In this document: positions 1 through 43,654 of the stretch, piece after piece
Layout of the letters: every line of letters begins with the position of its first letter
Numbering within the stretch: the stretch's first letter is position 1
Assembly (NCBI GenBank): GCA_013821605.1
Contig: JACDGP010000037.1
Location: 1-43,654, forward strand
Reading direction: 5' to 3'
DNA from: Herpetosiphonaceae bacterium
GTDB lineage: Bacteria; Chloroflexota; Chloroflexia; Chloroflexales; Kallotenuaceae
DNA: 43,654 nt
Program-made: the position numbers and the translations under genes
Notes under the pieces: model-generated
What the model saw: the letters and a program-made list of their open reading frames with translations, nothing else
What the model was told of the DNA's origin: nothing
Databases searched by the model: none

Positions 1-2502
1 CGCACGCTGATCGTCCGACCATCGCAGATCGAGCGCGACGCGCCAATAGCTGCGGGGCGCATCATCGCTATAACAGGTCGTGCAACTGTTCTCGCCTAAG
101 CCGCTGACCTGTAAAGGCACAAGCTGGCCGGTTGCTCGATCCAAGCCGATCCACTCCGGTGGCAAGCCTATCCCCGCTTTCCCGTCCAAAGGAGCCTGTG
201 CTACCTGCTGCAACACCGCATAGCTCGAATCGACCAACTGTTGCCAGGGATGTGCCTGATCGACCTCACCGAAGATGCGGTAGGCATAGGGCGCAAAGTA
301 GCTGGGGTTCAGCGGCAAGAGCTGACCATCGCGTGCCCAATTGCCTGCCACCAGATACGGCTTACCGTCCACGGTCACGACCTCCTGATCCCAGATTGAG
401 CCGAGCATATGTCGCGCTGCCGCATCCCACCCCGCTTCGTGCCAGCGCTTATCGGCAAGCAAGAGCGCCAGTGCTGTATCACTATCAGCATCGGCGGCAG
501 TACGCGCGTTGCCGCGGGCAGATGGACTCCAGGTTGCTTGGAGCAGGCCATCCGACCGGAGCATATGTTTTTGACTCCAACTCCATACCTCTTCGAAGCC
601 AGCGCGGTCATCTGACCAGACGGCACGCAGTAGGGCATTAGCCTGAGCTTCGGCCATAACCGGACCACTGGGCTCCACATAGGCCCCATCATGATCGAAG
701 TGCTGGCGAAGATAGGTGGTGCTCACGGCTAACCACGGTTCGTCAGTAGGACCCGCTTGGTCTACTTTCCACAGCGTCAGCCCCTCCCCACCAGTGGCCC
801 ACTGCCGAACAATATGCGCTCCGGCCAGCGCCGGGTGGACGAGCGGAGTAGAGGTCGTATTGTCGGCCGTGGGTTGATCGGGCAGGAGCAGATAATCAAC
901 GGCTTCCCCGACAAGAGCCGCGTTGTCCGTCATAGCATCTGCTGTCGCCTGCATGTTCCGCCGGACGTTGCTAAAAGCACCGCCACCCAAGCCAGGGGCG
1001 CGTAGATCGGTCCAAGTACTGTCACTGGCAATGATTACGCTATCGGCGGGCAGATGTTGCTTGATCCACAACGTAGCTGCGCGCTCGGTTGGTTCGGGAT
1101 TGATCGCATATAACGACTGGAGTTTGCCACGCCCTGCGTAGCCTGCAATCAGCGCGAGAGTCATCAGGGGAGCCAGCAGGTACAGGAGAGGCATACGGCG
1201 ATGCGGGAGGTTGAGCACGGACAAGCGGTTGAGTAGTGGCGCGACCAGCAGCCCGAGATTGAGGCACAGAAAGGGCAGTGCCAGCAGCACAGCGACATCT
1301 ACGACGTTACCGGCGTAGACCAAGTAGGCCAGCGATAGCAGACCCAGCAAGCCGAACACACCTGCCCGGCGGTCTCGCAGGCCACGTCCCAGATTAACCA
1401 GCGTTGCTGCCAGGCCGCCGAGGAGCAGCAGCGGGTCGCGCGGGAACCAATCGGTTCTCACAAGTTGCCAAAATGGAGCCCCAGCGTTCCACAGACTACT
1501 CACAGGTTGGAAGGGCAGGACGGTGCGGAACTCCCCTTGCAGAAGTGTCCCATCGCCATGTAGCAGCGCAAGGAGCGGATACAGGCTGACAACCAACACC
1601 AACGGCAGGAACCAAGCTGCCAAGGTATACAACGCACGGCGGGAGCGGTGCTGCTGCCACAGCAGGACCAACAGCCCAGGCAACAGCAGCATTGTGCTTT
1701 CGTGGGTCAAGAGGGCCACACCAAAACACAGGCCACTGAGCATGAGGCGACTCAAACGGTGCCAGCCGTCGAGCAGCACATTGATGCTGACCAGCGTCCA
1801 CCATACCATGATGCTTTCGGGCAGCACAAAGCGCTGGTACAGGATCGCCAGGGGCGACAGCGAAAAAAGCAATACCACAAAGGCAGCCGCGCTATCACCA
1901 CAGCCGAGCTTACGCGCGATGCGAAACAAGAGCGGGAGCATACCAAGATGCAACAGCAACATAAACACGCGCGCACTTTCGATTGCCGTACCAAAGGTAT
2001 GCGGCCCACCGGTCACTCCTCCCCAGCCAGCCAGCAGCAGCCAGCCGGCAGGCGGCTGGGCGAAGAAATCCGCAGACGTGAGGTGAGCGGCGTGGAGCAA
2101 AGCCCAGGCCCGGGCCACATAGGTACCTTCACCTGCGATCCACTGCTGATCTGGGTAATGAAACATATTCAAGGCGTGGGCAACCAGCCCGACGAGGATC
2201 AGGCCACTCAACAAGATGCGACGTGCCACCACGCGCTGGTCAACTGCACCGGCTTGCCCCAGCCATAACCACGGCAGTCGCACGGTTGGCATAACTTGCG
2301 TACGAAACGGCGATACGTTGGCAATCTGCGTCGGCTGCCACTGGCCAGCTCGTCCCGGCCTATGGAGACTGCTCGGCAGGAACCGGGTGAGCGAGTGCTG
2401 CCGGAACGCTGGCCAATGTTGTGGAATCATATGTGCCAGGGTGCTACGCGTTTTACCCAACTGCAAACGACGATCAAGCTTGCGAGAATACTGTCCATGC
2501 AT
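1..2502 (-). CDS. Membrane GT39-like / GH8-like glycoside hydrolase fusion (3' end off window)
   Basis: I translated this minus-strand frame myself: 834 codons without a stop from ATG at 2502 to the left edge, so the C-terminus is missing. An in-frame TGA lies just upstream of the ATG. Residues about 95-455 are a polytopic membrane region resembling GT-C/GT39 (PMT/ArnT-like) proteins, with an EGTYVARAWAL-type first loop (125-135) and QPPAGW (149-154). Residues about 470-600 form a soluble linker. Residues about 605-834 match glycoside hydrolase family 8: a Glu in AEAQANALLRAVW (E618, candidate acid), DADSD (671-675), NPSYFAPYAYRIF (732-744), PPEWI (781-785) and DDAPRSYWRVALDLRW (813-828, D814 candidate base). 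GH8 enzymes cut beta-1,4 glucans, chitosan or xylan. I infer a membrane-anchored polysaccharide enzyme; substrate and sidedness are unknown. The join of the two families in one frame is unusual. Confidence 0.8.
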   Translation of the reverse strand, partial: MHGQYSRKLDRRLQLGKTRSTLAHMIPQHWPAFRQHSLTRFLPSSLHRPGRAGQWQPTQIANVSPFRTQVMPTVRLPWLWLGQAGAVDQRVVARRILLSGLILVGLVAHALNMFHYPDQQWIAGEGTYVARAWALLHAAHLTSADFFAQPPAGWLLLAGWGGVTGGPHTFGTAIESARVFMLLLHLGMLPLLFRIARKLGCGDSAAAFVVLLFSLSPLAILYQRFVLPESIMVWWTLVSINVLLDGWHRLSRLMLSGLCFGVALLTHESTMLLLPGLLVLLWQQHRSRRALYTLAAWFLPLVLVVSLYPLLALLHGDGTLLQGEFRTVLPFQPVSSLWNAGAPFWQLVRTDWFPRDPLLLLGGLAATLVNLGRGLRDRRAGVFGLLGLLSLAYLVYAGNVVDVAVLLALPFLCLNLGLLVAPLLNRLSVLNLPHRRMPLLYLLAPLMTLALIAGYAGRGKLQSLYAINPEPTERAATLWIKQHLPADSVIIASDSTWTDLRAPGLGGGAFSNVRRNMQATADAMTDNAALVGEAVDYLLLPDQPTADNTTSTPLVHPALAGAHIVRQWATGGEGLTLWKVDQAGPTDEPWLAVSTTYLRQHFDHDGAYVEPSGPVMAEAQANALLRAVWSDDRAGFEEVWSWSQKHMLRSDGLLQATWSPSARGNARTAADADSDTALALLLADKRWHEAGWDAAARHMLGSIWDQEVVTVDGKPYLVAGNWARDGQLLPLNPSYFAPYAYRIFGEVDQAHPWQQLVDSSYAVLQQVAQAPLDGKAGIGLPPEWIGLDRATGQLVPLQVSGLGENSCTTCYSDDAPRSYWRVALDLRWSDDQRA

Positions 2503-2617
2503 CTTCAGTCACCATCTTCGTTGGGTGAATGATAGCGGGGAGCTATGGAGCTAGGCTGAAGATGGACCATCCGTTTGTGATCCGCAAGCTGACTGACTCA
2601 TGAGCACCATCAGCTGC

Positions 2618-3295
2618 TCAGCTTCGGAGGTCAGCATCCCACACCACCGGGGCATCTAGCCGGAAGCCGATGCGATGGACGGTCGTCATTAACGGCGGTT
2701 CTTGCCCGCTGGCATGCGCAGTGGCACGCAGATTGCGTCTCAGTTTTGTTACGCAGGCATTGAGTGCGTCTTCGCAGGTCGCGTGGTCATATGGTTGGTT
2801 CCAGACGGCCAAGAAACAGACTTCACGGGTGCAAACCTGGCCCGCATGATTGGCCAGGTACAGTAGGAGGCTGTATTCCAGTGGGCTGAGTGGAACAATA
2901 GTGCCATAGACCATCACCATCCGAGCGTGTGCATTAATCAGCAAGGGCGGCGGTGAAGTGTCAATGGGCATGATCAGCGTTGCTTCTGGATCTGAGAAGA
3001 CCAGCGTTGCAGCGGGTGAACCGAGCGAAATAACGTCGCCGGTGTTCAACTGGTACTCCTGGGTGAGCCGGTTGCCGTTCACGAGTGTACCGTTGACGCT
3101 CCCTTTGTCGATCAGAATGTAGCGATCATGCTGCAACTCGATTACCGCGTGGAGACGTGACACGTTGGGCAAATCAACAGCGATGGTGCAAGAAGCCGAG
3201 CGACCAAGCGTGGTCACCGGCTCATGCAGTGCGATCTCATCCTGCATGCCATTCGCACGTTCCACGAGGAGTGAACCCGGTCGTTTGCGAGTCAT
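2618..3295 (-). CDS. FHA / winged-helix transcriptional regulator
   Basis: A 225-residue cytoplasmic regulator. The N-terminal FHA domain (about 25-95) keeps the phosphothreonine-binding set: GR (31-32), SRLH (46-49) and NGT (68-70). The C-terminal part (about 130-220) is an OmpR/SARP-like winged helix (LSPLEYSLLLYLANHAGQV, then a recognition helix and beta wing near VHRIGFRL). EmbR-type regulators have the opposite order (DNA-binding first, FHA last). The frame is open further upstream, but I chose ATG 3295 because longer starts would run into the divergent kinase gene, leaving a 48-base shared promoter region. I infer that the adjacent kinase phosphorylates it or a partner it binds. Confidence 0.82.
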   Translation of the reverse strand: MTRKRPGSLLVERANGMQDEIALHEPVTTLGRSASCTIAVDLPNVSRLHAVIELQHDRYILIDKGSVNGTLVNGNRLTQEYQLNTGDVISLGSPAATLVFSDPEATLIMPIDTSPPPLLINAHARMVMVYGTIVPLSPLEYSLLLYLANHAGQVCTREVCFLAVWNQPYDHATCEDALNACVTKLRRNLRATAHASGQEPPLMTTVHRIGFRLDAPVVWDADLRS

Positions 3296-3343
3296 ACAAC
3301 GGGATGCAGCAACTTTTGTGCCGTACTTAATACCTAACAACAT

Positions 3344-5254
3344 ATGCAGAATTTGATCGATACCTATCTTGGCCCCTACCGCTTGGTTGAGGTGATTGGT
3401 CGCGGCAGTACGTCGACCGTCTACCAAGCCTATCAGCGCTCCTTAAACCGTTATGTAGCGATCAAGGTGCTACTACCAAGCCTCGATCCGCAATTTACCG
3501 CCCGTTTTGAGCACGAAGCGCAGCTCGTGGCACAGCTGCAACATCCCAATATTCTCCCGATCTATGATTATGGTGAGCAGAGTAACCAGTCATACTTCGT
3601 GATGCAGTATATTCCCAACGGCCTGACGCTCGCCCACCTCATGACGGGCCAGCCGATGGAGCCCGGAATGGCGCTACGCCTGATTATTTCCACATTGGAG
3701 GGGCTAGGCTATGCGCACAACCACGGTGTGATCCATCGCGATATCAAGCCGTCAAATATTTTGCTGCCATCGCCAAATTGGCCGATGCTGGCCGACTGGG
3801 GCATCGCCAAAGTCACCTACGATGACCGACACTTAACACCACCTGGTCAAACAGTTGGGACGGCCGTATATATGGCACCGGAACGGGCGAAAGGACAGCC
3901 CGCCGACCCTCGGACGGATCTCTATGCGGTTGGCATCGTCTTGTACGAACTGCTTACTGGCAAGGTGCCATTCGATGGACCAACGCCGATGACCGTGTTA
4001 GCCAAGCATATTGGGCAAGCACCTCCGTCACCTCGCAGCCTTAACCCCGAGTTGCCGTCAACGCTCGAAGCAGTGCTGCTCCGAGCTCTCGAGAAGGATC
4101 CGGCGCAACGTTTCCAGCGAGCCGAGGAGATGGTAGCCGCTCTCCAGCAGGTGGTTATCATGCACCCTTTACCGGTGCAGCCGCTACCGACCCCCGTCAC
4201 AACCACTACCCCTGCAACAGGCTACGAGACCGGCAGGCTCGTAGCGCCGCCTGTATCCGCTGCCCCGAGCACGCCCAGACCGGGATATCGCAGTGGGGTA
4301 GGCTCACGCCTGGCCGCTCTGGCTCTCATTCTAGCCATCCTGGCGGCTTCCGCCGCACTCCTGCTGAATCAGCGACAGCGAGTAGTAGCCGAGGGCGGTC
4401 GGCCAACATCGTCCACAGCAACCACCACGCAGGCCACCGTCACGCAAGGCTTAGTGGTGCTCACGACCACTACTGCAACAGATACCGCCCCTGTACCGCC
4501 GGACCCAGAAGCAACGCTAGCACCCGCGGCAACGCTGCTGACGCTAACAACCGTGACACCATCCGCCCTACCAACCACCATCCCACCGGTCGTGATCGAT
4601 GTACCAACCCAACTCCCAACCACTACCACTGAACCACCAACCCTGGTGCCCGTAGCCCCAGTCGTCGCAACACCCGTAGTGCCAACTGCCGTCCCGGTGG
4701 TGCCGACGGCGAAGCCTGCTATCCCAACTGCAGTACTGGTCGCCACAGCCCGACCGACAGCCGTTGCCCCAGCACCGCCTGCAGCCTCACCCCTACCGGC
4801 CGGGCCACTCATGGGTCGTATCGAAGATACCGAATGGCGCGGCGGCTACGTACGGCCCGGCCATGCACCATACAAAGGACATACAGCAACCTGGATCTAC
4901 GGTACGAATACCCCTTACCAGACGATGGCCACGACCATTTTATTACCTCTGGCCGGGCAGCCCCAAGGTACAGCGAGCTTACTGATCTATGGCATGGACT
5001 CCGAAGGGGCGGGCAAAACGTTGATCAGCATCAGCGTCAACGGCCAGCAAATTTATAACGGCTTGGACCCGTTACCGAACGACGATGACTCCTCACCTGC
5101 TGGCAATTGGGGTAGCTATACTTGGACCTTTAACGCTGGCCTGATCCATAACGGTCCAAATACAATCACCATCAGCAACCTGTCACCGGGTCGGGTGGGC
5201 TTACCACCCTGGTTCATGCTTGACTATGCTGATCTTTCGTTTGTAGCACCCTAA
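3344..5254 (+). CDS. Transmembrane Ser/Thr protein kinase with extracytoplasmic beta-sandwich sensor
   Basis: A 636-residue Hanks-type kinase. Catalytic domain about 11-270: glycine loop GRGSTSTVYQAY (19-30), ATP-binding K41, Glu in FEHEAQ, HRDIKPSN (131-138), metal-binding DWG (151-153) where most kinases have DFG, APE (178-180). After a juxtamembrane linker there is one membrane helix (about 322-341), a long Thr/Pro/Val-rich extracytoplasmic stalk (about 350-485), and a C-terminal domain (about 490-636) that looks like a galactose-binding or carbohydrate-binding beta-sandwich, ending in MLDYADLSFVAP. There are no PASTA repeats. No clear Shine-Dalgarno precedes ATG 3344. It is divergent from an FHA regulator and converges, six bases apart, with an SH3-like protein gene. 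I infer a surface-sensing kinase; its ligand is unknown. Confidence 0.9.
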   Translation: MQNLIDTYLGPYRLVEVIGRGSTSTVYQAYQRSLNRYVAIKVLLPSLDPQFTARFEHEAQLVAQLQHPNILPIYDYGEQSNQSYFVMQYIPNGLTLAHLMTGQPMEPGMALRLIISTLEGLGYAHNHGVIHRDIKPSNILLPSPNWPMLADWGIAKVTYDDRHLTPPGQTVGTAVYMAPERAKGQPADPRTDLYAVGIVLYELLTGKVPFDGPTPMTVLAKHIGQAPPSPRSLNPELPSTLEAVLLRALEKDPAQRFQRAEEMVAALQQVVIMHPLPVQPLPTPVTTTTPATGYETGRLVAPPVSAAPSTPRPGYRSGVGSRLAALALILAILAASAALLLNQRQRVVAEGGRPTSSTATTTQATVTQGLVVLTTTTATDTAPVPPDPEATLAPAATLLTLTTVTPSALPTTIPPVVIDVPTQLPTTTTEPPTLVPVAPVVATPVVPTAVPVVPTAKPAIPTAVLVATARPTAVAPAPPAASPLPAGPLMGRIEDTEWRGGYVRPGHAPYKGHTATWIYGTNTPYQTMATTILLPLAGQPQGTASLLIYGMDSEGAGKTLISISVNGQQIYNGLDPLPNDDDSSPAGNWGSYTWTFNAGLIHNGPNTITISNLSPGRVGLPPWFMLDYADLSFVAP

Positions 5255-5260
5255 GCACGA

Positions 5261-5857
5261 TTACCGTGTGGCAACGAGGTAATCGCTCGCCACCCATCCG
5301 GTCATACCACCAGTAACGCTGACGTGCCGCCAGGTGTGGTTAGCCGCTATGACCTCCTGGTCAAGCGCCGTAACAACCATCCCGTCGGGCAGCAGCGTAA
5401 GCGGCGGACTTTGCAGATCATGGTGGGGCCGCAGGCACAGCCCAAGCCCACCCGTATTAACAACTTGCCACTGCCCACCATTCGCCGCCAGAGCAGGTGC
5501 GGGCGCACCGGTTGGGCTATTACGTATGACCGAGGTTGTGGTGGCTGCTTGGGGAGTACGGACGCTGCTAGGAGCTACTGAGGCTTGATCGCGCTCAGCG
5601 GCAGCCACAACGGTTGGTGCGGCGAGCCGATCGATAACAGATTGATGCATGGTACTAGCGCTGCTAGTAGGGGCTAGGGGTAACTCGGGATGCTTATGCA
5701 GCTGCAATCCACGCCCCAGGAGTGCACCGAGTGTCACTAGGAGCACAACCGCAAGTGCATATTTGGCGACAACCCAGTGGGACCGGCGATAATACAAAAC
5801 CCGCGTCGAACATGTTTGATAAATCGGCGCTCGCTCCACGCTGCATCTCCTCGGCAA
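5261..5857 (-). CDS. Membrane-anchored SH3b-like protein
   Basis: A 198-residue protein with a basic N-terminus, one membrane segment (about 31-49, KYALAVVLLVTLGALLG) and a low-complexity Ser/Thr/Ala linker. The C-terminal domain (about 125-196) resembles a bacterial SH3 domain: WQVVNTGGLGLCLRP, then LLPDGMVVTALDQEV, then a final GWVASDYL. Such domains usually bind cell-wall peptides or sugars outside the membrane. The gene ends six bases from the kinase gene on the opposite strand, so the two may share a surface role, but this is only proximity. The true start is uncertain: the first 28 residues are not typical of a signal anchor and no good ribosome-binding site was found. Confidence 0.65.
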   Translation of the reverse strand: MPRRCSVERAPIYQTCSTRVLYYRRSHWVVAKYALAVVLLVTLGALLGRGLQLHKHPELPLAPTSSASTMHQSVIDRLAAPTVVAAAERDQASVAPSSVRTPQAATTTSVIRNSPTGAPAPALAANGGQWQVVNTGGLGLCLRPHHDLQSPPLTLLPDGMVVTALDQEVIAANHTWRHVSVTGGMTGWVASDYLVATR

Positions 5858-5867
5858 GCAACAGGCT

Positions 5868-5971
5868 CGGAGCGGTTTTATGCAGGATGCATTGCACTAA
5901 CGGCGCTCCGACCCTGGCGAACAAGAGGATCGGAGCAGCTTGGTGCAGGATGTATTGCTAGCAGTGCTCCG
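5868..5971. repeat. Tandem pair of imperfect hairpin repeats
   Basis: Two imperfect copies, 5868-5910 and 5931-5971, spaced 63 bases apart. Each begins CGGAGC, contains TGCAGGATG(C/T)ATTGC and ends GCTCCG followed by ACCCT. The ends of each copy are inverted repeats, so each could fold or form a dyad. They lie between an SH3-like protein gene and a response-regulator gene, both on the minus strand. They could be regulator-binding sites or a small intergenic repeat family. No further copy was spotted in this window. Confidence 0.6.
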
Positions 5972-6048
5972 ACCCTTAGGTGGAAGCTTACCGAAGCTAG
6001 CTGATATTTGGAGGAGGTATGGCTGTCATTCCATGATCCATATGTGAT

Positions 6049-6828
6049 CTAATTGTCGGCGTCGGGGGGTACTTCTGCCTTTGGTTCCGCTGGTTCCGCA
6101 CTGGCGAGCTTATAACCAACCCCCCGCACCGTGACGATGCGGCGCGGCTTCGACGGCTCAATTTCGATCTTTTCACGGAGGCGACGTACACATACATCAA
6201 CAAGATTCGTCTCGCCAACATACTCATAGCCCCACACCTCGCGAAACAGCGTTTCACGGTCGAAAACCCGCTCTTGATTGGCCGCTAAGAAATACAACAA
6301 CTCGAACTCCATAGGCGTCAAGACGACCGGTCGTCCGGCCAGGGTGACCTCGTGACGCGGCTTGTCGATATGGAGGTCGCCAACCTCAAGCGTAGCCGGA
6401 GCTTGCCGGTCATGCCGCCCTTCGGCACGCCGCAAAATCGCATCCACGCGTGCCAATAGTTCGGCAATCTTGAATGGCTTGGTGATATAGTCGTCAGCAC
6501 CTAGCTCAAAGCCGTGCACAATATCATCCGAGCCGCCACGCGATGTCAGGATAACAATGGGTACATCGGAGCTTTCGCGAATACGCTGGCAGGCTTCGAA
6601 ACCATCCACAAAGGGCATCATCACATCCAGGATGACCAGGTCGAAGGCGGCTTTATGGAACTGCTGGATCGCTTCGAGGCCATTGACCGCGACCTCAACC
6701 ACATAGCTAGGACCATTCAGTGCCTGACGCACGAGATTGGCGATACTGACATCATCATCAGCGACCAGGATACGCCGAGGCTGGCGTTGCTCAGTCACCG
6801 GCTGGCGGGTACGGCGCAGTAACGGCAT
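6049..6828 (-). CDS. OmpR-family DNA-binding response regulator
   Basis: A 259-residue two-component regulator. The receiver domain (about 19-135) has acidic residues in VADDD, phospho-acceptor D68 (ILDVMMP), T95 and K117 (TKPFK). The C-terminal winged helix (about 145-240) has LTPMEFELLYFLAANQERVFDRETL and ends VRGVGYKL, as in PhoB/OmpR proteins. There is no adjacent histidine kinase. It starts 12 bases after the clpX stop on the same strand, so it is probably co-transcribed with clpX. The C-terminal tail after 240 is rich in Pro/Glu/Ala. Its targets cannot be told from the sequence. Confidence 0.92.
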   Translation of the reverse strand: MPLLRRTRQPVTEQRQPRRILVADDDVSIANLVRQALNGPSYVVEVAVNGLEAIQQFHKAAFDLVILDVMMPFVDGFEACQRIRESSDVPIVILTSRGGSDDIVHGFELGADDYITKPFKIAELLARVDAILRRAEGRHDRQAPATLEVGDLHIDKPRHEVTLAGRPVVLTPMEFELLYFLAANQERVFDRETLFREVWGYEYVGETNLVDVCVRRLREKIEIEPSKPRRIVTVRGVGYKLASAEPAEPKAEVPPDADN

Positions 6829-6839
6829 AGGTTTTACCT

Positions 6840-8114
6840 CTAACTAGCTTCGTCGAGCACGCGTCTCCGCTCCGTGCGCGGTACAAGAATGGGATGACCA
6901 CGACCTACAACAACCTCGCTATTAATGATACAACGGTCTACGTTGTCCTGCGAAGGCAGCTCATACATCACATCAAGCAGCAAGCCTTCCACAATCGCCC
7001 GCAAGGCGCGTGCGCCGGTTCCCGAACGATAGGCCTCACCGGCAATCGCTTGGAGCGCATCAGGCGTCAGCTCTAGCTCGACGCGATCAAGCTGCAGCAT
7101 CTTTTGATATTGCTTGATCAGCGCATTACGTGGCTCGGTCAGGATGCGCAGCAAGGCATGTTCATCCAGGGCTTCTAGCGCGCTTGTGACGGGCAAGCGG
7201 CCAACGAACTCGGGGATCAAGCCAAAGCGCATCAGATCGTCCGGCACGATGGCTTGCAGTGGATTAAGCTGCTCTGCCGTCTCCTTTTGCTTGCTTCGTC
7301 CAAAGCCGATGCCCTTTCCCTGACCTAAACGTTGCAGGACAACCTGATCCAGTCCCTCAAAAGCACCACCACAGATGAACAGCACATTGGTGGTATCGAA
7401 CGGGAGATATTCTTGTTGCGGATGCTTACGCCCCGGCACGGGCGGCACATGCGCCACACAGCCCTCGATAATCTTGAGCAGCGCCTGCTGCACACCTTCG
7501 CCCGAAACATCCCGTGTAATCGAGGGATTATCAGCTTTGCGGGTGATCTTGTCGATCTCATCAATATATAGGATACCAACCTGTGCACGCTCGATGTTGC
7601 CGTCAGCAGCCTGGATCAGCCGCAGCAAGATCGTCTCGACATCTTCGCCCACATAACCGGCTTCGGTCAATGCGGTAGCATCAGCGATCGCAAACGGCAC
7701 ATCAAGGATGCGCGCCAGGGTTTGTGCCAATAATGTTTTGCCACTACCGGTAGGACCAAGCAAGAGAATATTCGATTTTTGGAGCTCAACACCATCGATC
7801 TCGGTGCCAGCCTGAATCCGTTTATAGTGATTATAAACCGCCACCGAAAGGACTTTTTTGGCGCGGTCTTGGCCCACTACATACTGGTCAAGCTGCTCAC
7901 GAATCCGGGCCGGAGTTGGTACACGGCCAAGCTGAGGGACTGGAGGCGCGAGTTTGGTTGCGCGCTCTTCCGCAATAATCTGCGTGCATAGTGCTACACA
8001 TTCGTCACAAATAAAAACGCCGCCAGGGCCGGCAATTAAACGTTGCACTTCTTCCTGGCTGCGAGTACAGAACGAGCAAATATAGGCAACCTGGCTTGAG
8101 CGTGAACGGGACAT
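6840..8114 (-). CDS. clpX: ClpX, ATPase subunit of ClpXP protease
   Basis: A 424-residue AAA+ unfoldase that recognises and threads proteins into ClpP in the cytoplasm. The N-terminal zinc domain has C13, C16, C36 and C39. Walker A is GPTGSGKT (120-127), the substrate-gripping pore loop is GYVG (153-156), Walker B is YIDEID (183-188), and the ClpP-docking IGF tripeptide is at 269-271, so interaction with the ClpP encoded upstream is expected. Length is usual. GGAGG sits five to six bases before ATG 8114. The 208-base gap to clpP holds a hairpin and an extended -10 promoter, so clpX can be expressed independently. A response-regulator gene follows 12 bases downstream. Confidence 0.97.
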
Positions 8115-8178
8115 CGTGCCTCCAAAAACATGGTCGCAACAGGGCGACCCAGCATAGATCGTGGTCTGTAACGCCGCC

Positions 8179-8187
8179 AGTATAACA
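8179..8187 (-). promoter_or_regulatory. Extended -10 promoter of clpX
   Basis: The minus strand reads TGTTATACT, a TGn-extended -10 box, about 65 bases before clpX. No good -35 hexamer was found at the usual spacing, which fits the extended -10 class. This is sequence matching only. Confidence 0.45.
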
Positions 8188-8260
8188 TACGCGATCTGCT
8201 GTGGGGACCAGCATTTTTGGTAACACGGTGCTGTTAGGGGTGCAGTACTTTCAAGGCGAC

Positions 8261-8299
8261 AATGGAACGACCACTGGTTTAGCCAGCGGTCGTTCCATT
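8261..8299 (-). terminator. Hairpin after clpP, before clpX
   Basis: The arms 8261-8277 (AATGGAACGACCACTGG) and 8283-8299 pair with a single mismatch around a five-base loop. It lies just past the clpP stop on the minus strand. There is no U-tract, so it may be a weak terminator or an mRNA-stabilising/processing hairpin that separates clpP from clpX. Confidence 0.5.
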
Positions 8300-8322
8300 A
8301 TTCGCAGACTAATTGTGCTGCT

Positions 8323-8985
8323 TTACAGATCCTGGGCCTGTGGAGAACCCATATCGGCGGTATAAATCTCGTCGATAATGCCGTAGTCCTTGGCCTCTAG
8401 TGGTGTCATGTGCTTGTCACGGTCGAAGTCCTTGACAATCCGATCATAGGTCTGATTGGTATCCTTGGCCATCAAGCCCCGGATCAGGCTCTGGAGCCGA
8501 AGCAGCTCTTTGATGCGGACCTCGACATCGGGGGCCGAGCCACTTGCGCCACCGAGGGCTGGGTGCATATGGATCGTTGAGTTGGGCAACGAAAAGCGTT
8601 TGCCCTTCGCGCCACCGGCCAGCAGAATCGTCGCCATTGAGGCAGCCATCCCAACGCAGACCGTCGATACGTCGGCACGAATCATTTGCATCGTGTCATA
8701 AATCGCCAGACCGGCCGTGACTTCACCACCAGGAGAGTTGATATAGAGGTGGATGTCGCGCTCGGGGTCTTCATGCTCCAAAAAGAGCAATTGGGCTACG
8801 ACGACGTTCGCAATCTGCGATTCGATCGGCGTACCGAGGATGATAATGCGTTCTTTAAGCAGTCGTGAGTAGACGTCATAAACGCGCTCACCACGGCTTG
8901 TGTTTTCTACCACATACGGCACCACCGCTTGGGGCACCGCAGGCGGGAGTGGATTAACAATTGGGTGTGGGTAAATCCAGTTCAT
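8323..8985 (-). CDS. clpP: ClpP, proteolytic subunit of ClpXP
   Basis: A 220-residue serine protease of family S14 that forms the barrel degrading proteins delivered by ClpX. Catalytic triad: S116 in [21 protein letters not shown]141 in [11 protein letters not shown] and D190 in DFDRDKHMT. The usual MIHQP around the histidine reads MHPAL here, a mild variation. Length is about 20 residues above the minimal core owing to an N-terminal extension. AGGAG precedes the ATG at 8985. It sits between tig and clpX on one strand, the classic tig-clpP-clpX order. Confidence 0.97.
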
Positions 8986-9036
8986 ACCAGGCTCCTTCGT
9001 CGGTGATCGCCACGGGGACGATCACTCTCCTCATCA

Positions 9037-10770
9037 TTATACGCCCGATGTAGGTGCTTCGCTTAGTTGGGGTGCCGTCACAGGCTCGTCCTCACCAACT
9101 GCACCATCACTGCCCTCTAGTACCGGCTGCGGCTCAACGTGCTCCGGCGCTGTTCCAACGAGATCACCTAGCTGCCGCGCTTCCTCCGCATCGGCACTGA
9201 TGGCGACATGCTCATCGGCAGTTGTCTCACCATCCTGACCGGCGGTCAACTCAACGATTCGGTCACGTAGTTTGCGATCCAGCGCGGTCGAAGCGAGCAT
9301 GCGTTGCATTTGCGGCGTTTCGAGCATGGGTCGGAGTTCGGCACGTCGAGATGGCTCATAATCCTCCAGGAAGTGCTCTAGCTCGGCGGCGACTTCGGCA
9401 TCGTCCAGCGTAATGCTTTCACGCTTGATGATTTCACGCAGGAGCAACTGTGTTCGCACATCACGTTCAGCTTGCTCCGTAAAGCCGCCGACCGCTTCTT
9501 CATGCGTTTTGCCCATACTCTGCAAAAGCTGGTCTTCGGTTAGGCCATAGCGTTTGAACTGGTCGACCTGCTCGTGAAACAGTTCCGCAGCGCGCTCCTC
9601 GATCATTGCATCCGGCAAATCGATCACCGATTCAGCGTTCGCTCGCTCCATGAACTGATCGAGCACGGCCCGCCGCGCCTTTTCACTGGCGGCATGTTCC
9701 AGGCGTTCACGCGCTTTGGCGCGCATACCTTCAACATCACCTTCGAAATCGGTCAGCGTCGGCAACTCTTCCCACTCGGGCAGAATTCGCTCCTGCACCT
9801 GCTCAACTTGCAAGGTGTAGGTTACGGTCTTGCCGCGCAAGGCTTCGTTGGCCTCGTCATCGCCATAAGACACGGTTATGACTCGTGTCTCTCCAGGCTG
9901 CGCACCCACCAGCACTTCGAGGAACTCAGGACGTGTTCGACCCTCTTCCAAAACGATCTTTTGCAGTCCTTCTTCATCCGGCTCGACGTCCTCATCGGCT
10001 TCGTCGAGTTCATTGAGTTCATCAAGTTCATCGACTTCGTCAAGTTCATCGAGTTCGTCGAGTTCGTCGAGTTCATCCTCATCCGCCGATGTCACGACCT
10101 CGTCGTCCTCGTCGTCCTCGTCGTCCTCGTCGTCTTCATCGTCTTCATCGTCTTCATCGTCTTCGTCCGCCGATGTCACGACCTTTTCCGCTTCCCCCGG
10201 GAGTTCGACATCATCCTCGTCCTCTTCGTCCTCGTCGTCCTCTTCGCCTTCGTTAAGGTCGCTGGTGCTACGGACAGAAACAAGGTCACCTATTTGTGCT
10301 GGTCGTGGCGTTTCGAGCGACTTCAGCACAACATGCTGTTCACGCTGGGCATCAAGTAACTTCTGGACTGACTCGTCGCTGACCGGCTCTTGCTCTAGCG
10401 GCAGCCGGAAGCTGGTATAAGGCGCTAGTTCGACGGTTGGCTCGACCGGCACCAACACGCGGAAATGAAACGGTTCGGCCTCGAACGAGTCGAGCTTGAC
10501 CTGACCCACCGGGGCAAGACTCTCGGCCTTCAAGGCATCCTTGAGGGCCACATTCATCAAATCATCACTGGCTTCTTCCATGATGCGCTCGCGCCCGAGA
10601 TAGTTCTCGACAATAAAGCGTGGTGCTTTGCCGGGACGGAAGCCAGGAATACGATATTGCTGTGAGAGTTTGCGCGCAGCCCGGTCAAGGCCTTTGCTCA
10701 CTTGTTGTTGATCGAGCTCAATATCCAGGGCCACCAGACTCTTCGGCAACCGTTCGGTCGTTACTTTCAC
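9037..10770 (-). CDS. tig: Trigger factor with a large acidic repeat insertion
   Basis: A 577-residue ribosome-associated chaperone, much longer than the usual 430-480. The N-terminal ribosome-binding domain carries the signature GFRPGKAP (43-50). The PPIase-like domain starts near 155 (PAQIGDLVSV) and resumes near 265 (EEGLQKIVLEEGRTRPEFLEVLVGAQPGE without the first letters shown elsewhere), but between them (about 174-264) lies a run of Asp/Glu units: (DED)n, a repeated VVTSADED segment and (DEL)n. The helical C-terminal chaperone domain follows (about 325-515), then an acidic Ala/Glu tail. The start is GTG 10770, with GGAGTAGG about ten bases upstream. It has its own promoter and precedes clpP. 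The insertion is expected to disrupt or replace part of the PPIase active site; the ribosome-binding and chaperone parts look intact. Confidence 0.93.
   Translation of the reverse strand: MKVTTERLPKSLVALDIELDQQQVSKGLDRAARKLSQQYRIPGFRPGKAPRFIVENYLGRERIMEEASDDLMNVALKDALKAESLAPVGQVKLDSFEAEPFHFRVLVPVEPTVELAPYTSFRLPLEQEPVSDESVQKLLDAQREQHVVLKSLETPRPAQIGDLVSVRSTSDLNEGEEDDEDEEDEDDVELPGEAEKVVTSADEDDEDDEDDEDDEDDEDDEDDEVVTSADEDELDELDELDELDEVDELDELNELDEADEDVEPDEEGLQKIVLEEGRTRPEFLEVLVGAQPGETRVITVSYGDDEANEALRGKTVTYTLQVEQVQERILPEWEELPTLTDFEGDVEGMRAKARERLEHAASEKARRAVLDQFMERANAESVIDLPDAMIEERAAELFHEQVDQFKRYGLTEDQLLQSMGKTHEEAVGGFTEQAERDVRTQLLLREIIKRESITLDDAEVAAELEHFLEDYEPSRRAELRPMLETPQMQRMLASTALDRKLRDRIVELTAGQDGETTADEHVAISADAEEARQLGDLVGTAPEHVEPQPVLEGSDGAVGEDEPVTAPQLSEAPTSGV
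9998..10183 (-). repeat. Nested 9-base tandem repeats inside tig
   Basis: Two adjoining arrays of 9-base units encode Asp-Glu-Leu repeats (about 9998-10076) and Asp-Glu-Asp repeats (about 10100-10165). They are framed by two exact 18-base copies of TCCGCCGATGTCACGACC at 10082-10099 and 10166-10183 (84 bases apart). The pattern points to repeat expansion by slippage within a coding region, always in multiples of three so the frame is kept. Confidence 0.85.
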
Positions 10771-10818
10771 TGTACAGCCTACTCCATGCTACATGGCAAT
10801 GTGCCAGAGACTGGACAT

Positions 10819-10827
10819 ATTATAGCA
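10819..10827 (-). promoter_or_regulatory. Extended -10 promoter of tig
   Basis: The minus strand reads TGCTATAAT, a perfect -10 hexamer with the TGn extension, about 50 bases before the GTG start of tig. A -35 match is poor. It would allow tig-clpP transcription separate from the upstream receiver gene. Confidence 0.55.
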
Positions 10828-10853
10828 GAAGCACCACCAGCGACTCGAAGAGC

Positions 10854-11285
10854 TTAGGGACAGGGGCTGGGATCGATACCTTGAAGCTGGAGTGCTTCGG
10901 CCACATCCCCGACCAGTTGGTCCACCGAGAAGGGCTTGACGAGTGGCGTAACCCGCAAGGCCGTTAAGTCATCGGCGACTAGGGCGAGATGCTGACGGTC
11001 AGCGGTGCAGAACAGAATCGGTAGGTGGATTAAATCGTCCGCTGCCCGTAGCTCGCGTACCACATCCCAGCCCAGCACGCCACGCGCCAGACGATGATCA
11101 ATGATCATCACATTCGGGGCTAGACACCGAATCTCATCAAGCGATGGTGCTTGATCCGGACGCGGCGTGACGACATAGTCGCACTCTTCGGTCAGAACGT
11201 CATGGAATAGTTGCAGCAAGTCAGGATCATCGTCGATCACCAGGATCAGGGGGCGCTTCTGTGCCAGTGGAATGGCTTGTCCCAT
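10854..11285 (-). CDS. Stand-alone response regulator receiver protein
   Basis: A 143-residue single-domain receiver. It has the acidic pocket IDDDP (17-21), phospho-acceptor D63 in NVMIIDHR, a Thr in FCTAD (about 94) and K117 in LVKPFS. There is no output domain, so it would act by protein contact or as a phosphate relay. It lies upstream of tig on the same strand, and a good promoter precedes it, so read-through into tig-clpP is possible. No histidine kinase gene is nearby. A second regulator closes the same block after clpX. Confidence 0.85.
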   Translation of the reverse strand: MGQAIPLAQKRPLILVIDDDPDLLQLFHDVLTEECDYVVTPRPDQAPSLDEIRCLAPNVMIIDHRLARGVLGWDVVRELRAADDLIHLPILFCTADRQHLALVADDLTALRVTPLVKPFSVDQLVGDVAEALQLQGIDPSPCP

Positions 11286-11330
11286 GCCAGCCTCCGTTGG
11301 AATATGCCGGGGGTCAGTGGATTAAGGCCT

Positions 11331-11359
11331 AGTGTAGGGGAATCGGTCTGACGTGTCAA
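11331..11359 (-). promoter_or_regulatory. Sigma-70-like promoter of the receiver gene
   Basis: The minus strand has TTGACA (11359-11354), a 17-base spacer and TACACT (11336-11331). The predicted start of transcription lies about 40 bases before the receiver ATG at 11285. Confidence 0.65.
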
Positions 11360-11390
11360 TCTCGCAACCTTTCCGATTATACCATCCGCC

Positions 11391-11419
11391 TGTGGCACCC
11401 CTTCAAATAGTGATATACT
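11391..11419 (+). promoter_or_regulatory. Possible promoter of the heme operon
   Basis: TATACT at 11414-11419 is a good -10 box. The best -35 at 17 bases is TGTGGC (11391-11396), which is weak. That would suit an activator-dependent promoter, and the first gene of the operon is a MerR-type regulator, a class that often works on poorly aligned promoters. The region is back-to-back with the receiver promoter. Confidence 0.35.
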
Positions 11420-11469
11420 GTACAAAGCTGAAGGAACACCCAAGTGTCTGTAGATTTATGTAGGTTTGC

Positions 11470-12108
11470 ATGGCAGTGAGCGGTACGCGGCTCGAAAATG
11501 ACTGGCTAACCTTGAGCCAGGCCAGTGAACTGCTAGGGGTGCACCCCGCGACCTTACGGCAGTGGAGTGACGAAGGCAAAATTAACTTGTTTCGGACACC
11601 TGGTGGTCATCGCCGGTTTGCACGGAGCGAGATCGAACGCCTGCTGCATGTCTTGCCAGTGCGCGGCTTGGGTTTGTCAGCCTTTGTGGCTAGCGAAACC
11701 GTCGAGCGAACACGCCATGATATGCCAGTCGTCCTCCAGCACCAGCCCTGGATGCAACGGCTTGATGCCGAGCAACGCGACAGGTGGCGGCTGGCGGGCC
11801 GGCAATTGGTTGGTCTGGTCGCACAGTTAACCGTTAATGCCGCACCCACCGAACAGCAACGGAGTGCCGCCGTCAGCTTGGGGCACGTCTACGGCCAACT
11901 TCTGGGGCAGGCAGGATTAGAGCTACCGGACGCGGTGCTGAACTTTTTATTCTTTCGCGACTCATTGGTCGAAACTATCACTGACTTGCCCTCAACGACT
12001 GGTCTTGATCGGGATGCGACTCTCGCCACGATACGCCGGGTCAACAGCGTGATGAATGATGTGCTACGCATCATGATGGACAGCTTTGGCGAGGAGCATG
12101 CGGGGTGA
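11470..12108 (+). CDS. MerR-type HTH regulator heading the heme operon
   Basis: A 212-residue protein. Residues about 12-62 are a MerR/excisionase-type DNA-binding domain (LTLSQASELLGVHPATLRQW, then GHRRFARSEIERLL). Residues about 90-208 are predicted mostly helical, with WMQRLDAEQRDRWRLAGRQL and FLFFRDSLVETI; they vaguely resemble the globin-like RsbRD N-terminal fold, but this is uncertain. The stop overlaps the GTG of the next gene, so it is translationally coupled to precorrin-2 dehydrogenase. I infer that it controls tetrapyrrole synthesis, perhaps by sensing heme, an intermediate or redox state. No ligand-binding motif can be assigned. Confidence 0.72.
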   Translation: MAVSGTRLENDWLTLSQASELLGVHPATLRQWSDEGKINLFRTPGGHRRFARSEIERLLHVLPVRGLGLSAFVASETVERTRHDMPVVLQHQPWMQRLDAEQRDRWRLAGRQLVGLVAQLTVNAAPTEQQRSAAVSLGHVYGQLLGQAGLELPDAVLNFLFFRDSLVETITDLPSTTGLDRDATLATIRRVNSVMNDVLRIMMDSFGEEHAG

Positions 12109-12752
12109 AAGGCTATCCCATCACATTAACGAACCTCCAGCGCGGGCGGTGTATTGTCGTCGGCGGTGGTGCCGTCGCGGAGCGTAAGGTGTCAGGTTTG
12201 CTGGAAGCTGGTGCGCCCGTCGAAGTCATCAGCCCCGACATCACACCGCAGTTGGATGCCTGGCATGTTGCTGGGCAGATCACCTACCATGCCGAGCCTT
12301 ATCACCGCGGTTCCCTCACGGGCGCGCGGTTAGTTATTGCGGCGACGAATGAGCATGCCGTCAACGCTGCGGTTGCGGACGAGGGGCAGGCCCTAGGTGC
12401 GCTGGTTAACGTGGCCGACGATCCGGCTGCCAGCGACTTCCATACGGCTGGCGTGGTCCGGCGCGGTGATATAACCCTGACCGTCTCGACCAGCGGAGGC
12501 AGCCCCGCACTTGCCGCGCTCATGCGACGGCGACTGGAAGCAACTTTCGGTCCGGAGTACGCGGAGCTCGCTACATGGCTCCGGCAGATACGTGACACTG
12601 TTGGGCCGCAGCTCCAACCTCAGTCACGCACAGCATTATATCGTGCACTGGCCACGGAGGAGGTGTTGGACTGGCTGCGAGCGGGCGACCATGAACAACT
12701 TGCGACGTATACCGATCATCTGTTAAGCACGCTAGAGAGGATCGTCCCGTGA
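12105..12752 (+). CDS. Precorrin-2 dehydrogenase (possible sirohydrochlorin ferrochelatase)
   Basis: A 215-residue protein of the CysG N-terminal/Met8/SirC family. It oxidises precorrin-2 to sirohydrochlorin with NAD+, and some members also insert iron. It has the Rossmann motif VVGGGAVAERK (18-28), NVADDP (102-107) with D105 at the place of the catalytic Asp of CysG/Met8, and STSGGSPALAALMRRRLE in the central domain. The GTG start overlaps the previous stop (GTGA). No separate SirB/CbiX chelatase is in the window, so the chelatase step may be done here or elsewhere. Its place before hemA and with cobA-hemD ties it to siroheme formation. Confidence 0.88.
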   Translation: MKGYPITLTNLQRGRCIVVGGGAVAERKVSGLLEAGAPVEVISPDITPQLDAWHVAGQITYHAEPYHRGSLTGARLVIAATNEHAVNAAVADEGQALGALVNVADDPAASDFHTAGVVRRGDITLTVSTSGGSPALAALMRRRLEATFGPEYAELATWLRQIRDTVGPQLQPQSRTALYRALATEEVLDWLRAGDHEQLATYTDHLLSTLERIVP

Positions 12753-12777
12753 TCCTGTGTGGCATCTCACGCTTTTT

Positions 12778-14064
12778 ATGCATATTGTTGTTGTTGGCGT
12801 AGATCATCACACGGCACCGGTCGAGGTGCGGGAACAGCTCGCATTTCGCCCCAGCGCATTACCCGAGGTGCTGGCGCAGTTGACCGTTGCAGCACATGCG
12901 CCGCTGCTCGAAGCCGTGATCCTTTCCACCTGTAATCGTGTCGAGGTCTATGGCGTAACCCATGACGATGATGTAGCAGCGGTGCAGGGAGCACTGATCG
13001 CTTTTCTGCACCGTTTTCATAACCTGCACCCCGCTACCCATGCGGCCCTGTTTACCTGCCGACAGGATACGGAAGCAGTGCAGCACCTCTTCAATACGAC
13101 CTGCGGCTTGAACTCGCTGATCGTTGGTGAGCCGCAAATTCAAGGGCAGGTTCGTACGGCATATCAAGTCAGTTCCGAGGCGCAAACAAGTGGCCCGATC
13201 CTCCATGCGCTCTTTCGGCACGCCGTGGAAGCCGGTAGGCGGGTCCGCACCGAAACTGGGATTGATCGTAACGCCGTCTCGGTCTCACAGGCCGGCGTCG
13301 AGCTTGCGCGCCGTGTGCTCGGCAGCTTACAGCAAGCCCGGATCCTGCTGGTCGGCTCCGGCAAAATGAGCGAATTAGCAGCCAAGAAGCTGCTCGACAA
13401 CGGTGCCCAATCGATCACGCTGGTCAACCGCACGGTTGAAAAGGCGTACCAGTTGGCCCAGGTCTGGGGCGGTGAAGTGTTGGCCTTTGAACAGTTGCCG
13501 CAGGCACTCTGTGGTGCCGATGTTGTGATTACGTCGACCTCGGCTCCCCATACCGTTATTCATACCGAGCATGTGGTAGCCGCCGTCGCTAACCGGAGCA
13601 CGCCACTGATCATGATCGATCTCGCCGTGCCACGTGATATCGACGAGGCCGTAGCTGCAGTGCCCGGCGCACGTGTATATAACATCGACGATCTTGCGCA
13701 GGTGGTAGCAACCAACCTTGATCGCCGCCGCTCCGAACTCCGCGCCGTCGAAGCAATTGTCGCCAGCGAAGTTGACCGGTTTAACCAGTGGTTGAGTGCG
13801 CGCGCTGTCGTGCCGACGTTGAACGATCTCCGTGAGCAGGCCGAGGCAATTCGGCAAGGCGAACTTGCGAAAGCCCTCAAGCGACTGGGGCCGCTAGATG
13901 AGCGCGAGCGCCAGATTGTGGAAGCCCTAACGCAGGGCATCGTCAACAAACTGCTCCACCAGCCGACCGTCCGTCTCAAACACGAGGCCGCACAAGGCAA
14001 TGGCGTGGCTTATGCGGCGGCACTCCAAACCTTGTTTGGCCTCGGAACGGAAGCATCGGCATGA
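12778..14064 (+). CDS. hemA: Glutamyl-tRNA reductase
   Basis: A 428-residue enzyme that reduces glutamyl-tRNA to glutamate-1-semialdehyde, the first committed step of C5 tetrapyrrole synthesis. Residues MHIVVVGVDHHTAPVEVRE are the family N-terminus, the catalytic cysteine is C52 in STCNRVEVY, and LIVGEPQIQGQV follows; a Rossmann NADPH domain (near ILLVGSGKMSELAAK) and a C-terminal dimerisation helix complete it. I chose ATG 12778 rather than GTG 12757, because the family starts there, although no strong Shine-Dalgarno is seen. HemL, the next enzyme, is not in the window. The stop overlaps the hemC start (ATGA). Confidence 0.96.
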   Translation: MHIVVVGVDHHTAPVEVREQLAFRPSALPEVLAQLTVAAHAPLLEAVILSTCNRVEVYGVTHDDDVAAVQGALIAFLHRFHNLHPATHAALFTCRQDTEAVQHLFNTTCGLNSLIVGEPQIQGQVRTAYQVSSEAQTSGPILHALFRHAVEAGRRVRTETGIDRNAVSVSQAGVELARRVLGSLQQARILLVGSGKMSELAAKKLLDNGAQSITLVNRTVEKAYQLAQVWGGEVLAFEQLPQALCGADVVITSTSAPHTVIHTEHVVAAVANRSTPLIMIDLAVPRDIDEAVAAVPGARVYNIDDLAQVVATNLDRRRSELRAVEAIVASEVDRFNQWLSARAVVPTLNDLREQAEAIRQGELAKALKRLGPLDERERQIVEALTQGIVNKLLHQPTVRLKHEAAQGNGVAYAAALQTLFGLGTEASA

Positions 14065-15023
14065 ACCGACACCTACGCATCGGCACCCGCGGCAGCAAGC
14101 TCGCCTTAGCTCAAGCCACATCGATGGAGGCTGCCATCCGCGCGGCACATCCCACATTAAGCGTCGAATTGATCATCATCCAAACCAAGGGTGATCTGGT
14201 CCTGGACCGTGCCCTCTCACGCATCGGTGACAAGGGCTTGTTTGTTACCGAGATCGAGCAGGCGCTCTTGCATGGCACCATCGATCTGGCCGTCCACTCT
14301 GCGAAAGATTTGCCGTCACAAACGCCTGACGACTTGGTGCTGGCGGCTTTTCCCAGGCGTGCAGATCCGCGTGACGTGCTGATCTCGCGCCATCATTGCG
14401 GCTTGCTCCAGTTACCAGCGCATGCTCGGATTGGCACGTCGAGCTTACGCCGCGCCTGCCAACTGCAGGCGCTCCGCCCCGATTGTAGCATCGTGAATTT
14501 GCGGGGCAACGTTGATACGCGCCTACGCAAAGCCCAAGGGCCAGACTACGATGCGATTGTGCTGGCGGCAGCCGGTTTAGAGCGGCTGGAACTCTCCGGC
14601 GTTATCACCGAAGTGCTGCCGGTGGAGGTTATGCTGCCGGCTGTCGCCCAGGGTGCTCTGGCACTCGAATGTCGTGCCGGTGATGTGACGACTCTCGGCT
14701 ACCTCCAATCGCTTGATGACCCTCTCACGCGGGTGGCGGTGTTGGCCGAGCGCGCCTTTTTGGCGCATCTCCAAGGGGGTTGCCAAGTCCCGCTCGCTGC
14801 ATTTGCAACATGCGATCCAGCGACCGATCAGCTTGTTGTACGGGGGCTGATTGGGCAGCCCGATGGCAGCAGCATTATTCGCGGCGCTACCCAGGGACCA
14901 TGTGCCGCTGCCGAACCATTGGGCATCGCACTGGCCGAAGAGCTTCTGTCACGGGGTGGTTTCGCTATTCTTGAGCAGCTGAGCCATCTCCTACCGGCTG
15001 TGGAAACACCCGAGGAGGCATAA
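14061..15023 (+). CDS. hemC: Porphobilinogen deaminase (hydroxymethylbilane synthase)
   Basis: A 320-residue enzyme joining four porphobilinogens into hydroxymethylbilane. It shows RIGTRGSKLALAQ (6-18), catalytic D83 in HSAKDLPSQTP, the arginine-rich substrate site SSLRRACQL (127-135), LRGNVDTRLRK, and C241 in LQGGCQVPLAA, which carries the dipyrromethane cofactor. Start and stop are tightly packed: ATGA overlap with hemA, and a GTG-started gene directly after the stop. Confidence 0.97.
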   Translation: MNRHLRIGTRGSKLALAQATSMEAAIRAAHPTLSVELIIIQTKGDLVLDRALSRIGDKGLFVTEIEQALLHGTIDLAVHSAKDLPSQTPDDLVLAAFPRRADPRDVLISRHHCGLLQLPAHARIGTSSLRRACQLQALRPDCSIVNLRGNVDTRLRKAQGPDYDAIVLAAAGLERLELSGVITEVLPVEVMLPAVAQGALALECRAGDVTTLGYLQSLDDPLTRVAVLAERAFLAHLQGGCQVPLAAFATCDPATDQLVVRGLIGQPDGSSIIRGATQGPCAAAEPLGIALAEELLSRGGFAILEQLSHLLPAVETPEEA

Positions 15024-15470
15024 GTGCTCCGTCGTGTCGTACAGGATGACGCCTCTACCTTGGCCCGACTACGGCAGGCGATGTGGGAAGAGATGAATCC
15101 GGGTGAGCCTGTCGACCCTTCGTTCCGAGAACGGACGTCGGTTTATTGGGACGCGATGCTGGGCGACGCGGGAGCGGCTGGTTGGCTGGTCGAAGTTGAT
15201 GGTGAGCCGATTGGTATGGTGACGCTGCTCCTGCACCATCACCCACCCTTGCCATGGGGCGAGCGGCGGCGTGGCTACGTGACGGGCGTCTATGTTGCGC
15301 CCGAACATCGCCGCCAAGGCCACGGGCGAGCATTGCTGCAAGCGGCGATTGCCTTCGGACGGGAACACGGCCTACAACAGTTGGAATTGCGAACGAGTGA
15401 GCAAGGTCGGCTGTTATATACAGCGCTGGGTTTTACGTCACACGAGCTGTTAATGCTGAAGTTGGACTAA
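15024..15470 (+). CDS. GNAT-family N-acetyltransferase
   Basis: A 148-residue acyl-CoA-dependent acetyltransferase. The acetyl-CoA signature is VYVAPEHRRQGHGRALLQAAI (about 91-111; R/Q-x-x-G-x-G/A core HRRQGHGRAL) and the C-terminal strand region is LYTALGFTSHELLML. It starts with GTG right after the hemC TAA, so it is part of the same transcript, and ends nine bases before cobA-hemD. Its substrate is unknown and it has no established role in tetrapyrrole synthesis; it may be a passenger in the operon. Confidence 0.85.
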   Translation: MLRRVVQDDASTLARLRQAMWEEMNPGEPVDPSFRERTSVYWDAMLGDAGAAGWLVEVDGEPIGMVTLLLHHHPPLPWGERRRGYVTGVYVAPEHRRQGHGRALLQAAIAFGREHGLQQLELRTSEQGRLLYTALGFTSHELLMLKLD

Positions 15471-15479
15471 GGACGGCGG

Positions 15480-17039
15480 ATGGGGATTGGATTAGTTTCA
15501 CTGGTGGGCGCGGGGCCGGGCGATCCGGGTTTGATTACCGTACGGGCAATGGAGCGCCTCAAGGCGTGTGATGTGGTCGTGTATGACTACCTCGCGAATC
15601 CGAGCTTGCTCGAATATTGTCCCCCGTCTGCTGAACGCATCTATGTCGGCAAGCAGGCCGGAGCACACACGCTCTCGCAGGATGAGCTGAACGCACTGCT
15701 GGTGCGGCTCGGTCAGGAAGGTAAGCGCGTCGCCAGGCTTAAAGGCGGCGATCCTTATATTTTTGGTCGAGGTGGGGAAGAGGCCGAGCTACTGCAAGCC
15801 GCCGGTGTACGTTGGGAGGTTGTGCCCGGCATTTCATCCGGTGTTGCGGCGCCAGCCTATGCGGGCATACCTATTACGCACCGTGACTATGCCTCCTCGG
15901 TCGCCTTTGTCACCGGTCACGAAGATCCGACCCGTGACGCCGGACGGATTAATTGGGCTGGCTTAGCAACCGGGGTCGATACGCTGGTCTTTTACATGGG
16001 CATCGGCAACCTACCGCTGATCAGCGAACAGCTTATTGCACACGGGCGTTCCGGCGATACACCAGTCGCGGTCATCCGCTGGGGCACGCACCCGCAACAA
16101 GCCACAGTGACCGGCACGCTCCTCACGATCGCGGATGCGGTCCACGAGGCTCAACTCAAGCCCCCGGCGATCACCATTGTCGGCGAGGTCGTCAAGCTGC
16201 GTGATACGCTGCGTTGGTTCGATAATGGCCCACTCTGGGGTAAGCGGATCATCGTCACGCGCGCCCGCGAACAAGCCAGCGAACTTTCGACACGTCTGCG
16301 TGAACTCGGGGCCGATCCGATTGAATATCCGGTCATCGCCTTTGCCCAGCCCGAGAGCTGTGACCCTCTCGATGACGCGATCACTAACCTCCACCGCTAC
16401 GACTGGATCATCTTTACCAGCATGAACGGCGTTCACTTTTTTATGGCGCGGCTCCAAGCGCTGGGACAAAACATTAGTGCCCTGGCGGGGATCAAGATCG
16501 GCGCGATTGGACCGGCCACAGCGGCCGAAGTCGAGTCGTATCAGCTTGCCACCACATTCATGCCTACCGCATTCGTAGCGGAGGCAGTGATCGCTCAGAT
16601 CGGCGATGTTCAAGGTCAGCGTATCCTCCTACCGCGTGCCGACTTGGCCCGTGAAGCCTTGGTTGACGGCTTACAGGCGAAGGGTGCCCACGTTGACAAC
16701 GTCGTGGCCTACCGGACCGTACTCGGAGATTCAGCCGTGGATGTTGCAGGGCTACTGCGCGACCATGCGATTGACGCGATCACCTTCACCAGTTCTTCGA
16801 CCGTCAAGAACTTTTGGACGAAGCTTGAGCAAGCCGGTCTAGCTGCTGCTGACATTCCCCGGCTGCTACAGAATGTAACCGTTGCTGCCATCGGTCCGAT
16901 TACGGCCGGAACCGCCCGTGAACTGGGCCTGCGTGTCGCTATCGAAGCTGAACAGTACACCATCGATGGCTTGGTCCACGCACTGGTCGAGCAGCTGCAG
17001 ACACCCTCAGAGCTACAAAAAGAGTATACAAGGCAATGA
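15480..17039 (+). CDS. cobA-hemD: Uroporphyrinogen-III methyltransferase / uroporphyrinogen-III synthase fusion
   Basis: A 519-residue bifunctional protein. Residues 1-about 245 are the SAM-dependent uroporphyrinogen-III C-methyltransferase that makes precorrin-2: [15 protein letters not shown] (9-23), [28 protein letters not shown] and a late [10 protein letters not shown]. Residues about 253-510 are uroporphyrinogen-III synthase: [25 protein letters not shown], a ring of loosely conserved loops, and [11 protein letters not shown]. The fusion channels hydroxymethylbilane straight into precorrin-2 and so towards siroheme. GG-rich sequence (AAGGACGG) precedes ATG 15480. The stop overlaps the hemB start. 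Confidence 0.96.
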
Positions 17040-18028
17040 ATGCTATGTTTCCCCAAATGCGTCCTCGGCGATTGCGGTATACACCCACATTACGGCGCAT
17101 GGTCCGCGAGACGGTCCTGACACCGAACGATTTTATTTATCCCCTGTTCGTGATCCATGGTCAGAACCTTAAACGACCGATCGGCTCGATGCCCGGCCAA
17201 GCCCAGCTTTCGGTCGACCGTTTGCCCTATGAGGCCGAGGAGCTGATCAAGCTGGGCATTCCCGCCGTGATTTTGTTTGGCTTGCCGGCAACCAAAGATG
17301 CCAGTGGCAGTGAAAATTATGCCGAGGATGGGATCATCCAGCAGGCGATTCGAACCCTCAAGGCGGCGGTGCCCGAGTTGGTGGTCATCACCGATGTATG
17401 TATGTGCGAATACACCGATCACGGCCATTGTGGCATCCTGGACGAGCACGGCTACGTGGTCAACGACAAGACCCTGCCGATTTTGCAGCAAGTCGTTGCC
17501 TCGCACGCCCAAGCTGGTGTCGATATCGTCGCGCCAAGTGGCATGATGGATGGGGCGGTCGGCGCACTGCGGGCCGAACTTGATCGCATTGGGGCAGAGC
17601 ATGTGCCAGTGATGGCCTACGCAGCCAAGTTTGCTTCGGGTTTTTATGGCCCGTTCCGCGAAGCTGCCGACTCACCCCCGGCCTTTGGTGACCGCAAGCA
17701 GTACCAGATGGACCCCGCCAATGGCCGTGAAGCGTTACGCGAAGTGGCACTGGATGTGCAAGAAGGCGCCGATATGGTGATGGTGAAGCCAGCCCTGCCC
17801 TATCTTGACATTCTGGCGCAGGTCAAGCAGCGCTTTGGCCTGCCGACCGCAGCCTACCATGTCTCCGGTGAGTACGCAATGATCAAGGCCGCCGCGCAAA
17901 ACGGCTGGATCGATGAGCGGACGGTCGCGATGGAAAGTTTGACGGCGATCAAGCGAGCGGGGGCCGATATGATCCTGACCTATTATGCCAAAGATGCTGC
18001 CCGTTGGCTGCAAGTGGAGGAACACTGA
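17036..18028 (+). CDS. hemB: Delta-aminolevulinic acid dehydratase (porphobilinogen synthase)
   Basis: A 330-residue enzyme condensing two 5-aminolevulinates to porphobilinogen. It has Schiff-base lysines K198 (MAYAAKFAS) and K251 ([11 protein letters not shown]). C122, C124 and C132 ([14 protein letters not shown]) make the zinc site, so this is the zinc-dependent type. Length is normal. ATG 17036 overlaps the cobA-hemD stop (ATGA), and its own TGA overlaps the next ATG (TGATG), so translation is coupled on both sides. Confidence 0.97.
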
Positions 18029-18873
18029 TGCTGGCACATGTTAACAACACCCAGCTCTGGTATGACACCCTGGGGAGCGGACCGCCATTGATGCTGTTGC
18101 ATGGTGGCCCCGGCCTTGACCATACCGAGTTTCGACCTTGGGTTGAACCACTGGCCGACCATTTCACCTTGATCTTCGTTGACGAGCGCGGGACCGGGCG
18201 CTCGGAGCGGGTTGCCCCCGAAACGGCGACTACCGCTAATATGGTTGAGGATATTGAGGCGTTACGCCAACATCTGGGCTATGACCGGCTTGCCTTGCTA
18301 GGCTTTTCGTTCGGCGGCTTCCTGGCCCTAAGCTATGCCGCCAAATATCAAGCACACCTATCACATCTGCTGCTGGTAGACACCGCCCCATCCAACGCGT
18401 TTATTCCCGAATCGGAAGAACTGGTGCGTGCTTTTGCGTCACCTGATATCAAAGAAGCGCTCGACAACGAAGGCAGTATCACGAGTGACGAAGAGTTTCG
18501 GCGTGTGATGGAGATTGAGGGACCGGTCTACTACAAAGCATGGACGTCGCGCGAACAAGCGATGTCGGCGCGCATGAACCGGGACATGATCTTTGGCTTC
18601 GAGGTCTCGACCTGGTGGGGAAATAACGAAATGGCACAGTATGACATGCGGCCTTTCCTACCGCAGATCACCGTACCGACACTCGTGGTTGTCGGCCGCT
18701 ATGACCGGATCACGCCGGTCTCGCAGGCGGAAGTGATGGCTCAAGCCATTCCAGGTGCGCGGCTCGAAATCTTTGAAGACAGTGGCCATATGACGATCAG
18801 CGAGGAGCAGGATCGGTTCAATGCCCTAGTCCAAGAGTTCCTCGGCACAACAGAAAGAAAGCACCATGCCTAA
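18028..18873 (+). CDS. Alpha/beta hydrolase, prolyl iminopeptidase-like
   Basis: A 281-residue hydrolase of the S33 type. It has the oxyanion HGGPG (25-29), DERGTGRS (52-59), nucleophile elbow GFSFGG with S94, then D226 (GRYDRITP) and H254 (SGHM). The family includes proline iminopeptidases and lactonases; the natural substrate cannot be read from the sequence. I chose ATG 18028, which overlaps the hemB stop and has GGAGG eight bases before it, over an earlier start inside hemB. It overlaps the next gene by eight bases. It has no known place in heme synthesis. Confidence 0.88.
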   Translation: MLAHVNNTQLWYDTLGSGPPLMLLHGGPGLDHTEFRPWVEPLADHFTLIFVDERGTGRSERVAPETATTANMVEDIEALRQHLGYDRLALLGFSFGGFLALSYAAKYQAHLSHLLLVDTAPSNAFIPESEELVRAFASPDIKEALDNEGSITSDEEFRRVMEIEGPVYYKAWTSREQAMSARMNRDMIFGFEVSTWWGNNEMAQYDMRPFLPQITVPTLVVVGRYDRITPVSQAEVMAQAIPGARLEIFEDSGHMTISEEQDRFNALVQEFLGTTERKHHA

Positions 18874-19456
18874 CGCTGTAAACCATGCCTTTAAGGAATG
18901 GGCGGTTGCGGTCGATGCGCTGCATGCCGGCGACACAATTATGCTCTTGCGCAAAGGCGGCATCCGCGAAGAAGGCAAGCACTTCCGGGTGGCCCACGAC
19001 GAGATCCTGCTTTATCCGACGTATGAGCACCAACTTCCGGGGTTGCTGAAGTCCCCGTACGCCGGTCAGGTTGAGGCCGTGACGACGGGCTGGCATCCAA
19101 CGACGGTGCCAATCCACAGCTTCGCTCGCATCACGGATATATTCCAGGTCAGTGCAGCAGATACCGTGGAGCAGCTTCTGCCGTTCCATATCTGGAATGA
19201 GCGCTTTGCCGCCGAGCGCTTCGGGTGGAAACCGCGTCATCCTTTATATGTCCTGCTGTTACGTACGTACCAGCTGCCCCAAACCCACGCGCTGCCCTAT
19301 GACGCTGCCTACGGTGGCTGCAAGTCGTGGATTGATCTCCAAGCCTCGGTAAGTCTGGAAGGGATGGTGCCGGTACTCGATGATGCAGCGTATGCCGCAC
19401 AGGTGGCAATGATTCATGCCATCGTACACGATGAGCAATTGGCTAAGGTGGGGTAG
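18866..19456 (+). CDS. DUF1802-like protein
   Basis: A 196-residue protein that I recognise as DUF1802-like from [20 protein letters not shown] (10-29), GGIREEG (31-37) and LLYPTYEHQ (48-56). The family has no established function. The Arg/Lys/Glu/His-rich motifs suggest an enzyme or nucleic-acid-binding protein, but that is a guess. No membrane segment or signal peptide is visible. It overlaps the upstream hydrolase by eight bases and is followed by the aldo/keto reductase after 26 bases, so it belongs to the heme operon transcript. Confidence 0.7.
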
Positions 19457-19482
19457 AACATACACCAACGAAGGAGTTAACT

Positions 19483-20481
19483 ATGCGTTACGTACCCTTT
19501 GGCAATACCGGATTACACGTTTCACAGCTTGGCTTTGGCGTGTGGACGGTTGGCACGACCTGGTGGGGCATCAACGATAAACAGGTCGGACTTGACTTGC
19601 TACGCCGGGCCTATGATCTGGGGGTCACCTTCTTCGACACTGCCGATACCTATGGTGATGGCTTTGGGGAAGAGATTGTGGCTGAGGCTCTGGGTGATGT
19701 CCGCGATAAGATCGTCCTCGCGACCAAGGGCGGTTACAACTGGTATGAGCACAAGGAGCGGCGTGGCCAGCAAGAGCGCCCGCATGACTGGCGGCCCGAG
19801 TTCATCCGCTTCAGCGTTGAGCAAAGCCTTACGCGGCTCAAAACCGACCACATCGACTTTTGGCAGGCCCACAATACAAAGATGGATGCGGTTGAAAACG
19901 ACGAACTGTTTGCGACGCTCGAACGGCTGCAAGAGGAAGGTAAAATCCTGCATTATGGCGTTGCCCTCGGTCCCAAGATTGGCTGGCTTGAGGAAGGCAT
20001 CAAGGCGATGCAAACTCGGCCTATCGCGGGGCTGCAAATGATCTATAACTTGATCGAGCAGGACCCCGGCCGTGAGTTGGTACGCGTGGCTCAGGAGCAA
20101 AACGTCGCCCTGGTGGTGCGCGTGCCGCACTCCTCCGGGATGCTGGAAGGCCAATACACAGCCGAAACGAAATTTGCACCTGGTGATCATCGCCAGCATC
20201 GCTCCAAGGAGTGGCTGCAGAGCGGCCTCCGGAAGCTCGAGCAGCTTGACTTCCTCACTTCAGGGCGGGATATCACGATCGGTCAGGCTGCACTCAAGTA
20301 TGTATGGCAAACGCCACAATGTGCCGTTGCCTTGCCCAACATCTATAACACAGCACAACTCGAAGAGTTCGCTGCCGCCTCGGACAAGCCTGACTTGTCC
20401 CCGGCAGATATCGCTCACGTCAACGATCTGTATGAGCACCAGTTCTATCTGGAGACGAGCGAAGTCAGTGCAGAGGCGTAA
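19483..20481 (+). CDS. Aldo/keto reductase
   Basis: A 332-residue NAD(P)H-dependent reductase with the TIM-barrel start [20 protein letters not shown]. The catalytic tetrad is D52, Y57 (FDTADTYG), K82 (ATKGG) and H130 (WQAHN). AAGGAG is seven bases before the ATG. It lies in the heme operon, 34 bases before the HemQ-Rieske-AhbAB fusion gene. The substrate is unknown; the family is broad, and an involvement in tetrapyrrole or carbonyl detoxification is only suggested by position. Confidence 0.93.
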
Positions 20482-20515
20482 GCACTAACGGCACAATAAT
20501 GACATTGGAGCATCT

Positions 20516-22699
20516 ATGGAACAACCAAGAACGGCCCGGCGACAGTTTGTAAAGTTCGCCTTTTGGAAACTCGATCCGGCCTGGCGTAACCTGCCTAGTG
20601 CGGAGCATGAACGCGGCAAGCAGGCCTTCGTGGAAATCATCACGCAATGGGCCGAGCGGATTGTGTTACGTACCTATACGTTGGTTGGCGTCCGTGGCGA
20701 CGTTGATATGTTGCTATGGCTCGTGAGCGAGCGGCTAGAAGATTTTCAGCAATTGCACACTGAACTCTTGAGTACCCCGCTCGGTTCGTACCTAACGAGC
20801 CCCTACTCGTATCTCGCGACGACCAAGCGCTCGATGTATGTTGACAAGTATGCGACCGAGGAAGAAGCGAAGCGGCGCGATATTATTGTTCCCGGTCAGA
20901 ATAAATATTTGTTTGTATACCCGTTTGTTAAGACCCGCAGTTGGTACGCCCTGTCTGCGGAAGAGCGCCAGCAGATGATGGACGAGCACATTCGAGTCGG
21001 GCGCCAATACCCCGATGTCAAGCTCAATACGACCTACTCATTTGGTCTTGACGATCAGGAGTTTGTTGTCGCCTTCGAGACCGATGATCCGATGCGCTTT
21101 GTTGATCTGTTGATGGAGTTGCGCGAAACGGCGGCTAGCAGCTATACCTTGCGCGATACACCAACCTTTACCTGTATCGCCACACCCGTAGCGGCCATGC
21201 TTGATAGTTTAGGTGGGGTACAAGCTGCTGTTGCTGATCATGAACCGCTGCCAGAAGCGCCGCCAGTTGCTCCTGCACCTGCTAACGTTTCGACGTCCAA
21301 CTCCACAACGACATCGGTGGCTCAGCCGGTTACTGGTTTTGTACAAGTCTGCACTCAGGATGAAGTGCCCCAAGGAAGCTCAAAGCTCGTCGTCTATACG
21401 GGTGAGCAGCTCGCACTATTCCACACGACCAACGGCTGGTATGCGCTTGAAAATCGTTGTTCACATGCCCGTGGTCCGCTGGTCGACGGCGAAGTCAAGG
21501 ATGGGCACATCGTCTGCCCGTGGCACTCGGCTGAGTTCGACCTCCAAACAGGTGCGGCCTTGTGCAAGCCGGCCCGTGGACCGGTACAGGCCTATGCAGT
21601 CAAGCTCGACGGCGATGCGGTCCTTGTTGGACCGCAGGCGACCCTGGTTGCAGACCCCGCCCACGCCGATCTGCCCCCCAGTCTCGAGGAGCATCTTGAC
21701 GGGAACGACCGCAAGTTGCTTAATATTTTGCAGTGGGATTTTCCCGTCCTGCCGCGGCCCTGGGAAGCGATGGGCGAAATGCTTGGCGAGAGCGAGCAGG
21801 CTGTTATGGATCGTGTCCAACGTTTGCGCGATATGGGTATCGTGCGTCAAATTTCGGCGATCTTCGATACACGTCGCCTGGGCTATAAATCCAGTCTAGT
21901 TGCAGTACGCGTCGCTCCCGAGCAGCTTGACGAAGCCGCCGCGATCATTAATCAGCATCCCGGCGTCTCGCATAACTATCGACGCGACCACTACTTCAAT
22001 ATGTGGTTCACCATCGCCGTCCCGCCGGGCGTCGTGCTCGAAGACGAACTTGGGAAGTTGACCGAGCGTGCTGGCGTGGAAGTCGTACGCATGCTACCAA
22101 CGTTGAAGCTATACAAGATCGCGGTCAAGCTCAACATGGAGCAGGACGAAACGAAGGTCGGCAAAGACGATGCAACGTGGAGCAAGACCAAGGAGGCACG
22201 GACCTTAACTGAGCATGATAAAGAGTTGATTCGCGTCGTTCAGGAGGATATGCCGCTCATTGGAGACCCGTTTGCGCAGATGGCACAGCGGGTAGGGACG
22301 ACGGAAGCAGAACTCTTCGACTGGCTTGCCGAAATGCAGTCAATGGGCTACCTGCGACGGGTTGCCGGTATCTTACGCCATCAGAAGGCGGGCTTTGGTG
22401 ACAATGGCATGGTCACGTGGAAGGTACCGGAAGATCAGGTCGAAGCTGCAGGCAAAATCATGGCTTCGTATGCGGCCGTCTCACACTGCTATCTGCGCCC
22501 GGTCTATCCCGACTGGCCATATAACTTGTTCTCGATGATCCACGCCCGCAGTCGTCAAAACGCCGAGGAGATCGCAACCGAGATGGCAAAGGAGTTGGCA
22601 CCGTTGGGCGTTACCGAGTATGTCATCTTATACTCCTCGAAAGAGTTCAAGAAGGAACGCGTACGGTACTTCGTGGAGGAAGAGACCAAGACGTCGTAA
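20516..22699 (+). CDS. HemQ (coproheme decarboxylase) - Rieske - AhbA/AhbB siroheme decarboxylase fusion
   Basis: A 727-residue protein of four parts. (1) Residues 1-about 230 are ChdC/HemQ of the chlorite dismutase family: YPFVKTRSWY (135-144) with catalytic-type Y135, MMDEHIRVGRQYP (154-166) with axial-ligand H158, and TTYSFGLDDQEFVVAFE then YTLRDTPTFTCI. (2) After a Pro/Ala/Ser/Thr linker (about 240-270), a Rieske domain (about 272-372) with C315-S-H317 and C334-P-W-H337. (3) Residues about 396-540 are the first Lrp/AsnC-like siroheme decarboxylase unit (VRQISAIFDTRRLGY, VSHNYRRDHYFNMWF). (4) Residues about 563-715 are the second unit (YLRRVAGILRHQKAGF, VSHCYLRPVYPDWPYNLF). Known AhbA/AhbB convert siroheme to 12,18-didecarboxysiroheme; ChdC turns coproheme into heme b. 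One chain therefore holds an early and the last step of a siroheme-dependent route. AhbC and AhbD are not in the window. It ends the operon before a hairpin. Confidence 0.9.
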   Translation: MEQPRTARRQFVKFAFWKLDPAWRNLPSAEHERGKQAFVEIITQWAERIVLRTYTLVGVRGDVDMLLWLVSERLEDFQQLHTELLSTPLGSYLTSPYSYLATTKRSMYVDKYATEEEAKRRDIIVPGQNKYLFVYPFVKTRSWYALSAEERQQMMDEHIRVGRQYPDVKLNTTYSFGLDDQEFVVAFETDDPMRFVDLLMELRETAASSYTLRDTPTFTCIATPVAAMLDSLGGVQAAVADHEPLPEAPPVAPAPANVSTSNSTTTSVAQPVTGFVQVCTQDEVPQGSSKLVVYTGEQLALFHTTNGWYALENRCSHARGPLVDGEVKDGHIVCPWHSAEFDLQTGAALCKPARGPVQAYAVKLDGDAVLVGPQATLVADPAHADLPPSLEEHLDGNDRKLLNILQWDFPVLPRPWEAMGEMLGESEQAVMDRVQRLRDMGIVRQISAIFDTRRLGYKSSLVAVRVAPEQLDEAAAIINQHPGVSHNYRRDHYFNMWFTIAVPPGVVLEDELGKLTERAGVEVVRMLPTLKLYKIAVKLNMEQDETKVGKDDATWSKTKEARTLTEHDKELIRVVQEDMPLIGDPFAQMAQRVGTTEAELFDWLAEMQSMGYLRRVAGILRHQKAGFGDNGMVTWKVPEDQVEAAGKIMASYAAVSHCYLRPVYPDWPYNLFSMIHARSRQNAEEIATEMAKELAPLGVTEYVILYSSKEFKKERVRYFVEEETKTS

Positions 22700-22717
22700 A
22701 TAGCACCGAGTTCATAG

Positions 22718-22747
22718 CGACGAGATGCCGTTGTAGGCATCTCGTCG
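22718..22747. terminator. Hairpin ending the heme operon
   Basis: A perfect 12-base stem (CGACGAGATGCC with GGCATCTCGTCG) and a six-base loop lie 18 bases after the fusion gene stop. The downstream T content is low, so it is a moderate terminator. It also lies beyond the end of the converging glf gene. Confidence 0.7.
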
Positions 22748-22836
22748 TGCTTAAGACGCTAGCTCGCCTCTATATTCCGAGCATCACATCTGTATTGATA
22801 GGGGACAGTCATCTACCACAGTTGACTACACCTGCT

Positions 22837-24051
22837 TTAGCTACTGCTCGTACCCCTTCCGTTACGCACAGTACTGCTTTTCGTTTTCGCAGTGTCCACG
22901 GCTATTTCGAGCTTCGTGTTCAAGTCCAGGGTTCGCTTAGACTTTGCTCCCTGCACTTCGTCGCCAGTCGAGATCCGCTTAAAGACCTTCAGTGCCTGTG
23001 CTACGACCTGGTCCATGTTGTAGTACTTATACGTGGCCAGCCGACCAACAAAATGCACGCCGGCAGTTACATCGGCTAAAGCATGATACTTCTTGTAGAG
23101 TTCCGCGTTTTCTGGACGCGGCACCGGGTAGTATGGGTCACCTTCAGCTTGCGGATACTCGTACACGATGCTGGTCTTGCTGTGCTCCTGCCCGGTGAGG
23201 TACTTAAACTCGCTGATACGCGTATAGGCATAGTCGTTCGGATAGTTAACCGTGCCCGTGGGCTGAAATACCTTGGTATCATGTGTTTCGAATTTGAACT
23301 CCAGCGAGCGGTAGGGTAACTTACCATAGCAGTTATCGAAAAACGTATCCACCGGACCGGTATAGATCATTTCCCCGTAGGGGATAAAGCTTTCCACATC
23401 ACGATAATCGGTGTTCAGCAGGATACTGATGTTGGGATGATCTAACATCTTCTCGAACATCCGCGTATAGCCGTGCAGCGGCATCGCTTGATAGGTATCG
23501 GTGAAGTACCGGTCATCACGATTCGTGCGCGTTGGGACGCGTGCCGTCACTGAGGCATCAAGCTCCGATGGATCGAGACCCCATTGCTTACGGGTATAGC
23601 CCCGGAAAAACTTCTCATACAACTCGCGCCCGACCTTGCTGACCACAACATCTTCCGAGGTTCGAATCACCTCACGTTTTTCAGCGACCGAAGCGAACCA
23701 CTCTTCCAGTTGGAACGATGTTAGACTGAGGCCGTACAGCGTATTGACCGTGTCCAAGTTGATTGGGATCGGCACAAACTGGCCGTCAACTACACCTAGG
23801 ACACGATGTTGATACTGCCGCCATGCAGTGAATTGCGAAAGATAGTCGAAGACGTCTTTGGAATTGGTATGAAAGATATGCGGGCCGTATTTATGGACCA
23901 AAATACCAGCAGCATCATAGTGGTCATAGGCGTTCCCGCCAATATGGTTGCGCTTATCCACAATCAGAACTTTTTTTCCGGCAACACGTGCCAAGCGCTC
24001 AGCGATCACACTTCCCGCAAATCCCGCCCCGACAACTAAATAATCAAACAT
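22837..24051 (-). CDS. glf: UDP-galactopyranose mutase
   Basis: A 404-residue FAD enzyme interconverting UDP-galactopyranose and UDP-galactofuranose, the donor of galactofuranose for surface glycans. It has the dinucleotide fold VVGAGFAGSV (6-15), VDKRNHIGGNAYD, KYGPHIFHTN, FFRGYTRKQWG, and VPTRTNRDDRYFTD with substrate-binding arginines. About 40 residues at the C-terminus (Lys/Thr/Ser-rich) extend past the usual end. I chose ATG 24051, since GAGAGG (24063-24058) is six bases before it and directly abuts the alternative ATG at 24057. It is a single gene with its own promoter and no glycosyltransferase neighbour. Confidence 0.96.
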   Translation of the reverse strand: MFDYLVVGAGFAGSVIAERLARVAGKKVLIVDKRNHIGGNAYDHYDAAGILVHKYGPHIFHTNSKDVFDYLSQFTAWRQYQHRVLGVVDGQFVPIPINLDTVNTLYGLSLTSFQLEEWFASVAEKREVIRTSEDVVVSKVGRELYEKFFRGYTRKQWGLDPSELDASVTARVPTRTNRDDRYFTDTYQAMPLHGYTRMFEKMLDHPNISILLNTDYRDVESFIPYGEMIYTGPVDTFFDNCYGKLPYRSLEFKFETHDTKVFQPTGTVNYPNDYAYTRISEFKYLTGQEHSKTSIVYEYPQAEGDPYYPVPRPENAELYKKYHALADVTAGVHFVGRLATYKYYNMDQVVAQALKVFKRISTGDEVQGAKSKRTLDLNTKLEIAVDTAKTKSSTVRNGRGTSSS

Positions 24052-24068
24052 ATACATCCTCTCAGTAC

Positions 24069-24097
24069 ATCATAGGCGCGAGACCATTTGTGTACAA
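24069..24097 (-). promoter_or_regulatory. Probable promoter of glf
   Basis: The minus strand has TTGTAC (24097-24092), a 17-base spacer and TATGAT (24074-24069). The start of transcription would fall just before the GAGAGG ribosome-binding site, giving a very short leader. Confidence 0.45.
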
Positions 24098-24230
24098 CAA
24101 AGCAGACCACAGTGATGTGGACGGTAGGATGAATGGGCTCACCAATCTCCGGTGTTTACGATCAAGCAAAGAGTGTGCCAAGAGGGTTAGAATGCCCAGT
24201 ACAAATGGACCAGCAATCTGGAGGCAAACG

Positions 24231-24749
24231 ATGCGCAACATGTTCATCAGACCGTGGAAGTATTATCTTTCAGTGGCGGTAGTGGCACTGCTCACAAGCT
24301 GCGGTACGCCCGTTGCGACAGGTGGCGATAGTACTCCATCAAGTTCAACGCTAGGAACTTCTAGCACAACTGCGACCGACCCAGCATCAAACACGACGAC
24401 ACCAAGTACGACGGTATCCGATCAACCTAGTTCAGCGCCTGCTCAAGGTGGGAGCGGAATCGAAGGACGAACAGTGATCGGGCCGGTTTGCCCAGTAGCA
24501 CGGGCGAACCAACCCTGTCCTCCTCAACCCTATCCCGCGAAGATCAACGTGATGGGCACTGGAAGCCAACCAATTACGCAGGCCCAATCCGACACCCAAG
24601 GCCAATTCCGCATTGATTTGCCCGCCGGAACATACACACTCATGCCGTTATCGCCAGGCATCTACCCGCGCGCTGCCCCACAAACCGTAACTGTGGGGGC
24701 GAGTGGCTACATTTCTGTGACCATTGCCTATGATAGTGGTATTCGGTGA
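24231..24749 (+). CDS. Lipoprotein with a carboxypeptidase-regulatory-like domain
   Basis: A 172-residue secreted lipoprotein. The signal peptide (WKYYLSVAVVALLTSC) ends in the lipobox LLTSC, with C24 to be lipidated. A Ser/Thr/Pro-rich spacer (about 30-75) leads to a compact C-terminal domain with two cysteines (GPVCPVARANQPCPPQPYPA), GQFRIDLPAGTYTLMPL and a closing YISVTIAYD, like the carboxypeptidase regulatory/transthyretin-like fold that often serves for adhesion or scaffolding. GGAGG six bases upstream fixes the ATG at 24231; longer starts would lie in the divergent glf gene. Its function is unknown. Confidence 0.8.
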   Translation: MRNMFIRPWKYYLSVAVVALLTSCGTPVATGGDSTPSSSTLGTSSTTATDPASNTTTPSTTVSDQPSSAPAQGGSGIEGRTVIGPVCPVARANQPCPPQPYPAKINVMGTGSQPITQAQSDTQGQFRIDLPAGTYTLMPLSPGIYPRAAPQTVTVGASGYISVTIAYDSGIR

Positions 24750-24802
24750 CCAAGGTGAGTTCGTCGGCTAGTGCGATGCTACGCTACGAATAGGCACACA
24801 TA

Positions 24803-24838
24803 CGAGGAGGGCTTGACGGTAGTGTCAAGCCCTCCTCG
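24803..24838. terminator. Bidirectional terminator between lipoprotein gene and sdhB
   Basis: A perfect 15-base stem (CGAGGAGGGCTTGAC with its complement) and a six-base loop sit between two converging genes and would serve both. There is no long T-tract on either side. Confidence 0.75.
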
Positions 24839-24858
24839 CAACTCAGGATGATGGCTGG

Positions 24859-25659
24859 TCAGGCCCGTGTGGCGATCCCGCCAGCCTCATGCTCATGCTG
24901 AGCTTCACCTTCTTTATAGATCGGATCGACATTAAAGACCAATTTGGTGCCGGTGAAACCAAGCTTTTCCAGCATCACTTTGCGTTTGAGCGCTTGAATG
25001 TTTTGTGTATTGAGCACGCCTTTCGGGCAATCGGTCGTGCAGTTAAAAATGGTGTGGCAGCGCCATGTACCTTCTTCTGAACCAGCCATGTCGATACGCT
25101 CCCGCGTCGCCGTGTCACGGGAGTCGAAGATGAAGCGGTACGCTTTGGTCAACGCGGCTGGACCATAGTACTGACCATTGTTCCAGACGACGGGACAGGA
25201 CGAGGAGCAGCAGCCACACATAATACACAAGGTCGCATTATCGATCTTGCTGTATTCCTCGGGCGATTGGCGGCGCTCTTTGTCGGGGGGCGGAGTGTCG
25301 TTGATCAGATACGGCTTCATCGCTGCGTCTTTAGCAAAGAACGGATCCCAATCCACGACCAGATCGCGCAGAATCGGAAAACCCGGCAATGGGCCGACTG
25401 AGACTTCAGCTGCTTCGAGATCAGCGACCCGCGTATTGCAGGCCAAACGATTACGACCGTTGATCAACATACCACACGAACCGCAAATTGCTGAACGGCA
25501 CGACCGGCGGAAGGTAACGGTGCCGTCTTGGTACCACTTGATCTGATTCAAGCAGTCCAGGACAGTCATGTCGCCATCAACGTCAACGGTGTAAACTTGA
25601 TAGCGGGCAGTGGCATCTTCCTCAGGATCATAACGATGGACGCGGAAGCGAACTTCCAT
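24859..25659 (-). CDS. sdhB: Succinate dehydrogenase iron-sulfur subunit
   Basis: A 266-residue electron-transfer subunit of complex II. The [2Fe-2S] site is C54, C59, C62 and C74 (RRSCRSAICGSCGM...C). The other clusters use C145, C148, C151, C155 (CIMCGCCSSSCP) and C201, C207, C211 (CHTIFNCTTDCPKG). The C-terminal 20 residues (EGEAQHEHEAGGIATRA) are variable. It follows sdhA by 11 bases on the same strand and ends the sdhCDAB operon at a strong hairpin. Confidence 0.96.
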   Translation of the reverse strand: MEVRFRVHRYDPEEDATARYQVYTVDVDGDMTVLDCLNQIKWYQDGTVTFRRSCRSAICGSCGMLINGRNRLACNTRVADLEAAEVSVGPLPGFPILRDLVVDWDPFFAKDAAMKPYLINDTPPPDKERRQSPEEYSKIDNATLCIMCGCCSSSCPVVWNNGQYYGPAALTKAYRFIFDSRDTATRERIDMAGSEEGTWRCHTIFNCTTDCPKGVLNTQNIQALKRKVMLEKLGFTGTKLVFNVDPIYKEGEAQHEHEAGGIATRA

Positions 25660-25670
25660 GCAGATGCTCC

Positions 25671-27458
25671 TTAGTATTTTCGTTCTTCAGGCTGGAAGCG
25701 CGGCCCATCGGGGCCATAGCGTACCGGCTTATAGTCGAGACGCGCACGGCCATCGGCTTCGCGGTAAGCTAGTGTATGCTTCATCCAGTGTGTATCATCG
25801 CGCTTGGGAAAATCGCGCCGGGCATGGGCACCGCGTGACTCTTGGCGAGCTAGGGCACCTGCGACGATGCATTCGCTGAATTCGAGCAAGTGTGCCAACT
25901 CCAGCGTCTCAATCAACTCTGTGTTGTAGCGGCGACCCTTATCATCCAACGAGATGAGGGCGAAACGTTCGCGCAAATCTTCGATAATCCCCAGCTCTGC
26001 TTCTAACTTCTCGGGGGTACGGAAGACACCCGCATTCTGGAACATCGTCGCTTGCAACTCTTTGCGAATATCGGCTGCGATTTCACGACCGGTGCGGCTC
26101 AACAGCTCTCGGAGCTCATCTTCCGCCTGCTTGAGGGCCTGAGAGGGCATGGCTGGGATAGCAGCGCCGACACCTTGGCTCTCCAGATGCAAAAAGTTTG
26201 CGATAGTTTGGCCGGTGCGGCGCCCGTAGACGGTTGCTTCCAGCAATGAATTCGTTCCGAGCCGGTTCGCACCATGCACCGAGGCACAGGCGCATTCTCC
26301 TGCGGCAAAAAAGCCCTGCACGATCTCGTTCTCGCCGCGCACGACCCGTCCATCGGCATCGGTCGGAATACCACCCATTGAGTAGTGGGCGGTCGGTTGG
26401 ATCGGCACGGGCTCGGTCACAGGGTCGATGCCAAGGTAGTCGCGCGCCAGCTCGGTGATTTGGGGCAGACGCTCATCAAGCTTTTGCTTGCCCAAATGCC
26501 GTAGGTCGAGCAGAACATATTCGCCATTCGGCCCGGCCCCGCGTCCGGCCTCAAGCTCGGAGTAGATCGAGCGACTGACCACATCGCGGGGTGCCAGTTC
26601 CATCCGACCTGGCGCATAGCGCGACATGAAACGCTCGTTCAAGCCGTTGAGTAAATAACCACCTTCGCCGCGTGCACCTTCCGACAGCAGAATCCCATGT
26701 GAGAAGAGGCCGGTCGGATGGAATTGGACGAACTCCATATCTTCTAATGGTATCCCAGCGCGATACGCTGCAGTGATACCATCGCCGGTCGAGGAAAAGG
26801 CGTTCGAGGTGATCTTAAAGGCGCGCCCATAACCGCCGGTCCCAAACATGGTCGCCTTGGCATTCACGGCATGCACTTCGCCCGTGCGAATATCCAACGC
26901 GGTGACGCCCCGGCAACTATTATCTTCGATCACCACACTGAGCATATACCATTCGGGATACACTTTGACGTTGTAGCGCACAAGCTCGCCATACAGTGTA
27001 TGGAGCAGGGCATGGCCGGTGCGGTCGGCAGCGTAGCAGGCGCGCGGGTTTGTATGGCCGCCAAAGGGCCGTTGGGCGATACGCCCATCCGGCATACGCG
27101 AGAAAGGCACACCCATATGTTCGAGCTCGTAGATCGTCGGCACGGCTTCGCGTGCCAGGATCTCCTGGGCATCTTGGTCACCGATAAAATCGGCACCTTT
27201 GACCGTATCATACATATGCGTCAGCCAGTCGTCGCCAGGCTGATCTTCCGGTGCGGCTACTGGCACACCATTCGCATCATAACGAATATTGCCGAGTGCA
27301 GCTGCAATTCCACCCTGCGCCGCTCCCGAGTGCGAGCGCGTAGGATACACCTTGGTGATCAGCGCAATATCCGCCTGCGGAGCTTTTCGGCGGATTTCAA
27401 CCGCCGCGCGCATCCCCGCTAGCCCACTCCCCACCACGATGACATCATGTGTGATCAT
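25671..27458 (-). CDS. sdhA: Succinate dehydrogenase flavoprotein subunit
   Basis: A 595-residue catalytic subunit that oxidises succinate to fumarate in the TCA cycle. It has the FAD fold VIVVGSGLAGMRAAVE (6-21), the covalent flavin histidine H43 in TRSHSGAAQGG, the substrate loop FVQFHPTGLF, an EGARGEGGYLLN arginine region, and a capping C-terminal domain with HARRDFPKRDD. Length is normal. It is preceded by the two membrane anchors and followed by sdhB, so the order is C-D-A-B. Confidence 0.97.
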   Translation of the reverse strand: MITHDVIVVGSGLAGMRAAVEIRRKAPQADIALITKVYPTRSHSGAAQGGIAAALGNIRYDANGVPVAAPEDQPGDDWLTHMYDTVKGADFIGDQDAQEILAREAVPTIYELEHMGVPFSRMPDGRIAQRPFGGHTNPRACYAADRTGHALLHTLYGELVRYNVKVYPEWYMLSVVIEDNSCRGVTALDIRTGEVHAVNAKATMFGTGGYGRAFKITSNAFSSTGDGITAAYRAGIPLEDMEFVQFHPTGLFSHGILLSEGARGEGGYLLNGLNERFMSRYAPGRMELAPRDVVSRSIYSELEAGRGAGPNGEYVLLDLRHLGKQKLDERLPQITELARDYLGIDPVTEPVPIQPTAHYSMGGIPTDADGRVVRGENEIVQGFFAAGECACASVHGANRLGTNSLLEATVYGRRTGQTIANFLHLESQGVGAAIPAMPSQALKQAEDELRELLSRTGREIAADIRKELQATMFQNAGVFRTPEKLEAELGIIEDLRERFALISLDDKGRRYNTELIETLELAHLLEFSECIVAGALARQESRGAHARRDFPKRDDTHWMKHTLAYREADGRARLDYKPVRYGPDGPRFQPEERKY

Positions 27459-27508
27459 AAAAAATATCGGCTCCAGATCGAGTGTAGGCGGGGTCTGTGC
27501 CGCCGAGC

Positions 27509-27934
27509 TTAACTACCTACCGAGTTCTGCATTTGGGCCAGGGCAAGCAACGTTAGGGACCCATCATATAAGAAATACAGCCCGATCAGCATAACCAGGA
27601 TCGTCAGTACCCGGCGCGCCGCCGGATTCGTCACGAGGTCATAGATCACGTTGCGCACACCGTTCAAGCCATGAAACAGGGTGCAGGTGAGTAGCCCGAT
27701 ATCATTAATCGCATAGATCACGGGATAGGCATAAAAGCGCCGGTTGACTAACTCGAAGGTCAGCTTGTTCCCGGTGCGCAAGTCAAGATAATGATTAAAG
27801 ATCATGTGGACGGTCAAGAACACAATCAGGCCATAGGCGGTCAGCCGCATCAACAGCCAAGAATACGTTCCGGTTTTCGGTGCTACGCGCACCGGTTGTG
27901 GCTGGGCAGTCACGCTGCCAACAACTCGTTCCAT
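27509..27934 (-). CDS. sdhD: Succinate dehydrogenase membrane anchor subunit
   Basis: A 141-residue protein with three membrane segments: about 26-50, 70-98 and 108-134. Likely heme-ligand or quinone-site histidines are H43 and H48 in the first segment and H88 in LFHGLNGVRNVIYD. That last motif is repeated in the neighbouring sdhC, so the two anchors look like distant paralogues and may form a pseudo-symmetric membrane domain. The exact C/D naming is by order only. Confidence 0.86.
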   Translation of the reverse strand: MERVVGSVTAQPQPVRVAPKTGTYSWLLMRLTAYGLIVFLTVHMIFNHYLDLRTGNKLTFELVNRRFYAYPVIYAINDIGLLTCTLFHGLNGVRNVIYDLVTNPAARRVLTILVMLIGLYFLYDGSLTLLALAQMQNSVGS

Positions 27935-27967
27935 ACAACACTGTCCTTAAATACAAAGGTGTGCCAA

Positions 27968-28363
27968 CTAACCGGAGGTCGCCGTGCTGATCGACGGCAG
28001 GTGTGTAAACACCATGACGGCGGAGAATAAGAAAATAGCAATTGTTAAACCGAAGGCTAGCCAGAAGAGCTGCCGCTGATAGCGGATCGCACGCGTTGAT
28101 CCACTATCAAATAAAAGGAGCCGGATGCCGTTTAAGGTGTGATACAACACGACCGCGACCAGCAGCAGATCCATAATCTTCCAAAATGGGGTTTGGAAGA
28201 AGGCGAGCGCCTGATCAAAGGCGGCTTTGCTTTGCTGCGCGGCACGCAAGTCATACAGATGGAGGAGCAAGTAGCCTACTAGCGCCAATCCAGATAAGCG
28301 GTGCAGAAGCCAGGCCAGCATGCCTACGCCCCCACGGTAGCGGTCTCCAATGGTACGATTCAC
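27968..28363 (-). CDS. sdhC: Succinate dehydrogenase cytochrome b subunit
   Basis: A 131-residue membrane anchor with three segments (about 15-38, 60-85 and 97-122). The first contains HRLSG and LLLHLYD (H21, H35), and the second ends LYHTLNGIRLLLFD (H75). The family binds heme b and menaquinone/ubiquinone. I chose GTG 28363, because AAGGAG lies six bases before it; an earlier TTG at 28387 would put that site inside the gene. It is first in the sdh operon, with a TATACT box about 65 bases upstream (28431-28426). Confidence 0.86.
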   Translation of the reverse strand: MNRTIGDRYRGGVGMLAWLLHRLSGLALVGYLLLHLYDLRAAQQSKAAFDQALAFFQTPFWKIMDLLLVAVVLYHTLNGIRLLLFDSGSTRAIRYQRQLFWLAFGLTIAIFLFSAVMVFTHLPSISTATSG

Positions 28364-28463
28364 ACCTTTCTCCTTATCCCGAAGCAATCCCTACGTGTTT
28401 GCCGACGGCAGTCGAAGCGCCCCACAGTATAATTTCTCCGCAGCCGCTCACCTTCATACCTAT

Positions 28464-29621
28464 TTAGCGGCCAAGAATCAGGGGCTTCAGCGCTGCAATA
28501 ACCTGTTCGTTTTCCTCCGGCATGTTATAGAAATAGGGTGAGACACGCACGTGTCCCGGCCGGTGGTCCACAATAATGCCTTGCTGCTTGAGAGCTTTTA
28601 CCGCGCCAGATGCATCGGGTGCCGGAAACATAACAATGCCGGCGTGCTCTTCTAACTTCGGGGGTATCTTGAGCGGCAAGCCGGCTTCCTGCGCCCGATC
28701 AACCAGATCGCAGACAAGCTCAACTTCACGGGCGCGTACCGCAGAAACACCAATTTCCAGCAGCAGATCAATGCCCGCTTTGGCGGCATGCACTGCAGCT
28801 AGGGCAGGTGTACCTAGTTCGAAGCGGCGCGCGTCGTCGGCATATGCAAAGTGTTCCGCATCAAAGTTGAACATGGTGCTATGCGCAAACCAGCCAGTGA
28901 TTGTCGGTTCGAGTTGCTGCACAAGCTCCGGCCTAACGTACAACTCGACGATGCCGGGACCACCCAGCAACCACTTCAAGCCACCAGACAGATAATAATC
29001 AACATCGAGTGCCTGTACATCTACCGAGAGCTGACCTGCTGCTTGGTAGCCATCAACCAGTATATGGGCACCTGCAGCGTGAGCCAAACAAGCTAACTCA
29101 GCGACGGGCTGAATATAGCCGCTCGTAAATAACACATGCGAAGTAGCAACCAACGCCGTACAATCATCAATCGCCGCTGCCCACTGCTCCAGTGGCACCT
29201 GGATATGGTCTTCACTCGGTAGGATCACGACTTCCACCCCCGGTTTGACTAGCCATTGATAGGGAATGGTGGGGAAGTCGAGCGCCGTTGTCACAATTCG
29301 GGAACGCTCCGTATAGGGATAGCACGAAGCCACAACACTCAACGCCGAAGAGATCGAATGAGCGAGCGCCACGCTACCCGCCGGGGCGTTAATGAGTTGC
29401 TCAAAGTTTGCGCGTAGCGCGGCACACTCACCCAGCCATGTCTGATACCAAGCCGAGGCCCCATAGTGCTCCCAGGTAGCCATGAAGCGCTCCATCGCTG
29501 CCCGTGATCGCTGGCTCAATGGACCTAGCGAGCAGGTGTTTAGGTATGTGGTGCGCTCCAGTGTTGGGAACTCCTGGCGGTACGTCTCCCAAGCTGTAAC
29601 CGGTTGTGTGCTTGACAGCAT
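28464..29621 (-). CDS. Class V aminotransferase-fold PLP enzyme
   Basis: A 385-residue PLP-dependent enzyme of the NifS/kynureninase/isopenicillin-N-epimerase group. It has YLNTCSLGPLS near the N-terminus (26-36), the PLP-binding D190 in ILVDGYQAAGQ and the Schiff-base lysine K216 in SGGLKWLLGGPG. Members act as cysteine desulfurases, kynureninases or epimerases; none of these can be preferred here, since the cysteine loop of NifS enzymes is not evident. It stands alone: hairpins separate it from the YIP1-like gene upstream, and sdhC follows it downstream with its own promoter. Confidence 0.87.
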   Translation of the reverse strand: MLSSTQPVTAWETYRQEFPTLERTTYLNTCSLGPLSQRSRAAMERFMATWEHYGASAWYQTWLGECAALRANFEQLINAPAGSVALAHSISSALSVVASCYPYTERSRIVTTALDFPTIPYQWLVKPGVEVVILPSEDHIQVPLEQWAAAIDDCTALVATSHVLFTSGYIQPVAELACLAHAAGAHILVDGYQAAGQLSVDVQALDVDYYLSGGLKWLLGGPGIVELYVRPELVQQLEPTITGWFAHSTMFNFDAEHFAYADDARRFELGTPALAAVHAAKAGIDLLLEIGVSAVRAREVELVCDLVDRAQEAGLPLKIPPKLEEHAGIVMFPAPDASGAVKALKQQGIIVDHRPGHVRVSPYFYNMPEENEQVIAALKPLILGR

Positions 29622-29654
29622 GAGACATCCTTGTCGATGACGCCGTTAACTAAC

Positions 29655-29694
29655 AATAAAAGCACCGTGATCTTTTTTTCACGATGCTTTTATT
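29655..29694 (-). terminator. A/T-flanked hairpin before the class V PLP gene
   Basis: Sixteen-base arms at 29655-29670 and 29679-29694. On the minus strand every pair forms if one G-U wobble is allowed; on the plus strand one is a mismatch, so it is better suited to minus-strand RNA. It is followed there by a T-rich run. A TATAAT (29697-29692) overlaps its start, so it could instead be part of the PLP gene leader. Confidence 0.5.
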
Positions 29695-29743
29695 ATAGCG
29701 TAGTTTAGCTATGGTTCGGCACTGCCCAGTGGCAGGCACCCAT

Positions 29744-29778
29744 GTTTATCCTTAGCGTTGGTCACGCTCAGGATAAAC
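29744..29778. terminator. Hairpin between YIP1-like and PLP genes
   Basis: Fifteen-base arms (GTTTATCCTTAGCGT and ACGCTCAGGATAAAC) pair with one mismatch around a five-base loop. A second small dyad, CACTGCCCAGTG, is near 29720. No T-tract is present, so the role could be termination or a small intergenic repeat. Confidence 0.45.
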
Positions 29779-29881
29779 ACGCGTGCCAGCATCGTCCGGT
29801 TGGTTAAAGAGGAGTCCAGCGCGAACCAGAGGCGACATGCTTAATTCCTTTCATAAACGGCAAGGTCATGAGCAATGACGA

Positions 29882-30454
29882 TCAGATACGAAAGACCGCG
29901 CTGATCAAAAAGCTGACGATAAAAGTCGCGACTGCGGCCATGATCAGCACGCGCCAAGCTCGCCCCGAGTCCGTGATATTCATGCTCGATTCGACCGCCA
30001 TATGACCCAGCCGGATCTCAAATACCAAAATGGCGATGGCCACTATGAGACCGATGATGGCTGCCAGCACGTTAATAATCGGAATAAACGCCAGCAGCAG
30101 CAGGACCGTACCTAAAATGCTGCCGATGACCTGTAACGGTGCGACGAAGAGGGAAAAGGTATACGCGACCTCATCCAGTGTCCCAGTGCCACCTTGACGC
30201 TGGCCAATATAGTAGGTCGCATACGTAAAGACCAGGAAATTCACGATCACTGCGATCAACTGTCCGATGAAGCGGCGCGGGCCACCAAACAAGCCAAAGA
30301 TACCCGCGATGATCGCCGCAACCGCTATATAGATTAAGGCTTTTTGCAAGTTGCCACGACGCTCAAAGCGCTCGAAGGTTGGGACACTTGGCTGCGTCAG
30401 CACCAGAATGCTGCTATTCACCATCTCTTGCAAGCTTCCGCCAACGTTGTTCAT
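29882..30454 (-). CDS. YIP1-family-like membrane protein
   Basis: A 190-residue integral membrane protein with about five hydrophobic segments (about 38-58, 62-84, 95-125, 128-148 and 167-188) after a short polar N-terminus. The DEVAYTFSLFVAPLQVIG stretch and overall layout are like bacterial YIP1-domain proteins. The function is unknown. It is downstream of the biotin carboxylase gene on the same strand, 49 bases away, so they may share a transcript. Confidence 0.7.
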   Translation of the reverse strand: MNNVGGSLQEMVNSSILVLTQPSVPTFERFERRGNLQKALIYIAVAAIIAGIFGLFGGPRRFIGQLIAVIVNFLVFTYATYYIGQRQGGTGTLDEVAYTFSLFVAPLQVIGSILGTVLLLLAFIPIINVLAAIIGLIVAIAILVFEIRLGHMAVESSMNITDSGRAWRVLIMAAVATFIVSFLISAVFRI

Positions 30455-30503
30455 ACGGCTTCCTCCATATACTTAACGGTCAACTCTCGCGCCCCTCACC
30501 CTG

Positions 30504-32267
30504 CTAGACCTCCAACGTCACCAATGACATCCCCGCTTGTACGGATTGTCCTGGCTGGACCAATACTGCCTTCACGCGACCGGCATGTGTTGCCACCACC
30601 TCATTTTCCATCTTCATCGCTTCTACCACAGCGACGACCTGACCAACCTGAAGCATGTCGCCCGGTGCGACACGGATGGTGACCACGGTACCCTGCAATG
30701 GCGCGACCAGCGTACCAGGAGCAGTCGGTGCTTTCGAGCGTTTAGCCGCGTGTGGTACGTAACTCGCTGGCTGCCGCTGAACAGCGTCATTGGCAAGCAA
30801 ATCTTCTGGCACAGCCACGCGGACGGTGAAACGCTTGCCATTGACTTCGACCGCGAAGCGACGCGCGCCATTAAATTCATCGAAATCGTCGCCCATAATA
30901 GGCGGTGTTGCCAGTGCGTGCAACCCGGCCTCGCCGATATGGTCCTCGATAAAGCGTACAGTTGCCTCGCCGCGTACAAAGGCGGGGTTACGTAAGAGCA
31001 GTTGATGGAAGGGAATAGTGGTCTTGACTCCGCTGATCTCAAAGTCGCTTAATGCTCGCACCATCCGTGCGAGTGCCTCGGGACGATCACTGCCCCAGGT
31101 AATGAGCTTGGCGATCAACGAATCATAGAATTGCGGGATCGTGCTCCCTGCTTTGAAGCCAGTATCCACCCGCACGCCCAGTCCATGCGGCTCAGCATAA
31201 GATGCGAGGGTTCCTAGCGAAGGGGCAAAGTTAGCCGCGGGATCTTCGGCATTGATACGGCACTCGATCGCATGACCGCGTAGCACAATATCATGCTGTG
31301 TATAAGGCAACGGTTCGCCCTGCGCGATGCGTAGTTGCCACTTCACCAGATCAAGACCGGTAATTGCTTCGGTCACCGTATGCTCGACCTGGATACGGGT
31401 ATTCATTTCGAGAAAGTAAAACTGACCGTCAGACCATAAAAATTCGAGCGTACCAGCCCCGACATAGCCTACCTGCTCGCACAGCCGGACGGCCGCTGCT
31501 TGCATGGAGGTGCGCACCTCAGGGGTCATAACCGGTGATGGTGCTTCTTCGAGGAGCTTCTGATGACGGCGTTGCACCGAGCAATCACGTTCACCCAGCG
31601 CCAGGACTGTGCCATGCTGATCTGCCAAGATCTGAATCTCGATGTGCCGAGGATTCATTAGGTACTTTTCGACGTAGACCGTATCATCTTTAAAGTAGGC
31701 TGCGGCTTCACGACGTGAGCTTTGGAAAGCTTCCTCAACCTCTCCCGGCGCATGGGCCACCTTTAATCCCCGCCCGCCTCCACCCGATGCCGCTTTGAGT
31801 GCGATGGGATAGCCAAATTGTTCACCAAGGAGGCGCGCAGCTTCGGCAGAAGTAACGGGAGCGGTGGTGCCAGGAACGAGTGGCACATTGGCGTGGGTTG
31901 CCTCGCGACGAGCAGCAATCTTGCTGCCCATCCGCTCCATAGCCGTTGCCGAAGGACCTATAAAGACGATGCCGGCAGCTACACAGGCCCGCGCGAAGGC
32001 TGCATTTTCAGCCAGAAAGCCATAGCCAGGATGGATCGCATCCACATGAGCTTGGCGTGCGACGGCGATGATCGTGTCGATGCGTAAGTAGCTATCGACT
32101 GCCGGCGGTGGGCCGATGAGAAAGGCTTCATCGGCGTAGTGCACGTGTAAGCTATCACGATCAGCTTCCGAGTAGACGGCGACCGTCCAGAACCCAAGTT
32201 CGCGGCAGGCGCGCATGACCCGGAGTGCAATCTCGCCCCGATTAGCAACGAGCACACGGTTAAACAT
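30504..32267 (-). CDS. Acyl-CoA carboxylase alpha subunit (biotin carboxylase + BCCP)
   Basis: A 587-residue fusion. Residues 1-about 445 are biotin carboxylase: VLVANRGEIALRVMRA, PGYGFLAENAAFA, the glycine-rich KAASGGGGRGLK ATP loop, MNTRIQVEHTVTE and EDPAANFAPS. The C-terminal about 75 residues are a biotin carrier domain with biotinyl lysine K552 in VVEAMKMEN. This layout matches acetyl/propionyl-CoA carboxylase alpha chains, which work with a separate carboxyltransferase not present here. ATG 32267 is preferred to the adjoining GTG 32270. A small epsilon-like gene lies 12 bases upstream, which supports an acyl-CoA rather than pyruvate carboxylase. Confidence 0.93.
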   Translation of the reverse strand: MFNRVLVANRGEIALRVMRACRELGFWTVAVYSEADRDSLHVHYADEAFLIGPPPAVDSYLRIDTIIAVARQAHVDAIHPGYGFLAENAAFARACVAAGIVFIGPSATAMERMGSKIAARREATHANVPLVPGTTAPVTSAEAARLLGEQFGYPIALKAASGGGGRGLKVAHAPGEVEEAFQSSRREAAAYFKDDTVYVEKYLMNPRHIEIQILADQHGTVLALGERDCSVQRRHQKLLEEAPSPVMTPEVRTSMQAAAVRLCEQVGYVGAGTLEFLWSDGQFYFLEMNTRIQVEHTVTEAITGLDLVKWQLRIAQGEPLPYTQHDIVLRGHAIECRINAEDPAANFAPSLGTLASYAEPHGLGVRVDTGFKAGSTIPQFYDSLIAKLITWGSDRPEALARMVRALSDFEISGVKTTIPFHQLLLRNPAFVRGEATVRFIEDHIGEAGLHALATPPIMGDDFDEFNGARRFAVEVNGKRFTVRVAVPEDLLANDAVQRQPASYVPHAAKRSKAPTAPGTLVAPLQGTVVTIRVAPGDMLQVGQVVAVVEAMKMENEVVATHAGRVKAVLVQPGQSVQAGMSLVTLEV

Positions 32268-32279
32268 CACCCTGCCTTA

Positions 32280-32486
32280 TTACAAACGGCGTAGCCGCTC
32301 AATGGTACCCCAGGTTGGTACAAGCGAGACTTTCACCGGTGGAAAACCTTGCTGGCTAAGCTTCGTCCCCGCCCGCCAAGCGGAGAGCAGCATAGGTCGG
32401 CGAGATGGTTCAACTGGCCAAAGCAACTCGTTAATCGCAGCGAGGGCCGCAGCTACTTCATCAGTCGTTGGTGGAATGCTCAGCAT
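32280..32486 (-). CDS. Small acyl-CoA carboxylase epsilon-like protein
   Basis: A 68-residue protein, MLSIPPTTDEVAAALAAI onward, with an SAWRAGTKL segment in its second half. The PTxxEVAAxLAAI...SxWR pattern is like the epsilon subunit of actinobacterial acyl-CoA carboxylases, which helps assemble the alpha and beta chains; the match is weak and short. It is 12 bases upstream of the alpha subunit gene on the same strand. A longer frame runs upstream, but it would overlap the divergent polyprenyl synthase gene, and a TATAAT box places transcription right at ATG 32486, so I take the short form. Confidence 0.55.
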   Translation of the reverse strand: MLSIPPTTDEVAAALAAINELLWPVEPSRRPMLLSAWRAGTKLSQQGFPPVKVSLVPTWGTIERLRRL

Positions 32487-32493
32487 AACGTTT

Positions 32494-32523
32494 ATTATAT
32501 CCGAGGGCTGTACCAGTTCGCAA
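32494..32523 (-). promoter_or_regulatory. Promoter for a leaderless epsilon-like/carboxylase transcript
   Basis: The minus strand has TTGCGA (32523-32518), an 18-base spacer and a perfect TATAAT (32499-32494). Seven bases later is the ATG at 32486, so the RNA would start at or next to the A of the start codon. No Shine-Dalgarno is present, as expected for a leaderless message. Confidence 0.6.
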
Positions 32524-32679
32524 CTCCATTGTGCCGTGTCTACGTACATGGCACTAACGGGGGATCGGGCCAGCGCCTGATTGACTTTACGGACGCTATC
32601 CGGTACGCTTAGCCCGTGGGAACTTTCACAATCGCTAACCGTGCCACTCCTACTTTTTCGTTTATAGGGGGTTGGATCT

Positions 32680-33648
32680 ATGCAACAAGCTGTCATTACG
32701 ACCAATCTCCTGCCAGATTTGCAGGCAATTGACGAGCACATTGTTTGGAAGCTGCAAACTAACTCTACGCTGATCAACGTCGCAGGACGGTATTTGCTGG
32801 CGAGCGGTGGCAAACGGATTCGCGCTTCGTTAGCCGTGCTGTCGGCCCAACTCGGCAAAAAGTACCGGCTCGAAAATGTGCTGCATGCAGCAGCAGCAGT
32901 CGAGCTCATTCATGCAGCTAGTCTGGTGCATGACGACTTAATTGACGATGCTGAGACACGGCGCGGGCGCACGACTGTACATACCAAATGGAGCGGGAAT
33001 GTCGCTCTGATGCTCGGCGATTATCTTTTTGCGATGGCTGCTGGCGAGATGGCCTTGGCCCCCGATGCACGTGTTATTTCGATCTTTGCCGACGCCGTAC
33101 AACGTATTTGTGAGGCTGAACTGGCACCGGTTCAAGATGTCCAGCCAACGGATATGGTGCTCAACCAATATTATGCCAAGATTGGTGGCAAGACAGCTGC
33201 ATTGTTTGAAGCAGCTGCCCGTGCCGGCTTGATATGTGGTAGTGGCGATGATCGAGCAGTGGCAGAGATCGGTCAATTTGGCTACGATATTGGCTTAGCC
33301 TTCCAAATAGTTGACGATGTGCTGGATTTCACCGGAGATGAGCTCACTTTGGGGAAGCCAGCCGGACATGATTTGACCGAAGGTACCATTACGCTACCTT
33401 TAATCTATGCGGTACAAGATGGTGGTGGGGCAATTTTGCACGAGGTCGTCCATACCGATGGACCAACAGCGAAGCTGGTTGCTACGGCCGTGGCCGAAGT
33501 TCGGCGCATGCATGGACCAGAACGTGCCGTGCAGGAAGCCGAGCGATTGGTCGCTCAGGCAAATGAGCGGCTTGAATATTTCGAGGATGGGCCAGCCAAG
33601 GCAGCACTGCTCGATCTGGCAGCCTTCGCACTGAGACGCGCTATGTAG
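32680..33648 (+). CDS. Trans-polyprenyl diphosphate synthase
   Basis: A 322-residue isoprenyl chain elongation enzyme. It has GGKRIRASL (43-51), first aspartate-rich motif DDLIDD (85-90), GDYLFAMA, KIGGKTAALFEAA, FQIVDDVLDF with the second motif (212-216), and GKPAGHDLTEG. The residues four and five before the first motif are small (Ala80, Ser81), which usually allows long products, such as the side chain of menaquinone or ubiquinone. AGGGGG precedes the ATG. It is divergent from the carboxylase operon, and a hairpin follows. Confidence 0.93.
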   Translation: MQQAVITTNLLPDLQAIDEHIVWKLQTNSTLINVAGRYLLASGGKRIRASLAVLSAQLGKKYRLENVLHAAAAVELIHAASLVHDDLIDDAETRRGRTTVHTKWSGNVALMLGDYLFAMAAGEMALAPDARVISIFADAVQRICEAELAPVQDVQPTDMVLNQYYAKIGGKTAALFEAAARAGLICGSGDDRAVAEIGQFGYDIGLAFQIVDDVLDFTGDELTLGKPAGHDLTEGTITLPLIYAVQDGGGAILHEVVHTDGPTAKLVATAVAEVRRMHGPERAVQEAERLVAQANERLEYFEDGPAKAALLDLAAFALRRAM

Positions 33649-33670
33649 TTTCTCTGACACCCGTGATACA

Positions 33671-33703
33671 AATGGCCTAGCTACCAGCGGCAGCTAGGCC
33701 ATT
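33671..33703. terminator. Hairpin after polyprenyl synthase gene
   Basis: Twelve-base perfect arms (AATGGCCTAGCT with AGCTAGGCCATT) and a nine-base loop lie 23 bases after the stop. There is no clear T-tract on the plus strand. Confidence 0.65.
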
Positions 33704-33816
33704 ATCGTGGACGGCAGTAGTTTCCCGATTTGCGAATGTCTAGCAGCCATAGGTGAGGGCACTTTACTTGCTACACGATTAACAGGGGCTGTAGTTGCAA
33801 ATCGTCGGTGGAGCTT

Positions 33817-34170
33817 ATGGCGTCGGTGCTCGTGGTTGAAGATGAAGGTGTCCTTTTGGAAATGCTCGCGGCCCTCGTAGAGGAAAGCGGGCATCATCCG
33901 ATCATGGCGACAAATGGTCAAGAAGCCTTGAATGTGCTGCAAAATACACAAGAACTGCCAGCATTGATCATCTCAGATATTATGATGCCGCAGATGAATG
34001 GCATTGCATTAGCACACGCGGTACATTCCGACCCACGCCTCCATCACCTTCCGCTGATTCTGATGAGTGCTGCCGGAACACCACCACCGGCCATCGCCAA
34101 TCATTTCATCGCCAAGCCATTCAACATTGATGATCTAGAAGGTCTGATCCTACGCTATGTTACCGGTTAG
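33817..34170 (+). CDS. Stand-alone response regulator receiver protein
   Basis: A 117-residue single-domain receiver: VVEDEG (6-11), phospho-acceptor D54 in IISDIMMPQMNG, a Ser/Thr position in ILMSAAG and K100 in FIAKPF. No output domain is present. GGTGGAG lies just before ATG 33817, so I take this start rather than the GTG at 33808. It is a single gene, converging with the Doc-like gene; no histidine kinase is nearby. Confidence 0.88.
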   Translation: MASVLVVEDEGVLLEMLAALVEESGHHPIMATNGQEALNVLQNTQELPALIISDIMMPQMNGIALAHAVHSDPRLHHLPLILMSAAGTPPPAIANHFIAKPFNIDDLEGLILRYVTG

Positions 34171-34225
34171 GATTAACGAGCGAGCAGCGCATGCCGAAGC
34201 TACAAGCCGGTGTTGCGCAACATGG

Positions 34226-34657
34226 CTAGTGCCGGCCCCATCCAGCAGTACAGCGGTCCTGTACCCAACGAGCTAACTCGTCGCGACTCATCTTCGAGTC
34301 AAGCACATGGCGCAACGCAGTCGTCAGTGCCGCAACAGTGGTAGTGTCTACCGGGACATCATTGATGCTTAACATCCGTAGGGTTGCCAGCAAAGCGGTA
34401 GCTTCATTGCCACCGTAAAAGGGCCGGTGCTTGAGCAATTGAAACCCGAGAACTGCCGCCTTGTCGGCCAAGCTTGGATACAACTCAACGCCAAACATCG
34501 TCTGCTGCGGCGCGTGGAGGATCGAAACTAGGTGATCCTGGCTACGAATGCCGAGCCGTCCACCCCAGCGTTCGACCGCGAGCAGATGAACATCCAACAA
34601 TTCGTCCCGTCCAACATACCTGATCATCGCCGATCCCCAGTCGATTAACTCCAGCAT
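34226..34657 (-). CDS. Doc/Fic-fold protein with degenerate active-site motif
   Basis: A 143-residue protein like death-on-curing (Doc) toxins: GGRLGIRSQDHLVSILHAPQ, FGVELYPSLADKAAVLGFQLLK and the C-terminal MSRDELARWVQD are family features. Active members have HPFxDGNKRTA, in which His, Asp/Glu, Lys and Arg are needed. Here the motif reads RPFYGGNEATA (78-88), so His is Arg, the acidic residue is Gly, Lys is Glu and Arg is Ala. It is probably not active as an AMP-transferase or kinase. No Phd-like antitoxin gene is adjacent; the gene upstream on the same strand is an HD-domain protein. A short alternative start is M11. It could be a relic or a binding protein. Confidence 0.78.
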   Translation of the reverse strand: MLELIDWGSAMIRYVGRDELLDVHLLAVERWGGRLGIRSQDHLVSILHAPQQTMFGVELYPSLADKAAVLGFQLLKHRPFYGGNEATALLATLRMLSINDVPVDTTTVAALTTALRHVLDSKMSRDELARWVQDRCTAGWGRH

Positions 34658-34689
34658 TGTACCATTACGCCGACATAGGGCAGGCCAGG

Positions 34690-35256
34690 TTAGACTGTGC
34701 CTGCGAGCCCCAATGTATTTGCTTGGGCCTGTAAGGCTTTGATCACGAATGCGATGTGATTATCAAGCTCCACGCCCAGCTCTGCGGCTCCGGCTACGAT
34801 ATCGTCGCGATTTACTGCTGCAGCGAAAGATTTCTCCTTCATCTTTTTGCGCACATTGGCTACGGTTACCTCATGGACCGACTTCGAGGGACGCACGCGT
34901 GACACGGCCACGATAAAACCGCAGAGTTCGTCACAAGCAAACAGGGCATGATGTAATGGTTCTGTGCGAGGCGTCCCACTATAATCGGCGTGCGATAAAA
35001 TGGCCGTAGTAACAGTCTCAGGATACCCTAGCTCTTTGAGCAGCCTCACACCTGCGAAAGGATGTTCTTCCAGGTTGGGGTGCTCTTCATAGTCGAAGTC
35101 ATGGAGCAGGGCTGCGATATACCACAGGTCGCGATCTGCCCCCTGCACCTGCGCATATGCTTCGACGGCCGTGGCGACCGTTTGGCAATGGGTACGTAGG
35201 CTGGGGCTTTGGACATGTTGATTGAGAAGTTCACGGGCAGCGGCACGGTCAAGCAT
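34690..35256 (-). CDS. HD-domain metal-dependent phosphohydrolase
   Basis: A 188-residue hydrolase with the HD metal site: H23 (THCQTVA), H52-D53 (AALLHDFDYEEHP) and D109 (LFACDELCGF). It matches small hydrolases annotated as HDIG-type proteins with a DFDYE motif. The substrate is unknown. I chose ATG 35256, with GAGG nearby, so that it starts just after the ychF stop at 35270; a longer frame would overlap ychF. It is likely co-transcribed with ychF and the Doc-like gene. Confidence 0.85.
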   Translation of the reverse strand: MLDRAAARELLNQHVQSPSLRTHCQTVATAVEAYAQVQGADRDLWYIAALLHDFDYEEHPNLEEHPFAGVRLLKELGYPETVTTAILSHADYSGTPRTEPLHHALFACDELCGFIVAVSRVRPSKSVHEVTVANVRKKMKEKSFAAAVNRDDIVAGAAELGVELDNHIAFVIKALQAQANTLGLAGTV

Positions 35257-35269
35257 AGAGGCCTCGCAC

Positions 35270-36358
35270 TTATACGTTAAACAAAAAGTTGCAGATGTCG
35301 CCGTCTTGAACAAGATATGTTTTGCCTTCCATACGCACGGTCCCGCGCTTTTTGGCTTCCGCCATCGTACCCGCCGCCATCAAATCAGCGAACGCAATGA
35401 CCTCAGCGCGAATAAAGCCACGCTGCAGGTCAGAATGGATCGAGCCGGCGGCCTCGACTGCGGGTGTCCCCTGGCGCAACGGCCAAGCACGGACTTCGTC
35501 AGTTCCTGCCGTTAGAAAGGCAATGAGACCCAGCAGATCGTACGAACGCTTGATGACTCGTTCGCGGGCCGGCTCTGCGATACCCAGGTCCTGCAAAAAG
35601 ACCTCGGCGTCTTCCGAGCCAAGTTGGGCAATCTCGGCCTCGACCTGGCCGGCCAACTGCACGATACCACTTTTCTGATGCAGGTAGGTGATCGTGGTCG
35701 TCAGGTCTTGCCCCAAAGCCCCCTCACCGATGTTCAGCACGATCAAGGTGGGCTTCAACGTCAAAAATTGGTAGCCGCGTAGCAACCGTTCTTCATCATC
35801 CGCGAGTGGCTGATCGCGAATTGGCACATCTTGCTCCAGTCCAGCTTGCAGACGTACCAAGATATCGTGCTCTTGTTGCCGCAGTTCGCGCTCCTTGCCG
35901 GTCATTTTCTTGAGTTCAGCGGTCAGACGCTGGAGCCGACGTTCGATGATCGCCAGATCGGAAAAGGTCATCTCTAAATCTACAGTGCTGATGTCACGTG
36001 CCGGATCAAGCGTTTCGTTGGGATGGGGCACGCTGAGGTCTTCAAACGCCCGCACGACATGCAGCAAGGCATCGACCTGTGCAATGTAATTCAGAAAGGC
36101 AGGTGCCAAGCCGCCGCTTTTCGCGGCACCACCACTTAAGCCGGCTACATCGATGTACTGCACGTCGGCAAAAGTCGTTTTCTTTGGTTTGTACATTTCG
36201 GACAGACGCACAATCCGCTCGTCCGGTACCTTGACCGTTGCTAGGTTGGGCTCGATCTGGCCCGAAGAAAAGCTGGCAGTCTCGGCCGATCCGCCAGTGA
36301 GGGCGTTAAAGACGGTCGTCTTGCCACTGTTCGCCAGTCCAATAATGCCAATTTTCAT
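35270..36358 (-). CDS. ychF: YchF/Ola1-type ATPase-GTPase
   Basis: A 362-residue Obg-family nucleotide hydrolase. The P-loop is GLANSGKT (7-14), the switch II region DVAGLSGGAAKSGG, and the G4 position reads NIGEGA, in the place where GTPases have NKxD; YchF proteins prefer ATP. A coiled-coil insertion (about 130-190) and C-terminal TGS domain complete the layout. It is a conserved factor linked to ribosomes and stress response. It heads a minus-strand group with the HD-domain gene. Its start is close to a hairpin and to the aminotransferase gene terminator. Confidence 0.96.
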   Translation of the reverse strand: MKIGIIGLANSGKTTVFNALTGGSAETASFSSGQIEPNLATVKVPDERIVRLSEMYKPKKTTFADVQYIDVAGLSGGAAKSGGLAPAFLNYIAQVDALLHVVRAFEDLSVPHPNETLDPARDISTVDLEMTFSDLAIIERRLQRLTAELKKMTGKERELRQQEHDILVRLQAGLEQDVPIRDQPLADDEERLLRGYQFLTLKPTLIVLNIGEGALGQDLTTTITYLHQKSGIVQLAGQVEAEIAQLGSEDAEVFLQDLGIAEPARERVIKRSYDLLGLIAFLTAGTDEVRAWPLRQGTPAVEAAGSIHSDLQRGFIRAEVIAFADLMAAGTMAEAKKRGTVRMEGKTYLVQDGDICNFLFNV

Positions 36359-36395
36359 CTACGCTCCGTGATTTTCAGTTGTCCATTCTAACGCA

Positions 36396-36425
36396 AAAAG
36401 GGATAGGCTACGGCCCATCCCTTTT
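36396..36425 (-). terminator. Terminator after the class III aminotransferase
   Basis: AAAAGGGAT and ATCCCTTTT pair around a 12-base middle, and on the minus strand the stem is followed by TTTTTGC-like sequence. It is 20 bases past the aminotransferase stop and upstream of ychF. Confidence 0.75.
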
Positions 36426-36446
36426 GCTGCTATTCAGCGACGAGGT

Positions 36447-37784
36447 TTAGCGCGGATAGACCGCGTTCAACGCTTCTTCGAACAGCTCCATGCCCTCATC
36501 GACCTGCGCTTTGGTCAGCACCAACGGCGGGCAGAAGCGGATGGTAGACTTGCCGCAGGTAAGCAGCAGAAGGCCACGTCGGAAGGCTTCGATCATCACA
36601 GCTTCAGCCCCATCATGGTCGGGGATCTTGGTGGCGCGATCTTCGACGAACTCAACGCCGATAAACAAGCCACGACCACGCACCTCACCAATATGTGGTT
36701 GATGCAGCGCGATTTGCTGCAAGCAGCCTTGCAGGTAATCACCGACCTCGCGCGCATTGTTCATCAAGCCTTCTTCCACCAGGCACAGGGTTTCGTAGGC
36801 AGCAGTGCAGGCCAGAGCGTTGCCACCATAGGTGTTGCCGTGAGCACCCGGCAACCAGTTATCGGTCAGTTCTTTACGGGCAATACACGCGCCAATGGGC
36901 ATACCTGAGCCAAGTCCCTTGGCGCTGGCGATAATGTCCGGTACGACACCTGTGTGGTCGATCGCCCACATTTTGCCGGTGCGTCCGACACCAGATTGCA
37001 CTTCGTCGCAGACCAGCAAGATACCATGCTGGTCGCAGAGCTGTCGCAGGCGTGGGAACCAATCGGCCGGCGGAACCACATAGCCACCCTCACCCTGGAG
37101 CGTTTCGACCACGATACAAGCGACTTCTTGTGGCGGCAGCACGGTCTCGAATAACACTTTTTCGATGTAGTCGAGGCAGGTATCAACCACGTGCTCAGGA
37201 TTCGAGCCTAAGGGTGGCCGGTACGGGTTGGGATAAAAGGCGTGTTCGACACCCGGCAGGAGCGGGAAATAACCGGCTCGCTGGCGTGGTTTTGAGGCTG
37301 TTAGTGATAGTGAGCCATACGAGCGCCCATGAAACGCGCCAAAAAAGGCGATAACACCTTGGCGACCCGTGGCGTAGCGCGCGAGCTTGATCGAGGCTTC
37401 GACGGCCTCGGTGCCACTGTTACCGAGGAAAATACGCCAGTCATGTCCCTTTGGCATCAAGCTCTGAAGCTTTTCGGCCAGCTTGACTTGCGGTTCGTTA
37501 TAGAAGTCGGTACCCGCCATGTGGATAAAACGAGCGGCCTGCTCTTGAATAGCCCGTACGAGCCGAGGATGAGAGTGGCCGGTTGCAACCACGGCAATAC
37601 CGGCATTCATGTCGAGGTAGCGAGTACCATCGACATCCCAGACTTCACACCCAAGGCCGTGGTCCATGACAAAAGGATAGACCCGTCCAGAAACGGGCGC
37701 GAGTACATGTTGATCCCGAGCGACGATTTCTTGTGCAGCCGGGCCGGGGCGCTGCGTTATCGTATCAGCAGTTGCTTGCGTCAT
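36447..37784 (-). CDS. Class III aminotransferase (4-aminobutyrate/ornithine-type)
   Basis: A 445-residue PLP enzyme. It has LDMNAGIAVVATGHSHP (57-73), GNSGTEAVEASIKLAR (121-136), AFHGRSYGSLS, PLP-binding D260 in CDEVQSGVGRTGK and Schiff-base K289 in ASAKGLGSG. It fits the group annotated as acetyl-ornithine/4-aminobutyrate aminotransferase; the amino donor cannot be decided. It is not HemL: the family is related but the HemL signature is absent. AAGGAGG is present before the ATG at 37784, and a good promoter is found upstream. It is a single-gene unit. Confidence 0.92.
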   Translation of the reverse strand: MTQATADTITQRPGPAAQEIVARDQHVLAPVSGRVYPFVMDHGLGCEVWDVDGTRYLDMNAGIAVVATGHSHPRLVRAIQEQAARFIHMAGTDFYNEPQVKLAEKLQSLMPKGHDWRIFLGNSGTEAVEASIKLARYATGRQGVIAFFGAFHGRSYGSLSLTASKPRQRAGYFPLLPGVEHAFYPNPYRPPLGSNPEHVVDTCLDYIEKVLFETVLPPQEVACIVVETLQGEGGYVVPPADWFPRLRQLCDQHGILLVCDEVQSGVGRTGKMWAIDHTGVVPDIIASAKGLGSGMPIGACIARKELTDNWLPGAHGNTYGGNALACTAAYETLCLVEEGLMNNAREVGDYLQGCLQQIALHQPHIGEVRGRGLFIGVEFVEDRATKIPDHDGAEAVMIEAFRRGLLLLTCGKSTIRFCPPLVLTKAQVDEGMELFEEALNAVYPR

Positions 37785-37826
37785 GTGGCCTCCTTGACAA
37801 GTATTTATTAATTGTGGGATACCTGG

Positions 37827-37855
37827 ATTCTAACTGATCTATGGGAGGGCGTCAA
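37827..37855 (-). promoter_or_regulatory. Sigma-70-like promoter of the class III aminotransferase
   Basis: The minus strand has TTGACG (37855-37850), a 17-base spacer and TAGAAT (37832-37827). The leader would be about 35 bases, with AAGGAGG shortly before the start codon. Confidence 0.65.
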
Positions 37856-37880
37856 AGACCAGTTTCGCTCATACAAGCGT

Positions 37881-37909
37881 ACCACCAAGCCATAGTGTGG
37901 CTTGGTGGT
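37881..37909. terminator. Hairpin between LPXTG gene and aminotransferase gene
   Basis: ACCACCAAGCCA and TGGCTTGGTGGT form a perfect 12-base stem with a five-base loop, downstream of the LPXTG gene on the minus strand. There is no strong T-tract. Confidence 0.65.
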
Positions 37910-37964
37910 ATCTACACCCGACTAGCAAGCTTTTAGTTTGGGCCAAGAAGCTAAACGTTCTGCC

Positions 37965-38426
37965 TTACTTACTATAGCGCGCACGTCGTTGAAGTAACAC
38001 GCCACCCAGCAGGGCTACCAATGCAAGACCCAAGAAGAGACCAAAGGCACTCGAGTCACCGCCCGTATTCGGCAGTGTGCCTGTGCTGGCCGTAGCAGTT
38101 GTGGTCGCTGTAGTAGCCGTCGAGGTATCTGTGGCTGCTGCGGTCGTGGCGACACTGGTCGCTGCGGCAGCCGTCGAGGTATCCGTGGCTGCTGCGGTCG
38201 TGGCGGCACTCGTCGCTGCGGCAGCCGTCGAGGTATCCGTGGTTGCAGCCGTCGAGGTATCCGTGGCTGCTGCAGCCGTCGCAGTGTCAGTTGCAGTTGT
38301 TTGTGCAGCGGGAATAAAGCCAGGGCGAAGTGTAGTACTCGGACTGACCGTACGGGCCTGCACAAGTGCTTGTGAGCCAGCTACTGCAAGAACCAACATC
38401 ACCACGACGCCAATGAGTTTCGACAT
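37965..38426 (-). CDS. Ala/Thr-rich LPXTG cell-surface protein
   Basis: A 153-residue secreted protein: signal peptide (about 1-25, KLIGVVVMLVLAVAGSQA), a middle of Ala/Thr/Ser/Asp repeats, then LPNTG (118-122), a hydrophobic stretch and a basic end RRARYSK. This is the standard sorting signal for sortase anchoring. I chose ATG 38426, because AAGGAG is eight bases before it; ATG 38432 would be two bases away. The repeat unit suggests an extended, perhaps O-glycosylated stalk. No sortase gene is in the window, so anchoring is inferred. Confidence 0.8.
   Translation of the reverse strand: MSKLIGVVVMLVLAVAGSQALVQARTVSPSTTLRPGFIPAAQTTATDTATAAAATDTSTAATTDTSTAAAATSAATTAAATDTSTAAAATSVATTAAATDTSTATTATTTATASTGTLPNTGGDSSAFGLFLGLALVALLGGVLLQRRARYSK
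38116..38270 (-). repeat. 54-base tandem repeat in the LPXTG gene
   Basis: GCCGTCGAGGTAT-like segments begin at 38116, 38170, 38224 and 38248, a spacing of 54, 54 and 24 bases. The unit encodes about 18 residues of Ala/Thr/Ser/Asp with TDTSTAAAATS cores. All spacings are multiples of three and of six, so the reading frame is kept. Confidence 0.75.
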
Positions 38427-38539
38427 ACGCATGTCTCCTTCCGACATAAGCAAACGGCATTTTATGCGGCAAGATCCGATCCATAGATAGTGGGTTATAC
38501 TGTAAAACAGCGTTGTTTATATTAATGAGGAGTTCATCG

Positions 38540-39721
38540 ATGGCGATGCAAGCGGTCGACCATGCACTTGATTTTTATCAATTTGATGCTCTGCTAACCC
38601 CTGAAGAACTTGAGGTCCGTGACCGAGTACGGGCCTTTGTTGACAGCGAGGTTGTGCCGATTATTAACCCGTATTGGGAGCGAGCCGAGTTTCCGTTTGA
38701 GATCATTCCCAAGCTGGCTGCACTTAATATTTGTGGTGGCCCGATTAAAGGATATGGTTGTCCAGGTATGTCGAGTGTTGCAGCCGGGCTCATTGGGGCT
38801 GAGCTTTCACGGGGCGATGGCTCGATCTGTACCTTTTTCGGGGTCACGAGTGGTTTGGCGATGTCTAGTATCTACTACTGTGGATCAGAAGAGCAACGGG
38901 AGCAGTGGCTACCGGCGATGGCGCGGATGGAAAAGATCGGTGCCTTCGGTTTGACTGAACCGCAGGTTGGCTCGGACGCGTCACATATTCAAACGACCGC
39001 GCGGCTAGAAGGTGATACCTACGTCCTTAATGGGGCTAAGCGTTGGATCGGTAACGCAACCTTCGCCGATGTGACTATTATCTGGGCACAGGACGCCGAA
39101 ACCGGTCAGATAGGTGGCTTTCTGGTTGAGAAAGATACGGCTGGCTTTACCGCTACCAAGATGGAAGGGAAGCTCGCCAAGCGAGCGCTGCTCAATGCCG
39201 ACATTAAGCTCGAAAACTGTGTTATTCCGGCCAGCAATAAGCTCCCGAAGGCACGCTCCTTCCGCGATACTGCTAACGTGCTGAAGAATACGCGATATGG
39301 AGTAGCCTGGGAAGGAGTAGGTCATGCACAGGCCGCCTATGAGATTGCCCTGCGCTATAGCCAGGAGCGCCAGCAGTTTGGCAAGAAGATCGCGGGCTAT
39401 CAGATGATCCAGGAAAAGCTGGTTAAGATGCTGGCCGAAATTGTGGCCATGCAGTTGACGACGTGGCGCTTAAGCGTGTTGCGAGATGAAGGGACCATGA
39501 CCGAGGGGCAAGCTTCGTTGGCTAAGATGAACAATGCCGCCAAGGCACGCCAGGTCGTGGCGCTGGGCCGTGAAATCCTGGGTGGCAATGGCATCCTGCT
39601 CGAATACCATCTGGCCCGCCATTATGCGGACATGGAAGCAGTCTATACCTATGAGGGAACGAACGAGATCAACACCCTCGTCGTCGGTCGCGAAATAACG
39701 GGCGTTCCAGCATTCGTATAA
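38540..39721 (+). CDS. Acyl-CoA dehydrogenase
   Basis: A 393-residue FAD enzyme that introduces a trans double bond at C2-C3 of an acyl-CoA. It shows FGLTEPQVGSDA (136-147), LNGAKRWIGNA, RYSQERQQFGKKIAGYQ and the catalytic E372 in YTYEGTNEINTL with a glutaryl-CoA/short-chain type pattern. Chain length specificity cannot be fixed. GAGGAG lies eight bases before ATG 38540, so I take this rather than an upstream in-frame ATG. It is followed 46 bases later by an enoyl-CoA-type reductase, so the pair likely works in fatty-acid or aromatic-acid degradation. A TATACT box is present at 38496-38501. Confidence 0.93.
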   Translation: MAMQAVDHALDFYQFDALLTPEELEVRDRVRAFVDSEVVPIINPYWERAEFPFEIIPKLAALNICGGPIKGYGCPGMSSVAAGLIGAELSRGDGSICTFFGVTSGLAMSSIYYCGSEEQREQWLPAMARMEKIGAFGLTEPQVGSDASHIQTTARLEGDTYVLNGAKRWIGNATFADVTIIWAQDAETGQIGGFLVEKDTAGFTATKMEGKLAKRALLNADIKLENCVIPASNKLPKARSFRDTANVLKNTRYGVAWEGVGHAQAAYEIALRYSQERQQFGKKIAGYQMIQEKLVKMLAEIVAMQLTTWRLSVLRDEGTMTEGQASLAKMNNAAKARQVVALGREILGGNGILLEYHLARHYADMEAVYTYEGTNEINTLVVGREITGVPAFV

Positions 39722-39767
39722 CGTTGTAGGCTCCGTTCATCCTCCCGCTTTTGATTAAGGGGGGTCT

Positions 39768-40622
39768 ATGTTTCAAGCTAACCTATTGCAGGATAAGGTG
39801 ATCGTGATCACCGGTGGTGGAACGGGGCTCGGACGTGCGATGGGCGAACTGTTTCTCGAGCTCGGGGCCAAGATCGCGATTACCAGCCGGCGGGAGGAGC
39901 TCCTGCGCAAGACCGCCGACGAGATGATGGCGGCCCATGGCGGCGAAGTGTTCGTGATGCCATGTGACGTTCGTGATCCGGCGGCAGTTGAAACGATGCT
40001 TGATGGCATTAGCGCACATTATGGCCGGATCGACGCACTGCTGAACAATGCTGCCGGCAACTTTATCAGCCCTACTGAACGGCTATCGCATCGCGCTGTC
40101 GACACTGTATTGAATATCGTGTTACATGGCACCTTTTATTGCACATTGGCGCTGGGCAAGCGCTGGATCGCGGCCGGGCATGGTGGCCGGATGTTGAACA
40201 TTGTGACGACCTATGCCGAAACCGGCTCGGCATTTGTCGTACCATCGGCAGCGGCCAAAGCCGGCGTATTGGCGATGACGCGCTCATTAGCTGTTGAGTG
40301 GGCCCGTTATGGCATTACGATGAATGCCATCGCCCCTGGACCATTTCCCACGCCTGGCGCATGGGAACGCTTGATGCCCGATCCGAAGCTGGCCGAGGAG
40401 GCATTGACGCGCGTACCTCTGCGCCGGGTCGGCAACCACACTGAGCTCGCTAATCTGGCTGCCTATCTGCTGGCTGATGGCTCCGCTTTCATCAACGGTG
40501 AATGCGTGACGATTGATGGGGGAGAGTGGCTGCGTGGTGCCAGCGAGTTCGGCTACCTCGATACCTTGACAGATGGTCAGTGGGACGATCTTACAGCGCG
40601 CTCGAAGCAGGCGGGACGCTAA
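39768..40622 (+). CDS. SDR oxidoreductase, 2,4-dienoyl-CoA reductase-like
   Basis: A 284-residue short-chain dehydrogenase. It has TGGGTGLGRAM (15-25) and LLNNAAGNFISP (91-102). The sequence TTYAETGSAFVVPSAAAKAG (147-166) has Tyr149 and Lys164 fifteen apart, as in mitochondrial DECR1, in place of the usual YxxxK. DECR1-like enzymes reduce 2,4-dienoyl-CoA with NADPH, needed to degrade polyunsaturated acids, which fits the upstream acyl-CoA dehydrogenase. AGGGGGG-like sequence lies just before ATG 39768. A strong hairpin follows the stop. Confidence 0.87.
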   Translation: MFQANLLQDKVIVITGGGTGLGRAMGELFLELGAKIAITSRREELLRKTADEMMAAHGGEVFVMPCDVRDPAAVETMLDGISAHYGRIDALLNNAAGNFISPTERLSHRAVDTVLNIVLHGTFYCTLALGKRWIAAGHGGRMLNIVTTYAETGSAFVVPSAAAKAGVLAMTRSLAVEWARYGITMNAIAPGPFPTPGAWERLMPDPKLAEEALTRVPLRRVGNHTELANLAAYLLADGSAFINGECVTIDGGEWLRGASEFGYLDTLTDGQWDDLTARSKQAGR

Positions 40623-40653
40623 AATAGCCTATCAAGTGTAGGCTGATGCGGAA

Positions 40654-40700
40654 GAGAAGGGGTTTAGGACGATCTTGATGGTCGTCCTGAACCCCTTCTC
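40654..40700. terminator. Bidirectional terminator after the SDR gene
   Basis: Nineteen-base arms (GAGAAGGGGTTTAGGACGA with its complement) have a single U-G wobble and a nine-base loop, followed by ATTTT. They also lie beyond the end of the converging phosphatase-like gene. Confidence 0.8.
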
Positions 40701-40731
40701 ATTTTGGATCCGAGTTTGTTGCGTTTCGAGG

Positions 40732-42231
40732 CTAGAGCATGCTGCTTTGGCGGCGTCGAAGAGCCAGGCCAGCCAGGAGTAGCACAAGAGCTACGCTGAA
40801 CACGATAAGCGGGGTATCAAGACCATCGCTGCCGGTAGCGGGCAAATTGCCTGATTGTCCACCTGCGAAATCGAAGGCATTGACGAGGCTATTAGCGGCG
40901 GCGTCGCGTGTACCGAGCGGCTGTAACTGCCAGCGATCTTCGATAAATTTCAAGATCGAGGTTGTATCGTATTGGGTGTGATCGACGAAGCCTTTTTTGG
41001 CAAAGGGTGAGATAATGATCGCCGGCACGCGCTCACCCGGGCCCCACTTGTCAACTACAGGGGGAGCAACATGGTCCCAGCGCCCACCGTGCTCATCATA
41101 GGTGATAATGATGGCGCTGTCCTGCCAGTAGGAGCTCTTTTGAACAGCATTCACAAGGTCGGCGACATGCTGCTGGCCTCGTACGAGGGTTGAGTAGCCG
41201 GGATGCTCATTATCTTCACCGAGTGGTTTGATAAATGACACCGCCGGCAGTGCGTTGCTCGTCAGGCTGCTGAGGAAGTCTTTTTCATCCTTCAAGTGCG
41301 CGGCTTTGGTCGGCATACCGTCAGCATAGTTGGCGAAGAAGGCAAAGGGCTGGTGGTGGAATTGGAAGAGCGGGTCAGGGTGACCGGCCATGGCATCATT
41401 CCAGCCGCCGGAGTACCATGCCCACGACAGTTGCTTCGCACTTAAACGATCACCGATCGTCGGTAGGGTCTGGTTCGGGACAAGTTGTGCCGTGTCCGTG
41501 ATGGTTGCCGGATGAGGCTGATTGACTGTGAACGAGGTATTGATCGCATAGCCATCGGGTGTCACTTGTCCATCCTTGACCATGATCCCGTTCGCATCGA
41601 GTTGTGCAACCTTCGAGGCGGGCGCATGGGGCCATGTCGGCGTGCATGCACAGATGAGCCACATATGATTGAGGAATGAGCCACCGAAGGCGCCATGGAA
41701 GAAGTTATCGGCCATTGTGTATTGCTGGGCCAACTTACCTTCCGGCATGTTGGTGGCGTCGTAGTGGCTCATTGCTAGGCCAGCTGCATCACTCCAGGCT
41801 ACGAACTTATCCATCTTACCGCCATCGATCTGGTATTGCTGCTGGTAATAGCGGTGGACCAAGTCGCCCGTCTTTTGGTCGGGAGCGACGTACTTAGCGA
41901 CATCATAGGGCTGGACAGGTAGGTTGGCGGGAAAGCGCGGGTCGGCAGCCGGTGGCTTCTGCGTGGTATCGATCGGCTGGGGCAGGATAGCATAGGGCTT
42001 GCCAGTTTTATCAACCTGCGGCACTGTGGCGCTGGCATTTGCGAGGCCATTCGCGCCCGGGAAGTTGCCGTATAAACCGTCGAAGCTCCAGTTTTCCTGA
42101 TAGATCACGATCACATGATTGATTTTGTCCAACGGTGAGGCAGCACCGGCGGCTGTCCCGAAATTGATGAGCGCGGCAAGCACTACCATCAAGGCCAGGA
42201 TGCGGAACGACTTGTTTGTCCGTGACAACAC
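40732..42231 (-). CDS. LPXTG-anchored phosphatase/phospholipase C-family protein
   Basis: A 499-residue secreted protein. The signal peptide is about 1-31. The enzyme domain is of the AcpA/bacterial phospholipase C family: YQENWSFDGLYG (44-55; E46, N47 and S49 in metal/nucleophile positions), a long middle with HMWLICACTP, and the metal-binding ITYDEHGGRWDHV. At the C-terminus LPATG (463-467) is followed by a hydrophobic segment and RRRQSS, a sorting signal. AAGGAG lies seven bases before the GTG start at 42231. I infer a cell-wall-anchored phosphate-releasing enzyme; the substrate (phosphomonoester or phospholipid) is not clear. Confidence 0.85.
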   Translation of the reverse strand: MLSRTNKSFRILALMVVLAALINFGTAAGAASPLDKINHVIVIYQENWSFDGLYGNFPGANGLANASATVPQVDKTGKPYAILPQPIDTTQKPPAADPRFPANLPVQPYDVAKYVAPDQKTGDLVHRYYQQQYQIDGGKMDKFVAWSDAAGLAMSHYDATNMPEGKLAQQYTMADNFFHGAFGGSFLNHMWLICACTPTWPHAPASKVAQLDANGIMVKDGQVTPDGYAINTSFTVNQPHPATITDTAQLVPNQTLPTIGDRLSAKQLSWAWYSGGWNDAMAGHPDPLFQFHHQPFAFFANYADGMPTKAAHLKDEKDFLSSLTSNALPAVSFIKPLGEDNEHPGYSTLVRGQQHVADLVNAVQKSSYWQDSAIIITYDEHGGRWDHVAPPVVDKWGPGERVPAIIISPFAKKGFVDHTQYDTTSILKFIEDRWQLQPLGTRDAAANSLVNAFDFAGGQSGNLPATGSDGLDTPLIVFSVALVLLLAGLALRRRQSSML

Positions 42232-42575
42232 GTTTGAACTCCTTCGCTACTAATTACGGGGCCTTGCGTCGTGCGGCTAAGACAGGCCATGCGAGTGATA
42301 GACCTGTGCTCCATCCCGATGGTACGACAAGTACGTTAAGCATTTGTTCAGAAACAAGCGAGCGTTGATTAAGCAGCGGTTAACCCGTAGTGCATCTTGC
42401 TACTCAGCCAAAACATCCTTAGCGTTTTTGGTTCCCTCGCTTGGCAGGATGGCAGACAGCAAGTTGAACGTAGGTTATAGCTGTTGACACGGTCGCAGTG
42501 TAGCAATAGACTCCGTGGTGAATGCTCGAACCGCACAGAGCACCGCCGGTGCTTTGTCACGTGGAGGCTGTTATC
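42232..42575. other. Intergenic region between divergent phosphatase and YVTN genes
   Basis: No gene or RNA was recognised in these 344 bases. They hold the AAGGAG site for the minus-strand gene, a clear plus-strand promoter (separate entry) and an imperfect CCAAAAC/GTTTTTGG dyad near 42400-42430. Confidence 0.5.
42484..42512 (+). promoter_or_regulatory. Sigma-70-like promoter of the YVTN gene
   Basis: TTGACA (42484-42489), a 17-base spacer and TAGACT (42507-42512). The leader would be about 56 bases to ATG 42576. Confidence 0.65.
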
Positions 42576-43619
42576 ATGCGGATTGCCCTACATCGTGCGC
42601 TCCCCCTCGCCTTCTTGCTCGCCGTCGTCGTCCTGCCCGTCCAGCGGCTCCACGCCGCCCCACGTCCAACGTCGTCTGCTCCCAGCGGCCAGCCGGTCGT
42701 CCTGGCCACCATTACACTGCCGCCGGTTCCATCGAAGATAACGTATATTTACCCGCACCCGGTAGGTGTTGCGGTGGATGCCGGTCGTCAACGCGCCTAT
42801 ATCGCCGATCCGAGCACTCAACGCGTGTCGGTGATCGACACGAGCACCAATCAGCTGGTCGCCGAAATCACCGAGTACATGCGAGTACCCAACGCCATTG
42901 CCGTGAATCCGATCATCGGTCGCGCCTATGTCACCGACCTGGTGGCCTACCGGGTCGTGGTCATCGACCTAGCGACCAATGGGGTCCAGGGGCTCATTTA
43001 CATCGGTGCGCCCTCATATGAAATCGCCGTCCAGCCCGGATCCAATCGCGCGTATGTCACGACGAGCGCCAATTCGGTCAAAGTGCTCGACTTAGCCAGC
43101 GGCAGCGTCATCAAAACCATCAGCGACCCGGGCTTCAACGAACTCTACGGCGTGGCCGTGGACCCCAGCCAGCCGCGCGCCTATGTCGCGAATCGCAGCG
43201 GCAACAGCATCAGCGTGATCGATACCGATACCAACACCGTCATCAAAAACGTCACGGTAGGCAGTAATCCCAACGACGTGGCCGTGAACTCCGTGACGCA
43301 TCAGGTGTATGTCACGAATAGCAACGGTAACACGGTCTCAGTGATCGATACGACCGCCGACGCCGACACAGTTGTTGCGACCATTCCCGTGGGCTTAGGA
43401 CCGTTTGGCGTGGCGGTGAACCCAGTCCTGCATCGTGCCTACGTCACGAATAGAGCCGATAGCACGGTATCGGAGATCGATACCCGGCACAACACAGTCA
43501 TCGCCACCATTCCGGTAGACAGGGTTCCAGAGGGCATCGCGGTGGACCTGAGAACCAATGATGAATATACCGCAAACAATGGCCCCGGCACCGTGTCGGT
43601 GATTGGGATGAGTCAGTAA
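42576..43619 (+). CDS. Secreted YVTN-family beta-propeller protein
   Basis: A 347-residue protein. The signal peptide is about 1-28 (LPLAFLLAVVVLPVQ then HAA). The rest consists of repeats of about 42-45 residues with RAYVTN/VYVTN, VSVIDT and GVAVNP/DVAVN motifs (for example AYVANRSGNSISVIDTDT), as in seven-bladed YVTN beta-propellers. These occur in surface-layer and secreted proteins and may bind ligands or partners. GTGGAGG lies nine bases before ATG 42576, so a longer in-frame start at 42522 is rejected. It ends 35 bases before the window edge. Confidence 0.88.
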   Translation: MRIALHRALPLAFLLAVVVLPVQRLHAAPRPTSSAPSGQPVVLATITLPPVPSKITYIYPHPVGVAVDAGRQRAYIADPSTQRVSVIDTSTNQLVAEITEYMRVPNAIAVNPIIGRAYVTDLVAYRVVVIDLATNGVQGLIYIGAPSYEIAVQPGSNRAYVTTSANSVKVLDLASGSVIKTISDPGFNELYGVAVDPSQPRAYVANRSGNSISVIDTDTNTVIKNVTVGSNPNDVAVNSVTHQVYVTNSNGNTVSVIDTTADADTVVATIPVGLGPFGVAVNPVLHRAYVTNRADSTVSEIDTRHNTVIATIPVDRVPEGIAVDLRTNDEYTANNGPGTVSVIGMSQ

Positions 43620-43654
43620 AGCAGGGTGCTTCCGGGCGCTGATCACTGCTGGTG

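Follow-up and report, generated by a model that had tools for sequence, protein, structure and literature searches.

EL1 of GT-C enzymes, like the domain that follows the membrane part, is located outside the cytoplasm, and D55/E56 of ArnT represent the acidic EL1 motif with its catalytic aspartate. Within the GT-C/PMT clan the EL1 aspartate, the basic residue of EL1 and the lysine of the KE motif have been described as catalytic or donor-contact (donor-phosphate) positions (PMC7801869). Multi-component transmembrane glycosylation systems, in which a GT-A, a GtrA flippase and a GT-C protein act together, were also reviewed for Gram-positive bacteria (PMC8035078). A fusion of a GT-C protein with a GH8 domain, or an operon of GT2, GT-C and GH8 genes, was not found to be described in the literature searched, although either may still have been published. 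The locus examined here lies at one end of a window of 43,654 nucleotides, which is the entire contig C126 of a 5.88 Mb Chloroflexota genome in 259 contigs (99.6% complete).

It was proposed earlier, from the letters alone, that the minus strand holds a frame of 834 codons at 1..2502, open to the window edge, and the ORF reading confirmed this stop-free frame. It was further suggested that the C-terminus be sought by extension to the left. C126 and contig C35 share their first 147 bases (1..147 of the window) on opposite strands, with two mismatches, and when the two contigs were joined at this overlap the frame continued to a 947-residue protein followed by a stop codon. The C-terminus is found at L003 148-489, and its stop overlaps by four bases the start of a downstream FAD-binding flavoprotein gene (L003 486-2147). 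Though inferred from the overlap, the join appears well supported, because the 113 residues gained from C35 align with near relatives at 44-48% identity. The other end of the protein is less certain. In an AlphaFold2 model of the 834 residues, positions 1-85 had a pLDDT below 50, and sequence conservation among the relatives begins near residue 90. Because of these two features translation may begin at M71 (2290..2292, minus strand), with residues 1-70 perhaps untranslated; no clear ribosome site was seen at M71, and this start is uncertain. The frame first reported is real, but its N-terminal 70 residues may not be part of the protein.

Other genes of the window deserve brief mention. At the end of a run of heme biosynthesis genes a 727-residue frame (20516-22699, plus strand) encodes one chain with an unusual combination of parts: a domain of the chlorite dismutase/HemQ type, a Rieske domain and two units that resemble siroheme decarboxylase (NirDL HTH plus AsnC). 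A gene for an FHA plus winged-helix protein (2618-3427, minus strand) and one for a Ser/Thr protein kinase (3344-5254, plus strand) are divergent, with predicted starts that overlap by 84 bases.

The sequence-only reading had divided the fusion protein into an N-terminal GT-C-like membrane domain and a C-terminal GH8 domain, and had named profile searches and structure prediction as the means of checking it; both gave the same division. Pfam PMT_2 (PF13231) was matched over residues 170-305 (E 2.1e-7, 31.7 bits against a cut-off of 26.1) and Pfam GH8 (PF01270) over residues 616-831 (E 9.9e-25, 87.7 bits against a cut-off of 24). In the predicted structure (834 residues, mean pLDDT 79.7) the first half resembled Pmt1-Pmt2 over residues 87-469 (Z 23.5) and ArnT over residues 92-581 (Z 22.0), as expected of a GT-C fold. 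The second half, which in the model ends at residue 834, has a predicted (alpha/alpha)6 fold and resembled Cel10 (Z 26.1), CelA (Z 24.8) and BcsZ (Z 23.6). A full-length structure model of the near relative L082 had a mean pLDDT of 83.6. On this basis the protein consists of a GT-C membrane domain (residues 89-467; 1102..2238, minus strand), an extracytoplasmic subdomain similar to the periplasmic domain of ArnT, the alignment with which extends to residue 581 (residues 468-581; 760..1101, minus strand), and a GH8 domain from residue 590 onward (1..735, minus strand) that continues on C35. As EL1 and the post-membrane domain of the GT-C fold are extracytoplasmic, the GH8 half should face outwards.

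The catalytic acids that had been considered plausible for the GH8 half could be aligned with those of CelA: E618 (649..651) with the general acid E95, D671 (490..492) with the active-site residue D152, and D814 (61..63) with the general base D278, all on the minus strand. The sequence of 1kwf, with Q at the acid position, was consistent with the register of this alignment. This GH8 domain is the sole GH8 in its genome. With both the family profile and the complete catalytic set in place, the GH8 half is most likely a hydrolase of the beta-1,4-glucanase type.

The state of the GT-C half is different. Its EL1 motif reads I-A-G-E-G (residues 122-126; 2125..2139, minus strand) in place of x-D-D-E-G, so that G124 (codon GGT, 2131-2133, minus strand) occupies the position of the catalytic aspartate, the role of which is described in PMC7801869. 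On the same strand, the EL1 histidine of the DHAP motif is replaced by Q149 (2056..2058), the conserved aspartate of the LLDN motif by E229 (1816..1818), and the lysine of the KE motif, a donor-phosphate contact in GT-C relatives (PMC7801869), by H267 (1702..1704). The altered acidic pair, GEG for DE, had been noticed from the sequence, and the comparison with relatives upheld it: the position of G124 is an aspartate in 28 of 28 relatives, a count that takes only loci from protein or profile searches, since the pattern used for the genome scan included [DG]EG and the motif counts from scanned loci are thereby biased. There are 39 strongly conserved GT-C columns, of which the window protein spans 36 and deviates at 8, while any relative deviates at no more than 5. 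Nor is GEG for DEG the effect of a single base, as the residues around it and three further conserved positions in the motifs are altered as well; a second sequence of the window species, by which these changes could be confirmed, was not found. E125 and E268 are retained. The protein therefore has the profile and the fold of a GT39 / PMT_2-type transferase, but with G124-E125 it lacks the acidic EL1 motif with its catalytic aspartate, and with Q149 and H267 it lacks the donor-phosphate contacts. This suggests that the transferase activity of the GT-C half has been lost, and the replacements in EL1, in LLDN and at the KE position lend support to the earlier proposal that the membrane part might do no more than anchor the protein.

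The fusion itself is not unique, and as judged from sequence comparisons is a conserved family across phyla. Homology to the window protein extends over the whole length of the relatives, with 32% identity to two full-length fusions and, for L082, 46% identity in the GT-C half and 49% in the GH8 half. In a profile search at the level of the class, full-length or partial relatives were found in 15 of 158 genomes, and at the level of the phylum in 41 of 400. A scan of named genomes located the GT-C–GH8 fusion also in Chloroflexota and in several Patescibacteria (records named Levyibacteriota, Roizmanbacteria, Woesebacteria, Magasanikbacteria and Patescibacteria), and Actinomycetota, for example Mycobacterium and Arthrobacter, were found to carry GT2, GT-C and GH8 as unfused neighbouring genes. 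In the Ktedonobacteria loci read there were GT-C genes only and no GH8. In searches of NCBIfam the window fusion, L082, L070, the actinobacterial genes and the tested GT2s all scored below every cut-off.

In the loci of the relatives a GT2 gene is located directly upstream of the GT-C gene, often with an overlap of a few bases. This partner GT2 contains Pfam PF13641 and PF13632 and a QRTRWNQG-type motif, and its profile matches the cellulose synthase BcsA (E 3e-15). It was present directly upstream in every other fusion locus with enough sequence, and for L060, which is on a short contig, it was found on another contig of the same genome beside the missing N-terminal piece. In the class survey the partner GT2 was detected at E below 1e-170 in 11 genomes, these being all 10 other fusion genomes and one GT-C-only genome, and the best match in the window genome had an E of only 2.2e-5. 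No GT2 gene was found in the window or on C35, the directly upstream position included. Since a generic GT2 family search gave 22 matches in the window genome, this genome is searchable for such genes. With 259 contigs, a partner may nevertheless be hidden in an assembly gap. Four GT-C-only loci, three from Ktedonobacteraceae and one from Trebonia, have no adjacent GT2 but do have DE, which indicates that losing the GT2 neighbour is not in itself enough to make the motif disappear; the link of the fusion, or of its GT-C part, with an adjacent GT2 is a strong one that has exceptions. Some loci (L062, L066) contain GtrA-like and polyprenyl-sugar-type GT2 modules, either fused or adjacent, which would fit a lipid-linked donor.

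Several Patescibacteria have a GT2 partner in which an extra N-terminal GT2 domain (PF00535) and the synthase domain form one chain (L070 5676-7889, L072 5848-7971, L076 742-3021 and L092 5750-7918). The Gram-positive XrtG system was considered as an identity for the cassette and was rejected, as the weak NCBIfam matches of the GT2 (TIGR03111, NF053846) were all far below cut-off; the XrtG literature retrieved contained no GT-C–GH8 fusion.

Decay of one half is not restricted to the window. In approximately half of the other fusions first aligned (L056-L060, L062-L065 and L072) at least one GH8 catalytic residue has been lost; L056-L059, four of their number, have a second, intact GH8 downstream. 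In the fusions L182 and L183 the GH8 and GT-C motifs are both intact. The window protein is the reverse case, with GT-C residues lost and GH8 residues kept, and its rate of change follows the same division. In comparison to L082, unique changes in the GT-C half numbered 72 versus 39 (chi2 9.8) with L066 as outgroup and 75 versus 46 (chi2 7.0) with L061, while with L070 the difference (51 versus 41) was not significant, so that the excess was significant with two of three outgroups. No excess was seen in the GH8 half (33 versus 23). In L056, whose GH8 is damaged, the excess is in the GH8 half instead.

In L056-L059 a conserved protein of 690-915 residues is encoded between the fusion and the second GH8 (L056 14812-16887, L057 6279-8372, L058 14247-16337 and L059 11194-13941). 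No Pfam match was obtained for the two that were scanned; by eye the N-terminal part is like a further GT-C protein, and one of these linker proteins is proline-rich.

Taken together, we propose, with a probability of roughly two in three, that the window protein is the relic of a cassette for assembling and trimming a polysaccharide and is today a GH8 glucanase held at the membrane by a GT-C part that is no longer active. In the relatives, a processive GT2 synthase would make and export a polysaccharide, the GT-C protein would modify this polymer on the outer side of the membrane, using a sugar carried on a lipid, and the GH8 would trim the polymer in the way that BcsZ trims cellulose. In Chloroflexota and Patescibacteria the last two components are a single protein, and in the lineage of the window the GT2 and the catalytic and donor-binding residues of the GT-C half would have been lost and the GH8 catalytic set kept. 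What is left would be an outward-facing, tethered hydrolase of the beta-1,4-glucanase type, for which the GT-C fold may serve as an anchor and perhaps as a holder of glycan. The sequence-only reading had proposed the building and trimming, or the anchoring, of one surface glycan by the two joined domains. This agrees with the relatives, with their upstream GT2 and intact GT-C motif, but fits poorly here, where the GT-C residues are replaced and the partner GT2 is absent; the idea of building and trimming suits the fusion family rather than the window member.

That the window protein might still be a working bifunctional enzyme, its GT-C half transferring a lipid-linked sugar to a surface glycan which the GH8 half trims, is in line with the entire GT-C fold being kept, with the presence of E125 and E268, and with relatives in which the adjacent GT2 suits such a picture. 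It is nevertheless quite improbable, given that other residues stand in place of the EL1 aspartate and histidine, the LLDN aspartate and the KE lysine, and that the genome has no partner GT2. The same loss of the GT2 and degradation of the GT-C active site would be expected if the whole gene were a functionless relic in decay. We regard this as unlikely, as 947 codons remain open, the GH8 catalytic residues are intact in a half that shows no excess of change, and the end of the gene shares four bases with the start of the next one, as would be the case in a translated operon.

It might also be argued that the GH8 half is not a hydrolase but a module for glycan binding or transglycosylation by which a polymer is anchored at the membrane, considering that about half of the other fusions keep the domain with broken catalytic residues, which implies a use for it without cutting. 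The complete set of E618, D671 and D814, in a genome without any other GH8, makes this an improbable account of the window protein. An artefact of assembly or sequencing, in the fusion or in the odd residues, is hardly credible: the gene does lie at a contig end, and the overlap with C35 contains two mismatches, but both domains lie within one contig and in one frame, independent genomes from two phyla carry the same fusion, and the residue changes are scattered over several codons. The reading as a tethered glucanase on a dead GT-C anchor is therefore the one we prefer.

Beyond the window member, we see about even chances for a broader proposition, namely that a so far undescribed GT2/GT-C/GH8 polysaccharide cassette spans Actinomycetota, Chloroflexota and Patescibacteria, that in two of these phyla the transferase and the hydrolase are one protein acting on the polymer that emerges from the synthase, and that evolution can switch off either half, the GH8 where a second GH8 is present and the GT-C where, as in the window, the synthase is gone. 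This wider cassette is of more interest than the window member. Gene order and fusion both link the extracytoplasmic transferase and the glycan hydrolase with a single polymer, and the role of BcsZ-like hydrolases becomes testable outside cellulose operons. Patescibacteria are very small and mostly uncultured bacteria, and since they carry the cassette it points to a surface polysaccharide in this group. The window gene may in turn be viewed as a natural deletion experiment in which the synthase has gone, the transferase decays and the hydrolase stays.

Among known systems, the GH8 endoglucanases of cellulose synthase operons, including BcsZ (NF008305; PDB 3qxq, 5gy3, 1cem), share the fold and catalytic residues of the window GH8, and as with BcsZ the GH8 gene of the relatives adjoins that of a processive GT2 synthase. 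Unlike BcsZ, the window GH8 is tethered to a GT-C membrane protein, in a genome without the GT2 of the cassette, and it scored 67.2 bits, for a domain that ends at residue 834, against the BcsZ NCBIfam equivalog cut-off of 299, with full-length relatives (100.5 and 135.3 bits) far below it too. ArnT, PMT and other GT-C transferases (PDB 5f15, 6p25; PF13231) have the same membrane fold as the window protein, which also has an ArnT-like extracytoplasmic subdomain, but in contrast to ArnT and PMT its catalytic aspartate, EL1 histidine and KE lysine are replaced and it bears a GH8 domain. Like the multi-component transmembrane glycosylation systems (PMC8035078), some relatives (L062, L066) have a GT-C beside GT2 and GtrA-like modules; unlike in those systems, the neighbouring GT2 bears a QxxRW-type motif, as processive synthases do, and the cassette includes a GH8 hydrolase.
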